Shown piece after piece: positions 1 through 64,000 of a DNA stretch of 64,000 bases (within the stretch, counting starts at the first letter, position 1; the number at the start of each line of letters is the position of its first letter). The stretch is from assembly GCF_038006205.1 (NCBI RefSeq), contig NZ_JBBOUU010000001.1, positions 3,350,001-3,414,000 of the forward strand, written 5' to 3'. The notes beneath the pieces are model-generated. The model made no database searches, was not told the origin of the DNA, and saw nothing but the letters and a program-made list of their open reading frames with translations. The position numbers and the translations under genes are program-made. This stretch comes from Solibacillus sp. FSL R7-0668. GTDB lineage: Bacteria > Bacillota > Bacilli > Bacillales_A > Planococcaceae.

Positions 1-4
1 CTAA

Positions 5-274
5 TTAGTTCACGATGTCATCGCTCTCATTTAATAAATCCGCATATTTTGGATTTTTTGCAGCAAATAAATGCAATTTGTCGCCGTAGCTTTCGATTAA
101 TTGACTAACTAATTTTGCTGTATATTCCATACCGCGATAGTCAACACCCGCTTTGGCTGATGTGGCTTCGAAATCGCTGCATAATAGCTCGACCCATGTA
201 CGTGCACGACCCTTTGACAATTCAGGGTTTTTAGCTAATAATTGCTCCGTTAACTTTTGATAAAACGCTTCCAT
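5..274 (-). CDS. yfhJ: YfhJ-like WVELL-domain protein
   Basis: This is an 89-aa cytoplasmic protein carrying the WVELL pentapeptide at residues 27-31 that names its small Bacillales family. Its function is unknown. The ATG follows a GAGGGG SD about 7 nt upstream, which lies in the one-nucleotide junction region with the upstream yfhH stop. It is the last visible gene of a minus-strand recX-yfhH-yfhJ run that matches the B. subtilis yfh cluster. The protein has no membrane segment or signal peptide. The family call is firm and nothing in the sequence gives a biochemical role. Confidence 0.85.
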   Translation of the reverse strand: MEAFYQKLTEQLLAKNPELSKGRARTWVELLCSDFEATSAKAGVDYRGMEYTAKLVSQLIESYGDKLHLFAAKNPKYADLLNESDDIVN

Positions 275-275
275 C

Positions 276-605
276 CTACTTCCCCTCTTTCATTGGACGT
301 AAAAGTGAAACAGGCAATGCCTCTTCAAAACGGTCTGATCCTAAACGATGCCCCCATGCAAAGCGTCCTTTCAAACGATCTACTTGGAAAAACTCGCCTG
401 GCGCCCCCGTAAGACGATACATTTCGCCTGGAATAATCGTAGAAAGATCTACTAAATAGGCTTCTGCCATTAATGCCTTACGCTCATAAACGGCGTATTC
501 ATTGACAATCCCTAATTGCTCGGCTTTACGTGCTTGCTCACGTAAATTGGCAATTTCCTGACGTAGTTCTGCTTCTGACATTTGACTATATGTTAATTCA
601 TTCAT
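276..605 (-). CDS. yfhH: YfhH-family (DUF1811) protein
   Basis: This is a 109-aa protein of the YfhH/DUF1811 family, of unknown function. An N-terminal helical part (SEAELRQEIANL onward) precedes a C-terminal beta-rich part (GEMYRLTGAPGEFFQVDRL) typical of the family. I chose the ATG at 605 because AAGGAG lies 7 nt upstream; an in-frame upstream extension of 14 codons has no SD. The start lies just inside the end of recX, separated from its TGA by two bases (AATGAATGA), so translation is probably coupled. The next gene, yfhJ, starts one base after its stop. Confidence 0.85.
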   Translation of the reverse strand: MNELTYSQMSEAELRQEIANLREQARKAEQLGIVNEYAVYERKALMAEAYLVDLSTIIPGEMYRLTGAPGEFFQVDRLKGRFAWGHRLGSDRFEEALPVSLLRPMKEGK

Positions 606-1413
606 TTTCTTGCTCCTTTTGTTCGATAAATGCTGTAATGACTTCAACGGGGAAGCCCTTTTGGTATAATGTTTGCTTCACTTTTTGATTGAGTTCAAAG
701 CCTTCGAATTTACTCGCATATTTCCGCCAAATCTTTTCGCCTTGATTTTGGATTAATGCGCCCCATTCGTCTTCTTCGCGCTCTAAAGTTATCTGCTCTA
801 ACACATCCGTAACGATGCTGTAAGAATAGCCTTTACGCAATAACACATCTTGAATTTTTTGCTTTACTTGAGTAGGTGTTTTGTTGTCGTTAGATCGAAT
901 CGCCTTTTCTGCTAATTCCATTGCAAGCTGTAGCTGTTCATCATGGCCATAGGATTTCAATACTTCTTGCTGTAAATCTTTTGCAATGCCTTTTTTCATT
1001 AAATCTTGGCGAATGGCAACAGGCCCTTTTTTGGCAGTACGCTTTCTTGTTTCGAGCAATGCCTTCGAATAACTTTCATCATTCAAGAAGCCGAGGCGAT
1101 TTAATTTGTGGATGGCTTCTTGTATCACAGCTTCTCCATGTCCTAATTGCAATAGCTTTTGCTTTACTTCATGCTCACTACGCATTTGAAAGCTTAAAAA
1201 ACCTAGAGCCTTATTAAATGCTTTCGCTATTTCATCTTCATATTGTATTTCATCGATTTCAATTTGCTCAAGTACTTTGCCTTTTTGCAAACCAAATTTA
1301 ATGAGTGTACCTTCATCAACAGCAAATGCATACTTTTCATTTAAATAGATATTGTAACGCTCTTGATTACGCTTTTGACGGCCGATTTTTGTAATGACTT
1401 GCAAAATGTACAC
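598..1413 (-). CDS. recX: Regulatory protein RecX
   Basis: This is a 271-aa RecX homologue, close to the length of the B. subtilis protein. RecX binds RecA filaments and modulates recombination and SOS activity in the cytoplasm. The N-terminus (VITKIGRQKRNQERYNIYL) and the repeated three-helix modules rich in R-L-G-F-L-N/D motifs (for example LNRLGFLNDESYS) are typical. It heads a minus-strand cluster with yfhH and yfhJ, and its TGA abuts the yfhH ATG. The divergent neighbour is yfhF, as in B. subtilis. No LexA box was recognised in the short divergent gap. Confidence 0.92.
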   Translation of the reverse strand: MYILQVITKIGRQKRNQERYNIYLNEKYAFAVDEGTLIKFGLQKGKVLEQIEIDEIQYEDEIAKAFNKALGFLSFQMRSEHEVKQKLLQLGHGEAVIQEAIHKLNRLGFLNDESYSKALLETRKRTAKKGPVAIRQDLMKKGIAKDLQQEVLKSYGHDEQLQLAMELAEKAIRSNDNKTPTQVKQKIQDVLLRKGYSYSIVTDVLEQITLEREEDEWGALIQNQGEKIWRKYASKFEGFELNQKVKQTLYQKGFPVEVITAFIEQKEQENE

Positions 1414-1509
1414 CTCACTTTATATACACATATCTTTTAGTATACATCTTTTTGCTTGGAGTTTCATGGCACAGTATACTGGATATAAGATAAATTGAGG
1501 AGGGGTATG

Positions 1510-2409
1510 ATGAAAATTGCAATTGCTGGTGGTACCGGCATGGTTGGTCGAAAATTAACAGAACTGCTTCAAGATAAAGGACATGAGGTCGTCATTTTGA
1601 CACGTGGAAATTCTCGTACTGAAAACAATATACGCTATGTACAGTGGCTCGCACAGGATGTAAAACCAGAATTACAGCTTGAACAGTTAGATGCGTTTAT
1701 CAATTTAGCTGGTGTTTCATTAAATGAAGGACGCTGGACAAAGCAGCAAAAACAAAAAATTTATTCTAGCCGTATGGATGCAACCGCTGAAGCATTGCGA
1801 ATTATGCAAGCCATTGAACACAAGCCATCTGTATTCATTAATGCAAGCGCAGTCGGCATTTATCCTGTTTCAGAAAATGAGATTTATACCGAGCAATCTA
1901 CCGAAAAAGCAACTGATTTTTTAGGTAATGTTGTGGATCATTGGGAGCAAAAAGCAGTACAAGCCGAAAATTTAGGCATTCGTACTTGCCTAGCGCGCTT
2001 TGGTGTTATTTTAGCTAAAGGTGAAGGTGCACTTCCGATGATGGTGCTGCCTTATCAATTAGGTGTTGGTGGAACAATTGGCTCAGGTAAACAATGGCTT
2101 AGTTGGATTCATGTTGACGATGTGGCGCGTGCTCTGCTCTTTGTAATCGAGCAGGACGAATTACGTGGGCCAATTAATTTTACGACACCGAATGTTAAGC
2201 GTATGAAATCTTTTGGACAAGCTATTAGTAAAGCACTACGTCGTCCACATTGGTTACCTGTACCAAGCCTTGCTCTAAAGCTCGCACTTGGCGAAAAGAG
2301 TGTCCTTGTGGTAAAAGGTCAACATGTACTACCCGAAAAATTATTAAATGCCCATTTTAAATTTAACTACACCTCTGTAGAAGATGCCATTCGCGATTTA
2401 TATCCATGA
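1510..2409 (+). CDS. yfhF: TIGR01777-family NAD(P)-dependent epimerase (YfhF-like)
   Basis: This is a 299-aa short-chain-dehydrogenase-like protein. The N-terminal dinucleotide-binding motif GGTGMVG is at residues 7-13, and the C-terminus (LPEKLLNAHFKFNY..EDAIRDL) is the DUF1731 tail of the TIGR01777 family. The physiological substrate is unknown. An in-frame TTG at 1495 would extend the protein by five residues, but the SD AGGAGG at 1498-1503 fits the ATG at 1510 with a spacing of 6. The gene is divergent from recX. Its terminator overlaps the pdaA translation signals. Confidence 0.85.
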   Translation: MKIAIAGGTGMVGRKLTELLQDKGHEVVILTRGNSRTENNIRYVQWLAQDVKPELQLEQLDAFINLAGVSLNEGRWTKQQKQKIYSSRMDATAEALRIMQAIEHKPSVFINASAVGIYPVSENEIYTEQSTEKATDFLGNVVDHWEQKAVQAENLGIRTCLARFGVILAKGEGALPMMVLPYQLGVGGTIGSGKQWLSWIHVDDVARALLFVIEQDELRGPINFTTPNVKRMKSFGQAISKALRRPHWLPVPSLALKLALGEKSVLVVKGQHVLPEKLLNAHFKFNYTSVEDAIRDLYP

Positions 2410-2428
2410 ATAAAATTATCGTTTCCAC

Positions 2429-2472
2429 GCAACCTACCTGTAACAAATCTGCCAAAGGAGGTTGCTTTTTTT
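2429..2472 (+). terminator. yfhF terminator overlapping the pdaA SD
   Basis: GCAACCTACC (2429-2438) pairs with GGAGGTTGC (2457-2465), with one bulge, and a T7 run follows (2466-2472). The 3' arm contains the AAAGGAGG SD of pdaA, and the T-run ends one base before its GTG start. The structure therefore looks like both a yfhF terminator and a mask over the pdaA ribosome binding site. Confidence 0.65.
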
Positions 2473-2473
2473 C

Positions 2474-3259
2474 GTGAAAAAACATGTTATTGGAATGGCG
2501 TTCGTTCTCGTCGTCTCCCTCGTTTCCTATATATCTGTTGCAAAAGCCGAAGAATTTCATTGGGGCTTTAAACCAAGTCGTAATGCAGAGCCCGTTGAAA
2601 TTGGTGAACCTTTAGAAAGCTTACTTGAAAATTACGGGGCAATTTATAAAGGGGACCCTTCCAAAAAGGTCATTTATTTAACATTTGATAATGGCTATGA
2701 AAACGGCTTTACCGAAAGTATTTTAGATACATTAAAGACCGAGAAAGCACCTGCGACCTTTTTCTTAACAGGTCATTATTTAACGAGTGCGAGTGATTTA
2801 GTCAAAAGAATGATTGCAGACGGTCACACAATCGGCAATCACTCTGATGGTCACCCGAATATGGCGAAATTATCGGCACAGGAAATGAAAGAAGAATGGT
2901 TTGGTTTTGATGAAAAACTATATGAATTAACGGGTGTTGATCGCACCTATTATGCCCGACCACCTGAAGGAATATTTAATGAAGAAGTATTAAAAGTCGG
3001 CAATGAGGTCGGTTATCGTCATATTTTTTGGTCCATTGCCTTTAAAGATTGGCTAAAAGACGAGCGCCGTGGCTATGAATATGCCTACAATGCCCTCATG
3101 AATCAGCTACACCCTGGCGCAATTATTTTAATGCATACCGTCGCGCAAGATAATGCCGAAGCGTTGCCGAAATTTATTCAAGAGGCGAAAAAGCAAGGCT
3201 ATACATTTGGTTCGCTGGATGATTTAGTGCTTGAATATGAGCAAGTAATGCCTTACTAG
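2474..3259 (+). CDS. pdaA: Polysaccharide deacetylase PdaA (spore cortex muramic-lactam synthesis)
   Basis: This is a 261-aa exported NodB-fold deacetylase. In the PdaA family it removes the acetyl group from N-acetylmuramic acid so that cortex muramic delta-lactam can form. Visible motifs are TFDNGYE (motif 1, the PdaA variant with DN), NHSDGHP (metal-binding His pair), ARPPEG and ILMHT. A signal peptide ends near AKA-EE at about residue 26. I chose the GTG at 2474: the in-frame TTG at 2462 sits on the SD itself, whereas GTG lies 12 nt downstream of AAAGGAGG. The gene is preceded without gap by a terminator hairpin, which is unusual. It supports a spore-forming host. Confidence 0.9.
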   Translation: MKKHVIGMAFVLVVSLVSYISVAKAEEFHWGFKPSRNAEPVEIGEPLESLLENYGAIYKGDPSKKVIYLTFDNGYENGFTESILDTLKTEKAPATFFLTGHYLTSASDLVKRMIADGHTIGNHSDGHPNMAKLSAQEMKEEWFGFDEKLYELTGVDRTYYARPPEGIFNEEVLKVGNEVGYRHIFWSIAFKDWLKDERRGYEYAYNALMNQLHPGAIILMHTVAQDNAEALPKFIQEAKKQGYTFGSLDDLVLEYEQVMPY

Positions 3260-3298
3260 AACTAAGTGACGTTCCTTTTCTTTCAAGTCGTTGTCCGT

Positions 3299-3370
3299 TA
3301 TAATGTAAGGATGAAGAAAAACGATTCAACTCGCGCTAACTTTTTAGTGCGAGTTGAAGTATTTAAAGGA
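3299..3370 (+). promoter_or_regulatory. rlmD promoter -10, leader hairpin and SD
   Basis: TATAAT at 3299-3304 has only a weak -35 upstream. A 13-bp stem with one G.U pair follows (3325-3337 with 3346-3358, 8-nt loop). The SD AAAGGA at 3365-3370 lies 9 nt before a TTG codon. The hairpin has no T-run, so it is a leader structure rather than a terminator. It lies between the pdaA stop and the rlmD start. Confidence 0.5.
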
Positions 3371-3379
3371 CGTGTAAAC

Positions 3380-4756
3380 TTGAGTGAAGTAAAAATGGAA
3401 GTCGGGCAAAAATTCCCGTTAACGATAAAGCGCCTTGGGATTAATGGTGAGGGTGTTGGATTTTATAAACGTCATGTCGTATTCGTAAAAGGTGCGATTC
3501 CAGGAGAAGAAGTAACAGTCAAATTAACAAAAGTAGCACCAAAATTTGCCGAGGCAGACATTTTAACGATTCGTAAAGCTAGCGAATTCCGTCAAGAAGC
3601 ACCTTGCCCTGTGTATGCAGACTGTGGTGGCTGTCAATTACAGCATATGACGTATGAGGCACAGCTCGCGAATAAACGCGATATCGTCGTACAGGCATTT
3701 GAAAAGTATGCAAAGGAAATCGCAGAAACTGCCGAAATCCGTCCAACACTTGGTATGGACAATCCTTGGAACTACCGTAACAAATCACAATTCCAAGTAC
3801 GTAAAGAAGGCAAACGTGTGTATGCTGGCCTATTTGCAGAAGGCTCACATCAACTACTAAACATCAATGATTGCTTAGTTCAGCACCCGTTAACATCAAA
3901 AATTACGGTCGCTGTACGTAAAATTTTACAAAAATTAAATATTACCATTTATGACGGAAAAACATTAAATGGCTTAGTACGTACCATCGTTGTCCGTACA
4001 GGCTTAAAATCTGGTGAAACGCAGGTTTGCTTAGTCACGACACGTCATGAAATTCCACATAAAGAAGAATTAATCGAACGCATTAATAAGATTGACCCTT
4101 CCATTGTGTCCATTACGCAAAATATTAATCGAGAAAAAACATCCCTTATTTTCGGTGAAGAAACGATTGTTTTAGATGGGCACGAAGCCATTCTTGAAAA
4201 GCTAGGTGAGTATGCATTTGAATTATCAACTCGTGCCTTCTTCCAGTTAAACCCTGAGCAAACGGTGCATTTATATGACGAAATTAAAAAGGCTGCCGCG
4301 CTTACTGGAAAAGAGAATGTCGTCGATGCCTATTGTGGGGTTGGGACAATTGGTATGTGGCTTGCCGACGGTGCACGCGAAGTACGCGGGATGGACAATG
4401 TCGACGAAGCCATTGCTGATGCAAAAATGAATGCGCGTAATAATGCCAACCTACAGCACGTCCGCTTCTTCCCAGGTACTGCAGATAAATGGTTATTCCG
4501 TTGGGCAAAGGAAGGTTACCGACCAGACGTCATTTCTGTCGACCCACCACGCACAGGTTTAGAGCCTGGCTTTATTAAAACGGTATTAAAAATTAAGCCA
4601 AAGCGCGTTGTTTACACATCGTGTAACCCTTCCACATTGGCACGTGATTTAAAAGAATTATCTAAAGCATATAACGTTGAATATATTCAACCAGTAGACA
4701 TGTTCCCACAAACCGCCCAAGTGGAATGTGTTGTGAAATTGACGTTAAAGAAATAA
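3380..4756 (+). CDS. rlmD: 23S rRNA (uracil-C5)-methyltransferase, RlmD/RlmCD type
   Basis: This is a 458-aa SAM-dependent RNA m5U methyltransferase of the RumA/RlmCD family. An N-terminal TRAM-like domain is followed by the [4Fe-4S] cysteine cluster [10 protein letters not shown]. The SAM site is [10 protein letters not shown], followed by [11 protein letters not shown] and the catalytic-Cys motif [12 protein letters not shown]. An open extension to 3266 has no SD and crosses the promoter and leader hairpin. The TTG at 3380 with AAAGGA 9 nt upstream is the better start; an ATG at 3395 is the alternative. In B. subtilis the homologue modifies two 23S rRNA uridines, and which uridines are used here cannot be read from sequence. 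Confidence 0.88.
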
Positions 4757-4773
4757 ATTTAAATTTTCTTATT

Positions 4774-4828
4774 AAGCATTCCCTCCAATCTGAGCATTTT
4801 TCTGCTCTTTTGAAGCGAATGCTTTTTT
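4774..4828 (+). terminator. rlmD terminator
   Basis: AAGCATTC (4774-4781) pairs with GAATGCTT (4817-4824). An inner GAGCA/TGCTC hairpin sits in the loop, and T6 ends the element. It follows the rlmD stop. Confidence 0.7.
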
Positions 4829-4949
4829 ATTTCTATGATCTATCAATATGCCTAAAACGCCTTGTATTTCAAGCAATCCATAATCAAATCTATAAATTAT
4901 TCACACAAAACTTAACAGTATCTCCATAAAATTCATCAAGAAATTTCGT

Positions 4950-4979
4950 TATACTAGAGCTAGTACTACTAGTGTAGTA
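4950..4979 (+). promoter_or_regulatory. bdhA -10 and candidate operator
   Basis: TATACT (4950-4955) is a good -10, although no convincing -35 was found. Nine bases downstream, TACTAC-TAGT-GTAGTA (4964-4979) is a perfect inverted repeat placed where a repressor would block initiation. The SD GGAG and ATG of bdhA follow at 4992-5004. Confidence 0.35.
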
Positions 4980-5003
4980 ACTATTTTAAATGGAGTGATT
5001 ATC

Positions 5004-6059
5004 ATGAAAGCAGCACGTTGGTATAAAGCAAAAGATATTCGCGTTGAACAAATTGAAGAACCTCAAGTAACAGCAGGTCGCGTAAAAATTCAAGTTGCAT
5101 GGACAGGAATTTGCGGTAGTGACCTTCATGAATATATAGCAGGTCCCATTTTCGTTCCAGTTGACGCACCACATGCCGTAAGTAAAGAAGTTGCACCAGT
5201 TGTAATGGGTCATGAATTTTCTGGTACAGTCGTTGAAATTGGCGAAGGTGTAACAAGTGTCAGTGTCGGCGATCAAGTTGTCGTAGAACCAATTTTAGCA
5301 TGTGGTAAATGTCCTGCATGTTTAAAAGGGAAATATAATATTTGTAAACATTTAGGCTTCCATGGATTATCAGGTGGTGGCGGTGGTTTCTCTGAATTCA
5401 CAGTTGTTGATGAACGTTGGGTACACAAAATGCCTGAAGGATTATCGTTAGAGCAAGGTGCTTTAGTTGAACCTGCAGCAGTAGCTCTACACTCCGTTCG
5501 TATGAGTAAATTAAAAGCTGGTGACAAAGCCGTTGTTTTCGGTGTAGGTCCAATCGGTTTATTAGTGATCGAAGCATTAAAAGTAGCAGGTGCTGCTGAA
5601 ATTTATGCCGTGGAATTATCGAAAGAGCGCGGTGCAAAAGCATTAGAACTAGGCGCAACTGCAGTAATTAATCCTGCAGAAGAAGCGGATGTAGTAGCAA
5701 AAATTCATGAATTAACAAATGGTGGTGCAGATGTTGCCTATGAAGTAACAGGCGTTCCAGTTGTCTTAAAACAAGCAATCGATTCTACTTCGTTTGAGGG
5801 AGAAACAATTATTGTTTCAATATGGGAAAAAGAAGCATCCATTCAACCAAACAATATTGTATTATCAGAGCGTAGCGTAAAAGGAATTATTGCATACCGT
5901 GATATTTTCCCTGCTGTAATGCACTTAATGACGCAAGGCTACTTCCCTGCGGATAAATTAGTTACTAAACGCATCACACTTAATGAAGTTGTAACAGAAG
6001 GCTTTGAAACATTAGTAAACGACAAAGATCAAATTAAAATTTTAGTTGCTTCGAAATAA
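5004..6059 (+). CDS. bdhA: Zinc-dependent (R,R)-butanediol dehydrogenase-like enzyme
   Basis: This is a 351-aa medium-chain Zn alcohol dehydrogenase, best matching BdhA-type 2,3-butanediol dehydrogenases (acetoin to butanediol, NADH). The catalytic-zinc motifs are GICGSDLHEY and GHEFSGTV. The structural zinc loop has four cysteines (CGKCPACLKGKYNIC). The Rossmann motif GVGPIG lies near residue 175. I used the ATG at 5004, with GGAG at 4992-4995; an in-frame GTG at 4995 lies inside the SD. The gene is monocistronic with its own terminator. A related polyol or threonine dehydrogenase cannot be excluded by motif reading. Confidence 0.8.
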   Translation: MKAARWYKAKDIRVEQIEEPQVTAGRVKIQVAWTGICGSDLHEYIAGPIFVPVDAPHAVSKEVAPVVMGHEFSGTVVEIGEGVTSVSVGDQVVVEPILACGKCPACLKGKYNICKHLGFHGLSGGGGGFSEFTVVDERWVHKMPEGLSLEQGALVEPAAVALHSVRMSKLKAGDKAVVFGVGPIGLLVIEALKVAGAAEIYAVELSKERGAKALELGATAVINPAEEADVVAKIHELTNGGADVAYEVTGVPVVLKQAIDSTSFEGETIIVSIWEKEASIQPNNIVLSERSVKGIIAYRDIFPAVMHLMTQGYFPADKLVTKRITLNEVVTEGFETLVNDKDQIKILVASK

Positions 6060-6076
6060 TTATTTTATACTGTACT

Positions 6077-6114
6077 AAGCGCAGAATCTCTCAATTTGAT
6101 TCTGCGCTTTTTTT
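6077..6114 (+). terminator. bdhA terminator
   Basis: AAGCGCAGAATC (6077-6088) pairs with GATTCTGCGCTT (6098-6109), and a T-run extends to 6114. On the minus strand no T-run follows, so it serves bdhA and not the convergent anti-sigma gene. Confidence 0.85.
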
Positions 6115-6115
6115 A

Positions 6116-6802
6116 TCAGTTTATTTTTAATTGCTTTTCCAATTCTTCACTCGCTTTTGGCAACTCCATGCCTTCTTTCCATATCAACTGTGCGTTTTCA
6201 GGAGAGCCGTAATAGAGCGCTTGAATTTTACCATCACGATCTATCTGTCGACTAGGCAGATTAAAATCCTGATAACCTTCACCTACAACAAAATGCGGTA
6301 ACGAGCTTTTGCCGATAATTGTGCGTAACGGAATCATATAAAAGTTGCCATCCTCATGAAGCTCATATTTCACACGGTAGACATCCAGATTATCTAGGTA
6401 ATCGACGTGATAGGCTATCCGACCATCTGCGAGCTGTGCAATCTCTGTAATAGCAATATTATCTTGTTTAACTGGCTTAATATCCCACTCGTATAATCCA
6501 AAATAGCCGCCATATAAAAGTAATGCCACAAGTGAAGCAATTCCTACCCCTTTAAAAAATGATTTTTTTCGAAAAGTATTCCACGAGTTCGCCAAAGATA
6601 GCATCATTTTTTTATCCTGTGCGTTTTGCTTTAATTCTGATGGCTGCACTGGAACATTTACAGATAGATTTTTCAATTCTATTTGGCATGCTTTACAACT
6701 TTGTAAATGCGTCTCCACTAAATTTTTCGTATCCTGACTGCACACCTCATCGTAGTAAAGTGGCAGTACGTCTTGGACAATATCACATGTAATTTTCGTC
6801 AT
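6116..6802 (-). CDS. Anti-sigma factor, zinc-finger (zf-HC2) membrane protein
   Basis: This is a 228-aa single-pass membrane protein. Its cytoplasmic N-terminus has the zinc anti-sigma signature (CDIVQDVLPLYYDE, then HLQSCKAC). A transmembrane segment follows (GVGIASLVALLLYGGYFGLY, about residues 85-105), then an extracytoplasmic domain. Such proteins sequester the ECF sigma factor encoded next to them. The ATG at 6802 shares one base with the sigma gene's TGA (TGATG), so the pair is translationally coupled, with the SD AAGGAGG inside the sigma gene end; GTG at 6805 is an alternative. The inducing signal is unknown. Confidence 0.8.
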   Translation of the reverse strand: MTKITCDIVQDVLPLYYDEVCSQDTKNLVETHLQSCKACQIELKNLSVNVPVQPSELKQNAQDKKMMLSLANSWNTFRKKSFFKGVGIASLVALLLYGGYFGLYEWDIKPVKQDNIAITEIAQLADGRIAYHVDYLDNLDVYRVKYELHEDGNFYMIPLRTIIGKSSLPHFVVGEGYQDFNLPSRQIDRDGKIQALYYGSPENAQLIWKEGMELPKASEELEKQLKIN

Positions 6803-7278
6803 CACTGTTCCTCCTTCGCCATTTGCTGTATTTTCTTTTTCGCTCGATAAAAGGTAACTCGTGCCCAGCTTTCCGTTTTTTCAAAGAGCTGGCTAATTTG
6901 TAAAAACGAAAGCTCTCCAAACACTCGGAGCGAAAAAACTTCCTTATAAGGCTCATCCAATCGATGGACTAATTGATGAAGGTAGAAGGCTTGTTCTTTT
7001 TTTAATAGCTGTTGTTCGATTTTCAAATCATCTTCTCGGTCTGTTTGTTCATCAACAAAACGCTTTTGCTTTTTTGCATGTGTAAAATAAGTATTTTTGG
7101 CAATTTGGCAGAGCCATACTTTCATTTGGCAGTTGACCTTATATTGGTCAATGTTTTGCAATGCTTTATAAAAGGTTTGCTGTGTAATTTCTTCGGCAAG
7201 GGCTTCATTGCGACAGAGCGTGAGCATAAAATGATAGACATCCTGAAAATAAAGCCGATAGATTTGTTCAAAATTCAT
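6802..7278 (-). CDS. ECF-type RNA polymerase sigma factor
   Basis: This is a 158-aa sigma-70 family ECF factor. Region 2 (DVYHFMLTLCRNEALAEEITQQTF) and region 4 with its helix-turn-helix (LDEPYKEVFSLRVFGELSFLQISQLFEKTESWARVTFYRAKKKI) are clear, and there is no region 1 or 3. The ATG follows GGAGGGAAGGGGGAG. It overlaps the anti-sigma gene by one base, giving a standard regulator/anti-regulator pair. I cannot assign it to a named B. subtilis ECF factor, and no autoregulatory promoter motif was identified upstream. Confidence 0.87.
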   Translation of the reverse strand: MNFEQIYRLYFQDVYHFMLTLCRNEALAEEITQQTFYKALQNIDQYKVNCQMKVWLCQIAKNTYFTHAKKQKRFVDEQTDREDDLKIEQQLLKKEQAFYLHQLVHRLDEPYKEVFSLRVFGELSFLQISQLFEKTESWARVTFYRAKKKIQQMAKEEQ

Positions 7279-7406
7279 CTCCCCCTTCCCTCCTTCTTAC
7301 ATAAGACTAGCGAAAATGAAATTCGTTACAAAAATTATTAATTATTGATCAATTTCCCCTTATTTTTTTATTTCATGTAAAATAGTACATGCTAGGAGGA
7401 ATTACA

Positions 7407-7643
7407 ATGAAAAACTTTCTTTTTGTAGCAATTACTTTTGCTATTTCTTATTCTGGGGTTTCATGGCTTGGCGGTGTTATCTTCCCAAGCAATGATGAAA
7501 ACTCTGCGACATCTGCAAGCTCCCTACAAGCTGCTGTTACGTTTGGTGGCGTTAATTACTTAAATGTCTTTATGTACATAATTGTAGCGTGTATTATTAC
7601 CGCAATCGTATTTTTCACAGTAAAAAGCAGACGTTCGCAATGA
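7407..7643 (+). CDS. Small two-TM membrane protein, unknown
   Basis: This is a 78-aa protein with an N-terminal hydrophobic segment (FLFVAITFAISYSGVSWLGG) and a C-terminal one (YLNVFMYIIVACIITAIVFF). A short Ser/Ala/Asn-rich linker (NDENSATSASSLQ) joins them, and the end is basic (KSRRSQ). The ATG at 7407 has AGGAGGA at 7395-7401; an upstream in-frame codon at 7389 precedes the SD and is rejected. I do not recognise the family. The last codons lie within a terminator hairpin shared with the convergent MFS gene. It may be a small stress or membrane peptide. Confidence 0.6.
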   Translation: MKNFLFVAITFAISYSGVSWLGGVIFPSNDENSATSASSLQAAVTFGGVNYLNVFMYIIVACIITAIVFFTVKSRRSQ

Positions 7644-7656
7644 GAACGCCTGCTTT
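7622..7656 (-). terminator. MFS-gene terminator within the 3' end of the convergent small gene
   Basis: AAAGCAG-CGTTC pairs with GAACG-CTGCTTT. On the minus strand T5 follows, so it mainly terminates the MFS gene. A second imperfect palindrome, CTTTCCCTAC..GTAGGGGAAG, lies at about 7661-7691 between the two stops. Confidence 0.6.
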
Positions 7657-7695
7657 ATTACTTTCCCTACCTCTAGAAGTAGGGGAAGAATCTAG

Positions 7696-8856
7696 TTAAA
7701 TCATGACTTTGCCTGTTTTCCCAAATTTTATAACAATCAGTGCTACTAGGAATAATATCGTAGCGACTAATAGTAAGAAACCCTTACTCGGGAATAATTC
7801 TAAGTACATGCCCCCTATAAACGGACCACTTAAGCTACCCAAGCTAAAGAAAATACCACATAATAAATTGCCTGTTGGTAACAGCTCTTTTGGCGTTAAA
7901 TCTGTCATATAGGTAATACCTAAAGAAAACATCGACCCGACACACATTCCGCCTGCAAAAAAGCTAATCGCAACAAGCATTTGTGAATATTCCACAAGAT
8001 TCCCCACAAAGAAAATACTTGCTCCTACTAACAAACCAGAAATAATTACTTTACGACGCCCGATTCGATCACCTAGCGCTCCAAGTGGGAATTGCATTAA
8101 AATAGCCCCTATTGAAAAGCCAGCAAGCATAATCGAAACAAATTCTAAATCAAACTCTTTGCGTAGCGCATATACCGGAAACAGCGCATTTAAGGAAGAT
8201 TCTAAAAAGCCATAAACAAATGGAGGCAAAAATGCGACCCATCCATATTTTAAAGCAAGTTTATAGCGGATAAAGCCAGTTTGATTGGCATCACCTTTAA
8301 GTGCTTCTGGCTTTTCGTTTTTCACAAAAAATATAAGCGACCATGCTACTAAACATAAAGCCGAGGAAATGATAAATGGCAGCGTTTCTGATATTTTTAC
8401 AAGTGGTACAAATAATGGTCCCATCGCAAAGCCAAGCCCAAAGGAAATGCCATAAATGGACATGCTCTTCCCTAATTTATGTGTAGGTGTTGTTGAGGTA
8501 ACCCAGGTTTGCGTTGAAAAATGTAATGCATGATCCCCAATGCCAATAAGCATTCGCAATACAAACCAAAACAGTACACTTTTCCATAATGGGAACAAAA
8601 ACAACGACACAAATACAAGCGCCCCACCTAAAATAATAATTGGTTTATAGCCATATTTACGTAATGGTTGCTCGATAAATGGCGATATTAATAATGTCCC
8701 TATGTAAAGACCTGTTGCATTCAATCCATTTAATGTAGATGAAACCCCATCCTCTTCAAAAATAACTGAAATGAGTGGCAACAGCATCCCCTGTGAAAAG
8801 CCTGAAATGGATACGATAATAACTAATATGGCAAATCTACGTTGTTCGTAACTCAT
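7696..8856 (-). CDS. MFS transporter (YfkF-like)
   Basis: This is a 386-aa major facilitator protein with about 12 membrane segments and the loop signature GDRIGRRKV between helices in the second half. The first half contains FLEEP-like start helices (RRFAILVIIVSISGFSQGMLLPLISV). I selected the ATG at 8856 because AAGGGAG lies just upstream; a 27-codon upstream extension has no SD. Position in a yfh/yfk-like gene order suggests a YfkF-type drug exporter, but the substrate is unknown. A strong minus-strand terminator hairpin about 80 nt upstream suggests control by attenuation. Confidence 0.78.
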   Translation of the reverse strand: MSYEQRRFAILVIIVSISGFSQGMLLPLISVIFEEDGVSSTLNGLNATGLYIGTLLISPFIEQPLRKYGYKPIIILGGALVFVSLFLFPLWKSVLFWFVLRMLIGIGDHALHFSTQTWVTSTTPTHKLGKSMSIYGISFGLGFAMGPLFVPLVKISETLPFIISSALCLVAWSLIFFVKNEKPEALKGDANQTGFIRYKLALKYGWVAFLPPFVYGFLESSLNALFPVYALRKEFDLEFVSIMLAGFSIGAILMQFPLGALGDRIGRRKVIISGLLVGASIFFVGNLVEYSQMLVAISFFAGGMCVGSMFSLGITYMTDLTPKELLPTGNLLCGIFFSLGSLSGPFIGGMYLELFPSKGFLLLVATILFLVALIVIKFGKTGKVMI

Positions 8857-8935
8857 ACTATTATCTCCCTTTTTCATATGTAACCAACCTATCGTATCAT
8901 AGCTTTTAATCGTTTGGGATAAATATTGCAAACTC

Positions 8936-8978
8936 AAAAACCCTAGCCAACTTTATCTCTAAAAGTTAACTAGGGTTT
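8936..8978 (-). terminator. Leader terminator/attenuator of the MFS gene
   Basis: A 17-bp inverted repeat (8938-8954 with 8962-8978) is fully paired only in minus-strand RNA, where two positions become G.U pairs; they are C-A mismatches on the plus strand. A T5 run follows on the minus strand. It sits between a short ORF remnant (9079-8978) and the MFS start at 8856, so any transcript from the upstream promoter must read through it. Confidence 0.7.
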
Positions 8979-9079
8979 CAAATTTCACTTAATTCCATTT
9001 GTGCTTTACGTAAACAATCTTTGTCGGCATATTCGCCGAAAAACGTTTAAACGTCCTCCTTTTCTATAAGATTTCTCAT
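8978..9079 (-). other. Short leader ORF, interrupted (candidate leader peptide or decayed small gene)
   Basis: In one frame the minus strand reads ATG plus ten codons (MRNLIEKEDV), an in-frame TAA, then 22 sense codons (TFFGEYADKDCLRKAQMELSEI) and TGA. AAAGGAGG (9055-9062) lies 8 nt before ACG at 9046-9044, exactly where a start codon would be, so an ATG-to-ACG change or a non-canonical start are both possible. The TGA directly abuts the attenuator stem. Promoter-like TTGTTA (9151-9146) and TAAAGT (9128-9123), 17 nt apart, lie upstream on the same strand. Confidence 0.35.
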
Positions 9080-9257
9080 ATATGCTTTTTCTAATCATCT
9101 CCCTCTTGTTTTATATGTCTTAACTTTATCATAACATTTTAATTTTAACAATATTCTAAATACATAGAAATTTAAAATAATTAATAAGTGCTATACAATT
9201 GGTTATTTTTTTTAAGTATCTTAATAAAATCCAATTACCTTTGTCGCAAGTTGTCCA

Positions 9258-9286
9258 TTAACTTTTGCGTTCAAACATAGTATAAT
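9258..9286 (+). promoter_or_regulatory. Promoter of the SE1561-like gene
   Basis: TTAACT (9258-9263) and TATAAT (9281-9286) are separated by 17 nt. The predicted start of transcription lies about 25 nt before the ATG at 9320. Confidence 0.55.
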
Positions 9287-9319
9287 AATGCTACGCAAAC
9301 ACAAAGGAGAATCTTCCCT

Positions 9320-9502
9320 ATGAATCCAATCACAAGTAAAGAGCAGCAAGTAACATATTTAAAAGAACGCTTAGAAATCTTCCTTGAGGTGTTAGATGCT
9401 ATCGATCCAGAAACAACAGAGTTAGAAGATATCGATCGCTTAATTCAAATGATGGACGATTTAGAACAAAAAATGGAACAATTCCAATCACGCGAAGACT
9501 AA
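9320..9502 (+). CDS. SE1561-family small protein
   Basis: This is a 60-aa acidic, mostly helical protein that matches the SE1561 family of short conserved Firmicutes proteins (core VTYLKERLEIFLEVLDAIDPE..LEDIDRLIQMMDDLE). Its function is unknown. The heptad-like spacing of L/I/M residues suggests helical packing. The ATG has AAAGGAG 11 nt upstream and its own promoter and terminator, so it is an independent unit. The family match is from memory of the conserved core. Confidence 0.78.
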   Translation: MNPITSKEQQVTYLKERLEIFLEVLDAIDPETTELEDIDRLIQMMDDLEQKMEQFQSRED

Positions 9503-9508
9503 TTTCGA

Positions 9509-9541
9509 AAAGCAATGCTTAAAATAGGCATTGCTTTTTTT
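9509..9541 (+). terminator. Terminator after the SE1561-like gene
   Basis: AAAGCAATGC pairs with GCATTGCTTT around an 8-10 nt loop, followed by a T-run to 9541. Confidence 0.8.
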
Positions 9542-9603
9542 CATCGTTTTATTGCATTTTCCTAGCTTAATAACCGATTTTCATAATTTTCCTTTGTCTC
9601 TTT

Positions 9604-9643
9604 TGTAAGCGCTCTTTTTTTTATAGATTAATAAGGTTATAAT
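9604..9643 (+). promoter_or_regulatory. fumA -10 and candidate cre (CcpA) site
   Basis: TATAAT at 9638-9643 precedes the fumarase gene. TGTAAGCGCTCTTT at 9604-9617 matches 12 of 14 positions of the cre consensus TGWAANCGNTNWCA. It lies in the -35 region, where CcpA bound to it would repress. Confidence 0.45.
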
Positions 9644-9692
9644 ATAAGATGGATTTTAAAAACAATACTATTTTTCTGGGGGGAAAAATAAG

Positions 9693-11234
9693 ATGGCATA
9701 CTTAGAAACTTTAGAAAAAAGTCTTTATTCTTTAGTAACTGAAACATCTACTAACTTACCTAAAGACGTTCGTCGCGCGATTAAAGCTGCCAAAGCATCT
9801 GAAAACGCTGGTACTCGTGCTGCAATGACATTAGACACGATTACAACAAACATCGTAATGGCGGAAGACAATGTATCTCCAATCTGTCAAGATACAGGTC
9901 TACCAACATTTAAAGTATATACTCCGGTTGGCGTAAACCAAATCGAAATTAAAAAAGCAATCCAAACTGCAATCGCTGCAGCTACTGGTGACGCAAAATT
10001 ACGTCCAAACTCAGTTGACTCATTAACTGGTAAAAACTCTGGTACAAACATCGGTGCTGGTCTTCCAGTTGTGAAGTTTGAGCAATGGGAAAATGATTAC
10101 ATCACAGTAAAGCTTATCCTTAAAGGTGGCGGCTGTGAAAACAAAAATATTCAATACTCTTTACCTACAGAATTAGAAGGTTTAGGCCGCGCTGGTCGTG
10201 ACTTAGACGGTATCCGTAAATGTATTTTACACTCTGTATGGCAAGCACAAGGTCAAGGCTGTTCAGCTGGTTTCATCGGTGTGGGTATCGGTGGCGACCG
10301 CTCTTCTGGTTATGATCTTGCAAAAGAGCAATTATTCCGTCACGTTGAAGATACAAACCCAATCGAAGACTTAGCAACATTAGAAGACTACATCGTAAAA
10401 ACAGCTAACACATTTGGCGTTGGTACTATGGGCTTCGGTGGTGAAGCAACATTACTAGGCTGTAAAATCGGCGTAATGGACCGCTTACCAGCATCCTTCT
10501 TCGTATCTGTAGCGTATAACTGTTGGGCTTACCGTCGTATGGCAATCGATATCGATCCAGCGACTGGTGAAATCACAAACTGGCACTACCAAGAAGGTGA
10601 AAAAATCACGTTCAAAGACGAAGAAAAAACAGAAGCTTCTTCAAACAACAAAGTAGTTGAGCTTGTTGCCCCAATTTCTGAAGAGCAAATTCGCTCATTA
10701 AACGTTGGTGACGTAGTTAAAATTTCTGGTCGCATGTACACTGGTCGTGACGCAATCCACCACCACTTAATCGGTGAGGGCGTTGAAGCTCCAGTAGACT
10801 TAGATGGACAAATCATCTACCACTGTGGTCCAGTAATGGCGAAAGACGAAGCAGGCAACTGGGTTGTGAAAGCAGCTGGTCCTACAACTTCAATTCGTGA
10901 GGAACCATACCAAGGCGACATCATGAAAAAATTCGGTATCCGCGCAGTTATGGGTAAAGGCGGCATGGGTCCAAAAACATTAAAAGCTCTTGGCGAACAC
11001 GGCGGCGTTTACTTAAACGCAATCGGTGGTGCTGCTCAGTATTACGCAGACTGCATCAAATCAGTTGATGGCGTAGACTTAATCGAATTCGGTATTCCTG
11101 AAGCAATGTGGCACTTATCCGTTCAAGACTTTACAGCTGTCGTAACAATGGACTCTCACGGGAACTCATTACACGCTGATGTAGAAAAATCATCATTAGA
11201 AAAATTAGCAATGCACGCTGAACGCGTATTCTAA
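9693..11234 (+). CDS. fumA: Class I (iron-sulfur) fumarate hydratase
   Basis: This 513-aa enzyme of the TCA cycle hydrates fumarate to malate. It has the two fused domains of class I fumarases. The alpha part holds the probable [4Fe-4S] ligands Cys65 (PICQDTGLP), Cys148 (GGGCENKN) and Cys257 (LLGCKIG). The beta part, from about residue 330, holds GRDAIHHH and GKGGMGPKT. Codon use is that of a well-expressed gene. The SD GGGGGG precedes the ATG by about 10 nt. A candidate cre site overlaps the promoter. It is monocistronic with a strong terminator. Tartrate dehydratase-like activity is the main alternative. Confidence 0.9.
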   Translation: MAYLETLEKSLYSLVTETSTNLPKDVRRAIKAAKASENAGTRAAMTLDTITTNIVMAEDNVSPICQDTGLPTFKVYTPVGVNQIEIKKAIQTAIAAATGDAKLRPNSVDSLTGKNSGTNIGAGLPVVKFEQWENDYITVKLILKGGGCENKNIQYSLPTELEGLGRAGRDLDGIRKCILHSVWQAQGQGCSAGFIGVGIGGDRSSGYDLAKEQLFRHVEDTNPIEDLATLEDYIVKTANTFGVGTMGFGGEATLLGCKIGVMDRLPASFFVSVAYNCWAYRRMAIDIDPATGEITNWHYQEGEKITFKDEEKTEASSNNKVVELVAPISEEQIRSLNVGDVVKISGRMYTGRDAIHHHLIGEGVEAPVDLDGQIIYHCGPVMAKDEAGNWVVKAAGPTTSIREEPYQGDIMKKFGIRAVMGKGGMGPKTLKALGEHGGVYLNAIGGAAQYYADCIKSVDGVDLIEFGIPEAMWHLSVQDFTAVVTMDSHGNSLHADVEKSSLEKLAMHAERVF

Positions 11235-11244
11235 TTTTAAGAAC

Positions 11245-11285
11245 AAAAACGACTCATCCTATCTACTGGATTGAGTCGTTTTTTT
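11245..11285 (+). terminator. fumA terminator
   Basis: AACGACTCA-TCC pairs with GGA-TTGAGTCGTT (one bulge), followed by T7. Confidence 0.82.
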
Positions 11286-11286
11286 A

Positions 11287-11316
11287 TTGATGGAGTTCTT
11301 CCCACTTTGCTATACT
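11287..11316 (+). promoter_or_regulatory. Promoter of the 81-aa membrane peptide gene
   Basis: TTGATG (11287-11292) and TATACT (11311-11316) are 18 nt apart, about 30 nt before the ATG at 11346. Confidence 0.5.
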
Positions 11317-11345
11317 GAAAAAAATACTTGTACTGGAGGAGTTAC

Positions 11346-11591
11346 ATGTTCTTAGTAATACTACTCATTAACCTTCTATTTATCAGTGCACAAATTCACT
11401 TTAGCTCAACGTACAACTGGAAGCATAGCTTAGTTAACGCGCTATCCTTTACCATCTATGCTGTCATCGTTTTTCCTCATGCTACTTTTCAATTTATTTA
11501 CATCTATCTCGATTTCTTTTTTTGGCTCTTATCTATCGGTGCTTTTTTACAACGCGACAAATTATTTAAAGAAAAAGACACACAGAACTAA
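11346..11591 (+). CDS. Small hydrophobic membrane protein, unknown
   Basis: This is an 81-aa protein with three hydrophobic stretches (FLVILLINLLFISA; LVNALSFTIYAVIVFP; FQFIYIYLDFFFWLLSIGA) and a charged C-terminus (RDKLFKEKDTQN). The ATG at 11346 follows GGAGGA with 5 nt spacing; the in-frame codon at 11328 lies before the SD. I do not recognise a family. It has its own promoter and ends in a hairpin region shared with the convergent tcyP gene. Confidence 0.6.
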   Translation: MFLVILLINLLFISAQIHFSSTYNWKHSLVNALSFTIYAVIVFPHATFQFIYIYLDFFFWLLSIGAFLQRDKLFKEKDTQN

Positions 11592-11610
11592 CTCGGTTCT
11601 GCGTATCTTT
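11572..11610 (-). terminator. tcyP terminator
   Basis: A 15-bp repeat (11574-11588 with 11596-11610) pairs fully in minus-strand RNA through two G.U pairs that are mismatches on the plus strand. A T-run follows on the minus strand. It overlaps the 3' end of the convergent small gene. Confidence 0.7.
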
Positions 11611-11619
11611 AAAATTTTA

Positions 11620-13002
11620 TTATTGAACTAACGGTGCTTTTTCTGCTGATTCGTTGTAAATCGTTGTATCTAATTCGTTTGTTGCACGACTCGCGACAAT
11701 CCCAGAAATCATTGAGCCACTTACATTTAGAGCTGTTCGCCCCATGTCGATTAATGGTTCAACTGAAATTAAAATACCTGCTAAGGCAATCGGTAAATCC
11801 ATTGCTGATAATACGATAATGGCAGCGAATGTTGCCCCACCACCAACACCTGCCACACCAAATGAGCTAATAGCAACAATCACAATTAATGTAGCTATAA
11901 AGCTTGGCGTTAATGGATTAATGCCTACTGTTGGCGCAATCATAACAGCTAGCATTGCGGGATAAACCCCTGCACAGCCGTTTTGTCCGATTGATAAGCC
12001 AAATGATCCGGCAAAGTTTGCAATGCCATCTGGTATACCGAAACGTTTAGTTTGCGTTTGAATATTCAGCGGTAATGTACCTGCACTTGAACGTGAGGTA
12101 AAGGCAAATAATAGTACTTCCGCTGATTTCTTTACATATTGAACTGGGCTTAATCCCGTTAAAGCAACGATAATTAAGTGAATAATAAACATTACAAATA
12201 ATGCGACATAAGATGCTATTACGAACATACCTAAGTCAACAATCGCACCTAAATCACTCGTTGCAACTGTACGTGCCATAAGAGCAGCTACCCCATAAGG
12301 CGTTAAACGTAAAATAATGCGTACAACACCCATAATTAAGCCATATAAAGCGTCGATTCCTTTTTTTACATTGTCTGCAGTTTCTTCCTCTTTACGACGA
12401 AGCGATAAATAACTAAATCCTAAAAACGCGGCGAAGATTACAACTGCAATCGTTGATGTCGCACGCGCCCCTGTTAAATCAGAGAATGGGTTTACTGGGA
12501 ACATAGACAGGATTTGATCTGGTAAGCTCGCGACTTCTGCCGATTTTTCTACCATCGCTTCCCCACGCGCTATTTCGGCATCCCCTTGCATAATTTGGTT
12601 CGCATCTAAATCAAAGATCACCGTTGAAGTAATCCCAATTCCTGCTGCCAAAGCCGTTGTACCAATTAATACAGATAAAATAATGGCTGCCGATTTTCCA
12701 AAGTTTTTTCCAATTGTCACTTTCGTAAATGCTGCCAATATCGAAACGAACACTAATGGCATTGCAATCATTTGTAGTAATTTTACATAGCCTGAACCAA
12801 CGATATTATACCAAGGCACTGTTTCAGCTAATGTATCTGATTCAACTCCATAGGCAAATTGTAAACCTATCCCTAATAAAACCCCTAATCCTAAAGCTAT
12901 GAACACACGATTTGAAAATTTCACATGCTTCGTTTTTAAAAAATATAAAAATGCAAGAACAATAAATAGAATGACTACGTTAAGCAAAATCATTGCATCC
13001 AT
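11620..13002 (-). CDS. tcyP: L-cystine symporter TcyP (DAACS family)
   Basis: This is a 460-aa cation/dicarboxylate-type symporter with the N-terminal helix set and the long periplasmic-side insert (DLDANQIMQGDAEIARGEAM) seen in TcyP. It also has the conserved re-entrant segments SSAGTLPLNIQ and SFGVAGVGGGATFAA. In B. subtilis TcyP imports cystine, and the length matches (463 aa there). The SD AAAGGAGG lies 9 nt before the ATG. The gene is divergent from pfeT. No S-box or T-box leader is visible in the roughly 200-bp divergent gap. Confidence 0.87.
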   Translation of the reverse strand: MDAMILLNVVILFIVLAFLYFLKTKHVKFSNRVFIALGLGVLLGIGLQFAYGVESDTLAETVPWYNIVGSGYVKLLQMIAMPLVFVSILAAFTKVTIGKNFGKSAAIILSVLIGTTALAAGIGITSTVIFDLDANQIMQGDAEIARGEAMVEKSAEVASLPDQILSMFPVNPFSDLTGARATSTIAVVIFAAFLGFSYLSLRRKEEETADNVKKGIDALYGLIMGVVRIILRLTPYGVAALMARTVATSDLGAIVDLGMFVIASYVALFVMFIIHLIIVALTGLSPVQYVKKSAEVLLFAFTSRSSAGTLPLNIQTQTKRFGIPDGIANFAGSFGLSIGQNGCAGVYPAMLAVMIAPTVGINPLTPSFIATLIVIVAISSFGVAGVGGGATFAAIIVLSAMDLPIALAGILISVEPLIDMGRTALNVSGSMISGIVASRATNELDTTIYNESAEKAPLVQ

Positions 13003-13098
13003 TGAAAACGCCTCCTTTAATTTTGTTAATTTGTAATCACTATCTTACTCTACAATTCTTATTAGTCAAGTATGAATTGAAATTTTTCTTTTCTTTTG

Positions 13099-13135
13099 TT
13101 TACAAAACACCTCCTCTAAATTATAATAATTATAA
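13099..13135 (+). promoter_or_regulatory. pfeT promoter with perfect PerR box
   Basis: TTTACA (13099-13104) and TATAAT (13122-13127) are 17 nt apart. The -10 lies within TTATAATAATTATAA (13121-13135), which matches the 15-bp Per box TTATAATNATTATAA at every position. Bound PerR would block initiation. Confidence 0.78.
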
Positions 13136-13158
13136 ATAAAAAATAATTATAAAATAAA

Positions 13159-13201
13159 TGAAATCCATTATCAGTTGTTTTAACAATGATTTTCATTATC
13201 A
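13159..13201 (+). promoter_or_regulatory. Two Fur-like boxes in the pfeT 5' leader
   Basis: TGATTTTCATTATCA (13187-13201) matches 12 of the 14 defined bases of the 7-1-7 Fur box TGATAATNATTATCA and runs into the SD. TGAAATCCATTATCA (13159-13173) shares the right half-site and is weaker. Both lie downstream of the predicted transcription start. Confidence 0.45.
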
Positions 13202-13212
13202 AGGAGGTACTT

Positions 13213-15117
13213 ATGGAGAATTCTAATCGAGAAAAGTTATCATTAAATGAGAAAATAAGTGAACACAAAGAATTGATTGCTGCGCTAGTTTCCGGGCTCA
13301 TCATATTAATTGCGTGGCGAATGGAATCTACTGGTCAAATGACGGCTGCCATTGTTGCGTATTTAACAGCATTTGTTATTGGTGGCTATGCTAAAGCAAA
13401 AGAAGGTATTGAAGATACAATCGAAAACAAATCATTGAATGTTGAGATGCTGATGATTTTAGCAGCAATTGGTTCTGCAACGATTGGTTACTGGACAGAA
13501 GGCGCAATATTAATTTTTATATTTGCATTAAGTGGGGCACTTGAAACGTATGCCATGAACAAAAGTCATAAGGAAATTTCTTCATTAATGGAATTGCAGC
13601 CAGAAGAAGCTTGGTTAGTACGTGGTGGTTTCGAACCAATCAAAGTGTCAGTAAAGGAATTAAAAGTAAATGATCATATTTTGGTAAAGCCCGGTGAACG
13701 TATTCCAGCTGATGGAACAATTTTCAAAGGTGTTTCTACCGTTGACGAAGCCGCGATTACGGGGGAATCAATGCCTGTTTCAAAAAACATTGGTGATGAG
13801 GCCTTCGCTGGAACGGTCAATTTGAATGGTGTATTAACAATTAGTGTGTCAAAGCCTAGCTCAGAAACATTATTCCAAAAAATTATCACACTTGTGCAAT
13901 CTGCGCAAAGTGAAAAATCACCCTCTCAACAATTTATCGAGCGATTTGAAGGGATTTATGTAAAAGGTGTATTAGTAACAGTCGCTTTAATGATGGTACT
14001 CCCTCACTATTTACTTGATTGGGATTGGACGACAACTTTCTATCGTGCAATGGTGCTATTAGTCGTAGCTTCGCCTTGTGCACTCGTTGCATCGATTATG
14101 CCAGCAACATTATCTGCTATTTCAAACGGGGCAAAAAACGGGATTTTAGTAAAAGGTGGCGTGCACTTAGAGCATTTAAGCTTGCTACATGTATTAGCAG
14201 TCGATAAAACTGGTACGCTTACGCAAGGTACCCCTGCTGTAACAGACTTTATCGTACGTGAAGATTTAAATGAGCTCGACACATTAGCTGTCCTAGCAGG
14301 TATCGAAGCCCAATCCAATCACCCGCTAGCACGTGCTATTACACAATATGCCAAAAAACAACAAGTTATTATTCCGCAAAATATCGAAATTGAGGATATT
14401 CCTGGATTTGGATTAAAGGCTGTATTTGAAGAAAAAGCATATACAATTGGGAAGCCTGATTTTGTAGGGAAAGAGCTTGCAAATCGCTTTCACAATGGGG
14501 CATTACAACAATTAGCACAAGACGGAAAAACGGTTGTCTTTTTAAAGGATGAACAAGGTATTGCAGCACTTATTGCACTAAAAGATATCGTTCGTGATGA
14601 GGCAAAAAAAGCCGTGGTTGCATTAAAGGAGCTTGGCATTGATGTCATCATGCTGACAGGTGATAACGAAACAACGGCAAAAGCAATCGCTCAAGAAGCG
14701 GGTGTAACAAGCTATGTAGCCGAATGTCTACCTGAAACAAAAGTAGAGCATATTAAAAAATATAAAGCGGATTACGAGCATGTCGGCATGGTTGGTGACG
14801 GTATAAACGACGCTCCAGCTCTTGCAACAGCCTCAGTAGGTATTGCCATGGGTGGCGGCACAGACGTTGCCCTCGAAACAGCAGACGTCGTATTAATGAA
14901 AAATGACCTATCAAAAATTGCTTATGCGGTAAAGCTGTCACGCAAAATGCAGCGCATCGTTAAGCAAAATATTATTTTCTCTCTCACAGTCATTGCTCTA
15001 CTAATTATCTCAAATTTCTTCCAAGCCATTAGCTTACCATTCGGGGTTATCGGTCATGAAGGCAGTACTATTTTAGTTATTTTAAACGGATTACGCATGT
15101 TAAGTAGAAAAGTATAA
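13213..15117 (+). CDS. pfeT: P1B-4 type metal-exporting ATPase (PfeT/ZosA-like, Fe(II) efflux)
   Basis: This is a 634-aa P-type ATPase without an N-terminal metal-binding domain. Motifs are TGES (183-186), the membrane metal site SPC (287-289), the phosphorylation motif DKTGT (331-335), SNHPLA, GDGINDAP and a C-terminal HEGST before the last helix. SPC plus HEG(G/S)T marks the P1B-4 class, whose B. subtilis member PfeT (formerly ZosA) exports ferrous iron and is repressed by PerR. I set the start at ATG 13213 with AAGGAGG at 13201-13207; a 9-codon extension lies over the SD. The perfect Per box upstream supports the assignment. Other divalent metals are possible substrates. Confidence 0.87.
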   Translation: MENSNREKLSLNEKISEHKELIAALVSGLIILIAWRMESTGQMTAAIVAYLTAFVIGGYAKAKEGIEDTIENKSLNVEMLMILAAIGSATIGYWTEGAILIFIFALSGALETYAMNKSHKEISSLMELQPEEAWLVRGGFEPIKVSVKELKVNDHILVKPGERIPADGTIFKGVSTVDEAAITGESMPVSKNIGDEAFAGTVNLNGVLTISVSKPSSETLFQKIITLVQSAQSEKSPSQQFIERFEGIYVKGVLVTVALMMVLPHYLLDWDWTTTFYRAMVLLVVASPCALVASIMPATLSAISNGAKNGILVKGGVHLEHLSLLHVLAVDKTGTLTQGTPAVTDFIVREDLNELDTLAVLAGIEAQSNHPLARAITQYAKKQQVIIPQNIEIEDIPGFGLKAVFEEKAYTIGKPDFVGKELANRFHNGALQQLAQDGKTVVFLKDEQGIAALIALKDIVRDEAKKAVVALKELGIDVIMLTGDNETTAKAIAQEAGVTSYVAECLPETKVEHIKKYKADYEHVGMVGDGINDAPALATASVGIAMGGGTDVALETADVVLMKNDLSKIAYAVKLSRKMQRIVKQNIIFSLTVIALLIISNFFQAISLPFGVIGHEGSTILVILNGLRMLSRKV

Positions 15118-15124
15118 TATGTAA

Positions 15125-15168
15125 AAAAGAGTGGACTCGATTGAAATTACAATCAGGTCCACTCTTTT
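15125..15168. terminator. Bidirectional terminator between pfeT and the BrkB-family gene
   Basis: A roughly 19-bp stem with two mismatches (AAAAGAGTGGAC.. with ..GTCCACTCTTTT) is flanked by A and T runs. It overlaps the stop codon of the convergent BrkB-type gene. Confidence 0.72.
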
Positions 15169-16102
15169 AAAATACAGGAGTCTTTGCATTTTCTTTACTC
15201 TTTTTAGCAAGCTGGCGTTTTTGAAATGTTGCATTGAGCAAACCACCAAAAATTAAAATCATCCCCGTGAAATATAGCCACAACATCAAAATAATAACCC
15301 CACCAATACTGCCATAAGTCGCGCTATAATTGCCAAAATTATTAATATAAAACGAGAAGACATACGTCAGTACAAGCCATCCAGAAGTTGCAAAAATAGC
15401 ACCCGGAAATACACTTACAATTGTTAATCGAGGATCTGTATTAGGCACAATCCAATACATGGTTGTTAACAAGATTAAAATTAAAGCAGGTGGTATGATC
15501 CAACGAATTGAATTCCAAATCGTAGTAAAGGATGTGGTCACTCCAAGATAATCAAATATTAAATTGCCAATTTGTTGTCCAAAAACCGGTAATACAAGAG
15601 CAATTAATAACACACCTACTAAAGAAATCGTAAATATTAAGGACCATAGCCGATTCATAAAGCCTGCCCTGCCTTCCACATCATAGGCACGATTCAACGC
15701 CTTCATAAGTGCATCCACACCTTTAGAAGCAGACCAAATCGTACCAATAATCCCGATTGAAAGGAGACCCCCATTTTGATTGCTTAGCACTTCAGTTAAT
15801 GTGCCCTCGATCAGACTGTATACTTCATCTGGCATAATCTCACTTAAAAAATCAAAAATTTGCCCTCTCTCTAAATTCAAATAGGGCAATAGCGTCACCA
15901 TAAAAATTAGCATCGGAAAAAATGATAATAAGAAAAAGTATGCTAACTGTGCACCCATACCTGATATATCAACGTTTTTTATACGGTAGATTAAATCTTG
16001 AAAAAACCCCTTTGTCGTTAATATATCAATTTGTGATGGATCAGGTGCTACAAATGATTTTACAAGTGCCAACTTTTCGTTTTGTTGTATTTTGTTTGTC
16101 AT
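15167..16102 (-). CDS. YihY/BrkB-family inner membrane protein
   Basis: This is a 311-aa polytopic protein of the YihY/virulence-factor BrkB family, once misnamed ribonuclease BN. Six hydrophobic helices are visible, with the family segments GMGAQLAYFFLLSFFPMLIF and GSIGGVIILMLWLYFTGMILIFGG. The transport or structural role is unknown. It lies 19 nt after a YtxH-like gene on the same strand and they probably form an operon. By gene order it resembles B. subtilis YfkH. The ATG at 16102 has a G-rich SD (GGTGG) upstream. Confidence 0.82.
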   Translation of the reverse strand: MTNKIQQNEKLALVKSFVAPDPSQIDILTTKGFFQDLIYRIKNVDISGMGAQLAYFFLLSFFPMLIFMVTLLPYLNLERGQIFDFLSEIMPDEVYSLIEGTLTEVLSNQNGGLLSIGIIGTIWSASKGVDALMKALNRAYDVEGRAGFMNRLWSLIFTISLVGVLLIALVLPVFGQQIGNLIFDYLGVTTSFTTIWNSIRWIIPPALILILLTTMYWIVPNTDPRLTIVSVFPGAIFATSGWLVLTYVFSFYINNFGNYSATYGSIGGVIILMLWLYFTGMILIFGGLLNATFQKRQLAKKSKENAKTPVF

Positions 16103-16121
16103 CTAGCCACCATCCCTATGG

Positions 16122-16448
16122 TTATTCGCTTAGTTGATCATCCTTTTTCGAGAACGCACTAATCGTCTCAGAAACCATACTTTGAATTGTAGTAGGCATA
16201 TGTTGAATGTCGCTTTGCATTAGCGCTTGTACATTGTTATTCACTGTGCCATAAAGTGATTGGGCCTGCTCTACTTTTGACTCAACTAATGCTGTTAGTT
16301 CATCTCGATTTTCGGCATAATAGGCAACTGTATCCTTTGCTTTCTTTGCTGTTTCTACAGTATGCTCACGCGTTTGCTTGTCTAACATGCTAATTGCTGC
16401 TCCAACAATTGCTCCAATCGCGATGAATGGTAGTAATTTACTTTTCAT
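16122..16448 (-). CDS. YtxH-like membrane-anchored protein
   Basis: This 108-aa protein has an N-terminal glycine-rich membrane segment (LLPFIAIGAIVGAAISML) followed by a long charged helix rich in K, E, Q and A. That is the arrangement of YtxH/gas-vesicle-like general stress proteins. It precedes the BrkB-family gene by 19 nt and is probably co-transcribed. No catalytic motif is present. The assignment rests on architecture. Confidence 0.6.
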   Translation of the reverse strand: MKSKLLPFIAIGAIVGAAISMLDKQTREHTVETAKKAKDTVAYYAENRDELTALVESKVEQAQSLYGTVNNNVQALMQSDIQHMPTTIQSMVSETISAFSKKDDQLSE

Positions 16449-16661
16449 TTAAAATCGCCCCTTTGTATTTATTTGTATATTCCCTAATACATTCTTTACA
16501 AAACGAATTATCTTTATTTTAGCGAATATTTCCCATTTTTGAAAGTGATGAACCTATAATCCATTACAACGCGGCATTCTTCTTAGCCGGAGCTTGTATA
16601 AAAATAGAGGACTTTTCGCACCCACCGCTCTGCTTACGACACAAAAATTTGCTGAAGCAAG

Positions 16662-16690
16662 TTGACAAGTTGCCCCGTGCATGAAATGAT
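16662..16690 (+). promoter_or_regulatory. yfkK promoter
   Basis: TTGACA (16662-16667), a perfect -35, is 17 nt from AATGAT (16685-16690), about 35 nt before the ATG at 16726. Confidence 0.5.
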
Positions 16691-16725
16691 GGTTTCGTAT
16701 ACTTAGAAAGGCAGGGCAACCAATT

Positions 16726-16947
16726 ATGGACTTAACTAATCCAACACAAGAAAATGTCGCTTATATGATCGAACAAATTAAAGACAAGCTTCGTATGGCA
16801 AATGGCGACGCAATGCAAGCGGAAGCATTCGACGAGAACAAATACGAGGATTTACAATATTTATACGAGATGGTCATGAAACGTGATTCATTTAGTCCAA
16901 GCGAAATGAATGCAATCGTTGCTGAACTAGGCTCATTACGAAAATAA
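16726..16947 (+). CDS. yfkK: UPF0435 (DUF1128) protein, YfkK-like
   Basis: This is a 73-aa acidic helical protein of the UPF0435/YfkK family, with the conserved pattern PTQENVAYMIEQIKDKL and an E-D-L-x-Y-L-Y-E-M-V-M-K-R motif. Its function is unknown. The AAGGCAGGG SD lies about 10 nt before the ATG. It has its own promoter and terminator. Its presence near BrkB-type and MFS genes follows the B. subtilis yfk region. Confidence 0.85.
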   Translation: MDLTNPTQENVAYMIEQIKDKLRMANGDAMQAEAFDENKYEDLQYLYEMVMKRDSFSPSEMNAIVAELGSLRK

Positions 16948-16952
16948 TCATC

Positions 16953-16986
16953 AAAAAAGCTCATCGAAAATTCGACGAGCTTTTTT
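16953..16986. terminator. Bidirectional terminator, yfkK/psuG
   Basis: AAAAAAGCTC-TCG pairs with CGA-GAGCTTTTTT. A and T runs on both sides let it serve yfkK and the convergent psuG. Confidence 0.8.
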
Positions 16987-17008
16987 ATTATTCCCCAGGA
17001 AATAGCAT

Positions 17009-17917
17009 TTATTTGTTTAATTCTACAGCAATCTTCGCGCCAACTCGTGCATTGTTTTTTACTAATGCGATATTGGCATCTAATGATTTGCCTTCTGTTA
17101 ACTCTTTTACCTTACCTAATAGGAACGGTGTTACATTTTTTCCTGCAATCCCTTTTTCTACAGCTTCTGCTAAAGCATTGTCGATAATGCCATTAATAAA
17201 GCTTGCTTCCATTGAATCTTCCACTGGAATTGGGTTGGCGATTAACGCGCCACCACGTAAGCCTAAATCCCATTTTGTACGTAAAATCGCCGCTGTTTCT
17301 TCTGGTGAATCAGCGCGGAAGTTTACATCGAAATCACTTTCGCGTGTATAGAATGCTGGTAATTTATCTGTGCCATAGCCGATTACCGGTACGCCCTTTG
17401 TTTCTAAATATTCTAATGTTAGTCCAATATCTAAAATTGATTTTGCTCCAGCACAGACAACTGCTACATTCGTCATTGCTAACTCTTCTAAGTCTGCAGA
17501 AATGTCCATTGTTGTTTCTGCACCACGGTGAACACCACCAATACCGCCTGTTACGAATAGCTCAATCCCTGCTAATTCCGCACAAATCATGGTTGCTGCT
17601 ACTGTTGTTGCACCGATTTTTTTTGTAGCAAGTAAGTAACCGATATCACGACGAGATGCTTTTGCCACACCCTGAGCATTACCGAACATTTCTAATTCTT
17701 CGTCAGATAAACCGATTTTAATTTGACCATCAATAATCGCAATTGTCGCTGGTACTGCACCGCCATCACGGATGATTTGTTCTACTTCACGCGCTGTTTT
17801 TACATTTTGTGGGTAAGGCATACCATGTGAGATAATTGTTGATTCTAATGCTACGATTGGTAAGCCTTTCTCTTTTGCTTCTAATACCTCTTGAGAATAT
17901 GATAAATGTTGGTTCAT
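17009..17917 (-). CDS. psuG: Pseudouridine-5'-phosphate glycosidase
   Basis: This is a 302-aa enzyme that splits pseudouridine 5'-phosphate into uracil and ribose 5-phosphate. The N-terminal signature [15 protein letters not shown] holds a catalytic Glu (Glu25). The conserved GVAKASRRD and [19 protein letters not shown] blocks contain the active-site lysines. The ATG overlaps the TGA of the upstream kinase gene (ATGA), with GGAGG 9 nt before it inside that gene. With psuK it forms a two-step pseudouridine salvage pathway. No pseudouridine importer is adjacent. Confidence 0.92.
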
Positions 17918-19005
17918 TTTGAATTCCTCCAATTAGTTAAGTTTTCTTTTGTTAAATCCGTACGTACTGTTTTGTCAGATTGCAATGTTTTTGAGGCATT
18001 GATTAATCCAAGCTGAACGGATTCTTCTAGCGTTTCGTTGTTTAACATGCCATGTAGAAAGGCACTTACAAATGCATCTCCTGCACCAGTTACATCGACA
18101 ATTTCCTTCGTGACAATCGCTTTGTAATGCGTAATATTGCTTGCATGTCCTGCCATGACTCCTTGATCACCTAAGGTCAGCAGCACATACTCTACGCCTT
18201 TTTCGAGTAATTTTTGCACTGCCTGCTCATAGTGCTCAAATGTCTCTACCTCTTGCTGGAGATAGGTTGCTGCCTCATCACGATTGCAAATGAGGTAATT
18301 GACCCCTTGCAAATCTTGCGGCATACGTGACATTTTCGGCGAGGATACTGGAATAATTGCCAATGTGATATTACGTTGAGCGGCAAAATCCTTCACAAAT
18401 TGCACCGTTTCAAGCGGACAGTTCAAATCAATGATGATACAGCTTGCATTTTGCAATGTTGCTTCATATTGCTGAATTACACTTGGTGTTAGCTTGTCAT
18501 AAATCGACATATTAGCCATTGCAATCACTAGCTCGCCTGTGTGATCTAATATGGCCGTATAGGAGCCTGTAGATTCCTCTTTGATCTTTTGGGCTAAATC
18601 AAAATTAATATACGCATTGCTCGATTGCTCGATTAATAATCCGTCATGGTCTTCCCCTAATGTCGTTAAGAGCGACACAAAGTTTCCTAATCGCCCTAAA
18701 TTTTCTGCAATATTACGGGCAACTCCGCCAACACTTTCTGATACAGATGATGGATTAGATGTTCCTAACTGCGTAGTGCCTTCAATTGTAAATTTTCGGT
18801 CGACATTTGCACCACCAATTGTGATTAATTGATTTTTTTCGGGTAAAACATATGCACGACCGATTATTTCACCCCGTTTAATTAATGATGAAATCATATT
18901 TGCTAAAGCGGGCCTTGACATCCCTAACTGCTCTGCCATTTCCTGCTGTGATAAATACGGGTTTTTTTTGATTAGTTGGAATACTAATTTTTCTTTTTCA
19001 TTCAT
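17914..19005 (-). CDS. psuK: Pseudouridine kinase with N-terminal winged HTH (PfkB family)
   Basis: This is a 363-aa fusion. Residues 1-55 are a DNA-binding wHTH ([21 protein letters not shown]). Residues 60-360 are a PfkB sugar kinase with GGANVDRKF near the start and the anion-hole motif [13 protein letters not shown] near the end. It should phosphorylate pseudouridine for the downstream psuG product, as the 4-nt overlap implies. The ATG at 19005 follows GAGGTGAGG; a GTG at 19014 lies in the SD. The HTH suggests that the enzyme controls its own promoter, which carries two palindromes. Another nucleoside as substrate is possible but unlikely beside psuG. Confidence 0.85.
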
Positions 19006-19020
19006 TAGCCTCACCTCTCA

Positions 19021-19067
19021 AACAAACATTTGTTTATAATTATAAACTTTTGTTTTTAGAATGTCAA
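19021..19067 (-). promoter_or_regulatory. psuK consensus promoter with palindromic operators
   Basis: On the minus strand TTGACA (19067-19062), 17 nt and TATAAT (19044-19039) form a fully consensus sigma-A promoter. A perfect 14-bp palindrome TTTATAATTATAAA (19033-19046) covers the -10. A near-palindrome, AACAAA-CA-TTTGTT (19021-19034), lies at the start of the transcript. Both are good operator candidates for the psuK-encoded HTH. Confidence 0.7.
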
Positions 19068-19101
19068 AAAAATGACCAAAAAGTATATACCTTTTGGTCA
19101 T
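19066..19101 (-). terminator. motAB terminator
   Basis: ATGACCAAAAGG pairs with CTTTTTGGTCAT, followed by T7 on the minus strand. The T-run overlaps the -35 of the psuK promoter. Confidence 0.82.
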
Positions 19102-19109
19102 CTTCTTTC

Positions 19110-19880
19110 TTATTCAACGATTACTTCCCCTGATTCCGTTACACGTGGTTGTACGAGTACTTCAACTCGGCGGTTCTTTGCTCGACCTTCTTCTGTGTCG
19201 TTTGAAGCAATTGGATTATATTCGCCAAAGCCTTTTACACTGAAGTATTTTGAGTCTAATTCTTTATTTCCAGCGACAACCTCTTTCATGAAGTTAACGG
19301 CGCGCATTACAGATAAATCCCAGTTCGATTCGAATTCATTTGTATTGATCGGTACATTGTCTGTATGTCCAGTAATTACGATATTACGAGGTGGGTCGAA
19401 TACTAAAAGCTGTGATAATTCATCGGCAATTGTAGCATATTCCGCCTTTACATCTGCACGTCCCATATCGAATAATACACTATCACGAATCGTAATTAGT
19501 AAGCCCTCATCCGTCATTTTTGTTTCGAATTGCTGCTCCAATTCATTAATAGCAATAAACTCGTCCACACGATTTTGCGATTCTTTTAGACGCTCCTGAT
19601 CCTCCATATACTTTGAAACACCTGATTGAAGATCCGTCGTCGAACCATTTGGTGTTTGAATCACTGTTGGATTTTCCATTACACCTGTGCCACTTGTAAA
19701 AATTTCATTAAATACAGCAGACATTTGCTGTAATTTTGTCTGGTCAACCGTACTTGATGCAAACAGTACGATAAAAAGCGCTAATAGCAGCGTTAAAATA
19801 TCTGCATAGGGTACTAACCAGGATTCGTCGACATGTTCCTCATGCTTTTTATGTTTTTTATTCTTCTTTGCCAAGGCCAC
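19110..19880 (-). CDS. motB: Flagellar motor stator protein MotB
   Basis: This 256-aa stator subunit has a basic N-terminus and one membrane helix containing the proton-binding Asp27 (PYADILTLLLALFIVLFASS). A plug/linker region follows, then a C-terminal OmpA-like peptidoglycan-binding domain (VITGHTDNVPIN and AKNRRVEVLV). It anchors the stator to the wall. Its start overlaps the end of motA by 23 nt, so translation is coupled. MotS, the sodium version, is the alternative, but adjacency and length favour MotB; the coupling ion cannot be proven from sequence. Confidence 0.9.
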   Translation of the reverse strand: MALAKKNKKHKKHEEHVDESWLVPYADILTLLLALFIVLFASSTVDQTKLQQMSAVFNEIFTSGTGVMENPTVIQTPNGSTTDLQSGVSKYMEDQERLKESQNRVDEFIAINELEQQFETKMTDEGLLITIRDSVLFDMGRADVKAEYATIADELSQLLVFDPPRNIVITGHTDNVPINTNEFESNWDLSVMRAVNFMKEVVAGNKELDSKYFSVKGFGEYNPIASNDTEEGRAKNRRVEVLVQPRVTESGEVIVE

Positions 19881-20658
19881 CCGCCCCGCTTTCCGTAATT
19901 TGCTTACGTTCTTCCATTGTTAAGTACGAAGCTAATTTTTGTTCAATTACACGAGGTGCTTCTCCTTCAAGAACAGATAAAATCCCTTCAATCATCAAGT
20001 TCTTTTGTTTTACCTCAACAGCTGATTTACGCTTCAATTTATTAGCAAATGGGTGCCATAAAACATACCCTGTGAAAATACCTAGTAATGTTGCCACGAA
20101 CGCTGCTGAAATGGCATGTCCTAATTTATCAATATCCGTCATATCTGCAAGTGCTGCAATTAGACCTACTACCGCACCTAGCACCCCTAGTGTTGGAGCA
20201 TATGTACCTGCTTGGGTAAAAATCCCCGCGCCTGAAGTATGGCGGTCTTCCATCGCTTCAACCTCTTCTGTTAATACATCGCGAATATAATCCGCAGTTT
20301 GACCATCAATCGCTAATGTCAGACCGTTCTTTAAAAATGGATCTTCAACTTCTGCTGCCTTGCTTTCTAATGCAAGTAAGCCTTCACGACGAGCTAAATC
20401 TGCCCATTGAGAGAACATTTTAATTAAATCAATATCACTCGCTAATTTTGTTTCTGTAAATAAAATCTTGAAAAGCTTTGGAACTCTTTTTAATTCTTTC
20501 ATTGGGAATGCAATTGTTACTGCGGCAATTGTACCAAAAATGATGATTAAAATTGCAGCAGGGTTTGCTAATGCCGCCAACGGTACACCCTTTAAAACCA
20601 TCCCGGTCAAAAGTGCAACGAAAGCTAAGATTATCCCAACAACTGATGAAATATCCAT
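19858..20658 (-). CDS. motA: Flagellar motor stator protein MotA
   Basis: This 266-aa stator subunit has four membrane helices: two near residues 5-50 and two near 150-205 (TYAPTLGVLGAVVGLIAAL and AFVATLLGIFTGYVLWHPFAN). A large cytoplasmic loop between them carries the charged residues that contact FliG. The SD GGAGG lies about 10 nt before the ATG. It is co-transcribed with motB. A GACCGAAAT stretch upstream resembles a sigma-D -10 but lacks a good -35, so flagellar sigma control is only suggested. Confidence 0.92.
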   Translation of the reverse strand: MDISSVVGIILAFVALLTGMVLKGVPLAALANPAAILIIIFGTIAAVTIAFPMKELKRVPKLFKILFTETKLASDIDLIKMFSQWADLARREGLLALESKAAEVEDPFLKNGLTLAIDGQTADYIRDVLTEEVEAMEDRHTSGAGIFTQAGTYAPTLGVLGAVVGLIAALADMTDIDKLGHAISAAFVATLLGIFTGYVLWHPFANKLKRKSAVEVKQKNLMIEGILSVLEGEAPRVIEQKLASYLTMEERKQITESGAGGLGKEE

Positions 20659-20856
20659 TATGTACTACCTCCAAATTACTATGTCTTTTCTTATTTCGGT
20701 CTATTTAATTTTTTATTAACTTCCTATACACTAGTATAAAGGCAAAAAAATTATTTTTCGACGCATTATTGGATTTTTCTGTTCTTTTCAGTAATTTTGA
20801 TTATAATGTACCAAAACAAACCAATATTTTAAATTATTATCGGAGGAATGATTCAA

Positions 20857-22092
20857 ATGAACTCAATTTTTGAAAGAAATTTAGCAAATTATGCGGAATT
20901 AGCAGTAAAAATCGGTGTCAATATCCAACCTAATCAATATTTATACATCGCTGCTTCGATTGAGGTGGCACCATTTGTTCAAAAAATCACCAAAATTGCC
21001 TACGAGAATGGCGCAAAGCAAGTATTTGTCGACTACACAGATGATATTATTGCACGCACTCGCTATGAATTAGCCGACGAAGACAGCTTTGATTTCTTCC
21101 CCCCTTGGAAAGTTCAGGAGCGTGAATGGCTAGCAGAACAAGGGGCAGCATTTATGAGCATCGTTTCCCAAAGCCCTGATTTACTTGCAGGTATTGATGC
21201 TAAAAAAATCGCAACAGCTCAAAAAGCAGCAGGTGTAGCATTAAATAAATATCGACAATATGTACAAGCCGATAAAATCAGCTGGACAGTTATCGCGGCA
21301 CCTTCAGAACAATGGGCTAGCAAGGTATTTTCTGAATTACCGAAAGAAAAACAAGTAGATGCTCTATGGGATGCCATTTTCAAAGCAACTCGCTCCGACT
21401 TAGAAAACCCTGTAAAAGCATGGGCAGATCATAACGATAACTTGCACGAAAAAGTAGATTATTTAAACAATAAAAAATATGCAAAATTACATTATACTGC
21501 ACCAGGCACTGACCTAACAATCGAGCTTCCTAAAGGGCATTTATGGTGTGGAGCCGGCAGCGTCAACGAAAAAGGCGATGAATTCATGGCCAATATGCCG
21601 ACAGAGGAAGTGTTCACTGTCCCTCATAAAGACGGTGTAAACGGTTATGTATCAAGCACAAAGCCACTTAGCTACGGCGGTAATATTATCGATAATTTCA
21701 AAGTTACATTTGAGAATGGTCGCATCGTAAATGTTGAAGCAGAGCAAGGCGAAGAGGTTCTAAAAAACTTAGTCGCTACAGATGAAGGCTCACACTATTT
21801 AGGAGAAGTGGCATTAGTTCCATTCCAATCACCAATCTCACAATCGAATATTTTATTCTACAATACCCTATTCGATGAAAATGCATCTAACCACCTAGCG
21901 ATTGGTAGCGCCTATGCGTTCTGTTTAGAGGGCGGCAAAACGATGTCAAGCGAAGAATTATTAGCAAATGGCTTAAATCAAAGTATTACACATGTGGACT
22001 TTATGATTGGCTCTGACCAAATGAATATCGATGGTATTACGGAAGCAGGCACAGCTGAGCCCGTATTCCTCAATGGCAACTGGGCATTCTAA
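20857..22092 (+). CDS. M29-family metal-dependent aminopeptidase (AmpS/PepS type), copy 1
   Basis: This is a 411-aa cytoplasmic aminopeptidase of peptidase family M29. The metal-site blocks are NMPTEEVFTVPHKDGVNGYV, EVALVPFQSPIS, NTLFDENASNHLAIG and THVDFMIGSDQMNIDG. SD GGAGGA at 20842-20847 fits the ATG at 20857; the in-frame ATG at 20848 is too close to it. A second copy lies at 33787-35016 on the other strand, with the same block order and nearly the same length. It probably trims short peptides, including those brought in by Opp. Confidence 0.87.
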   Translation: MNSIFERNLANYAELAVKIGVNIQPNQYLYIAASIEVAPFVQKITKIAYENGAKQVFVDYTDDIIARTRYELADEDSFDFFPPWKVQEREWLAEQGAAFMSIVSQSPDLLAGIDAKKIATAQKAAGVALNKYRQYVQADKISWTVIAAPSEQWASKVFSELPKEKQVDALWDAIFKATRSDLENPVKAWADHNDNLHEKVDYLNNKKYAKLHYTAPGTDLTIELPKGHLWCGAGSVNEKGDEFMANMPTEEVFTVPHKDGVNGYVSSTKPLSYGGNIIDNFKVTFENGRIVNVEAEQGEEVLKNLVATDEGSHYLGEVALVPFQSPISQSNILFYNTLFDENASNHLAIGSAYAFCLEGGKTMSSEELLANGLNQSITHVDFMIGSDQMNIDGITEAGTAEPVFLNGNWAF

Positions 22093-22182
22093 TTAAAATC
22101 AAAATTTCAAGATGTCGCCATATTTACAATTTATTCTATGTTAAAACCATAAAATCCCCTACAATGTTCCAAATTGTTAGGT

Positions 22183-22210
22183 TATAATTGGATAATGATT
22201 CTTATTATAT
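22183..22210 (+). promoter_or_regulatory. -10 and Fur-like box upstream of the His-tailed peptide
   Basis: TATAAT lies at 22183-22188. TGATTCTTATTATAT (22196-22210) matches 10 of the 14 defined Fur-box positions and overlaps the expected transcription start. Confidence 0.3.
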
Positions 22211-22227
22211 TGCAGAGAGGAGTTTTT

Positions 22228-22431
22228 ATGATGTTTGATCACCGTCATCCATTTTTATCTGATTACTACACGTTAGTACTTGGATTCTCTATCGTTCTTC
22301 TTGTTTTTCTATTTATGTTCATTAAATATTTACGTATAGGATTACAAGCTCAAGAATCCGTTGTAGTAGATTCAAAGGCAGGTTCATTCGCTTCAAATGA
22401 AAAATCAAACGATGGACATCACCATCATTAA
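22228..22431 (+). CDS. Small single-TM protein with His-rich tail, unknown
   Basis: This is a 67-aa protein. An N-terminal His/Asp segment (MMFDHRHPF) is followed by one membrane helix (YYTLVLGFSIVLLVFLFMFIKYL) and a polar tail that ends in GHHHH. The SD AGAGGAG lies 5-8 nt before ATG 22228 or 22231. I recognise no family. The histidines at both ends suggest metal contact, and a Fur-like sequence sits in its promoter region, but neither point is proof. It has its own strong terminator. Confidence 0.6.
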   Translation: MMFDHRHPFLSDYYTLVLGFSIVLLVFLFMFIKYLRIGLQAQESVVVDSKAGSFASNEKSNDGHHHH

Positions 22432-22441
22432 AATTTTTTCG

Positions 22442-22479
22442 CAACCGTTCTTATTTTATAAGTACGGTTGTTTTTTTTT
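22442..22479 (+). terminator. Terminator of the His-tailed peptide gene
   Basis: CAACCGT-CTTAT pairs with ATAAG-ACGGTTG, followed by T9. Confidence 0.85.
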
Positions 22480-22599
22480 GCTTTTTTCGACATAAGTTTG
22501 CTTTATTTTTATTAAAATTCGCATTAATTGTGACAATTTGTTTGAATTATCTAAAATATATTTTAAAATAATAGGAAATCGAAAGGGGATTTAGAACTT

Positions 22600-23163
22600 A
22601 TGTCAGCTTTACAATCAATTCTAGAATATAACCAACAATTTGTTGAAGAAAAACAATATGAAGCGTATGCAACGACAAAATACCCTGATAAGAAAATCGT
22701 TATTTTATCGTGTATGGATACGCGTTTAGTTGAATTATTACCAAAAGCAATGAATTTACGTAACGGAGATGTGAAGGTTGTCAAAAGTGCTGGGGCCATT
22801 GTCAATCATCCATTCGGTGGGATTATGCGTAGCTTACTTGTTGCGGTATACGAATTAAAAGCAGACGAAGTATATATTATCGGCCACTATGATTGCGGAA
22901 TGAGTGCCGTAGATCCAGAAGTAATGGTTGGCCATATGTTAGAACGAGGGGTAAAGCAAGAAACAATTGATGTTTTAAACTATGCTGGTGTGAATTTAGA
23001 TGAATGGCTACGCGGCTTTGGTGATGTGAAAACTAGCGTCCTAAAAAGTGTAGATTTAGTAAGAAATCATCCACTAATGCCAGCTGGTGTACCAATACAC
23101 GGCTTAGTTATCGATCCAGCAACAGGCAAATTAGATTTAGTAACAGATGGCGATAAGGCTTAA
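22600..23163 (+). CDS. Beta-class carbonic anhydrase (YtiB-like)
   Basis: This is a 187-aa beta-carbonic anhydrase that interconverts CO2 and bicarbonate in the cytoplasm. The zinc ligands are Cys38 in SCMDTR, His96 and Cys99 in GHYDCG, with the catalytic Asp40-Arg42 pair in place. The sequence matches the short YtiB type of Bacillales. The SD AAAGGGG lies about 12 nt upstream of the ATG. It is monocistronic with a terminator at 23173-23207. Confidence 0.88.
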   Translation: MSALQSILEYNQQFVEEKQYEAYATTKYPDKKIVILSCMDTRLVELLPKAMNLRNGDVKVVKSAGAIVNHPFGGIMRSLLVAVYELKADEVYIIGHYDCGMSAVDPEVMVGHMLERGVKQETIDVLNYAGVNLDEWLRGFGDVKTSVLKSVDLVRNHPLMPAGVPIHGLVIDPATGKLDLVTDGDKA

Positions 23164-23172
23164 ATAAATAGG

Positions 23173-23207
23173 AACGCGGCTGAAGAAAGTATCAGCCGCG
23201 TTTTTTT
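23173..23207 (+). terminator. Carbonic anhydrase terminator
   Basis: AACGCGGCTGA pairs with TCAGCCGCGTT around a 9-nt loop, followed by T7. Confidence 0.88.
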
Positions 23208-23763
23208 AATTCATCTTTTTATAATCATCTTGTAAAAGGGCATACATATAATGATCAACCCACACACCATTAATGAATAGTAACTGTCTAAGTAATCCCT
23301 CGCGATTAAAGCCTGCTTTTTCTAACACCTTAACCGATGCTAAATTTTGCGGTGCTACATACGCTTCAATCCGATGAAGATTTAATGTCTTGAAACCAAA
23401 TGCCAACAATATACGAACCGCTTCAGTTGCAATTCCACGACCGATATAACGCTCATCCATTGAATAACCTATAAAGCAGCTAGAGTACGGTAAACGTTTG
23501 ATTGAATATAACGAAATATGTCCAATTAGTCGTTGGCTCTCATGATCAAAAATCCCAAATGAAAATTCCCGATTTGCTTGGAGAAGCTGAAGACTTTCTA
23601 AAATTTTTTTATATTGTGCCTCTTCTGTATAAAACTCGTCTCGATGCAACGGTTCATAAGTAGACCAAAAAAATTTATTGTCTGCTAACAGTTGAGCTAA
23701 TGCTCTTGCATCCGATGGCGTAAACGTACGTAACGAACAGTGTTGACCTGTAAGTTGTACCAT
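23206..23763 (-). CDS. GNAT acetyltransferase, RimJ/RimL-like
   Basis: This is a 185-aa GNAT-fold N-acetyltransferase. The acetyl-CoA loop is in DERYIGRGIATEAVRILLAFGF, and the end has the RimJ/RimL pattern NLHRIEAYVAPQNLASVKVLEKAGFNREG. Such enzymes acetylate protein N-termini or small amines; the substrate is unknown. I chose the ATG at 23763 because GAAGGAGGG lies 4 nt upstream. A GTG at 23805 would add 14 residues. It is convergent with the carbonic anhydrase gene and downstream of the PPK2 gene on the same strand. Confidence 0.8.
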   Translation of the reverse strand: MVQLTGQHCSLRTFTPSDARALAQLLADNKFFWSTYEPLHRDEFYTEEAQYKKILESLQLLQANREFSFGIFDHESQRLIGHISLYSIKRLPYSSCFIGYSMDERYIGRGIATEAVRILLAFGFKTLNLHRIEAYVAPQNLASVKVLEKAGFNREGLLRQLLFINGVWVDHYMYALLQDDYKKMN

Positions 23764-23845
23764 TGGACCCTCCTTCTTCTTTAAAAACTTAAATAGGCTT
23801 CTCACAATGATTCACCTTCAAGAGTGCATAAACTTTTCCCATAAA

Positions 23846-24703
23846 TTATTTTGATTTTTTCTTTCTTTTCTTTTTCACTTGAGCTGCCGCTACGACAACC
23901 TCTTCTGTAGTCGCTACTTCTTCAAGCTTTGCTGCCTCGATTTCCTCTAGCTGATGCGGTTGTAATACATTGGTAATGTGTAAACCCCGACGTGTCGCTT
24001 CTTTTTCGATTTGTGCAATTACTTCTTTTAATACTTGTACGCGCGCATACAACTTATTATTCCCCGGAATTAAACACCAGGGTGCATTTTCTTTATCTGT
24101 CTTCGCAAACATTTCATCCGCTGCCTCACTATATAAGCTGAATTTCTCACGGTTGCGCCAGTCTTCATCTGTTAGCTTCCAAGCTTTGTACGGATCTTGT
24201 GCACGTTCATTAAAGCGTTTTAATTGCTCGTCTTCATCAATATGGATCCAAAATTTAATCATGATGTAATCGCCATTCGTTAATTGTTTTTCGAATTCAT
24301 TGATTTCATCATAAGCACGGCTCCATTCAGCCTCTGTAGCAAAACCTTCGATTCGTTCTACCAAGACACGTCCATACCACGAACGGTCAAAAATCGCGAT
24401 TTGCCCATGCTGAGGAAGCTTTCTCCAAAAACGGTGCATATAATGATAGCGCTTTTCGTGAGGCTGTGGTGCAGAAATCGGTGTTACCAGTAGTCCACGT
24501 GGGTCCACACGTTCTGTTAATCGCTTTATAGCGCCACCTTTACCTGCTGCATCCATTCCTTCAAATGCAATAATTAATCCAATTTTGTTATTAAATAAAA
24601 ACTGCTGTGCATTGAGCATCTCATATTGCAGCATTTTAAGTTTCTTTTTGTACATTTTTTTGTCTAGTTCTAATGATAAATCTAAGTCTTTTAATTTCTT
24701 CAT
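23846..24703 (-). CDS. Polyphosphate kinase 2 family protein
   Basis: This is a 285-aa PPK2-family phosphotransferase that moves phosphate between polyphosphate and nucleotides. Walker A is GMDAAGKGG (about residues 49-57), Walker B is FDRSWYGR, and the lid arginine region is ERVDPRG. The C-terminus carries an acidic/alanine stretch and a lysine-rich tail (KKKRKKKSK). The SD AGGAGG is close to the ATG. Which nucleotide it phosphorylates (AMP, ADP or GDP) cannot be decided here. Confidence 0.85.
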   Translation of the reverse strand: MKKLKDLDLSLELDKKMYKKKLKMLQYEMLNAQQFLFNNKIGLIIAFEGMDAAGKGGAIKRLTERVDPRGLLVTPISAPQPHEKRYHYMHRFWRKLPQHGQIAIFDRSWYGRVLVERIEGFATEAEWSRAYDEINEFEKQLTNGDYIMIKFWIHIDEDEQLKRFNERAQDPYKAWKLTDEDWRNREKFSLYSEAADEMFAKTDKENAPWCLIPGNNKLYARVQVLKEVIAQIEKEATRRGLHITNVLQPHQLEEIEAAKLEEVATTEEVVVAAAQVKKKRKKKSK

Positions 24704-24991
24704 TTATTATAGCCTCCTAAACATCGTTACTTCCATTTTACTTGAAATTGCATCGAAATGGTAATTGATATTGTGATGAATTTAAGGTACTTTACAGCGC
24801 TCCACTTCAAATCATTTCTTGACTCGTTTCATTGAGAAATTTATTATCATATTTTCTCGTAAATTTACTACTTTGCTTCTATTTTCAACAAGTTATCTTT
24901 TAAAAATGAAAAATGAAAGATACGGCAAAAAAATACTATATAATCATTTCTTGTGTGAAAAACACATAATACCCGAAAGGCGGAGTGATAA

Positions 24992-25969
24992 ATGAAAAAA
25001 ACCCTTACAGCAGTTTTATTTTCTGCAGTTCTATTAGGAGCATGCTCTGAAGAAGAAGCAAAAAATAACGCGGAGGCAGAAGTAGATACAAAAGCGTCAG
25101 CCGAAACTACTGTGGCAGTTAAAACACAAACAATTGAAGGCGAAGATTATGATGAAGCAGGCGGTGCAGATGCATACGCAAACGCAGGCGACAACGCAGA
25201 CTCTCGCTATTACAAAGCACCTGATTTTTATCATTTAAAATCAGATGACAATTTAACAATTATTGAAAACTTCCAAACGATGCAGCAAACAACTGAATGG
25301 TCATGTGGTCCAGCTACTGCATTAATGGTGGCAAATCATTTTGGTTTTGAAGAAATGACTGAAATGGACATCGCCACAGCAATGAAGGCAATGACAGATT
25401 TAGATGTTGAAGGAGCATTACCTGGCTCAGCAAACAACTTCCATGAATATGGTTCTGACGTTTCGCAATTACATGAATTCTTTTCAGGATTAGAAGGCTT
25501 TGAAGTTGTAGAATCTAGCTATCGTGCTGATTTTAAAGAAACGGATTTAATTCAAGCAGATTCTGGAGCTACCGAAGCAAATACCGGGAACTTACCAGAA
25601 ACATTTTTATGGAATAGCTTATATGCTTCTGAAAATAGTGAAACAACGGAAGCTTGGGTAAGCGATGCAAAAGATAGCTATTTCGTAAAATGGTTAACGA
25701 CTCATTTAGAAAATGAACGTCCTATTATGGTTGAATGGGGCGATTGGGGCGGACATTGGCAAGCTATTATCGGCTACGACAACAACGGTACACCTGGTAT
25801 TGGTGATGATGTACTCGTTTTTGCAGATCCATATGACACTTCAGATCATTCACAAGATGGCTATTATTTCTATCCGTTAGAGCGTTGGTTTGGTATGTGG
25901 AATGACCGCAATATTGCACCTAAACCATATCAGTTACAGCCGTACATCGTTGTTGATTATAATAAATAA
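24992..25969 (+). CDS. Lipoprotein with C39-like cysteine peptidase domain
   Basis: This is a 325-aa exported lipoprotein. The lipobox LLGAC places Cys18 at the mature N-terminus. A low-complexity Ala/Glu/Asp linker follows (about 19-75). A papain-fold C39-like domain then has the catalytic Cys in TTEWSCGPATALM and the His in GGHWQAIIGYD, followed by an Asp in ADPYD. It may cleave an extracellular peptide or act as a wall-associated protease. It is not next to an ABC exporter, so bacteriocin processing is not indicated. A TATAAT-like -10 lies about 50 nt upstream. It has its own terminator. Confidence 0.72.
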   Translation: MKKTLTAVLFSAVLLGACSEEEAKNNAEAEVDTKASAETTVAVKTQTIEGEDYDEAGGADAYANAGDNADSRYYKAPDFYHLKSDDNLTIIENFQTMQQTTEWSCGPATALMVANHFGFEEMTEMDIATAMKAMTDLDVEGALPGSANNFHEYGSDVSQLHEFFSGLEGFEVVESSYRADFKETDLIQADSGATEANTGNLPETFLWNSLYASENSETTEAWVSDAKDSYFVKWLTTHLENERPIMVEWGDWGGHWQAIIGYDNNGTPGIGDDVLVFADPYDTSDHSQDGYYFYPLERWFGMWNDRNIAPKPYQLQPYIVVDYNK

Positions 25970-25972
25970 GAT

Positions 25973-26016
25973 AAAAAAACGTGAAGGCTTATTTATCAAG
26001 CACTTCACGTTTTTTC
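25973..26016. terminator. Bidirectional terminator, C39 lipoprotein/map
   Basis: ACGTGAAG pairs with CTTCACGT, with A7 before and T7 after. It serves both converging genes. Confidence 0.8.
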
Positions 26017-26020
26017 TATA

Positions 26021-27084
<1,064 letters not shown>

Positions 27085-27125
27085 AAAAGAAAGGTGTAGT
27101 TCACAATTTGAACTACACCTTTTTG
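27085..27125 (-). terminator. thiT terminator
   Basis: AAGGTGTAGTTC pairs with GAACTACACCTT around a 7-nt loop. T-rich sequence follows on the minus strand just after the thiT stop. Confidence 0.75.
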
Positions 27126-27128
27126 TAC

Positions 27129-27689
27129 TTATTTGAATGTTTGTAATAATCTTGGTGCTGTTGTGAATAATAATACAGCAACTAACGCCGTCAGAATTGT
27201 TGCTGGTAACATGTATGAGGCATTGTAAATAATCGAATAAATCCACACATTATCATCGCCAGCATATTCTTTAAAGAAGATTACTCCTGCAAGTAAATGC
27301 GAAATAAAGCGTAATGTCCCACCTAATAACGCGCCGAGCACAATATAAATGCCCATTTTCGTTTTATTTAAATCTTTTGCGGCCTGTAGTAATGGTTTAC
27401 GAATTACTGCGACCAATCCGACTACTGTAAAGGCTAGACCATAATCTAAAATCGCCTGTAACCAGTGCACAATATATGCGCCAAACATCATTTGTAATAC
27501 GCCAATAATAAGGCCTGTCGCCAGTCCAGCAGGTAATCCCCAACGAATCGCCATTAACATGATTGGTACCATCACAAAGCTAATCGAACCACCTTGTGCC
27601 CATAATGTAAATGAAAATTGATCCAATACAATCCCGATGGCGCCGAATATTGCGATTTCCACCATCATTAATAATTTTTTCTTGTCCAT
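27129..27689 (-). CDS. thiT: ECF thiamine transporter S-component ThiT
   Basis: This is a 186-aa membrane protein with about six helices. It carries the ThiT substrate-site blocks: the segment with TLWAQGGSISFVMVPIM, RWGLPAGLATGLIIG and LLGGTLRFISHLLAGVIFF. It binds thiamine and works with the shared EcfAA'T module, which is not in this window. The ATG at 27689 follows AAAGGAG. A TPP riboswitch with terminator lies directly upstream, so expression should fall when thiamine pyrophosphate is plentiful. Confidence 0.9.
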   Translation of the reverse strand: MDKKKLLMMVEIAIFGAIGIVLDQFSFTLWAQGGSISFVMVPIMLMAIRWGLPAGLATGLIIGVLQMMFGAYIVHWLQAILDYGLAFTVVGLVAVIRKPLLQAAKDLNKTKMGIYIVLGALLGGTLRFISHLLAGVIFFKEYAGDDNVWIYSIIYNASYMLPATILTALVAVLLFTTAPRLLQTFK

Positions 27690-27751
27690 AACAAAGCTCC
27701 TTTCTTTTTTCCGATGCAACAGAAGTTAAAGAAGGAATAGAATAGAACAGC

Positions 27752-27790
27752 AAAAAAGCAATCATTAGGATATATTCCTAACCATTGCTT
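27752..27790 (-). terminator. Riboswitch expression-platform terminator
   Basis: AAGCAAT-GGTTAGGA pairs with TCCTAAT-GATTGC, followed by T6 on the minus strand. It lies between the TPP aptamer and thiT. Confidence 0.8.
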
Positions 27791-27810
27791 GAACAGTCGG
27801 CTTCTATCCA

Positions 27811-27904
27811 CATCCCTACGTAAGTACTAACTTACAGGTTCAAAGAGTCAGCGCAATATCCGTGCGCAATCTCAGCCGACTTCATCGGCTCCCCTTGTGG
27901 TACA
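27811..27904 (-). promoter_or_regulatory. TPP (THI-box) riboswitch aptamer
   Basis: On the minus strand the conserved blocks appear in order: GGGGAGCC, the GGCTGAGA loop, GACTCTTTGAACCTG, and the closing GTAGGGA. These are the core of the thiamine pyrophosphate aptamer. It precedes a terminator and the thiamine transporter gene thiT. Confidence 0.93.
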
Positions 27905-27931
27905 TCTCGATACTATTGTTTGAACACACTC

Positions 27932-27960
27932 ATTGTAGCGAAAATTATTACAATTTTCAA
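27932..27960 (-). promoter_or_regulatory. Promoter of the thiT riboswitch transcript
   Basis: TTGAAA (27960-27955), 17 nt and TACAAT (27937-27932) lie on the minus strand. The predicted transcription start falls about 20 nt before the aptamer. Confidence 0.65.
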
Positions 27961-28022
27961 CCGCTTTCTTTGAAACTATTACGCTCGTAATCCGTATGTT
28001 GTATAAAAGGGAGTGAATTTTC

Positions 28023-28349
28023 ATGGATCAATCAAAAGGATTAAGTGCACTTGGCTATTTAAGCTTTTATTTCGCACCATTCGTATTACCACTTATCATT
28101 TTCTTTGTAGCCAAAGAGGATGCTGTCAAACATCATAATAAACGCGCCTTCATCTCACAGTTAATTCCCATTGTTTTAGGCATTATTTACTTTATTTTCT
28201 TTATAATCTTTGCCTTTACAGACGGTATTGCTTACGAAACCAATTACTTTTTTGAAGGTTGGATTTTTATTGGTTTTATCATACTAGCTGTTCTTTCATT
28301 TGGAATTGCGATTTGGAATCTTGTACAAGCGATTAAAGTATTGCGCTAA
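28023..28349 (+). CDS. DUF4870-type membrane protein
   Basis: This 108-aa protein has three hydrophobic helices. The arrangement is that of DUF4870 (Tic20-like) proteins: LGYLSFYFAPFVLPLIIFFV, the DAVKHHNKRAF loop, then two further helices. Its function is unknown. AAAGGGAG lies about 10 nt before the ATG. It is followed by the small ORF at 28418. Confidence 0.75.
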   Translation: MDQSKGLSALGYLSFYFAPFVLPLIIFFVAKEDAVKHHNKRAFISQLIPIVLGIIYFIFFIIFAFTDGIAYETNYFFEGWIFIGFIILAVLSFGIAIWNLVQAIKVLR

Positions 28350-28417
28350 GGTTTAAGTTAGCCTACCTATTGGGTATATTTTTACTATAATTTCCGCAAA
28401 AGTAAGGAGTGTCATTG

Positions 28418-28546
28418 ATGAAATTAAATAAAGTTATTAAAACAGCTATTAAATACGGTCCCATCGTTTATCCTATTATAAAAAAGGTTCTCGATAATCG
28501 CTCAGCATCTAAAAAAACAACCACAACACGAGCTCCTAGGCAATAA
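28418..28546 (+). CDS. 42-aa basic peptide, unknown
   Basis: This is a short ORF with an AAGGAG SD 8 nt before the ATG and a strong terminator immediately after its stop. The product starts MKLNKVIKTAIKYGPIVYP, continues IIKKVLDNR, and ends in a Ser/Thr/Lys/Arg-rich tail. An amphipathic first half and a charge of about +10 suggest membrane or nucleic-acid association. I do not recognise the family. The SD-ORF-terminator layout makes it likely to be a real gene. Confidence 0.5.
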   Translation: MKLNKVIKTAIKYGPIVYPIIKKVLDNRSASKKTTTTRAPRQ

Positions 28547-28588
28547 AAAACGAAACGTGCCTTCTCCCTGTTGGCGCGTTTCGTTTTA
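28547..28588. terminator. Bidirectional terminator, small peptide/sbcC
   Basis: AAAACGAAACG pairs with CGTTTCGTTTT, with A/T runs on both sides. It lies between the converging small ORF and sbcC. Confidence 0.75.
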
Positions 28589-28589
28589 T

Positions 28590-31500
28590 TTATTTCACAA
28601 TAATTTCAGTTGTACTATGACCTTCTTTTAGCTTTTTCACATGTAAAATCGCAGGCATTGCTGCTTTTAACTCCGCAACATGCGAAATAATGCCGATTAG
28701 TCGTCCCGTTTGCTGTAGGTCGATTAATATATCAATTGCGCGGCGTAATGCCTCCTCATCCAGCGTACCAAAGCCTTCATCGATAAACATTGTATCAATA
28801 TGCACACTCCCCTGTACGCTTTGAATAACATCCGCCATTCCAAGTGCTAAGGATAGGGAAGCATTGAATTTTTCACCGCCTGACAATGTCTTCACATCAC
28901 GTGTTTGTCCTGTATTACTATCATACACATCTATGCTTAAGCCACTCTGCGCATTGCCCTCTTTACGACCAGTAGATTTCAAGAAATATTGACCATTTGA
29001 TAAAATACGTAAGCGTTCATTTGCTGCATGCGTTACTTTTTCTAAATAACCAATCTGAGCAAAGCGCTCAAAGCTAATCTTTGCTTCATTTTGACCACGC
29101 ACTAGATCATAAACATGCTCCATTTGCTGTAATTTTACTTGATAGCTTTCAAGATGGTGTGCGGATTGTTCAAGCTTTTGTAATGTTGTTTGGCATTGTG
29201 TTGCATAGGATTCTGCTTGTTTCATCGTTGCATAGCGCTCATCTTGTTCGTTATTCAATGTTGTAATTTGCTGCTGTAGCTCTGTTAAATCAGCGAGCTG
29301 CTTCCCTTCAAGCTGCTCCTGATCCTCAGCAATTTGTACCGTTAATGTATGCAGCTGTTGCCTGTACGCTTCAAGCAATTGGCGAATTTGAAGCTGAACT
29401 TGTTCCGTTAACAAGGCCTGCTGATAGCTTTCTAATGAAAAGCCTTCCTTTTGTAGTGCTGTTGTAAAGACCTGTTGCGCGTATTCATGTTCCTGCTGCT
29501 TCACCGATAAATGATTCACCGCATGCAGCTGATTGACTTCACTGGAGTTTTGCTGTAATTGTGCCTGTTGCAATGTATCGAACGCTCGCTTTAATTCATT
29601 CTTTAATATTTGATGCTGCTGGCGCTCATTGGATAAGGCTGCTTGAACGTCAGTGACCATGGTAAATTGCGGTAGCAAGGATAGCTCACTTTGCTCCAGC
29701 TTCCCCTTTTCCTGCGCGAGCTGTGTCTGGACTTCTTGAACATATGTCTGGCCTTTTTCAAGACGCCCTTGGATTACTTCACGCTTTTCATTGAGTTGTT
29801 CTTGCTGGGTACGCTCAGTTGTTAATCGCTGTTGCCTTCCTCGTAAATCGGCTAGTTGCGCTGCTAATCGTTGTAGCTGCTCTTCATACTGTGTTAATGC
29901 CTCTAGCTGCAATTGTTGCTGCTGTAGTTGACTGTGCTTTTCAGCAAATAGTTGCTGCTCGATTTCAAGCTTGGACTGAACTTGATAAAAGCTTTGACGG
30001 GCGGTATTCGCTTGCTGCCGCAATTGCTCCAGCTGCTTGTCATCCACATGAAGCAGCTCACGATTATGGATTGCCGGGTGTTCGGTGCTACCACATACTG
30101 GACAAGAATCCCCATGCTGCAATGAAGCGGCTAAAAAGGCGGCCTGATTGCTGCGAATTTGTTGCTCCACTGCTTGTAAGGCTTGATCGGCATCTGTTGC
30201 TTGTTGCTGCTTAGACAATGTATCTGCCTTTAACCTCTCCACATTCATGCGCAGCTTTGCGGATTCTTTTACGAGCTCGACATTACGGGCAGCTGTGGCG
30301 TGTGCTTCAAATATTGATTCATACTGTGCGATTGCCTGCTCAAGTTCGGTTACTACCTGTTGTTGCAATTGTTGCTGCTGCTTTAATTCGACTAATTCAA
30401 TCTGTAAATTTTCATATAATGTTTGTGCTTTAAGCTGTTGTGCCTTTAGCTGCTCGACCTGGTTACGCTGTATATCAATTGTTTCATAAACCGGAATTAA
30501 CTGCTCAAGCTGTGTAATATTTTTCGTATACTTGTCTAATAATGACTCATCTTTTTGCACGGTTTCGTAGGCATTGGTTGCTTTAATGAGCTGCTGCTTG
30601 GCTTGTTCGGCCTCTAAATTAGCCTTTTCTACTGCTGCTGTCTCAGCCTGAAGTTGTGCTTTTAGCTTGGATAATTCGCGCTCTAACGGCTCAATTTGAT
30701 TCGCTTTTTGGGCAAGCTGTAATCGCTGTTCCTGTGTTGCCATTTCATTTTTCTGTTGCTGTAAATGTAAAAGCTCGGTTTGACGCTGTCGATAGCGTTC
30801 GATTCGTTCGTTAATAAGCTTTTGCTCACTGAACTGCAAATTGAGCGTTGTTGCAAGTTTATTGGCCTGATTATATTGCTGTAAAAGCTCGGTTGATTGT
30901 TGCTCATAAAAGCCTTGTTCTTCTAAAAGCCCCTGTTTTATTTGATACATATTTATAGCATCCTGTTGAATTGCGGCAAATAACGCGGATTCACGTTCAG
31001 GTAAGCGTGTTTTTATTTCTTGAATGGTATGCTCCTGCTCCATTTGGGCTTGCTCGTACAATTTTTCTGCCTGTTTCTTTTTATCACGCAGTAGCTCGAC
31101 CATTTTTGTAAAACGCTCGGTTTTGAAAATTTTACGGAAGATTTCTTCTTTATGCTTCGACTCCGATGTCAAAAGCTTTTGGAACTCACCTTGAGGCAGC
31201 ATCACAATTTGGTTAAACTGTGATTGCGTTAAACCAATCAATTCCTCCACCTTTGCTTGCACAAGCTTTACTTGGAATTTTTCTACGGCTGGTGTCATTT
31301 GACCGCCTGTAATATCATAAAATTCACGCTTTGCCCTTTCACCATCATGGCCAAACTTACGCCAAATACGGTACATACGACCGCGCACCTCAAACTCTAG
31401 CTCTACCTCAGTATCCACTGTGCTATCTGCAAAATCACTTCGCAAAAATAAAGACTTGTCCCGATCCTCACCGCTACCTGCATCATAGAGCGCAAATGTA

Positions 31501-31643
31501 ATCGCATCAAAGATTGTTGTCTTCCCCGCACCTGTTGACCCTGAAACGACAAAAATCCCGTGTTCATGTAGCTGTGTAAAATCAATGATTTCTTTGTCTT
31601 TATACGGACCAAATGCCGTCATCGTTAATTTTAATGGCTTCAA
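28590..31643 (-). CDS. sbcC: SbcC (Rad50-like) DNA repair ATPase
   Basis: This 1017-aa ATPase subunit of the SbcCD nuclease cuts hairpins and blocked DNA ends. The N-terminal Walker A is GSTGAGKTTIFDAI. Long Gln-rich coiled coils flank a zinc hook CPVCGS (about residue 510). The C-terminus has the ABC signature LSGGEKF and Walker B MFIDEGFGTLDEE. The start is a TTG at 31643, with AGGAGG 11 nt upstream in the end of sbcD; family members start MKPLKL in the same way. The 6-nt gap to sbcD implies one operon. Confidence 0.93.
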   Translation of the reverse strand: MKPLKLTMTAFGPYKDKEIIDFTQLHEHGIFVVSGSTGAGKTTIFDAITFALYDAGSGEDRDKSLFLRSDFADSTVDTEVELEFEVRGRMYRIWRKFGHDGERAKREFYDITGGQMTPAVEKFQVKLVQAKVEELIGLTQSQFNQIVMLPQGEFQKLLTSESKHKEEIFRKIFKTERFTKMVELLRDKKKQAEKLYEQAQMEQEHTIQEIKTRLPERESALFAAIQQDAINMYQIKQGLLEEQGFYEQQSTELLQQYNQANKLATTLNLQFSEQKLINERIERYRQRQTELLHLQQQKNEMATQEQRLQLAQKANQIEPLERELSKLKAQLQAETAAVEKANLEAEQAKQQLIKATNAYETVQKDESLLDKYTKNITQLEQLIPVYETIDIQRNQVEQLKAQQLKAQTLYENLQIELVELKQQQQLQQQVVTELEQAIAQYESIFEAHATAARNVELVKESAKLRMNVERLKADTLSKQQQATDADQALQAVEQQIRSNQAAFLAASLQHGDSCPVCGSTEHPAIHNRELLHVDDKQLEQLRQQANTARQSFYQVQSKLEIEQQLFAEKHSQLQQQQLQLEALTQYEEQLQRLAAQLADLRGRQQRLTTERTQQEQLNEKREVIQGRLEKGQTYVQEVQTQLAQEKGKLEQSELSLLPQFTMVTDVQAALSNERQQHQILKNELKRAFDTLQQAQLQQNSSEVNQLHAVNHLSVKQQEHEYAQQVFTTALQKEGFSLESYQQALLTEQVQLQIRQLLEAYRQQLHTLTVQIAEDQEQLEGKQLADLTELQQQITTLNNEQDERYATMKQAESYATQCQTTLQKLEQSAHHLESYQVKLQQMEHVYDLVRGQNEAKISFERFAQIGYLEKVTHAANERLRILSNGQYFLKSTGRKEGNAQSGLSIDVYDSNTGQTRDVKTLSGGEKFNASLSLALGMADVIQSVQGSVHIDTMFIDEGFGTLDEEALRRAIDILIDLQQTGRLIGIISHVAELKAAMPAILHVKKLKEGHSTTEIIVK

Positions 31644-31649
31644 TTTACA

Positions 31650-32810
31650 TTACACCTCCTGCTTTTCTCGTTCATTTTCAAGTAATTGCTGCAGTACACT
31701 CGTATAAATTTCCTTGATGTCTGCTGTGAGCTCTTTACCTGTCATTTCACAATAAAACAGTTCAAACAGCTCTGAATCGTCCATTTGTACACGGTTCATC
31801 GTTGCAGACTGCTGATCCATTTGGGCAAAAACGGCTACACGCTCTATGTGCAAGGCATTTGGGTATACCGTACGCACAAGCTCTGACGCCCCTTTCACGT
31901 AGCCATCATCTTCTAGCTTCACAAATACATAATCATCGCTTTTTTGATGTTGTAAAATATCATCTAAAACACCCTTTACGATACGCATTTCACGTTTCGG
32001 GACGAATAACTTTTTCTCTACCGTAACCGTGCCATCCTGTGCGAGCTCGAGCATTAAAAAGCCTTTTTTATGTGTCACTTCTGATTCTGAATATTTCAGT
32101 GGGGATCCTGAATATTGAATCGTTTCATTCGCAACAAAATGGGCCTGGTGTAAATGACCAAGCGCGGTATAGCAAAATGGCTCAAACAATGCGGAATTGA
32201 TGCATTCTGTACCGCCAATCGTTAGTTTGCGCTCCGAATCACTCGTGTTCAATTCGGGCATACCATCCTTCGTAATAAAGGCATGTCCTACTATAATATT
32301 GCGCTTTGTCGGATCAAGCTTGCCTTTAATATGTTCAATAATTTTAGCCATCGCTGCCTCATGCGTTGTAATGGAGTCATCCTCAAAAAGAATGCGCACT
32401 GTGGATGGCTCTGCAAATGGTACTAAATAAAAATGCACCTCGCCAAATTCATCCTCCAGAATCACTGGCTCTATGTCATTTTCAAGATGTCCAACCAAAT
32501 GTAAGCCACTTGCCTTCATTAAATCACTACCAAAATTTAAACGTGTTGCGCTATCATGATTCCCTGCAATGGCAACAATCGGTGTTTTTTCGTCAATTAA
32601 AATTTGCTTTAATGTTTTATTTAGAAGCTGAATGGCCTCTGTTGGTGGAACAGAACGATCGTATAAATCCCCTGCAATGATGATGACATCTGGTTTTTCA
32701 ATTTTAATTTCATTGATGAACTGCTGTAGGATATACGCTTGATCCTCTGTCATCGATACCCCTTGTACAAGCTTTCCTAAATGCCAATCTGCTGTGTGAA
32801 AGATTTTCAT
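31650..32810 (-). CDS. sbcD: SbcD (Mre11-like) nuclease subunit
   Basis: This is the 386-aa metallophosphoesterase nuclease partner of SbcC. Metal-site motifs are TADWHLGK, GDLYDR, GNHDS, the VGHAF segment and ALGHLHQAH. AAAAGGAGG lies about 9 nt before the ATG. It is the first gene of the sbcDC operon. Length and motif order are normal. Confidence 0.93.
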   Translation of the reverse strand: MKIFHTADWHLGKLVQGVSMTEDQAYILQQFINEIKIEKPDVIIIAGDLYDRSVPPTEAIQLLNKTLKQILIDEKTPIVAIAGNHDSATRLNFGSDLMKASGLHLVGHLENDIEPVILEDEFGEVHFYLVPFAEPSTVRILFEDDSITTHEAAMAKIIEHIKGKLDPTKRNIIVGHAFITKDGMPELNTSDSERKLTIGGTECINSALFEPFCYTALGHLHQAHFVANETIQYSGSPLKYSESEVTHKKGFLMLELAQDGTVTVEKKLFVPKREMRIVKGVLDDILQHQKSDDYVFVKLEDDGYVKGASELVRTVYPNALHIERVAVFAQMDQQSATMNRVQMDDSELFELFYCEMTGKELTADIKEIYTSVLQQLLENEREKQEV

Positions 32811-32861
32811 GAATGACGCCTCCTTTTAAAAGCTATTATTTTTAGTGTACATGAGCGCCAA

Positions 32862-32912
32862 CAAAAACACCACAATATACGAACAAATATTCGTAATTTG
32901 TGGTGTTTTTTT
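32862..32912. terminator. Terminator between the GDSL esterase gene and sbcD
   Basis: AACACCACAA..TACGAA pairs with TTCGTA..TTGTGGTGTT, with T-rich sequence on both sides. It closes the GDSL gene on the minus strand ahead of sbcDC. It could also stop plus-strand read-through. Confidence 0.75.
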
Positions 32913-33765
32913 AAACATGTATGGCAATGGGTGTTTTGTTACTATGAACGGCTGCTCTTGCAGTACTTTGAAATGACTCACGCTGCTCAAGCATTTGTTC
33001 AAAGCTTTTTGGATTTGGGACTGGTAAATGATTTGCTTGTAATTGAAGCGAATTATCCCCACTATAGCTTTGTAGCATCGCATTAGCCATTAGTAAATAG
33101 CCATGCTGATTGGGATGTACATCTCCCTTATTTGGTAAATAATTCGCTCGATTTTCATCGAAGCGTTCATATACATCCACAAAGTTCATGCCCGCTTGCT
33201 CTGCCACTTGCGCCAATATCGTATTCAATAATTGTAGCGCTGCAGTTGCCCCTTGGAGCTGCTCTGGATGCACACTAACATAAGGGAAATAATAGCCCAT
33301 TACATACACATCTGCTTTGGGCGCTTTTTCACGCACAAGCTGTAGCAATTGCGCCATTTCCTCACGCACATTATTTAACGCAAAATTTGCTTGAAGCTGC
33401 GAAAAATTTACTGTCCCTTGCTGCGGATTATGCGCGATTAATGGCAATAAATCATTAGCCCCCGCAGAAATCGTAATGACCGTGGCATCTTGAAGTAATC
33501 GCTCGGCTCGCTCAGACTGAACGGTATTTTTCACATCGCTTACACGATATCCAGGGAAAGTCAGCTCCTTTGTAAAATGAGCGAGCTTTCCTTTCTTTTG
33601 AAGCTGCATTGCAATAAAATCCGTGTAGCCCGCATCAATTTGTGAATGGGGTGTTTGCCCGGCTGCTAATGAGTCGCCGAGTGCGATATAGACTTCACGT
33701 TCATTGGCCATAGCCTGTGTTGGTAATATTAAACAAATTAATAGCGCGAACAAGCACTTACGCAT
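32911..33765 (-). CDS. Secreted SGNH/GDSL-family esterase or lipase
   Basis: This is a 284-aa hydrolase with an N-terminal signal peptide (CLFALLICLILPTQAMA, cleavage after MA-N). The SGNH blocks are ALGDSLAAG (nucleophile Ser), the Gly block, GANDLL (Asn) and DVHPNQHGY (Asp/His). It probably acts on lipid or acyl esters outside the cell. ATG 33765 follows GAGGTGA; a GTG at 33768 is equally close. It lies downstream of the aminopeptidase gene on the same strand. Confidence 0.82.
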   Translation of the reverse strand: MRKCLFALLICLILPTQAMANEREVYIALGDSLAAGQTPHSQIDAGYTDFIAMQLQKKGKLAHFTKELTFPGYRVSDVKNTVQSERAERLLQDATVITISAGANDLLPLIAHNPQQGTVNFSQLQANFALNNVREEMAQLLQLVREKAPKADVYVMGYYFPYVSVHPEQLQGATAALQLLNTILAQVAEQAGMNFVDVYERFDENRANYLPNKGDVHPNQHGYLLMANAMLQSYSGDNSLQLQANHLPVPNPKSFEQMLEQRESFQSTARAAVHSNKTPIAIHV

Positions 33766-33786
33766 CACTTCACCTCATTTACGAAA

Positions 33787-35016
33787 TTAGAAGGCCCAGT
33801 TTCCTTTGCGGAAGATTGGTTCTGTTGTGCCATCTGCTAAAATGCCGTCAATATCCATTTCTGCACTACCGATCATAAAGTCTTCGTGCGTAATCGACGT
33901 ATTAATCCCTAACGCTTCTAACTGACCTTTTTCTAGCTCTTTACCACCCTCATAGCACGTTGGGTATGCTTCGCCAATTGCTAAATGATTCGAGGCGTTT
34001 TCATCGAATAATGTATTGTAATATAAAATATTGGAAGCTGAAATAGGGGATTCATGTGGTACTAATGCAACCTCCCCTAAATATCGAGCGCCATCATCGG
34101 AATCGATTAATTGTTGCAGTAAATCTTGGCCGACTTTTGCCTCGGCACCAATAATTTTTCCCTTTTCAAATGTCAGCTTAAATTCATCAATAATATTGCC
34201 TTTATAAACAAGCGGCTTCGTATTCGAAACATAGCCATTTACGCCAAATTTCGCAGGTAATGTGAAGACTTCCTCTGTCGGCATATTGGCAATGAATGTT
34301 GTACCAGCAGGCGTTTTACTGCTGCCACTTTTCCATAAATGCTTATCAGGTAATTCGATTGTTAAATCTGTGCCTGGTGCAATATAATGTAATTTTGCAT
34401 ATTTCTTCGCATTGAGCTGATCTGCACGTGCATGTAGGTTTGCAATATGTGCCTCCCAGTTTTCTACAGCATTGCCTTCACCGATGCGAACCGTTTTGAA
34501 AATCGCATCCCATAATGCATCGACTTGCTCGTTTTCAGGCAAGTTTGGGAATACCTTAGCTGCCCATTTTGCAGATGGCACAGCGATGATTGACCATGCG
34601 ATATCATCGTTCATCACAGCTTTGCGGTAGTTGACTAATGCTGCCCCCGCTGCTTTTTGCTGTGCACCAATTTTTTCAACGTCAATTCCTGCTAGTAAAT
34701 CTGGATTTTCTGCGTCGATCCAAAGCAGCGCACCTTTACGCTCAATTAACTCTTCACGCTGCGCAACCGTCCATTTCGGGAAATTCGCTGTTTCTTCGAC
34801 AGTCACATTTTCATAATAGGCACGCTCAAAGCTAGCATCTGTTAAGTTGACATGCACACGACCCGCGCCAGCCTCATATGCTTTTTTCACCACAATACGT
34901 GTAAAATCTAATGTATCCGTAGACGTGTTGATTAATAAATATTGTCCCTTTTGAACATTGACGCCAATTTTTACAGCTAACTCGGCAAATTGCTCTAATT
35001 TTTCTTCAAATGTCAT
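33787..35016 (-). CDS. M29-family aminopeptidase (AmpS/PepS type), copy 2
   Basis: This is a 409-aa aminopeptidase sharing the M29 blocks of the copy at 20857-22092 (NMPTEEVFTLPAKFGVNGYV, EVALVPHESPIS, NTLFDENASNHLAIGEAY, THEDFMIGSAEMDIDG). It is clearly a paralogue. It starts two bases after the helicase stop, with the SD GGGG inside the helicase gene end, so translation is probably coupled. The His to Glu change in TH(V/E)DFMIG relative to copy 1 might alter metal or substrate preference. Confidence 0.87.
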   Translation of the reverse strand: MTFEEKLEQFAELAVKIGVNVQKGQYLLINTSTDTLDFTRIVVKKAYEAGAGRVHVNLTDASFERAYYENVTVEETANFPKWTVAQREELIERKGALLWIDAENPDLLAGIDVEKIGAQQKAAGAALVNYRKAVMNDDIAWSIIAVPSAKWAAKVFPNLPENEQVDALWDAIFKTVRIGEGNAVENWEAHIANLHARADQLNAKKYAKLHYIAPGTDLTIELPDKHLWKSGSSKTPAGTTFIANMPTEEVFTLPAKFGVNGYVSNTKPLVYKGNIIDEFKLTFEKGKIIGAEAKVGQDLLQQLIDSDDGARYLGEVALVPHESPISASNILYYNTLFDENASNHLAIGEAYPTCYEGGKELEKGQLEALGINTSITHEDFMIGSAEMDIDGILADGTTEPIFRKGNWAF

Positions 35017-35018
35017 TA

Positions 35019-36254
35019 CTAATTCCCCTTCTTTTTGCTGAATGTCATACCTTTTTTACCTGTTTTTGATTGATATGGTTTTTTAGCTGTTTTATTTACT
35101 GGAGTGGCTGACTTTTTCGAAGCCGTTACGGTATTTGCATTTCCTTCAATAAATTCACCCTGATGCCATACCTTTTGCACGCCCTTTAATGATAGTTCGC
35201 GCAACCATTTTTTATACGTCTTTTCATCTTTATAAGATAGTAATGTTAATACTTCTCCATCCGCGCCGGCACGACCTGTACGACCCGAGCGATGTGTATA
35301 TTGTTCAATTGTTCGAGGCACGTCGACATGAACAACATGTGTTAATCCCGAAATATCTAAGCCTCGAGCCGCAATATCCGTTGCGATTAAAATACGTGCC
35401 TCTCCATTACGGAATGCATCCAGTGCTTTTTTGCGCTCGTCTTTTTTCATATCTGAGTGCAGTGCTACAATCGGCGCCTCTCTATATTCAAGCTTGCTTT
35501 GCTTCATTAAAACTTGGTCGATATTATTGACGAATGCTAACCCGCGTACCCCTTCAATATTCGCTAAACGGCGTAGCATATCAGTTTTGTCGCGCTCATC
35601 AACTTTAACAAATGAATGCACAACCTTACCGAACTTTACCATGTCTTCTGGATTAATCTTAATAGCGACTGGCTCAAACATTAAACGCTCTGCCACAAGC
35701 TTAATTTCCTCTGTAATTGTTGCTGAAACAACCACCACTTGACGACCAAAAGCTGCACCCTCGATAAAAGATTTTACAACGACACGGTATTCGCGGCTCA
35801 ATAGCTGATCGCACTCATCTAAAACGACCGTTTCGATTTCTTTTAGCTTTAATTTTCCTTGGCGTGCTAGCTCATTTAAACGTCCCGGTGTACCAACAAC
35901 AATCGTTGGCTTTTTCTTTAATTTTTCAATTTGACGCGCCGAGTTTGCCCCACCAATTAATTGTTGCACGGTAATGTCTGTGCCCTCTGTCCACTGACGG
36001 ATTACTTCAACAATTTGCATCGCTAATTCCTGTGACGGTGCTACGATTAAGGCTTGCGTTTGCTTTTTTGAACCATCTACTTTATTTAAGATGGGTAATG
36101 TATAAGCTAATGTTTTCCCCGAGCCTGTTGGAGATTCTGCGACAATGTCTTTCCCATCTAGCATTGCCGGAATCATCTCTTCTTGAATTTTCATTGTTGT
36201 TTCAAACGACCATTTATTTTGAAGTGTTTCATTAAGTAAATTGATAACTGACAT
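35019..36254 (-). CDS. DEAD-box family RNA helicase (DECD motif)
   Basis: This is a 411-aa RNA helicase. The motifs are SPTGSGKT (I), APSQELA (Ia), GTPGRL (Ib), DECD (II, in place of DEAD), SATI (III), ATDIAARGLD (V) and HRSGRTGRAG (VI). The C-terminus is a short basic tail (KKPYQSKTGKKGMTF). Length and gene order suggest a YfmL-like helicase of ribosome assembly or cold adaptation. The DECD variant is known in a subset of helicases and should remain active. It is followed without gap by the M29 aminopeptidase gene. Confidence 0.85.
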   Translation of the reverse strand: MSVINLLNETLQNKWSFETTMKIQEEMIPAMLDGKDIVAESPTGSGKTLAYTLPILNKVDGSKKQTQALIVAPSQELAMQIVEVIRQWTEGTDITVQQLIGGANSARQIEKLKKKPTIVVGTPGRLNELARQGKLKLKEIETVVLDECDQLLSREYRVVVKSFIEGAAFGRQVVVVSATITEEIKLVAERLMFEPVAIKINPEDMVKFGKVVHSFVKVDERDKTDMLRRLANIEGVRGLAFVNNIDQVLMKQSKLEYREAPIVALHSDMKKDERKKALDAFRNGEARILIATDIAARGLDISGLTHVVHVDVPRTIEQYTHRSGRTGRAGADGEVLTLLSYKDEKTYKKWLRELSLKGVQKVWHQGEFIEGNANTVTASKKSATPVNKTAKKPYQSKTGKKGMTFSKKKGN

Positions 36255-36348
36255 ATTGTTTTACCACCTTTTATTCATTGGTTTCAGTGTACCATATTCC
36301 GTGAATATAGGTGCAATTTCCAGGTAGCCTTACATGCTAAAACGTGAA

Positions 36349-36388
36349 GAAGGGCGTGTCCTAGAAATTCTTCTCGGACACGCCCTTT
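36349..36388 (-). terminator. Thiolase gene terminator
   Basis: AAAGGGCGTGTCC pairs with GGACACGCCCT just after the thiolase stop. The T-run is weak. Confidence 0.6.
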
Positions 36389-36394
36389 AGCAAT

Positions 36395-37576
36395 TTACAC
36401 GCGTTCAATGATTAATGCGATTCCTTGTCCACCACCAATGCAAAGACTGGCAACAGCATAGCGCCCGTTTCGACGCTGTAATTCATAGGCAGCCGATAAA
36501 ATAATGCGTGTACCGCTCGCACCAACAGGATGTCCCAGTGCAATTGCACCACCGTTGACATTTGTTTTATCACGGTCTAAGCCGAGCTCTTTTTCTACGG
36601 CTATATATTGTGCCGCAAATGCCTCATTCACTTCCACTAAATCCATATCAGCTATTGTTAAATTGGCACGCTTCAATGCTTTACGAATCGCTGGTGCGGG
36701 ACCGATTCCCATAATCGTAGGATCCACACCCGCAATTCCCCAACTGACAATACGTGCCATTGGTTTTAAGTTTTGCTGCTGAACAAAATCCTCACTCGCC
36801 ACTACAACGGAAGCGGCTCCGTCATTAATCCCCGAAGCATTCGCCGCTGTTACGCTACCATCCTTTTTAAATGCTGGACGCAATTTTGCTAACGCTTCGG
36901 CTGTTGTACCTTCCTTTATATGCTCATCTGTATCAACAATCACGTCACCTTTACGTGTGGAAATCACTACTGGTACAATTTCCTGAGCAAACTTTCCTTC
37001 TGCGCGCGCCTGTGCTGCACGGTCATTTGAAAGAATTGCAAATGCATCTTGCTCCTCACGTGAAATGTCATATTGCTCGGCTAATTTTTCAGCCGTCATG
37101 CCCATGCCCGAACCTGTATACTGATCTGTTAACGTTGCTTGTAGCATATCTGTAAATTGTAAATTCCCCATTTTCGGTCCATTAAAGCGTTGGTCGAAGT
37201 TAGCATACGGTGATTGTGACATATTTTCTGCACCGCCAGCCAGTACGACATCCCCCTCTCCTAGCTGAATCATTTGTGCTGCCGAGATAACAGCCTGCAT
37301 ACCCGAACCACATAAACGGTTTAATGTTAGCGCTGGTACTTCTTGAGGTACTCCTGTGTATAGTCCTATATGGCGTGCTAAATACGCAGCGTTTGCACCT
37401 GATGGAATCACCCCACCATAAACAACATGATCCACCTGTTCTGGCGATACACCCGAGCGCTTCAATGCTTCCATTGCTGTTTTTGTTCCTAATTGCACCG
37501 CATCTGTTGTCGCAAATGAGCCCCCAAACGCTGTAAATGCCGTACGTGCTCCGTCTACAATATATACATTTTTCAT
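36395..37576 (-). CDS. Acetyl-CoA C-acetyltransferase (thiolase)
   Basis: This is a 393-aa thiolase that joins two acetyl-CoA to acetoacetyl-CoA or cleaves 3-ketoacyl-CoA. Active-site blocks are LNRLCGSG (nucleophile Cys about 88), NEAFAAQ, GHPVGASG (His) and CIGGGQG (Cys). It stands alone without beta-oxidation partners, so biosynthetic and degradative roles are both open. The ATG follows AAAGGGGAACAGTGAC. The gene has its own terminator. Confidence 0.88.
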   Translation of the reverse strand: MKNVYIVDGARTAFTAFGGSFATTDAVQLGTKTAMEALKRSGVSPEQVDHVVYGGVIPSGANAAYLARHIGLYTGVPQEVPALTLNRLCGSGMQAVISAAQMIQLGEGDVVLAGGAENMSQSPYANFDQRFNGPKMGNLQFTDMLQATLTDQYTGSGMGMTAEKLAEQYDISREEQDAFAILSNDRAAQARAEGKFAQEIVPVVISTRKGDVIVDTDEHIKEGTTAEALAKLRPAFKKDGSVTAANASGINDGAASVVVASEDFVQQQNLKPMARIVSWGIAGVDPTIMGIGPAPAIRKALKRANLTIADMDLVEVNEAFAAQYIAVEKELGLDRDKTNVNGGAIALGHPVGASGTRIILSAAYELQRRNGRYAVASLCIGGGQGIALIIERV

Positions 37577-38092
37577 GTCACTGTTCCCCTTTGTGTTTAC
37601 AATTTTATAAATTACTTCATAATCCCCTGTACATAATTCCTGTAATCCTTATGTAATTTTCTGAAAATTACTATATTTCAATTCTATCAGTATGCAATTT
37701 TATAAACAATGTTTTTACGAGAAAAAGTATAATTATATAGAGCAGAAAGGTACATTTCCATGAGCTTTCCATGAAGCAATGCAACATCAAAACAAGGGGG
37801 AATCAGCTCCAGGATGAATTTGGTGAGCTTGAACCTTTCCACTTTCACTCTCTATCCCTTTACTTGATTGCATCTTTGGGCATTTCTTATATTATTTTGC
37901 AATGGTAGTTTATGAATCACCTCTATTGAATAAACTGTTGGTAATAGGCTGAATTCAATGGGGTTTCAGCATACCATCCTCACTAATTTATCACGCTTTG
38001 AAACCTTGAAATAATTTTAAAAATACTTATTTTCTTGTTTTATGACACTTGGTATAATACAAAATGATTCTTTTATTGGTGGTGGTCAAAAA
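37577..38092. other. Intergenic region with no supported gene
   Basis: These 516 bp hold the thiolase upstream region and the metallophosphatase promoter (TATAAT at 38053-38058). Both strands between about 37690 and 37910 stay open for 45-53 codons, and TTTCCATGA is repeated at 37756 and 37767. No SD or family match supports a gene. It may be the remnant of a lost gene or element. Confidence 0.4.
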
Positions 38093-38668
38093 TTGCAGTA
38101 CGCATTCATTAGCGACTTACATTCGCATTATAAAAATACAAAAAAAGTTTTAAAGCATATTGAACAAATTGCACCGCAAGCTGTAATTATTGGATTAGGG
38201 GATTTGTTTGAATGTACCATTGGCAAGAAAAAGGCGAAAACCATTCGCAATGCCAAGCTAAAGGAAGCAGCCATTATTGAAGAAAAATTTATGAATCTCT
38301 TAACATTCCCCTCAATTATCGGAAATCAAGAAGAACGAATCGCACTCGTAACCGGCGATGAGCGTTTTTTACAATACGAACAAATACGTGAAGTTGAGCA
38401 TGCTACATTAATGCATGGGCATCAAATTGAATGGGATGAAACGTATAAGCCAACATTCCCACCAATTCAAACACCTTTATTATTTTTTGGACATAGTCAT
38501 GAAGCTGCGATTTATATTAATGGGCAACGTCAGCCCGTCCCATATAATATTCCGCTTGCAATCGGGCAAAAACCCTATCAAATCAATGTCGGCGCAGTAG
38601 TGGATAATAAAGAATGGTGTCTATATGACAGTGAATCGATGACGGTTACCTTCTTACAGGCTCAATGA
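38093..38668 (+). CDS. YfcE-like metallophosphoesterase
   Basis: This is a 191-aa calcineurin-like phosphoesterase with the metal motifs ISDLHSH, GDLFE, IIGNQEE (Asn in the place of GNH), MHGHQ and GHSHEA. It probably acts on a small phosphoester or nucleotide. I chose the TTG at 38093 because TATAAT at 38053-38058 lies inside the longer open frame that starts at ATG 38042, and GGTGGTGG precedes the TTG. The terminator that follows serves both converging genes. Confidence 0.75.
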   Translation: MQYAFISDLHSHYKNTKKVLKHIEQIAPQAVIIGLGDLFECTIGKKKAKTIRNAKLKEAAIIEEKFMNLLTFPSIIGNQEERIALVTGDERFLQYEQIREVEHATLMHGHQIEWDETYKPTFPPIQTPLLFFGHSHEAAIYINGQRQPVPYNIPLAIGQKPYQINVGAVVDNKEWCLYDSESMTVTFLQAQ

Positions 38669-38670
38669 AC

Positions 38671-38715
38671 AAAAGCGAGTAGCATAGTCCATTTCGACTA
38701 CGCAACTCGCTTTTT
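38671..38715. terminator. Bidirectional terminator, phosphoesterase/chemoreceptor
   Basis: AAAAGCGAGT-GC-TAGTC pairs with GACTA-GC-ACTCGCTTTTT around a 6-nt loop. Confidence 0.82.
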
Positions 38716-38719
38716 ATTG

Positions 38720-40469
38720 TTATTTTAAATACTGTGCTTTTGATTCCACTAAAATTTCTTGTAAACGTTGAAGCTTCGTAATAACAACTTTTGATGTCTC
38801 CGTTAATTCATCTAAATACTTTTCCGCTGTCATTTTGTCGCCCGCAGTATGTGCACTTACTGCCTTTCTCGCAATTTCATACACGTTTAAAAATGGCGCT
38901 TCTAGCTCACGGTATTCTTTTTCATCGCCTAGCAGCTCATGGCCTTTTCCGTAATACCACTGACCTAAGTGCGAATCGCGTGGCGCGTCTAAATTTAAGC
39001 TCGACATTTCTTCAAAGCCTAATAATAAGTTGTAAATTTTCCAACGCCATAATAGATGGTCAGTAATAGCTACTTCGATAATATCCTCTTGAGAAATAAT
39101 GAAGTTTTTCGAAATCGTTTTTGAACGGTATTCATCAATCATTTTACTTAAAGCGTAGATTGCCGAGCCTGTATCAAACGCAATTTCTTGACTGCGAATC
39201 GTACTTTCAGTCATACTGCGGTTCCGCTCGGCAATTTCAGATGCCGATTCAGCCTGGTGACGTGTTGTTGAAGCAATTTCTTCAAAGCGCGCTCCCTGTG
39301 TTTGTAGGGTATCATTCAGTTCAGATAATGTGTTTGTAATTTGAATCACATCCGCTACCCCTACGTGTAGCTCTTCGGTTGATTGCTTTGTTAAGTCATC
39401 AATGTTTTCTGTAATTTGTAATAACGCTTTAATATCTGAGTCAATCGATTGAACAGAACGTTTCGTATCATCTGCTAATTTGCGCACTTCTTCTGCAACT
39501 ACTGCAAAGCCTTTCCCAGCCTCACCTGCACGCGCTGCCTCGATGGATGCATTCAATGCAAGTAAGTTTGTTTGGTCTGCGATTCCTTGAATTAACTCCA
39601 TTACTTTCGATACACTATGTACTCGGTCTACTAGATTAGCTACATTTTGGCGCACGGCTTGTTGACCTTCGTCTGTATTTTGTAAAATCGTCGACACTTG
39701 TTGTAAAGAAGTTAAGTCGCTATTTAGCTCTGTCAATGATCCTTGTGTATGCGTCGAAATATCACCGATGGATGCAGCAATTTCCTCGATACTTGAATCA
39801 AGCTCCAGCATTAAATCACTCGCTAATTTCACATCATTATGCTGAACTTCTTGGAATTGAATAAGTTCTTTAATTTGATCTAGCTGTGTATTGTATTTAA
39901 TGATTTCGCCAAGCCCATTTACTACTGAACCGCCCTGAATTTCAATGTAGGTTTCAACGATAATTTGTAAATCTAATGTTACTAAACTATCATATGCAAG
40001 CAATGTATCGAGCATTTTTTTTGTAATCGCGTCCACATTGCTTTGCGATTAATGGGATAATTAATTGGTTGATTAAAGTATAGGCAGAAATCATCCAGTT
40101 CGGTAATACACCAATACGCGCGTGTGTATAGGCAATTCGGCGGCGCTTAAATACGTATTCAATATTTAATTCATCTTGAAAAAGACTGGAAAAATGGCGA
40201 TCAAATGTTACTTTTAAGCGTTCTACACTTGAATTTTCTACGATAATCTTTTTAAATTCCGGAATCGATAGTAAACGCGTATAGAAATTATCTAAAATCT
40301 CATGACGATTTTCGGTATAAATTTGATTTAATAAGGATACCGAATGTCGACGAACCTTACTTAATGCTAAAAAATCTAATTTTTCTTTAAAACGCTCATT
40401 CGTTTGAATATCCGATGATGAGGCTTCACCGAAATACTCGTAGTTATCAACTTTACTCTTCCCAAACAT
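38720..40469 (-). pseudogene. Globin-coupled chemoreceptor (HemAT-like) with C-terminal CZB domain, frameshifted
   Basis: Two adjacent frames encode one protein of about 580 aa. The upstream frame (40469-39990) is a protoglobin oxygen-sensor domain (proximal-His helix region AYTHARIGVLPNWMISAYTLINQL). The downstream frame (40036-38720) gives the rest of the globin, a methyl-accepting signalling domain with the hairpin tip [23 protein letters not shown], and a C-terminal CZB-like domain ([17 protein letters not shown]). The frames meet at an A8 tract on the coding strand (40015-40022); removing one A joins them cleanly. It is either a real disruption, a switchable homopolymer or a sequencing error. 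The CZB domain lacks most zinc ligands. Confidence 0.75.
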
Positions 40470-40602
40470 AATTTAATCTCCCTACTACCATTTAGATGAT
40501 CAAGTGACTTTCTATAGAAAAAACAAGGTAAACTATTACAAATAATTACTTTTATCATACTACAGGTTACTGAAAAGTAAAACGCAACCATAGTATACCG
40601 AA

Positions 40603-41502
40603 TTACTCCATATCAGGTAATTCAGAAGCCATGCCAAACTTTTGTCGGAATCCGCATTTTTTACATAATTCCTCCACTGCCTCACGTCTCGAAAATCCAT
40701 CTACTAAATTTTGCGCACGTTCGCTCCCAATAATTTCACCAAATTTTTGTTCATGAACATTTCCTAAGTTAATAACGCCTTCTCCATCTAAGCAGCAAGG
40801 AACTACAGAGCCGTCTACTAAAATTGCAGCATGTGTACGAAGCGCATGGCAAAAGCCTTTCCCCTCATCTGCTTTTTCGAGTAGACTTGGCCAGCGGAAT
40901 TCATGATCTTGGTTTAAGTAAATATTTTTCGAAATTTTGATGCCCTTCCCCATTTCTACACGTTCTTGAATTTCATAATCCAAATCATATTCTTTTTCAA
41001 GAATCTCTAATGTTTCGCGATTGCGTCGATTAGCGATTTCCGAAATATTATTGCGCTGTAAATTCCACAGACGATACGAAATAATGACATTATGCTCCCG
41101 TACATCACGAACAAATTCTAAAATATCTCCTAAATATTTTTCGCGGTTTTCTGAGCCCTCATGCCCATCAAAGCTGTGTAAAGAAAAATTAATTTGTCGT
41201 AATGCAGGCTTTCCTAATAACTTGTCTCGGTTCTTTTTAATTAAAGTACCATTTGTTGTAATATTCACTTTGAAGCCTTTTTCATGAGCGATGTCTAATA
41301 ATTGTCCAATGCGCGGATGTAAAAGCGGCTCCCCCTTTACATGTAAATAAATATATTTGGTATACCCACTAATTTCATCTAATATGTTGGCAAATTGTTC
41401 AACTTTTATTAAGCCCTTTGCACGTTCAGTTGGCGGACAAAAGCTACACGCTAAATTGCAAACGCTCGTAATTTCAATATATACCTTTTTAAATGTTTTC
41501 AA
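40603..41502 (-). CDS. Radical SAM/SPASM-domain protein
   Basis: This is a 299-aa radical SAM protein. The cluster motif CNLACSFC lies near residues 15-22, followed by KGEPLLHP and ITTNGT. A C-terminal SPASM-like region holds further cysteines (FCHALRTHAAILVDGSVVPCCLDG and CKKCGFRQ). Such proteins modify peptides or proteins, or mature enzyme cofactors. No short precursor peptide or transporter lies beside it, so a RiPP role is not supported. The start at 41502 lacks a strong SD. The function is unknown. Confidence 0.8.
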   Translation of the reverse strand: MKTFKKVYIEITSVCNLACSFCPPTERAKGLIKVEQFANILDEISGYTKYIYLHVKGEPLLHPRIGQLLDIAHEKGFKVNITTNGTLIKKNRDKLLGKPALRQINFSLHSFDGHEGSENREKYLGDILEFVRDVREHNVIISYRLWNLQRNNISEIANRRNRETLEILEKEYDLDYEIQERVEMGKGIKISKNIYLNQDHEFRWPSLLEKADEGKGFCHALRTHAAILVDGSVVPCCLDGEGVINLGNVHEQKFGEIIGSERAQNLVDGFSRREAVEELCKKCGFRQKFGMASELPDME

Positions 41503-41597
41503 CGTTCGTTCACCGTTCCTTTTTTATAAACAATACTTTTCATTGTAACAAATATCTGCTCTAAATAGGAAGCAACAACACTGGCTTGTACAACCTC

Positions 41598-41636
41598 AAA
41601 AAAAGATGCACGAAAATTTAACTTTTCGTACACCTT
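41598..41636 (-). terminator. Terminator of the DUF1456 gene
   Basis: AAGGTG-ACGAAAA pairs with TTTTCGT-CATCTT, followed by T7 on the minus strand. Confidence 0.7.
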
Positions 41637-41640
41637 CTAT

Positions 41641-42138
41641 TTATCCGCGATAACGAATGGAAAGACCCTTTAAAAACTTTCGTGTGAAGTTATCGCCACA
41701 TTCTTTATAATTACGGTGACCCGGCTTACGCATAATCGCACCTAGCTCACCTTTTGATACCGCGATGCCCCCATCATCTAAAACATCCAGCATTTCCTCT
41801 GTTGTTAGCTGACAGGCCACCTTCAATTTTTTCAATACCATATTGTTAACATGATCTGGTTTTTCTTGTACTGGTACGGCTTGCCCTTCTCTTTTAGGCA
41901 TTGGCCCTCGTTTAAATGTAATCAGTCCATTGAAAAATGCTTCAAGCTTTTTATCATTTAATTTAATTTGATCGTAATCAGCTGGTATTTCCTCATCTTT
42001 TGCTATCGACTTTGTTAAAATTTTTGGCATTTCTTCTGGCGTCACTGTTTCGCCACCTAGCTTAAAAATTTCAACCATTTCTCTATTTTTCAAATCAAGT
42101 GCATAACGCACACGGATTAAAATATCGTTATTTTCCAT
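41641..42138 (-). CDS. DUF1456 (YehS-like) protein
   Basis: This 165-aa protein has two tandem DUF1456 repeats. Both start with a V-x-Y/K-A-x-x-L/T motif (LIRVRYALDLKNREMVEIF and LKKLKVACQLTTEEMLDVL), as in E. coli YehS. The function is unknown. I chose the ATG at 42138 with GGAGG 5 nt upstream over an open 5-codon extension. It has its own terminator. Confidence 0.85.
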   Translation of the reverse strand: MENNDILIRVRYALDLKNREMVEIFKLGGETVTPEEMPKILTKSIAKDEEIPADYDQIKLNDKKLEAFFNGLITFKRGPMPKREGQAVPVQEKPDHVNNMVLKKLKVACQLTTEEMLDVLDDGGIAVSKGELGAIMRKPGHRNYKECGDNFTRKFLKGLSIRYRG

Positions 42139-42225
42139 AATAGCCTCCATCAATGTTTTGCTAAAGGCTATTATAACAGAGGTTCACGCTCCCATGTTAA
42201 TTCGATTGCTCGGACATGCTTTTCA

Positions 42226-43767
42226 TTATAGATGATCTGTTTCTTTACTTTCATTAATAGCCTGCTCTACTGCCTCGTCATTTTGTGCATTCCCTAGTGG
42301 ACCTGTACTATCCGTATTTTTTAAATTTTCTCGCAAGCGACGCCCGTATTCCGCATCTGCCTCTTCCGCGTAACGAATCATCGTTTCTTGAATAACGGGT
42401 GCACATTTTGCTAAATCCGTCGTTAAGTTAAGAATCAAATCATCTTGCTCCCATTTTTCAAATTTACGATACGTTTCACCTGCTTGCTTCGTGTCATTTG
42501 TACGATCTAGCGGAGCTCGTACTAAATTTCCTTCTATATAAGGTGTATACTCTGTTCCAGTTTGTTTAGCTTCTTTTAAACCGCCTAGTAAAGATGGCTC
42601 GTAATTAATATGTGGATTTTCATTTGTATCCACTTTATATTGCATTTGCCCACCGCGCTGATTTGTGGCGACATGCTTTTTCGGGGCATTAATCGGCAAC
42701 TGCAAATAATTCGCTCCTACTCGGTAACGCTGTGTATCGGAATAGCTAAATGTACGCCCTTGTAGCATTTTATCATCAGAAAAATCAAGCCCATCTACTA
42801 ATACACCCGTGCCAAATGCAACTTGTTCTACTTCTGTAAAATAATCATCTGGATTCTTATTCAGTGTCATTTTACCAACTGCAAGCCATGGGAATTTTTC
42901 CTCGGGCCAAAGCTTCGTATCATCAAGCGGATCAAAATCAAGCTCAGGATGTTCGCCGTCCTCCATCATTTGTACAAGCAGCTCCCATTCAGGATATTCC
43001 TTCTTTTCAATCGCATCAAATAAATCTTGCGTTGCATGGTTAAAATTCTTTCCTTGTATATCCTGAGCCTGCTGCTGTGTCAAATTGCGAATCCCTTGCT
43101 TCGGCTCCCAATGATACTTAATAAGCATGGCTTTTCCTTGTTCATTGACCCATTTATACGTGTTGACGCCAGAGCCCTGCATCATACGATAGTTTGCTGG
43201 AATACCCCACGGCGAATAAATAAGCGTTACCATATGGAAACTTTCAGGTGAGGCTGCACAAAAATCAAAAAAACGCTCTGCATCTTGACGATTGGTTACG
43301 GGATCTGGCTTGAAAGCATGGATCATATCGGGGAACTTCATCGCATCACGAATAAAGAATATTTTTAAATTATTGCCTACTAAATCCCAGTTTCCATCCT
43401 CTGTATAAAATTTAACCGCAAAGCCACGTGGATCCCGCAATGTTTCAGGCGAATGTCCTCCATGAATCACGGTTGAAAAACGGACGAATACAGGGGTTTT
43501 TTTTCCCTTTGTTTGAAACAGCTTTGCCCTTGTGTACTTAGAAATCAGCTCATTGCCAACTGTACCATATGCTTCAAAATAGCCGTGAGCCCCAGCCCCC
43601 CTTGCATGCACAACACGCTCTGGTACACGTTCACGATCAAAGTGACTAATTTTTTCAATAAAATCATAGTTTTCTAATGTCGCTGGACCACGTTTTCCAA
43701 TAGAACGAATTTGTTGATTATTCGTAACAGGATGGCCTTGGCGATTTGTTAATGTATTTTCTTCCAT
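42226..43767 (-). CDS. katA: Monofunctional haem catalase
   Basis: This is a 513-aa catalase that breaks down hydrogen peroxide. The catalytic His54 lies in [11 protein letters not shown], the conserved Asn in [12 protein letters not shown], and the haem-ligand Tyr in [16 protein letters not shown]. It has the size of a small-subunit catalase (KatA type), with a short extended C-terminus ([19 protein letters not shown]). The start at 43767 follows AAAGGAG. Despite the PerR-type site at pfeT, no Per box of comparable quality is visible upstream, so the control of this copy is unclear. Confidence 0.9.
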
Positions 43768-44199
43768 TTCCTCACTCCTTTCTATAAGCATAGGAGAAAT
43801 GGAAAAAAATTATTCATTTGGAATTCACATTTATTGAATAAGTATTCACTACTCTATGTATCTTTAGATCCCCATTTATTATTCTTCAATATTGTATTTT
43901 TTTGATATCCTATTTTCTATACATTCCAACTCACACAATGATGTTATATTATTTCGCCAATATTAATTCAATATTACATAGACCTTACAACTCTCCTTTA
44001 AAGAAAAAAATGCTATTTAAAACACATATCTCCTAATAAATGCATCTCGTAAAAAACGTATAATTATTCCGCTATTAAACAATTATCAAAAATAAATTTC
44101 TAAAAACTTGAAAAAGGATTTATTATTTCCTTTGTTTTTGATATAGTTATATTGCGTTACAGAGTTTTCAGAAAATTACGCAAAATGGGAGGTTAACAA
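43768..44199. other. Divergent intergenic region katA/oppA
   Basis: This AT-rich stretch of about 430 bp has no supported gene. It must hold the katA and oppA promoters. A TATATT at 44148-44153 precedes oppA without a good -35. TTATT-C-AATAA forms a short palindrome on the katA side, but it does not match the Per box. Confidence 0.45.
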
Positions 44200-45867
44200 A
44201 TGAAATTCAACAAGTTTTTAACGCTAATGATGGTACTTGTACTATCGATTGTACTTGCTGCATGTAATACAGATGACAGCAAGGAAGAGGTTGACAATTC
44301 ATCTGAAGGCACGACAGAAACAGGATCTGAAGGCACAACAGAGACAGCTTCAGAACCAAAAGAAATTAACTTAGTATTCGGATCTGAGCCACCATCATTA
44401 CACCCTGGTTTAGCGACAGATACAACTTCAAGCACGATGATTCAAAACATCTTTGAAGGATTAATGACAATGGAAAACGGTGAAGCAACAGAAGCTGCTG
44501 CTGAAAGCTATGAAATTTCTGATGACCTGTTAACATACACGTTCAAATTACGTGATGCTCAATGGACAAATGGCGACCCTGTTACTGCAGAGGATTTCGC
44601 ATTTTCTTGGAAATGGGTGTTAGATCCAGCAAACGCATCTGAATACGCTTCGATTTTATACCCAATCAAAGGTGCTGAAGCATTTAACCTTGGTACAGGT
44701 TCAGCTGATGATTTAGGTATTAAGGTAATTGATGAAAAAACAATCGAAGTAACTTTAGAAGTGCCAACACCGTACTTCTTAGAGTTAACTGCTTTCAAAA
44801 CAATGTATCCATTCCATAAAGCGACTCAAGAAGCGAATGCAAACTGGTACACAGAAGCAGATACAATCGTTTCAAACGGTCCATATACGTTAACTGAGTG
44901 GGTTCATAACGGAAACATCGTCTTAACAAAATCAGACACTTACTGGGATGCAGCAAATGTAAAAATTGACACTGCCAACATTTCAATCGTAGAGTCTGAA
45001 AGCTCTCAAATGGCCATGTATGATGCAGAAGAAATTGATTTCTTAGGTACTAACTTCGGCTCAATTTCTTTAGATGCGATTGACCGCCTAAAATCAGATG
45101 GTTCGTTAAATGTAGCACCATACTCTGGTATTTACTGGTATAAATTTAATACAACTGACAAAGTGATGAGCAACGTCAATATCCGTAAGGCTCTAGCTTT
45201 ATCAATCGACCGTGCAGGTCTAATCAAGAACATTACAAAAGGTGAGCAAGAGCCAGCTTTAGGTATCGTTCCAAATGCGGTTGGCGGTTTCGGTGATGAT
45301 TCTGGTTACTTCAAGGATGCTGATTATGAAGAAGCTAAGAAATTCCTAGATGCTGGTTTAAAAGAATTAGGTTTAGCTAGTCCAGCAGATTTAGAGATTA
45401 CCGTTTCTTACAATACATCTGAAGCACATGCTGCAATCGCTCAGTTCATCCAACAAGGCTGGACTTCACAATTAGGAATCAAAGCAAAGCTTGATAATTC
45501 TGAATGGCAAGTGTATTTAGATAAGCTTTCAAACTTAGACTACCAAGTTGGTCGTTTAGGCTGGATTGCTGACTACAATGATGCCTATACATTCCTAGAA
45601 ATGTATAACACAGCTTCAAATGGTAACAACGATACAGGTTGGGAAAATGCTGATTACACAGCATTATTAAAGCAATCTGTTGTTGAAACTGATCCAGCAA
45701 AACGTACTGCAATCTTATTAGAAGCTGAAGCAATTATGATGAATGAAATGCCAGTAGCGCCAATCTACTTCTATACAAACCTTTACATTAACAAGGATTA
45801 TGTTACGAATATGGTTCCAGATGCTTTAGGTAATATTTCACTTAAAAATGTTGATATCAACAAATAA
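44200..45867 (+). CDS. oppA: Oligopeptide ABC transporter substrate-binding lipoprotein OppA
   Basis: This is a 555-aa extracellular lipoprotein with a signal peptide and lipobox LAAC, an acidic Thr/Ser/Glu-rich linker, and an SBP_bac_5 domain of the OppA/DppE group (EPPSLHPGLATDTTSSTMIQ, DPVTAEDFAFSWKW, SNGPYTLTEW, NIRKALALSID). It captures oligopeptides for the membrane permease encoded downstream. GGGAGG precedes the ATG by about 8 nt. A hairpin between oppA and oppB probably sets a higher oppA level than the rest of the operon. Confidence 0.9.
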   Translation: MKFNKFLTLMMVLVLSIVLAACNTDDSKEEVDNSSEGTTETGSEGTTETASEPKEINLVFGSEPPSLHPGLATDTTSSTMIQNIFEGLMTMENGEATEAAAESYEISDDLLTYTFKLRDAQWTNGDPVTAEDFAFSWKWVLDPANASEYASILYPIKGAEAFNLGTGSADDLGIKVIDEKTIEVTLEVPTPYFLELTAFKTMYPFHKATQEANANWYTEADTIVSNGPYTLTEWVHNGNIVLTKSDTYWDAANVKIDTANISIVESESSQMAMYDAEEIDFLGTNFGSISLDAIDRLKSDGSLNVAPYSGIYWYKFNTTDKVMSNVNIRKALALSIDRAGLIKNITKGEQEPALGIVPNAVGGFGDDSGYFKDADYEEAKKFLDAGLKELGLASPADLEITVSYNTSEAHAAIAQFIQQGWTSQLGIKAKLDNSEWQVYLDKLSNLDYQVGRLGWIADYNDAYTFLEMYNTASNGNNDTGWENADYTALLKQSVVETDPAKRTAILLEAEAIMMNEMPVAPIYFYTNLYINKDYVTNMVPDALGNISLKNVDINK

Positions 45868-45907
45868 TCTGAACGTTTCATCAGTATTTTTTGTGTAGTT
45901 GTACACG

Positions 45908-45951
45908 AAAGGCTGCTCAAAAATCCTCGTGATTTGGAGCAGCCTTTCCTA
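45908..45951 (+). terminator. oppA-oppB intercistronic hairpin/partial terminator
   Basis: AAAGGCTGCTC pairs with GAGCAGCCTTT, with an inner AATC/GATT extension. Only a short T-tract follows, so partial read-through into oppB is expected. Confidence 0.6.
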
Positions 45952-45992
45952 ATATTACAGAATATTCTAAAAAGTTAAAGGAGGTCTGTCCA

Positions 45993-46925
45993 ATGCTTAC
46001 CTACATTTTAAAGCGCATTCTATACATCTTTGTTGCCCTTTTTGTTATTATTTCGGCTACCTTTTTCTTAATGAAGTTGGCCCCAGGTAGTCCATTCGCA
46101 AGTGAACGTCAACTTCCGCCAGCAATTGAACAGCAACTTAATGAAAAATATGGCCTCAACAATCCTTGGTACATTCAATATAAGGACTATTTAGTTTCGT
46201 CTTTTACATTTGATTTCGGTGAATCAATGAAATATAAAGGGCGTTCTGTAAACGATATGATTTCTGAAGGATTCCCAGTGTCTTTAGTTTTAGGGTTAGA
46301 GGCAATGATTTTAGCCATTGGTCTTGGGATATTACTCGGAGTGATATCAGCACTTTACCATAATAAGTTTCCTGACTATGTGTCGACTGTAATCGCCGTA
46401 TTAGGAATTTCAGTACCATCCTTTATTTTAGCGGGTCTATTGCAATTATTCTTCGCTTTGAAGCTCGGATGGTTCCCGGTAACTGGATGGAAAGGCTTTA
46501 TCTATACAGTACTGCCTGCAACAGCAATTGCCCTAACACACGCCGGCTTCATTGCAAAACTAACACGATCAAGCATGTTAGAACAAAATAATAGTGAGTA
46601 CGTTAAGCTAGCACGTGCAAAAGGGATTGGCAAATGGTCAGTCGTTTTCAAACACTCACTACGCAATGCATTGTTGCCAGTTGTCACATATTTAGGACCT
46701 TTAACTGCTGGTGTTGTCACGGGTAGTTTCATTATCGAACAAATTTTCGCGATTCCTGGTATTGGACGCCACTTCGTTCAATCCATTACGAACCGAGATT
46801 ATACAACGATCATGGGTGTAACCGTTTTCTATTCCATTATTTTATTGCTCGCTGTATTAGTAGTAGATATTTTATATCAATTCATTGATCCACGAATTAA
46901 GTTAAAAGGAGCGAAAAAATCATGA
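45993..46925 (+). CDS. oppB: Oligopeptide ABC transporter permease OppB
   Basis: This is a 310-aa permease with six membrane helices and the EAA loop region [29 protein letters not shown] near residue 210 that contacts the ATPases. The N-terminal helix starts [20 protein letters not shown] as in OppB/DppB proteins. AAAGGAGG lies about 10 nt upstream of the ATG. Its TGA overlaps the oppC ATG (ATGA). Confidence 0.92.
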
Positions 46926-47857
46926 CATCCACTAATAACAACTTCGACCATATCGCTCCCGAACGTTTTAAAGTTGTTGGGGCTCGTACAAATGAAGCAG
47001 ATACATTAAACAAAAAGCAAGTATCCTTTTGGCAAGAAGTTATGTATCGATTTTCTCATAATAAATTAGCGCTTATTGGACTCATTATTTTAGCGTTCGT
47101 TACCATTATGGCCATTTTCGCACCGATGTTCTCTTCATGGTCTTACGAAGAAAATACAGGACTCTACAATACCGCGCCATCTGCTACTCATTGGTTTGGA
47201 ACAGATGACTTAGCACGTGACCTCTTTGTTCGTGTTTGGCAAGGCGCTCGTATTTCTTTATTTATCGGACTTGCGGCTGCTGTCATTGATTTAATTATCG
47301 GCGTTCTTTGGGGCAGTGTTTCAGGCTTACTAGGTGGTCGTGTCGATAATATTATGATGCGTATTGCCGATGTTTTAACGGCGATTCCTTATTTATTAGT
47401 GGTCATTATTTTATTAGTCGTAATGGAAAAAGGATTAATTCCTATGATTATTGCCCTTTCGATAACGGGCTGGGTCAATATGGCGCGTATCGTCCGTGCA
47501 GAAGTGCTGTCAATCAAAAATCGCGAATATGTAATGGCTGCTCAAACTTTAGGTGCAAATACATGGCATTTAATTAAGCGCCATTTGATTCCGAATGCAA
47601 TGGGTGCGATTTTAGTTACGATGACTTTAACGATTCCAGGTGCGATTTTTACAGAATCCTTTTTAAGCTATATCGGCTTAGGGGTTCAACAGCCGATGTC
47701 AAGTTGGGGAACGATGGCTTCAGAAGGGAATAAGGCTATCCAATCCGCGCCATGGCGTTTAATATTCCCTGCCCTCTTCATTTCGTTAACCATTTTTGCA
47801 TTTAACGCGGTTGGAGATGGACTTCGTGACGCATTAGATCCTAAATTACGAAAATAG
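46922..47857 (+). CDS. oppC: Oligopeptide ABC transporter permease OppC
   Basis: This is a 311-aa permease with the extended cytoplasmic N-terminus and periplasmic [21 protein letters not shown] block typical of OppC. The EAA loop ([29 protein letters not shown]) is intact. It overlaps oppB by 4 nt and precedes oppD by about 15 nt. It forms the membrane channel with OppB. Confidence 0.92.
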
Positions 47858-47872
47858 AAAAGGGTGTACGAT

Positions 47873-48919
47873 ATGAAAAAGAAACTTTTAGATGTTAAAA
47901 ATTTGCATGTTCATTTCAAAACGTACGCCGGCATCGTGCAAGCAGTACGTGGCGTAAATTTCGAATTATATGAAGGTGAAACACTAGCCATCGTTGGGGA
48001 ATCTGGCTCAGGCAAAAGTGTTACAAGTAACGCACTGATGAAGCTAATCCCACAGCCACCTGGAATTTACGCTGGTGGTGAAATTCTCTTTAACGGGAAA
48101 GATTTAATTCCACTTAGCGAAAAAGAGATGCTCGCGATTCGAGGTAATGAGATCGCGATGATTTTCCAAGATCCGATGACCGCATTAAATCCAACGATGC
48201 GAATTGGCAAGCAAATTACAGAAGTGCTCTTAAAGCATCGAAAGGTCGATTCAAAGGACGCTGCCAAAAGACGTGCGATTGAATTGCTCGACCAAGTTGG
48301 GATTCCATTCCCTGAAAAACGTTACAAATCCTACCCGCATGAGCTATCTGGTGGAATGCGTCAGCGTGTTGTGATTGCCATTGCACTTGCTGCAGATCCG
48401 AAGCTTTTAATTGCGGACGAGCCAACAACCGCACTGGACGTAACGATTCAAGCGCAAATTTTAGAGTTAATGAAAGAAATTCAAAAATCATCGAATACAT
48501 CGATCATTTTCATTACCCATGACCTTGGCGTTGTCGCAAATGTCGCAGACCGAGTAGCCGTTATGTATGCTGGACAAATTGTGGAATACGGTACGGTTGA
48601 AGATATTTTCTATGATCCAAAGCACCCATATACATGGGGATTACTCGGTTCTATGCCGGATTTAAACAATTCATCCGACGAGCTTTTACGTGCGATTCCT
48701 GGTTCTCCACCGAACTTAATCAATCCTCCTATCGGCTGTGCATTTGCACCACGAAATGAGCTTGCTTTAGCGATTGACTTTGAAGAAGAGCCACCGATGT
48801 TCCAAGTTTCTGACACACATTTCGCCAAAACATGGTTACAGCATCCAGATGCTCCACATATCCCAATTCCTGAAGTTGTCGCGCGTCGTATTGCAGCAGC
48901 AAGGGGAGGTGAAGCATAA
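47873..48919 (+). CDS. oppD: Oligopeptide ABC transporter ATPase OppD
   Basis: This is a 348-aa ATPase with Walker A GESGSGKS, Q-loop FQDPMTALNP, signature LSGGMRQR, Walker B LLIADEPTTALD and the H-loop THD. The oligopeptide-type C-terminal extension (PNLINPPIGCAFAPRNE) is present. That region lacks several of the cysteines that bind an iron-sulfur cluster in some homologues. The start is ATG 47873 after AAAGGG; GTG 47864 overlaps the SD. Its TAA shares a base with the oppF ATG. Confidence 0.92.
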   Translation: MKKKLLDVKNLHVHFKTYAGIVQAVRGVNFELYEGETLAIVGESGSGKSVTSNALMKLIPQPPGIYAGGEILFNGKDLIPLSEKEMLAIRGNEIAMIFQDPMTALNPTMRIGKQITEVLLKHRKVDSKDAAKRRAIELLDQVGIPFPEKRYKSYPHELSGGMRQRVVIAIALAADPKLLIADEPTTALDVTIQAQILELMKEIQKSSNTSIIFITHDLGVVANVADRVAVMYAGQIVEYGTVEDIFYDPKHPYTWGLLGSMPDLNNSSDELLRAIPGSPPNLINPPIGCAFAPRNELALAIDFEEEPPMFQVSDTHFAKTWLQHPDAPHIPIPEVVARRIAAARGGEA

Positions 48920-49824
48920 TGAGGAAAAAATTATTAGAAGTTAAGAATTTAAAGCAATATTTCGGCACTTCAAAGGAGCCGATTAAAGCAGTAGACGGTA
49001 TTAGCTTCGATGTATTTGAAGGCGAAACACTGGGTCTTGTAGGTGAGTCTGGCTGTGGAAAATCAACGACTGGTCGCTCCATTATCCGACTTTATGATAT
49101 TACGGATGGCGAAATTTTGTTTAATGGGAAAAATGTAAATTCCTATTCTTCTCGTAAGGAATCTATGCAATTCCATCGTGAAATGCAGATGATTTTCCAA
49201 GATCCATATGCGTCATTAAATCCACGTATGACGGCTGGGGAAATTATTGCAGAGAGCTTTGAGATTCACGGTCTCTATAAAAATAAAAAAGAACGCCAAC
49301 AGAAAATCGGCGAACTTCTTGAATCAGTTGGGCTTAACCGTGAACATGCCAATCGCTACGCACATGAGTTTTCAGGTGGTCAGCGTCAGCGTATCGGGAT
49401 TGCACGCGCACTCAGCTTAAACCCTAGCTTCATTATTGCCGATGAGCCAATTTCCGCGCTGGATGTATCGATTCAAGCGCAAGTTGTGAACTTATTAAAA
49501 CAGCTACAAAAAGAGCGTGGGTTAACCTATTTATTCATCGCGCATGACCTGTCGATGGTCAAGTATATTTCTGACCGAATTGCTGTTATGTACCGTGGGA
49601 AAATTTTAGAGCTTGGCCTAGCGGATGAAATTTATAATCATCCGATTCATCCTTACACGAAATCATTGCTATCTGCAGTACCTCAGCCAAATCCAGAGTA
49701 TGAGCGGAAACGTGTTCGTATTCCATACAAGCATGAGGAAACCCCAGCAAATGCAGAAGTATTAGAAGCACGCCCTGGTCATTTCGTCTTTGCAACAAAA
49801 GAACAGCTTCATAAATGGTTATAA
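48919..49824 (+). CDS. oppF: Oligopeptide ABC transporter ATPase OppF
   Basis: This is a 301-aa ATPase partner of OppD with Walker [10 protein letters not shown], signature FSGGQRQR, Walker [13 protein letters not shown] and the H-loop AHD. The C-terminal domain ends at KEQLHKWL, a few residues shorter than many homologues but with no sign of truncation. It is the last gene of oppABCDF and is followed by a terminator. Confidence 0.92.
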
Positions 49825-49827
49825 GCT

Positions 49828-49867
49828 ACAGCCGCGTGGAGATTCTTCCACGTGACTGTATTTTTTT
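49828..49867 (+). terminator. opp operon terminator
   Basis: ACAG-CGCGTGGAA pairs with TTCCACGTG-CTGT, followed by T7. Confidence 0.78.
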
Positions 49868-50015
49868 ATGGTCTACGTGCTATCCATCAATCCAGCCATC
49901 CTCTCCCACCTTGATTGGCATCTTTTAATAATTTTTGGAAAAATAATTATTCGCATTAAAATGAGTTTTTTTTGGACACACTATGATGGATCATGAATCG
50001 AAGGTGGGGATGTAA

Positions 50016-50246
50016 ATGCCAATTGTTGAAGTAAAATGTACAGTCGAAAATTGCTTTTTCCATGAAATAGGTAATCTTTGTGGTGCAGAGAAAATTGAAA
50101 TCCATGCAGATACTCATGGAAAGCAGCATCAACAAGCAGAGTTTTCGACTGATTTTGATGCACATCTATTAAGTGTTGCCGCGCATTCAAAAGACACTTG
50201 CTGTAAAACATTTATTTCAAAAAAGGATAAAAGAACGAATGCATAG
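50016..50246 (+). CDS. DUF1540 cysteine-rich small protein
   Basis: This 76-aa protein has the DUF1540 pattern: an early CTVENCFFH..NLC motif and a late CC (DTCCKTF). The spaced Cys and His residues suggest zinc binding. Its function is unknown; members are frequent in spore formers. An AAGGTGGGG SD precedes the ATG. The stop codon lies within its own terminator (50229-50263). Confidence 0.78.
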   Translation: MPIVEVKCTVENCFFHEIGNLCGAEKIEIHADTHGKQHQQAEFSTDFDAHLLSVAAHSKDTCCKTFISKKDKRTNA

Positions 50247-50263
50247 CCTGCATTCGTTCTTTT
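50229..50263 (+). terminator. Terminator overlapping the DUF1540 stop
   Basis: AAAAGAACGAATGCA pairs perfectly with TGCATTCGTTCTTTT around a 5-nt loop that holds part of the stop region. Confidence 0.75.
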
Positions 50264-50272
50264 CCCTATATG

Positions 50273-50485
50273 TTACCTTGGTCCATCACGGTCTAAATGA
50301 ATCATATCAGGAATTTGATTGATGACGAAATTGTTGCTGTCTACTTCTGCATTGGCCTTTAAAGACCCAAGTGGGATTTCATCGACCGTATGCACTTCAC
50401 GCGCCTTTTCGATTAGTGCCTCGGCATCATTATAGGAAAAACCTAATGTTTCATGTATAATTTTTACCTTTTGTTGCTGTTTCAT
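50273..50485 (-). CDS. Small acidic/polar protein of a spore-type cluster, unknown
   Basis: This 70-aa protein has a GFSYNDAEALIEKAREV segment followed by a polar tail ending HLDRDGPR. The SYN(D/E)-x-x-x-I/L element also occurs in the 63-aa protein at 50914-51105, so the two may be distant relatives. The ATG at 50485 follows GAGGAGGTG; a 12-codon upstream extension is rejected. I do not recognise the family firmly. Position among spore-type peptides suggests a sporulation link. Confidence 0.6.
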   Translation of the reverse strand: MKQQQKVKIIHETLGFSYNDAEALIEKAREVHTVDEIPLGSLKANAEVDSNNFVINQIPDMIHLDRDGPR

Positions 50486-50632
50486 CAAGCACACCTCCTC
50501 TTTAGTAGCTTGTGCGAGCAAAATTTTTTTATGTAATCTTTCAAAAAAACAACAACTATCTAATACAAATATCCATACTTTTTTTATTTCTTTACATATT
50601 CTGAATTAATCCTAAATAAAGGAGTGAAAAAA

Positions 50633-50761
50633 ATGGGTTCAGCAGGCTATTCATGGGGTGGTAACAGCGGTTATGGTAATGGTTCAGGCTTTGTATTAAT
50701 TGTAGTTCTCTTTATCTTATTAATTATCGTGGGTGCTACAATGTACGGTGGAGGCTATTAA
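50633..50761 (+). CDS. YjcZ-family sporulation peptide
   Basis: This is a 42-aa peptide with a Gly/Tyr/Ser-rich start ([20 protein letters not shown]), a single membrane helix ([14 protein letters not shown]) and a Gly-Gly-Gly-Tyr end. This is the YjcZ-type sporulation peptide pattern, highly repeated in Bacillales genomes. GGAG lies 9 nt before the ATG. A hairpin TCCCTTCAC..GTGAAGGGA follows at 50821-50856. Its function is unknown beyond its association with sporulation. Confidence 0.78.
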
Positions 50762-50913
50762 TACTACTCAGTAGATAGCGCCTTCTCTATATTTTGAAAG
50801 AACCTTTGCCAATGGAATTCTCCCTTCACACCTCAACTACTACAGGAGTGAAGGGATATTTCAGATTTCTTAAAAACAAGGAAATTCTCTTCAGTCCCTA
50901 CATACCGTAGTAA

Positions 50914-51105
50914 TTAGTTTTTTTTCGTTCGATCAATTACTACATTTACGTCCAATGGTTCTGCCGCAAATTCTTCTTTTGGCTTTTTTCTTGATGCTTG
51001 TCCAAGTATGGCAAGCATTTCATTGTAGGAAGAACCTGACGAGGCATTTAATCGCTTCACTTCTTCAATATCTGTTCCCGCTTTTGTATACTTCTTTCCT
51101 TCCAT
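50914..51105 (-). CDS. Gamma-type SASP-like small protein
   Basis: This 63-aa protein has an N-terminal KAGTDIEEVKRLNASSG that closely resembles the repeat unit of gamma-type small acid-soluble spore proteins (SspE-like AGT-x-x-x-EVK-x-x-NA). It has only one clear unit and a charged C-terminal half. An AGGGAGGTG SD precedes the ATG. It could be a diverged SASP that supplies amino acids at germination. The IS110-family element is inserted upstream of it. Confidence 0.55.
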   Translation of the reverse strand: MEGKKYTKAGTDIEEVKRLNASSGSSYNEMLAILGQASRKKPKEEFAAEPLDVNVVIDRTKKN

Positions 51106-51239
51106 TCATACACCTCCCTCTATAAATGTTGATATATCAATGGTTTGCACCGTTTTCGAGTGTCCAAAAAATATTTTTCGACACGTACATCTATCGTTAT
51201 TTTGTAATTCTTGATTTTTTTTACAAACAGTCCGTACGC

Positions 51240-51510
51240 TTCGCTATAGGATAAACCAGTAAATGGTAATTATCCCTCTGATCCTGTGCGCTATATCGAT
51301 GCACTTTTGGATCTCTGCGTTGCTTATGATGACGGACCCTCCCATATCTCTAGGCGTCTGATGCGCGTACATTCCTTCGTTCGGTCTATTCATAAGGCAG
51401 AGGCTGGCGATGCTCCCTTAGGGACTCTTTGCGATTCGCACGGTCGAATGGTGGAAATAGTGCCGGCTTCTCCGTGTCATCCTCTTGTTTGTGACTTCTG
51501 ATGGTGTCGC
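51240..51510 (-). ncRNA. Candidate bridge RNA region at the 3' end of the IS110-family element
   Basis: About 270 nt between the recombinase stop and the element end are non-coding and visibly richer in G and C than flanking DNA. They are rich in short hairpins: GATCC..GTGC..GCAC..GGATC at 51280-51313, TCCCTAAGGGA near 51415-51425, GCGA/TCGC near 51432. IS110-family recombinases use an element-encoded bridge RNA, which in the IS1111 group lies at this 3' position. An ORF of 71 codons on the plus strand here is not credible. The boundaries and loops are not defined from sequence alone. Confidence 0.55.
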
Positions 51511-52840
51511 TTACGCAGCCGTTTGAAGCTGGGTGAAATCGTTCATCATTTGGTCTGGATTAAAATAAATTTTCTTGTTACACAAGGCATGTAAAATCTT
51601 CAGTAACTTCCCACACAGGACGACAATCGATTGCTTTTTACGCAGTGGATTGTTGGTGCGTGTGGTGTAATGTTCGTGTAACGCTTTAAACGCTAGATTA
51701 TGTTGAATCAATGGCATCATGACACGGAATAGGAGGGCGCGAAGTTTGCGTCTTCCACGTTTAGAAATCCGTTTTTGTCCGGTTTGTTTACCTGAAGAGT
51801 TTTCACGCAATGTGAGTCCCGCGAGTTTGATTAATTGGCGTGGATGCGTATATTGCGTGAGCGAACCGACTTCTGATAGTAATTCGACAATCGTGACATC
51901 GCCGATTCCGGGTACAGATGCTAGGTAGTCATAATCCGTCATTTGTTTCGCTAATTCCGTTAATTGTACAGTCAATTCATCGAGCTGTGCCTGCATTAGT
52001 TTCACTTGAGAAAGCAGTGTGGCGATTTCATAACGGGCCATCACCAGTCCTTCCGTCAGTCCAATTGAATGAGGTGCCAGTTCGACTAATTGTTTCGCTT
52101 TCGGTAGTTGAGGACTTTTCATCCCGTCTACTTGGCGATAAAGGAAGAGCAGTTCTTCCGGTGTTTTCCCTTGAATATCCATTGGCAGCGGCGTTTTTTC
52201 CAGCACCGCATACGCCATTTTTCCAAAATTTTTAAAGACTTGTGTAAACTCTGGGAAGAAACGGTCTAACCAACGAATGATGCGGTTTTGAAGGGCGTTT
52301 AAATCCTCTTGAATTTTTGAACGCAACGTCGCACCATTTCGTAATTCCGCTTCCACGCCTTCTAAAAGACGAGGATAGCTAAAGCGTCCATCTCGCATTA
52401 GACGGGCGATGACAAGCGCATCTTTTTGGTCATTTTTCGTCTGCAGGTTGTCGTCGAGTTCTTTCGAGCGATTGACGTGCATCGGATTGACCATCACAAA
52501 CGGAATCCCATAGTGTGTTAAAAACGCCGCTAAGTTCATCCAGTAGTGACCAGTTGGCTCGAAACCAACGAGGATTTCTTGTTTTTCATGTGCCGTTTTT
52601 AACGTAAGCAGACGCTCATAAAACGCTTCAAATCCGATACGTGATTGCACGATAGGAAATGATTTTTGGAGCACGCGACCGCGATCATCCACAGCACAAG
52701 CGAAGTGCTTATGCTTGGCAATATCGATGCCAATGACTAACGTATTTTCAGAAACTTGATTAATTTTTTCATTCGTATTAAAATTCATTGTTGTAAGTCC
52801 TCTCTGTAGATGTGCGAGTCAATTGTCTGGTTGACACTCA
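51247..52840 (-). mobile_element. IS110-family (IS1111-like) insertion sequence, about 1.6 kb
   Basis: The element comprises a DEDD/serine recombinase gene (51511-52788), a short 5' flank and a 270-nt structured 3' flank. Candidate subterminal inverted repeats are AACCAGTAAATGG (51254-51266) and the complement of CAATTGTCTGGTT (52820-52832), sharing AACCAG and about 9 of 13 positions. No target duplication is seen, as expected. It lies between a SASP-like gene and a MFS gene. The exact ends are uncertain by about 10 bp. Confidence 0.75.
51511..52788 (-). CDS. IS110-family RNA-guided recombinase/transposase
   Basis: This is a 425-aa IS110-family recombinase. The RuvC-like DEDD domain has Asp22 (GIDIAK), Glu77 (GFEPTG), Asp120 and Asp123 (KNDQKDA). 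After a coiled coil, the C-terminal Tnp domain has the SVPGIGDVTIVELL helix-hairpin-helix and the serine motif ENSSGKQTG (Ser331/332), the nucleophile of this family. All catalytic residues are present, so it may be active. GAGAGG, its SD, can pair with an upstream CCTCTC, which would restrain translation. Confidence 0.9.
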   Translation of the reverse strand: MNFNTNEKINQVSENTLVIGIDIAKHKHFACAVDDRGRVLQKSFPIVQSRIGFEAFYERLLTLKTAHEKQEILVGFEPTGHYWMNLAAFLTHYGIPFVMVNPMHVNRSKELDDNLQTKNDQKDALVIARLMRDGRFSYPRLLEGVEAELRNGATLRSKIQEDLNALQNRIIRWLDRFFPEFTQVFKNFGKMAYAVLEKTPLPMDIQGKTPEELLFLYRQVDGMKSPQLPKAKQLVELAPHSIGLTEGLVMARYEIATLLSQVKLMQAQLDELTVQLTELAKQMTDYDYLASVPGIGDVTIVELLSEVGSLTQYTHPRQLIKLAGLTLRENSSGKQTGQKRISKRGRRKLRALLFRVMMPLIQHNLAFKALHEHYTTRTNNPLRKKQSIVVLCGKLLKILHALCNKKIYFNPDQMMNDFTQLQTAA

Positions 52841-52868
52841 AACATCATACGAGAGGGCTTTTTTCTTT
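52795..52868 (-). promoter_or_regulatory. SD-sequestering hairpin ahead of the IS110 recombinase
   Basis: On the minus strand AAAAAAGCCCTCTC (upstream) can pair with GAGAGGACTT, which contains the recombinase SD. Transcripts that enter from outside the element would fold and hide the SD. On the plus strand the same repeat ends in T6 and resembles a terminator. Confidence 0.5.
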
Positions 52869-52941
52869 TCAAGTCCCTGAAAATTCTTCTAACAGGAATG
52901 CTCCCTTTCAACTAGCATGTGCGGGAGTGTATCATTTATGT

Positions 52942-52977
52942 AAAAAATCGGTCGCTGCGTGTAGGCAACTACCGATT
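52942..52977 (-). terminator. MFS gene terminator overlapping its stop codon
   Basis: AATCGGT (containing the TAG stop region) pairs with ACCGATT around an 18-nt loop, followed by T6 on the minus strand. Confidence 0.72.
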
Positions 52978-54231
52978 CATTTTAAGTTTGATTTTATTTT
53001 CTTTATAGCAAAATATTCCGATGATCCCCATCACCGAAAAAATAACTGGTGTAATGAAGCCATAATAATAACCATCCGCTAAATTTCCGGCAGTGAGATG
53101 AAAATAATCTAAAATATAGCCAAATAAGATTGGCAAGAGTACCGCGCTTAAAAAGCCACCTGTATTGACAAAACCTGAAACAATTCCATTTTCTTTAATT
53201 GAAAAAGATTGACGAACCGCGGCAAAACTTAAGGCACTCGCCCCATAACCAAAGCCAATAATAAAAAATAGGAGACTGAGCAACGACAGAGACGGATGCC
53301 CATTCACCAATAAGAACGTACACCAACTTAATAAAACTATAGTATGAACCATAATGTACGGCTTTCTAATTGTTTCTAACGAGCTTGAAATCCAGCTCAT
53401 TAAAGGCGCGCCAATCAGTGCACCAATCAACCCAAGCATGATGAGCTGGCTAGCCTCTGAACTGGTCATTTCATATAAATTCGTCATATAAGGTACTGCC
53501 CATGAGCTAATGAATCCTACATATCCTCCAACAACCCCAAAATGACAAAAGAATAAAGCCCATGATTGACGGTTTGAAAACACTTTTCTTACAATCACCA
53601 TTGTTTTCTCTCGTTGTACCGCCACTTTTTCTACGACTGGTTGTTCTTCAAATCGACGTTTTGTATTTTTGACCAATACAAAATAAAGGAACAATCCGCA
53701 AAAGCATAATAGTAGTCCTATTGAAAAAAATGTAGCGCGCCATCCATATAAACTAATCCACATAGAATACGGTACGGTTGCCAGCAAAAAGCCTAAACTC
53801 CCTGTCATCCCCGCAAAGCCTACTAAGCGAACGAATTCCTTTCTATGAAACCACGTAGCCAAAATTAACATCATATTCACCCAGATGGTTGCATCCCCTA
53901 CGCCTGTGAGGATTCTTGCAATAAATAAAATCCAGTCATGCGTACCTAAACTATATATGACTGTCCCGAAGCCTGTCAGTGTCGCTCCGATAATGAGAAA
54001 AAAATTAGGTCCAAAACGATCCGCTAAAATCCCCATTGGAATTTGTAAGCTTGTATAGACAAAAAATTGGATGCTCATTAATAAACCAATTTTCGAAGCA
54101 GTTAAATTAAAATCTTCCATCAAGTTATTCGTAATTAACCCCGGAGCCGTTCGTTGACTTGCCATTAATAAATAGGTGACCAACACAGAAGCAAATACAA
54201 TCCATCGGTATCGGCTTTTTTGTTTTTCCAC
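52969..54231 (-). CDS. MFS transporter, anion/sugar-phosphate-like type
   Basis: This is a 420-aa major facilitator protein with twelve predicted helices and the loop motif ADRFGPNFFLIIGA in the first half. A charged central loop lies at about residues 185-215 (KRRFEEQPVVEKVAVQREK). The pattern resembles ACS or OPA-type importers rather than drug exporters, but the substrate is unknown. The start is GTG 54231 with AGGAG 10 nt upstream. Its terminator overlaps the stop. The IS110 element lies directly downstream. Confidence 0.8.
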   Translation of the reverse strand: MEKQKSRYRWIVFASVLVTYLLMASQRTAPGLITNNLMEDFNLTASKIGLLMSIQFFVYTSLQIPMGILADRFGPNFFLIIGATLTGFGTVIYSLGTHDWILFIARILTGVGDATIWVNMMLILATWFHRKEFVRLVGFAGMTGSLGFLLATVPYSMWISLYGWRATFFSIGLLLCFCGLFLYFVLVKNTKRRFEEQPVVEKVAVQREKTMVIVRKVFSNRQSWALFFCHFGVVGGYVGFISSWAVPYMTNLYEMTSSEASQLIMLGLIGALIGAPLMSWISSSLETIRKPYIMVHTIVLLSWCTFLLVNGHPSLSLLSLLFFIIGFGYGASALSFAAVRQSFSIKENGIVSGFVNTGGFLSAVLLPILFGYILDYFHLTAGNLADGYYYGFITPVIFSVMGIIGIFCYKENKIKLKMNR

Positions 54232-54368
54232 TTGTTTCTTACTCCTAGTTGTTTTTTCGCATAGCGTTCAAACTAATGGCCGTTACTTGTTAAATCGTTT
54301 CATATTCCTTATATGGCTACATATACATATCTATAGCACAGCATAAACTCTTCACATTATGTTATGTT

Positions 54369-55031
54369 ATGTCATGTCATTCATTCAAGAAAATGAAAAG
54401 GATGGGGAGCGCTATTCAAGTAAATCCAGTCCATGTCAATACATGTTGTTTAAACAATGGGGCCAGACAGATTGTGTATTATCCACAAGTCGCTTACTGT
54501 GAAAATTATTTATGGGAACAGCATATAAATCATGCCATTTACGAGCAAGTTAGAGCGTTAATTTCACTACAGGTAGGAAATCTACCCAGTACAGTGGATG
54601 AAATGCTGGGGTTTTATGAAATAAAAAATAATCAACGACAATTGCTTAGTCTCTCTCTTTCTAATTACACGTATCATAAGCAGGCTGCCCATGGGATGAC
54701 GTATATTAAATCACTTACGTTTGATTTCGAAAAAGAGCAAATTTGCCAATTGAGAGATTTATTTATACCAGGAGCGGATTATGTTCAGCGCCTTTCTGAA
54801 CTAGTTGAACTACAAATTATTCAGCGTGATATTCCTTTATTAGAAAACTTTCCTGGCATTCGACCGGATCAGGATTTTTATATTGCAGATAAGTCGCTTG
54901 TCATTTATTTTCAATTATATGAAATTACGCCTTATGTTGTGGGGTTGCCAATGTTTCCTATTTCTGTATTTGATTTAACCGATATTATCGATGAACAAAG
55001 CCCACTTAGTAGAATGGCTGTTAATAACTAA
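54369..55031 (+). CDS. DUF3298/DUF4163-type protein
   Basis: This protein of about 200-220 aa resembles the DUF4163-DUF3298 arrangement of RsiV-like extracytoplasmic domains (IVYYPQVAYCENYLWEQHINHAIYEQV early, then LTFDFEKEQICQLRDLF and DFYIADKSLVIYFQLYEITPYVVG). No signal peptide or membrane helix is present, so it is probably cytoplasmic. The start is uncertain: ATG 54369 has no SD, and ATGs at 54393 and 54402 are alternatives. Family function is unknown. Confidence 0.7.
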   Translation: MSCHSFKKMKRMGSAIQVNPVHVNTCCLNNGARQIVYYPQVAYCENYLWEQHINHAIYEQVRALISLQVGNLPSTVDEMLGFYEIKNNQRQLLSLSLSNYTYHKQAAHGMTYIKSLTFDFEKEQICQLRDLFIPGADYVQRLSELVELQIIQRDIPLLENFPGIRPDQDFYIADKSLVIYFQLYEITPYVVGLPMFPISVFDLTDIIDEQSPLSRMAVNN

Positions 55032-55036
55032 CCTCT

Positions 55037-55080
55037 AAAAAGACCCATGCTAAAGGAAATGGACTTTCTTGCATGGGCTT
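55037..55080. terminator. Bidirectional terminator, DUF3298 gene/multicopper oxidase
   Basis: AAAAAGACCCATGC pairs with GCATGGGCTT. The T-run is on the minus strand. Confidence 0.7.
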
Positions 55081-55098
55081 AACTATAATAACCGTGTA

Positions 55099-56718
55099 TT
55101 AATGTTCATCCATATGGGGTGGCTGTACAGGATGCGCGTCCTCAATCACACGAATAGGGCGCATCATATCATGATCTTCATGTTCAAGGAAGTGACAGTG
55201 CCAAATATAGTTTCCAGTATGCTCTTTCCAATGCATGATGAGTTTTGTTACTTTGCCAACATCCGCTTTTACTGTATCTTTCCAGCCTCTTTCATAATCG
55301 CGTGGTTTTTCGGGTTCGCCTGTAAATTCTAATTTTCCCTCCGCCACAAAAAGATCCACATCAAAGGGTCTTCGCTCAAGAATTTTGAACTGGACTAAAT
55401 GAATATGCACCGGATGAAAAACGGGAGTCGTATTGATGATATTCCATATTTCAATACTATCTAGCGCAGGCTTTTCTGTTGCAGGCTCATGGTACATTCG
55501 GCCATTTAACTGAAGCATGAGCCTGCCATAACGATCTAATGTTGTAGTTAATGGGAGCTGGCGTATTGTATGTGCATGATGTTCGTGCAAATCCATTGCG
55601 GGCTCCAACAATGCAGGGATTTGACTTGTATCCTGCCCTTTTAAAGGTAACGACACGTTAAATTTCATAATCACACTTGTATGCTCATCTGGAAACTCCT
55701 CATCGTCATTCATCAAAAAGATTTCTTCATGGGCAAATTTACTAAAATCAATAACGATATCACTGCGCTCTGCTGGTGTTAATGTGATGCTGCTAATCTC
55801 ATTCGGCTTCTCTAAAAATCCACCATCTGTTCCAATTTGAGTGATGAGTTCATTATTTGAAAGACGCAAATCATAACTTCTTCTATTTGAGCCATTTACG
55901 ATACGGAAGCGATATTTTCTTGGCTCCACATTTAAATAGGGCCATAGCTTGCCATTAACGACGATTGTATTACCCACATAACCTAATGTAATCGTTGGAT
56001 CTGGTAATGGTAGTTGGTCCGGCACGGGAAGTGGGAATGGTGGTGTCAATTTAGTAGGGTAAAATATCGAGCCATCTTCATTAAAGGATTTATCCTGAAT
56101 CATTAGGGGAATTTCGTATTTTCCACTAGGCAAATGGAATCGCTCTTCAGAAGAATCACGAAGCAAATAAAATCCCGCCAAGCCTGCACAAACATTTAAT
56201 CGTGTTAACCCCATAGAATGATCATGATACCACATCGTCGTACCTGGCTGATGATTTGTGTATGCATGCACCTCTTGCTTAAATGTCGGGCCAGTTGCTG
56301 TATAATCCTTTGTATACCAAGCTTCTGGGTGTCCATCACTTGCCGAAGCCACGTTTGCACCATGTAAATGAACAACCGTTCGAACCTCAGGCGAATTATT
56401 GGTGCCATGTAAGCTAAAATCGATTGGTAAGAAATGTTTTTGAGGCAGTTTATTTAAATATTTCACATAGGTCGTAGAGTCTTTTTTTGCTTCAATTGTT
56501 GGACCTGGGATTATGCCATTGTAGCCCCAAACTTCTGAATAAGGAAAACCTACATGAAATCGATGCTTTGCTTTTAACATTTTAATTTCGTAATAAGAAC
56601 CCGGTGGATAATTTTTATTTGCTTTTGGTATAGCGATTGGTGGCTTTACTAATTCATCTACAAATTTAGGGATGGTATTCGGATTTGCTGGGTTTATAGG
56701 CTGCTCTATATGCTTCAA
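55099..56718 (-). CDS. cotA: CotA-like multicopper oxidase (spore-coat laccase/bilirubin oxidase)
   Basis: This is a 539-aa three-cupredoxin multicopper oxidase. All four copper-ligand blocks are present: HLHGANV, WYHDHSMG, HPVHIHLVQF and WHCHFLEHEDHDMMRP. The last contains the Cys-His pathway and an axial Met for the type 1 site. Length and sequence match CotA, an outer spore-coat laccase without signal peptide. The start is a TTG at 56718 with AAAGGA about 10 nt upstream. A sigma-K-like promoter upstream fits mother-cell expression. Confidence 0.87.
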   Translation of the reverse strand: MKHIEQPINPANPNTIPKFVDELVKPPIAIPKANKNYPPGSYYEIKMLKAKHRFHVGFPYSEVWGYNGIIPGPTIEAKKDSTTYVKYLNKLPQKHFLPIDFSLHGTNNSPEVRTVVHLHGANVASASDGHPEAWYTKDYTATGPTFKQEVHAYTNHQPGTTMWYHDHSMGLTRLNVCAGLAGFYLLRDSSEERFHLPSGKYEIPLMIQDKSFNEDGSIFYPTKLTPPFPLPVPDQLPLPDPTITLGYVGNTIVVNGKLWPYLNVEPRKYRFRIVNGSNRRSYDLRLSNNELITQIGTDGGFLEKPNEISSITLTPAERSDIVIDFSKFAHEEIFLMNDDEEFPDEHTSVIMKFNVSLPLKGQDTSQIPALLEPAMDLHEHHAHTIRQLPLTTTLDRYGRLMLQLNGRMYHEPATEKPALDSIEIWNIINTTPVFHPVHIHLVQFKILERRPFDVDLFVAEGKLEFTGEPEKPRDYERGWKDTVKADVGKVTKLIMHWKEHTGNYIWHCHFLEHEDHDMMRPIRVIEDAHPVQPPHMDEH

Positions 56719-56748
56719 AATAGCACATCCTTCTTTCTTTTATTTGTC

Positions 56749-56776
56749 TAGATTATTCATTAGCTGTTAGAGGTGT
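56749..56776 (-). promoter_or_regulatory. Candidate sigma-K promoter of cotA
   Basis: On the minus strand AC (56776-56775), 17 nt and AATAATCTA (56757-56749) match AC-N17-CATANNNTA at all but the first -10 base. The gene downstream is a spore-coat laccase, which is sigma-K dependent in B. subtilis. Confidence 0.4.
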
Positions 56777-56793
56777 TCATGCTTGATACGCTA

Positions 56794-58185
56794 CTAGATA
56801 AGAAATACCGCTACAATCGTCGTTACAATTAAGCCCACGACAACCGGTACAAGATTTCTCCGCGCAAGCTCAAATGGACTTACATTACAAATAGCGGCTG
56901 CTGGGATTAATGCCCAAGGAATGAGTGTACCGCCACCAACCCAAATCGCCGCAATTTGACCAAGTGCTGTTAATGTTGCTGTCCCTTCTCCAATAGCTGT
57001 GCCGAACAGGCTTCCAATAGAACCCACTAAAGAAATCCCTGAAAATCCTGACCCATCAAGCCCCGTAATTGCACCAACTCCTGTTAATGTGATAACCGCG
57101 ACTTCTGTTGTTAATGGTACAATCGCTGCAAGTGCAACACCGAGGTCATTGACAATACCGTGCGAGCTTTCTGGTAAATATCCCCCAATGATTGTCTGGA
57201 AGCCTGAATCACCTAAGTAGAAGAAGGCCGCAATCGGAATGACCGGTCCAAATACTTTAAAGCCAAATTGAAAGCCATTGATAAAGTAGCTCGTTGTTTG
57301 ATCTAACCCCTTCTTCTTATACGCTAGGATACAAAGTAAAAGTAAAATAAATACCGAAGTGCCCCCAACTAACGCCGTTGCATCTCCACCTTGTAGATTA
57401 AATAATGCCATCGCTACAACGTCTAAAATGAAGGCAATCGGAATGAGTAGCGCAAAGAATTTTTTCTGCTTCATTGTTAGTAAATCCTCTGTCGTTTCTT
57501 GCTCCGCACCATTATCATACGTCCCGACTAATTCGAGTTTGCCCTTTTTCATATCCCTTTTTAATAAATAAAAGGCAACGATTGTCGTTACAACTCCCAT
57601 CGTAATGACGAGCGGGATACTTGCTGCAACCACATCACCGACAGGAATTCCGGCTGCATCTGCTGTCAATTTAGGAGCGCCCTGAATAACAAAATCACTA
57701 GATAAAGCAATTCCGTGGCCAAATAGGTTCATAGCCATTGCGACACCAAGCGCGGGAAGTCCAGCACGAATCGCCACGGGCAATAACACCGCTCCTAATA
57801 AGGCAACAGCCGGAGATGGCCAGAAAAACCAAGAAATAATCATCATTAATAGCCCAATTGTCCAAAAGCCAAGTGTTGGATTTTTAATAATTTTCGTAAA
57901 CGGAGCAATCATCACTTCATTAATACCCGTTTTAGTTAAAACACGGCTCATCGCAACGATGATGGAAATGATTAAAATAGTAGATAATAATTCTGTGATG
58001 GCAAAAACAAAGCTATTAAATATACTACTAATAGAGGAAGTAAAATTACCCGTTGCTACAATTGCAATAACAAAAATCCCCAATATACTAATCAATGTTG
58101 TATCAAGACGTCTTACCATGAAGTAAATAATGAGCAGTATAAATAAAACATAGATCCAATGCAAGGCTGTCAATTCAATCCCCAT
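56794..58185 (-). CDS. Ion-transporter-superfamily permease, unknown substrate
   Basis: This is a 463-aa protein with about 12 hydrophobic helices and conserved Gly/Pro-rich re-entrant segments (FWPSPAVALLGAVLLPVAIRAGLPALG and IGEGTATLTALGQIAAIWVGGGTLIPW). It has the look of the GntP/DcuC/NhaC-type ion transporter superfamily. I cannot name the substrate; organic acids or Na+/H+ exchange are possible. The ATG follows AAAAGGAGAGG. It lies upstream of cotA on the same strand, but a gap of about 75 bp with its own cotA promoter argues against a shared role. Confidence 0.7.
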   Translation of the reverse strand: MGIELTALHWIYVLFILLIIYFMVRRLDTTLISILGIFVIAIVATGNFTSSISSIFNSFVFAITELLSTILIISIIVAMSRVLTKTGINEVMIAPFTKIIKNPTLGFWTIGLLMMIISWFFWPSPAVALLGAVLLPVAIRAGLPALGVAMAMNLFGHGIALSSDFVIQGAPKLTADAAGIPVGDVVAASIPLVITMGVVTTIVAFYLLKRDMKKGKLELVGTYDNGAEQETTEDLLTMKQKKFFALLIPIAFILDVVAMALFNLQGGDATALVGGTSVFILLLLCILAYKKKGLDQTTSYFINGFQFGFKVFGPVIPIAAFFYLGDSGFQTIIGGYLPESSHGIVNDLGVALAAIVPLTTEVAVITLTGVGAITGLDGSGFSGISLVGSIGSLFGTAIGEGTATLTALGQIAAIWVGGGTLIPWALIPAAAICNVSPFELARRNLVPVVVGLIVTTIVAVFLI

Positions 58186-58392
58186 ACACTACCTTCCTCT
58201 CCTTTTTTTTAGCATATGGGAGACAGAGATAGATGGTGAGCGCCTATTTGCAATTAATATTTTTTTAGAATCTAATGAAATCGCCTAATTTTCAATCATG
58301 CTATTTCCGTAATTGAAGATAATCATGCAAATTATGTTCTAAACTGGCCATTTCTTACTTACAGTATAAAAAAGCATTTAAGGGGAGAACAA

Positions 58393-59277
58393 ATGATTGT
58401 AGATGGTGTGTTCTCTGGTGGTGGGATTAAGGGATTTGCTTATGTTGGTGCATTGAAGGTGCTTGAAGAGCGTGGATTCCAATTTGGGCGTGTAGCCGGT
58501 ACAAGTGCTGGTGCAATCTTGGCGGCTTTTATTGCAGCAGGTTTTAATGCGCAGGAGTTGGAGGAAATCTTTGATGATCTAAACTTGAATGTACTACTCG
58601 ACCCTCCGAAAATCTGCATCGGCATGCCCTTTTTAAAATGGGTTAATTTATACGTACGTTTTGGCATGTACCGCGGAAAGTCGTTAGAAAAGTGGTTTTA
58701 TGATAAATTAGCGACAAAAGGAATTTTTACTTTTGGTGATTTGCCTGAAGGGTCATTAAAACTCATCGCTTCTGATTTAACAACCGGGCGAATCCTTGTC
58801 TTGCCCGATGATTTAAAAAACTATGGCATTAATGCGCATACCTTCTCCATTGCTCATGCATTGCGTATGAGCTGCGGCCTTCCCTTTTTCTTTGAGCCCG
58901 TCTATTTAAAAAATGGCGTGAATGAAAATGTCATTGTAGATGGTGGTGTTTTAAGTAACTTCCCTCTATGGATTTTCGATAATGGCCATCAAATAAGACC
59001 TATTCTTGGACTCAAGCTAAGTAGTGCCAATGAAGAAATGGCGCCACGCGAAATCGATAATGGTATTCAGTTATTTGAAGCATTATTTGCTACGATGCAA
59101 AATGCGCATGATAATCGCTACATTGCTCGAAAACATGAAAAAAATATTATTTTTATTCCGGTAGAAAAATTTAGCACCACCCAATTCGATATCGATGAAG
59201 AAACAAAGAATAAATTAATGTGTATTGGTAAAGATCGTACCATTCAATTTTTAAAAACATGGTCGCCGGTTTGGTAG
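58393..59277 (+). CDS. Patatin-like phospholipase (RssA-like)
   Basis: This is a 294-aa patatin-family lipid acyl hydrolase. The oxyanion motif GGGIKG is at residues 9-14, the nucleophile is Ser38 in GTSAG, and the catalytic Asp lies in DGGVLSNFP (about residue 199). No signal peptide is present. GGGGAG lies about 6 nt before the ATG. It may act in phospholipid turnover. It is divergent from the permease gene and convergent with tlp. Confidence 0.87.
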   Translation: MIVDGVFSGGGIKGFAYVGALKVLEERGFQFGRVAGTSAGAILAAFIAAGFNAQELEEIFDDLNLNVLLDPPKICIGMPFLKWVNLYVRFGMYRGKSLEKWFYDKLATKGIFTFGDLPEGSLKLIASDLTTGRILVLPDDLKNYGINAHTFSIAHALRMSCGLPFFFEPVYLKNGVNENVIVDGGVLSNFPLWIFDNGHQIRPILGLKLSSANEEMAPREIDNGIQLFEALFATMQNAHDNRYIARKHEKNIIFIPVEKFSTTQFDIDEETKNKLMCIGKDRTIQFLKTWSPVW

Positions 59278-59311
59278 GGGAGGGTCATGGTTTTACTTAG
59301 GAAACATGCGT

Positions 59312-59345
59312 AGAAGGCGTCCTAAAATGACCTTCTGGACGCCTC
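59312..59345. terminator. Terminator region, patatin/tlp
   Basis: GGCGTCC pairs with GGACGCC, and an inner AGAAGG/CCTTCT gives an alternative fold. T-runs are weak. Confidence 0.45.
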
Positions 59346-59370
59346 CTGATTTATTTATTTTTTCCCGTTG

Positions 59371-59607
59371 TTACGCCTTTCCTTTTTTACTTTTTCCGAT
59401 TTCCTCTTTAATTTCTTCTTTTAGTTCTTCAATGGAGTGTTTCCGTCGCTCATTTTGTTCATTGATCATTGCACGTTGGATGCCGTCTGCAAACTCCTTG
59501 CCAATTTCTGCTTCCATCAAATTTCTTTCCGTATTTTTTACAATTTCACGTATGCGTCCTACATTACTCGTTTTGTCGTCTTGCTTTAGGTGCTTTGAAT
59601 TCGGCAT
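59371..59607 (-). CDS. tlp: Small acid-soluble spore protein Tlp
   Basis: This 78-aa protein matches the Tlp family: LKQDDKTSNVGRIREIVKNTERNLMEAE, then EQNERRKHSIEELKEEIKEEI. It has no thioredoxin CxxC, as is normal for the family despite its name. Tlp is a minor spore protein made in the forespore. TAGGAGGAG precedes the ATG. Upstream on the same strand, GGAATAATTA (59663-59654) matches 9 of 10 bases of a sigma-F -10, with a weaker ATTTA -35 15 nt before it. Confidence 0.82.
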   Translation of the reverse strand: MPNSKHLKQDDKTSNVGRIREIVKNTERNLMEAEIGKEFADGIQRAMINEQNERRKHSIEELKEEIKEEIGKSKKGKA

Positions 59608-59701
59608 ATTCTCCTCCTAAGTTATTATAGATTCAAACTTAGTGTGGTTAGTTTAATTATTCCTATGTGCTATACTTTTAAATTTAAAAATTGGCTACCT
59701 C

Positions 59702-60337
59702 TTATTCAGTCGCTAAAGCGGTAAGAACAGACCCCATCGCTTGAATCCAGCCACCAATTGCATTCATAACTATGCCCTCTTCGGTATCCATATTAGCGGA
59801 AACTTGAATGACACTTCCGATTAATTGAATGATGTTTCCTATATTTGTAATTGTTTCTAAAAACGTTAACTGTCCAGAGGTTTGTATGGTCATCCCCATG
59901 CCTACTATTTGAAGAAGATTTCCTTGCTTTTGTAGGAGCTCACTTGATCGTTCATTCGTATTTAATATCCCTGCAATTACCGCGATATTACCAATTGCTT
60001 GAATCTGTTCGCCAACAATATTTAATGTACCTTCCTCACCTTTTGCTGCAATAGCCGTTCCTCCCGCTTCTAAAACGTTGCCAATTAGATTTAAATCTGT
60101 GAGGGTTCGTTCCGTAAAGGTTTTTGATGGCGTACTTGCTATTGCAGTTATAATAGCTCCAGCCGCTTCAATCCAATTTCCTGCAATGCTCGCCATATTT
60201 GCACTGTTGGCTTCTTTCTGAATTTCGGACTTTTGCTGTATTACACGTTTCCTAGAAAGTATTTTTTTATCCTTATTATTCGTAGGTTGATCTTTCCTAT
60301 TTTGATTACTTCGGTTATTCGGATTATAAATGCCCAT
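59702..60337 (-). CDS. Repetitive DUF6944-like protein
   Basis: This 211-aa protein has a basic, Asn/Gln/Lys-rich N-terminus (about 1-45) followed by about six copies of a degenerate unit of roughly 30 residues. The unit cores read IAGNWIEAAGAIITAIA, LIGNVLEAGGTAIAAKG, IVGEQIQAIGNIAVIAG, NLLQIVGMGMTIQ, NIGNIIQLIGSVIQVSA and AIGGWIQAMGSVLTALA. G-x-x-I/L-Q/E-A-x-G is the shared motif, suggesting stacked amphipathic helices. It resembles DUF6944 family repetitive proteins of spore formers. I chose ATG 60337 after a weak GTGGGTGA SD. Its function is unknown. Confidence 0.65.
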   Translation of the reverse strand: MGIYNPNNRSNQNRKDQPTNNKDKKILSRKRVIQQKSEIQKEANSANMASIAGNWIEAAGAIITAIASTPSKTFTERTLTDLNLIGNVLEAGGTAIAAKGEEGTLNIVGEQIQAIGNIAVIAGILNTNERSSELLQKQGNLLQIVGMGMTIQTSGQLTFLETITNIGNIIQLIGSVIQVSANMDTEEGIVMNAIGGWIQAMGSVLTALATE

Positions 60338-60439
60338 CTTATTTTCACCCACTACTCTAGACATCATACAATAGTATATGGTGTTTAAAATAGTACCTTT
60401 AGACTAATGAAATGCTATAGTTTATTTTGGTATTTACGC

Positions 60440-60486
60440 AAAAAAAAACAGATTGTCAAAGGAATAATTTCTTTGACAATCTGTTT
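60440..60486 (-). terminator. dus terminator
   Basis: AAACAGATTGTCAAAG pairs perfectly with CTTTGACAATCTGTTT around a 9-nt loop, followed by T9 on the minus strand. Confidence 0.9.
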
Positions 60487-60492
60487 TCATTT

Positions 60493-61464
60493 TTATTCTA
60501 TCTCTTGCGTTGCTTTAAAGTTATCTAATAATGCACGCACTTCATTTGTAGATTTGGTATGCATTAATTGATTACGTAATTCACCAGCTCCGCGGAAGCC
60601 TTTTACATAAATTTTGAAGAATCGATGTAGGCCTGACATAGAGCGTGGTAATTGCTCTGCGTATTGGTCTTGTAAGTCTAACTGGAATCGTAATAATTCT
60701 AGTAGCTCTTCACTCGTATGCTCTCTTGGCTCTTTTTCGAAAGCGAATGGGTTTTTGAAAATACCGCGTCCGATCATGACACCGTCCACACCATATTTTT
60801 CTACAAGCTCTAAGCCCATTTGACGGTCCAAAATATCACCGTTGATTGTTAATAATGTGTTCGGGGCAATTTCGTCGCGTAGTGCTTTGATTTCAGGAAT
60901 GAGCTCCCAGTGTGCATCCACCGCACTCATCTCTTTGCGCGTGCGTAAGTGAATGGAAAGATTGGCAATATCCTGCTTTAAAATATGCGTGAGCCATTCC
61001 TTCCACTCCTCTATTTCCTTGAAGCCAAGTCGTGTTTTCACACTTACCGGAATTCCACCCGCTTTTGCCGCTTCAATGAGCTCTGCTGCCACATCTGGTC
61101 GCAAAATTAAGCCTGAACCCTTCCCACGGCCTGCAACGTTTGGTACGGGACAGCCCATATTTAAATCAATTCCTTTAAAGCCCATTTCTGCTAAATCGAT
61201 ACTCATCTTGCGGAAGTTATCTGGATTGTCTCCCCAAATATGCGCCACAATCGGTTGCTCATCTTCTGTGAACATTAAACGGCCGCGCACACTTTCAATA
61301 CCATTAGGATGGCAATAGCTCTCTGAATTTGTGAACTCTGTAAAATAAACGTCGGGTGCCCCAGCCTCCGCTACAACATGTCGGAACACGCAATCCGTTA
61401 CATCTTCCATCGGTGCTAATACGAAAAACGGCTTCGGTAGCTCTGTCCAAAAATTTTCTTTCAT
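60493..61464 (-). CDS. dus: tRNA-dihydrouridine synthase
   Basis: This is a 323-aa FMN-dependent tRNA dihydrouridine synthase with LAPMEDVTD at the FMN site, the catalytic Cys in [25 protein letters not shown] and [10 protein letters not shown]. The C-terminal helical domain ([26 protein letters not shown]) binds tRNA. The second half of the sequence resembles the DusC-type group in part. ATG 61464 starts the conserved domain; an ATG at 61485 gives 7 more residues. It is monocistronic with a strong terminator. Confidence 0.87.
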
Positions 61465-61614
61465 TTTTATTCTCGATCCTCTCATAACAGGACGTATTTC
61501 ATCCTAAAATTCATCAGTTATCTATGCTGAAATTATTTATTGTAAGCAAAAATGCAATCATTGTAATAGTATAACCTAGCTTTCACATTTTTTCTTGTAT
61601 GAAATTTTGGTATG

Positions 61615-61643
61615 AAAAAGAGGACAGGTTTACAGCTATCCTC
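61615..61643 (-). terminator. Terminator overlapping the end of the AspDH-like gene
   Basis: GAGGA pairs with TCCTC around a loop of about 13 nt (inner AGCTGTAAACCT), followed by T5 on the minus strand. The stem overlaps the stop region. Confidence 0.5.
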
Positions 61644-62415
61644 CAATGATTAGCTTTTGGTTCATACGTTTTAATGTCCCTAAAATACTCATCGCGGCTA
61701 AATAACTTGTTTTTGGATTTTGTGATAACGGATTATTTTTAATTGTCAACATTACTTCGCCAAAATTGCCTTTAATATCGACCAGATGAATATTTTGATC
61801 AATATGCGGATCCGCCACTAATTTTACTGTTGTTGCATCAAAGCCGATGCTCGCTAAAGCCAAGACAATCGAAACATTCATATTTTTAGGGAATTTATGA
61901 ATGGCGTCGCGTGCTGTTCCTTCAAAAACCGTGATTGCCGTATCAATTTTTTCTTCAATTAATGACCGTGCTGGCTTGCGTGTTAGGAGCGAAACTGATG
62001 TAACTGTGCCAAGTGCATGGGCGTTTTGTAGTAAATCCAAGCCACCAATCGCGCCTGATGGTAAATACAGTTTTTGATTATATTCGATTGCTATGTCATA
62101 TAAGTGCTGCAATAACTGCTCATCTGCAAGTGCACCAATGCTTATGAGTACAACGGGCTTTTGCTTGAGAATCGTTGGAACGAATGCTTGTACTACTTCT
62201 ATTGTTGCCGCTTCCACAACAATATCAATGTTTGACGCGAGAAATGCATCCAAATCCGTGTATAATATGATGCCAAATTGTTGTTCAAGCATCTTGTATT
62301 TTTCTTTGTTGCGAACATAGACGCTTTTTATTTGTAGCGGACCTTGTTTATTTCCCTCTAACTCATGTAACAAAAAATGGGCAATGGCTCCTGCACCGAT
62401 TAGTCCGATATTCAT
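61636..62415 (-). CDS. Aspartate dehydrogenase-like NAD(P)-binding protein
   Basis: This is a 259-aa DUF108-type aspartate dehydrogenase. The N-terminal Rossmann motif is GLIGAGAIAHF, with VVEAATIEVVQ and PSGAIGGLDLLQNA in the middle. The catalytic block HKFPKNMNVSIVLALASIGFD is present. Such enzymes form iminoaspartate or oxaloacetate from aspartate and may feed NAD synthesis, but no nadA or nadC is adjacent. The start at 62415 follows AAGGAG; a 29-codon open extension lacks an SD. Confidence 0.8.
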   Translation of the reverse strand: MNIGLIGAGAIAHFLLHELEGNKQGPLQIKSVYVRNKEKYKMLEQQFGIILYTDLDAFLASNIDIVVEAATIEVVQAFVPTILKQKPVVLISIGALADEQLLQHLYDIAIEYNQKLYLPSGAIGGLDLLQNAHALGTVTSVSLLTRKPARSLIEEKIDTAITVFEGTARDAIHKFPKNMNVSIVLALASIGFDATTVKLVADPHIDQNIHLVDIKGNFGEVMLTIKNNPLSQNPKTSYLAAMSILGTLKRMNQKLIIGG

Positions 62416-62614
62416 TTGTATAACTCCTTCACTTCTGTTTGATATCTCCATCTTATAAGAAAACTCATGATAGATGTTAGCCTTAAGCGAACAAACTTTC
62501 ATTTAAGAAAGTTCTGTTAATTTCTAGAAAAACGCTTTCAATGAGCAGAAAATAGGCAAGTTCATTTTGCTGACATATTGTGAACGTTTTCATGTTTTTT
62601 TCGCAGCATTTCCT

Positions 62615-62644
62615 TTGAGGTCTGACGTCTATTCATTGTATAGT
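62615..62644 (+). promoter_or_regulatory. Promoter of the 59-aa ORF
   Basis: TTGAGG (62615-62620) and TATAGT (62639-62644) are 18 nt apart, about 35 nt before the ATG at 62680. Confidence 0.5.
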
Positions 62645-62679
62645 AGCTATAGAAAATAACATTTTAGGAGATGACATAG

Positions 62680-62859
62680 ATGGGCACAGAAATTCTAAAT
62701 TACGTAGAAAAAATGGAAGCCGCAGTATTAAATAATTTAGTAACAACAGACACTTCAGATATTTATGAAATCGCAACGGATATGATTGCACAGGACCAAG
62801 CCGCTTTCGAACATATTTGCCAAGCTTACGAAATTGTAAAACATAACTTAGTAGGTTAA
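62680..62859 (+). CDS. 59-aa acidic protein, unknown
   Basis: This is a small ORF with AGGAG 9 nt before the ATG and a good promoter upstream. The product starts MGTEILNYVEKMEAAVLNNL and ends CQAYEIVKHNLVG. It is acidic and helical, with one Cys and no membrane segment. I do not recognise a family. The IS3-family element begins 39 bp after its stop, and no terminator lies between, so the insertion may have separated the gene from its 3' end. Confidence 0.6.
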   Translation: MGTEILNYVEKMEAAVLNNLVTTDTSDIYEIATDMIAQDQAAFEHICQAYEIVKHNLVG

Positions 62860-62986
62860 TGCCAACATAATCTAAAAACCCAATCCATCCCCTAAAATGT
62901 ACCCTATAAGATAGACACTTTGAAAAAGTCTATCCTATAGGGTATTTTTATTTATAGTGAGAAAAAAGATGTCGGAGTGGAATCAA

Positions 62987-63406
62987 ATGACGAAAGAATT
63001 ATTTACAAAAAAAGAACAAGAACAACTAAAATGCAATCCTAATGTGCAAGCTGTTAGTGAGAGATCAATTACATATACAGATGAATTTAAACGTCATTTT
63101 ATTGCGGAGTATGAGAAAGGGAAGCTTCCTAGAGAGATTTTTGAAGATGTTGGTTTAAATGTTGAATTAATCGGTTTAGAGCGTATTAATTCAGCTCGAA
63201 AACGTTGGCGTGCAGCCTATCGTAAATCAGGTGTGGCAGGTCTACAAGATACTCGAAAAACCAATTCTGGTAGACCTTCAGAACGTGAATTAACATTAGA
63301 AGAAAAAATCACTCGGCTAGAAGTGAAAAATCGTATATTAGCAGCGGAGAACGAATTACTAAAAAAGCTCGATTTACTCGAAAGGCAGATGTTAAAGAAG
63401 AAGTAA
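62987..63406 (+). CDS. IS3-family transposase OrfA
   Basis: This 139-aa DNA-binding subunit has helix-turn-helix segments (YTDEFKRHFIAEYEKGKLPREIFEDVGL and the RKRWRAAYRKSGVAGLQD linker) and a C-terminal leucine-rich coiled coil (LEEKITRLEVKNRILAAENELLKKL). ATG 62987 has GGAG 9 nt upstream; ATG 62969 and GTG 62957 are alternatives. It ends 40 nt after the A AAA AAG frameshift site. Confidence 0.82.
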   Translation: MTKELFTKKEQEQLKCNPNVQAVSERSITYTDEFKRHFIAEYEKGKLPREIFEDVGLNVELIGLERINSARKRWRAAYRKSGVAGLQDTRKTNSGRPSERELTLEEKITRLEVKNRILAAENELLKKLDLLERQMLKKK

Positions 63407-64000
63407 AAATTACACCAGAATTAAAGTTCGAACTCATCCAGCATACGATAAAAAAATACAAATTAAAGCGCATGGTGAGCTATTTATGTAACATAATGGG
63501 CGTATCTCGTTCAGGTTACTACAATTACTTCACGGAAAAATCAGCACAAAAGCGCGCAATTAAAGCGGAAATAGATGAAGAAGTAAAGGATATCATTTTA
63601 AAGGCGTATCATTTCCGAGGACGCAAAAAAGGAGCACGCCAAATTAAAATGACCTTAGAAAATCAATACCAAATTACATATAACTTAAAGCGTATTCGCC
63701 GCATAATGAAAAAATTTTCGATTATATGTCCAATTCGTAAAGCAAATCCATATCGTCGCATGGCGAAAGCAACGAAAGAACATCGCACATGTCAGAACAA
63801 ACTACAACGTCAATTTAAACAAGGTGAAGCAGGTAAAGTTCTGTTAACAGATATCACTTATTTAACGTATAAAGGTGGAAAACGCGCTTATTTATCAACG
63901 ATTAAAGACGCCGAAACGAATGAGATTTTAGCGTATGAAGTATCCCCTTCATTACATCTAGAGATTGCGCTCAATACGCTTCACAAACTGAAGAAACACC
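63361..64000 (+). CDS. IS3-family transposase OrfB (partial, -1 frame)
   Basis: The frame -1 to orfA is open from the A AAA AAG site (63361-63367) to the window edge. It encodes an HTH_21 region (KLKRMVSYLCNIMGVSRSGYYNYF), a linker, and the start of the rve/DDE domain (VLLTDITYLTYKGGKRAYLSTIKDAETNEILAYEVS) with the first two catalytic acids. It is expressed by programmed -1 frameshifting as an OrfAB fusion. The third acid (E) and the C-terminus are outside the window. Confidence 0.8.

What the first reader, a model, noticed from the sequence alone, without database searches (positions are those of the whole stretch)
51240..52840. IS110-family element with a candidate 3' bridge RNA
The recombinase has every catalytic residue (D22, E77, D120, D123, S331/332). 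About 270 nt of GC-rich, hairpin-dense, non-coding DNA follow its stop, while the 5' flank is only about 50 nt. In this family a bridge RNA with two loops pairs with target and donor DNA, and a long 3' non-coding end marks the IS1111 type. This copy could therefore be a compact, intact RNA-guided recombination system.
Basis: partly seen in the sequence, partly recalled or inferred. Interest (0 to 1): 0.7.

Follow-up and report, generated by a model that had tools for sequence, protein, structure and literature searches.

The report
RNA-guided element that targets ribosome-binding sites
A bacterial jumping element appears to carry a small guide RNA that matches the signal in front of genes where ribosomes dock, so it often lands just before a gene and rebuilds that signal on landing.

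Summary
The finding is real; its coordinates were too short. It is a complete 1,791-bp IS110-superfamily insertion sequence (window 51114-52904, minus strand) with a 425-aa DEDD/serine recombinase and a 397-nt 3' non-coding end. Five full home copies fix its ends; two congeners carry the uninterrupted site AAAGGGAG|GTGTAT[G/A]AATGG. The 3' end encodes a structured RNA (modelled over 172 nt) with a target loop and a second loop, like bridge/seekRNAs. A covariance model finds it in 72 of 261 family genomes and 76 of 398 class genomes; Rfam gave no match. The 9-nt left guide predicts each copy's own left flank (6.94 of 9 matches, 5.05 permuted, 0 of 5000 as high), also within target classes; sister elements with altered guides sit in correspondingly altered targets. 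The window copy, and 76 of 112 insertions scored, are programmed to AAGGAG|G, the Shine-Dalgarno sequence. 51 of 77 such copies have a start codon plus open frame 3-15 nt downstream, about what the motif alone predicts, and the right end re-creates GGAGG. Anatomy mixes IS1111 and IS110 traits. No paper found describes Shine-Dalgarno targeting by this family. Transcription, donor pairing and present activity are inferred.

The parts
51114..52904 (-). Complete element, 1791 bp counting the GGAG core at both ends (1787 bp plus one core)
   Evidence: ends shared by 5 home copies; uninterrupted site in G002 and G015; length
52901..52904 (-). Left copy of the GGAG core at the target/element junction; left flank reads TTGAAAG before it
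51114..51117 (-). Right copy of the GGAG core; the next base, G at 51113, completes GGGAGG in front of the downstream gene
52789..52904 (-). Left end (116 nt), begins GGAG-CATTCCTGTTAG
52844..52872 (-). Promoter-like TTGAAA-N17-TATGAT inside the left end (10 of 12 consensus), a pattern match only
51511..52788 (-). IS110-family DEDD/serine recombinase gene, 425 aa
   Evidence: Pfam PF01548 + PF02371, NF033542, catalytic residues, AlphaFold model matches IS621/ISCro4 structures
51114..51510 (-). Right end / 3' non-coding region (397 nt), ends ACATTTATAGAGGGAG
51307..51478 (-). Bridge/seekRNA-like RNA (region modelled by R1; true 5' and 3' ends unknown)
51446..51460 (-). Putative right target guide (5' strand of target loop), CTATTTCCACCATTC
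51413..51421 (-). Left target guide (3' strand of target loop), CTAAGGGAG
51313..51402 (-). Second domain (putative donor loop): stem CTCTGCCTTATGA / TCATAAG..GCAGAG, carrying AGGAATG (51370-51376) and GGGAGG (51338-51343)
   Evidence: stem by covariation; donor pairing inferred, not above chance in one sequence
50914..51105 (-). Downstream 63-aa ORF whose Shine-Dalgarno sequence was the insertion site
   Evidence: no Pfam match at E 0.01

Best explanation
This is an intact IS110-superfamily insertion sequence that chooses its site with its own RNA. The 3' non-coding end is transcribed (inferred) into a bridge/seekRNA with two domains. In the first, the 3' strand of an internal loop (left target guide, CTAAGGGAG) has the sequence of the target top strand and so would pair with the bottom strand. 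The 5' strand (right target guide) would pair with the top strand just right of the insertion point. The target is AAGGAG|G, the Shine-Dalgarno sequence. The recombinase, a DEDD RuvC domain plus a serine (S332), exchanges strands at the shared core GGAG between a circular element and the target (inferred from IS621). Because the right end finishes in GAGGGAG and the target supplies the next G, insertion leaves GGAGG at the native distance from the start codon. The downstream gene keeps a ribosome-binding site but gains 1.8 kb of upstream DNA with its own promoter-like sequence. Shown here: ends, uninterrupted sites, target motif, conserved RNA structure, guide-target covariation. Inferred: transcription, donor-loop pairing, chemistry, effect on the downstream gene.
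For: Five home copies share ends. Uninterrupted sites: window locus in 2 congeners; the L011 locus in the 7 congeners aligned. RNA structure: 95.6% of cells paired, 7 pairs with changes on both sides against 2.7 in shuffles; slid structures reach at most 44.4% paired. Left guide against own left flank: 6.94 of 9 own, 5.05 permuted, 0 of 5000 as high, 112 insertions of 68 RNAs. Guide positions 1-5, outside the core used to find the ends: 3.08 against 1.59, 0 of 20000; within the Shine-Dalgarno class 2.80 against 2.21, 0 of 20000. Single bases in 71 of the 76 SD-class rows (flank ending GAG): guide G at position 5, 7 of 8 targets G, otherwise 3 of 63 (p 7e-7); guide T at position 4, 7 of 9 targets T, otherwise 3 of 62 (p 3e-6). 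Of 272 windows across the RNA, both orientations, the assigned left guide is the best predictor, z 11.2, next 6.0. Start codon plus ORF 3-15 nt downstream: 51 of 77 SD-class, 1 of 30 palindrome-class, control windows 17%. Catalytic residues and fold.
Against: Donor guides: the CATTCCT and AGGGAG runs are no longer than expected by chance (272 of 2000 and 905 of 2000 shuffled RNAs as long) and the donor hardly varies, so no covariation can be seen. The right guide signal is modest: within the palindrome class own pairs are no better than permuted (5.0 against 5.09), in the small third class 666 of 20000 permutations reach the observed value, in the SD class 41 of 20000. Among this element's three identical copies only two targets carry the guide's extra G, and L011 matches 5 of 9. 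26 of 77 SD-class copies have no start codon plus ORF in range, including one of the five home copies. The structure counted was drawn by hand on the same alignment, and one of its measures (further pair types, 12 against 12.2) is not above shuffles. Sequences are related, so permutations overstate independence.
Confidence: 0.88

Rival explanations
1. The recombinase protein alone reads the target, as in ordinary site-specific recombinases; the 3' RNA is unrelated or structural, and the guide resembles the target only because related elements share both.
For: Related elements share guides and targets by descent; 76 of 112 scored insertions have the same kind of motif.
Against: Guide and target change together at single bases within one class. 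Elements with the same scaffold sit in unrelated targets that match their own guides (TTTATGAG, CTCCCGGAG, CATCGGGAG, CGGTGCAG, GAAGCAG, GCGGCAG). Only this window of the RNA predicts the flank strongly.
Confidence: 0.05
2. The guide reads only the 6-7 base motif AAGGAG(G). The link to ribosome-binding sites is a by-product, because most AAGGAGG in these genomes lie in front of genes, and it has no biological point. (This is about the meaning of the target and can be true together with the best explanation.)
For: In 464 kb of the host genome 30 of 54 AAGGAGG sites (56%) and 91 of 217 AAGGAG sites (42%) have ATG 4-12 nt downstream, close to 48 of 77 insertions (62%). The right guide adds little beyond the first G.
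Against: Nothing here excludes it as the recognition rule. It does not explain why the same programme recurs in distant elements under at least seven family labels (f1, f6, f11, f22, f28, f53, f54), or why the right end also finishes in GGGAG, so that the site is restored.
Confidence: 0.5
3. The 3' region is a cis-regulatory RNA (attenuator or terminator) of the transposase or downstream gene, and its AAGGAG is just a ribosome-binding site.
For: It contains SD-like strings and lies before a gene; hairpins are conserved.
Against: In sister elements the same position holds GGGGCAG, TTATGAG or CTCCCGGAG, which are no ribosome-binding sites but match the left flank of those copies. The pattern scan found no terminator-like site in the element on the sense strand.
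Confidence: 0.03

Closest known systems
IS621 bridge-RNA system (IS110 group)
   Same: Recombinase fold (Foldseek E 1.6e-13, TM 0.80 normalised by the target), DEDD + serine, RNA with a target and a second domain, 9-nt left target guide, short shared core (PMC11208160 and PMC11208158, passages).
   Different: IS621 recombinase is 328 aa and it targets REP elements; IS110-group RNAs are mostly in the 5' end. Here the RNA is 3', the recombinase 425 aa, the target the Shine-Dalgarno sequence, and the shared core 4 bases.
IS1111-group seekRNA elements (ISEc11, ISPa11, ISKpn4)
   Same: RNA in the 3' non-coding region; top-strand match 5' of bottom-strand match (PMC11187229, sections 6, 8, 9, 12, 13 read; here).
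   Different: Recombinase 425 aa against 330-350 aa; inverted repeats short or deep inside the ends; different target.
IS110-group elements with a downstream non-coding region (a group mentioned in PMC11187229 section 6)
   Same: Large IS110-type recombinase with a 3' region; perhaps the nearest published anatomy.
   Different: Members and targets of that group were not compared here.
ISCro4 (PDB 9t56)
   Same: Best sequence match among solved structures (E 1.8e-13) and same fold.
   Different: 19% identity over the structural alignment; 341 aa.
ISMch6/ISEc21 natural redirection (PMC11187229 section 12)
   Same: Guide bases and target changed together.
   Different: There one pair of elements; here 26 distinct left guides over 112 insertions.

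Membership tests
IS110 superfamily (DEDD/serine recombinase) | RuvC-like DEDD domain plus Tnp (Transposase_20) domain with conserved SG | tested here: met
IS110 superfamily (DEDD/serine recombinase) | Precise insertion at a short core with no other change to the target | tested here: met
   single GGAG in the uninterrupted site, GGAG at both ends after insertion; the compared genomes are other species, so flanks differ by ordinary divergence
IS110 superfamily (DEDD/serine recombinase) | Circular intermediate | not testable with these tools
   needs PCR or reads across the junction
Bridge RNA / seekRNA | Structured RNA in a non-coding end, conserved by covariation | tested here: met
Bridge RNA / seekRNA | Target loop matching the element's own target, changing with it | tested here: met
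   left guide; right guide weaker
Bridge RNA / seekRNA | Donor loop pairing with the joined element ends | tested here: inconclusive
   complementarity present but not above shuffles; donor nearly invariant
Bridge RNA / seekRNA | RNA expressed and bound by the recombinase | not testable with these tools
   needs small-RNA sequencing or co-purification
IS1111 group | Guide RNA in the right (3') end | tested here: met
IS1111 group | Top-strand match 5' of bottom-strand match | tested here: met
IS1111 group | Subterminal inverted repeats of 7-17 bp | tested here: inconclusive
   14 elements: longest repeat 6-10 bp, longer than 30 shuffles in 3 of 14. 66 end pairs: own ends share longer repeats than permuted ends, 5.97 against 5.62, 42 of 5000 as high; 26 of 66 have the repeat at left offset 58-62 and right offset 38-42 (for example TTGAGTGTCAA, GGGTGTCAAA), 15 of them 7-12 bp. 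Real for some, but 40-60 bp inside the ends.
IS1111 group | Recombinase of 330-350 aa | tested here: not met
   425 aa
Rfam RNA family | Match to a curated RNA family of release 15 | tested here: not met
   Searches (window stretch, E up to 5; 6 loci, gathering): no match to the guide-RNA region

The most novel reading that the evidence does not exclude
A lineage of RNA-guided transposons spread through class Bacilli has as its main, possibly original, programme the Shine-Dalgarno sequence. That target is kept alike in every host by the ribosome itself, so the element finds hundreds of sites in any new species. Its right end is built to rebuild that sequence, so each insertion puts the downstream gene behind an element-borne leader and promoter without destroying translation: RNA-guided, translation-preserving rewiring of gene expression. 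Branches of the lineage have repeatedly exchanged this guide for others (palindromic repeats, GC-rich sites).
Probability: 0.45. Interest if true: 0.8.

Novelty: new variant of a known kind. Interest (0 to 1): 0.62.

Why it matters
The IS110/IS1111 targets named in the papers seen here are REP elements, attC sites and conserved sites in other mobile elements. A guide that matches the ribosome-binding site aims at a motif present in hundreds of copies in the host (116 AAGGAGG per Mb of sampled genome, both strands) and functional, which makes transposition directly relevant to gene expression. The family also offers a large natural experiment on guide-target rules (26 left guides, several target classes) for a recombinase clade that differs from IS621 in size and RNA placement, useful for choosing new programmable recombinases. 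The RNA had no Rfam match and could be added with the model made here.

Tried and rejected
Rfam: only chance-level matches in the window stretch, none to the guide RNA in 6 loci. Subterminal inverted repeats: first judged absent (14 of 16 elements asked for were examined), then re-tested on 66 end pairs and found real for a part of the family but deep inside the ends; a short AACA/TGTT pair beside the donor was seen by eye only. The idea that the right guide encodes an ideal spacer plus ATG was dropped: at the best offset, per-position matches in the SD class fall from 0.82 at the first base to 0.25-0.55. Recognition of start-codon context beyond AAGGAGG was not supported by the host background. 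Donor-guide covariation could not be tested because ends and loop are nearly constant. The tree of 18 recombinases needs four changes of target class, and shuffled labels do as well in 44 of 200; it suggests but does not prove that SD is ancestral, and the label of L152 rests on a shifted flank. Searches were scripts that failed and were rerun. Alignment A1 had two rows from wrong coordinates and A2 one; A3 replaced them. Literature: searches listed no paper whose title, abstract or (where opened) passages report an IS110/IS1111 element targeting the Shine-Dalgarno sequence. PMC8024623 (passages) lists GAAGGAG insertions, of ISGka1/ISGka2 (IS701 family). PMC12500396 and PMC12982343 (passages) only cite the seekRNA work.

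Rows dropped before counts: the 170 loci scored (one model hit each) were chosen by me from hit lists that were themselves capped. One search used 112 of the 170 (26 without a readable left flank, 5 duplicates, 1 without a guide, 26 with an atypical hairpin, mostly distant elements whose guides and flanks are printed there). A few rows with badly placed left ends (L197, L027, L216, L146, L152) were kept. One search used 100 of the 112; one search used 108 insertions with a right-end match of at most 2 mismatches and a distinct flank (77 SD, 30 palindrome, 1 other). In one search seven of the eight other genomes with a match were aligned; the eighth match (L248, 57 bases) was not.

Full report
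What is there. A search of the host genome with the region finds three copies at 100% over the match (this one, C3:38.6 kb, C1:0.52 Mb), two at 85%, and one partial left end at 73%. Oriented and compared, all five full copies begin GGAG-CATTCCTGTTAG and end ACATTTATAGAG-GGAG, while the sequence outside differs. The element is therefore 51114-52904, 1791 bp including a GGAG core at each end.

Uninterrupted sites. In two congeners the sequence flanking the window copy is continuous across the insertion point: TTAAAAGGGAGGTGTATGAATGG in G015 and TTGAAAGGGAGGTGTATAAATGG in G002, with one GGAG. At a second locus (L011) the seven congeners aligned are uninterrupted, five of them with AAGGAGG in front of the start codon and two with variants of it. 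The element thus sits inside ribosome-binding sites; in four of the five home copies a start codon with an open frame begins 8-9 nt after the core, and in the fifth (L012) it does not.

The guide RNA. The 3' region aligns across relatives. On a 24-sequence alignment a two-domain structure of 25 base pairs in five helices, drawn by hand, has 95.6% of cells paired, 7 pairs with changes on both sides (shuffled mean 2.7; 0 of 500 as high), and slid versions at most 44.4% paired; one measure, further pair types, is not above shuffles (12 against 12.2). A covariance model hits 72 of 261 genomes of the family and 76 of 398 genomes drawn from the class, in 48 of 146 genera. Rfam release 15 gave no match for it.

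Guide against target. In 170 chosen loci, each with one model hit, the 9 nt after the GAGTCC hairpin resemble the left flank of the same element: SD type CTAAAGGAG, CTATAGGAG, CTAAGGGAG and so on; palindrome type CCGGGGCAG in CTAACGGGGCAG|GTTAGTT; variants with GGTGCAG, GAAGCAG and GCGGCAG, each found with a matching site; CATCGGGAG, CTGCTGGAG, CTCCCGGAG and CCTTATGAG in other sites. For 112 insertions of 68 distinct RNAs and 26 left guides, own matches are 6.94 of 9 against 5.05 permuted, maximum 5.71 in 5000. Positions 1-5, which play no part in finding the ends, give 3.08 against 1.59 (0 of 20000), and the effect holds inside each class (SD 0 of 20000, palindrome 0 of 20000, others 15 of 20000). 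Single-base tests inside the SD class agree. A scan of 272 windows of the RNA in both orientations puts the left guide first, z 11.2, next 6.0. For the right guide the scan peaks where expected, z 4.8, with the next unrelated window at 4.3, and own matches exceed permuted ones over all elements, 3.91 against 2.85 of 6 (maximum 3.37 in 20000), but not within the palindrome class. Relatedness among elements makes these permutations optimistic.

Shine-Dalgarno targeting. Of 77 distinct SD-class insertions with a right-end match of at most 2 mismatches, 51 have a start codon opening a frame of about 25-30 codons or more at 3-15 nt, most often 7-9 (38 of 51), against 17% in control windows; of 30 palindrome-class insertions 1 does. 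In 464 kb of the host genome 56% of AAGGAGG and 42% of AAGGAG sites have ATG 4-12 nt downstream, against 48 of 77 insertions, so the motif alone explains the association and no reading of the start codon need be assumed. SD-like left flanks also occur in distant relatives from other families of the class, with recombinases 43-49% identical to this one where aligned, on both sides of the deepest split of a midpoint-rooted 18-protein tree. This makes SD a likely ancestral programme, not a proven one.

How it probably works. By analogy with IS621, whose D11, E60, D102, D105 and S241 form composite active sites (PMC11208158, passages), the recombinase (predicted fold matches IS621 and ISCro4 complexes) would bind its RNA, pair the left guide with the bottom strand of ..AAGGAG and the right guide with the top strand beginning G, and exchange strands at GGAG with the joined ends of a circular element. 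The second RNA domain holds AGGAATG and GGGAGG, complementary or identical to the left and right ends, but such runs are not above chance in one sequence and hardly vary. Donor recognition is therefore inferred from architecture. The right end supplies GAGGGAG and the target the next G, so GGAGG is restored. A promoter-like TTGAAA-N17-TATGAT lies in the left end and the pattern scan found no terminator-like site on that strand within the element, so read-through into the downstream gene is plausible, not shown.

Placement. It is an IS110-superfamily element with a bridge/seekRNA. RNA location and guide order are as described for IS1111, but recombinase size is not (PMC11187229, sections 6, 8, 9, 12 and 13 read; PMC11208160, passages). 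Inverted repeats of 7-12 bp exist at fixed places in part of the family but lie 40-60 bp inside the ends. PMC11187229 mentions IS110-type elements with a downstream region. What looks new is the target programme, the restored ribosome-binding site, the extent of natural retargeting and an RNA not in Rfam. None of the listings showed a report of it; ISfinder and most subscription journals were not searchable.

Noticed in passing
L006, L007, L008 (G000 C1:0.277, 0.879, 1.730 Mb): A second, different IS110-type element (408 aa by ATG) in the same genome; the three copies compared abut GGGGCTGTC-type sequences that look like the start of hairpins.
   Followed up: partly
L014 1501-1588 (G000 C1:1563606-1563693): A solitary left-end relative of the same family (GGGAGCATTCCTTTATG..) followed by what looks like a gene start; not examined further.
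   Followed up: no
L033, L036, L058-L064: Sister elements insert in a recurring palindrome of the type CTTATTGAACTAAC-GGGGCAG-GTTAGTTCAATAAG, a REP-like or terminator-like repeat in several genomes.
   Followed up: partly
L200-L203, L204-L206, L043/L100/L101, L207-L209: Further target classes (CATCGGGAG|TCGCCGCC, GCTGGAG|TCG, CTCCCGGAG, TTTATGAG|CGGAA) in flanks that resemble each other within a class, perhaps repeats of their own.
   Followed up: no
L009 offsets about 61 (left end) and 40 (right end), window near 52840 and 51158: GAGTGTC inverted repeat; in relatives the same places carry TTGAGTGTCAA, GGGTGTCAAA or TGATG, changing partly in step.
   Followed up: partly
L204 25-91: An Rfam Bacillaceae-1 sRNA lies near an element copy.
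   Followed up: no
L068-L072, L076, L078, L081, L094, L095: In these drafts the contig ends inside the element's right end, so copy numbers in drafts are probably undercounts.
   Followed up: no
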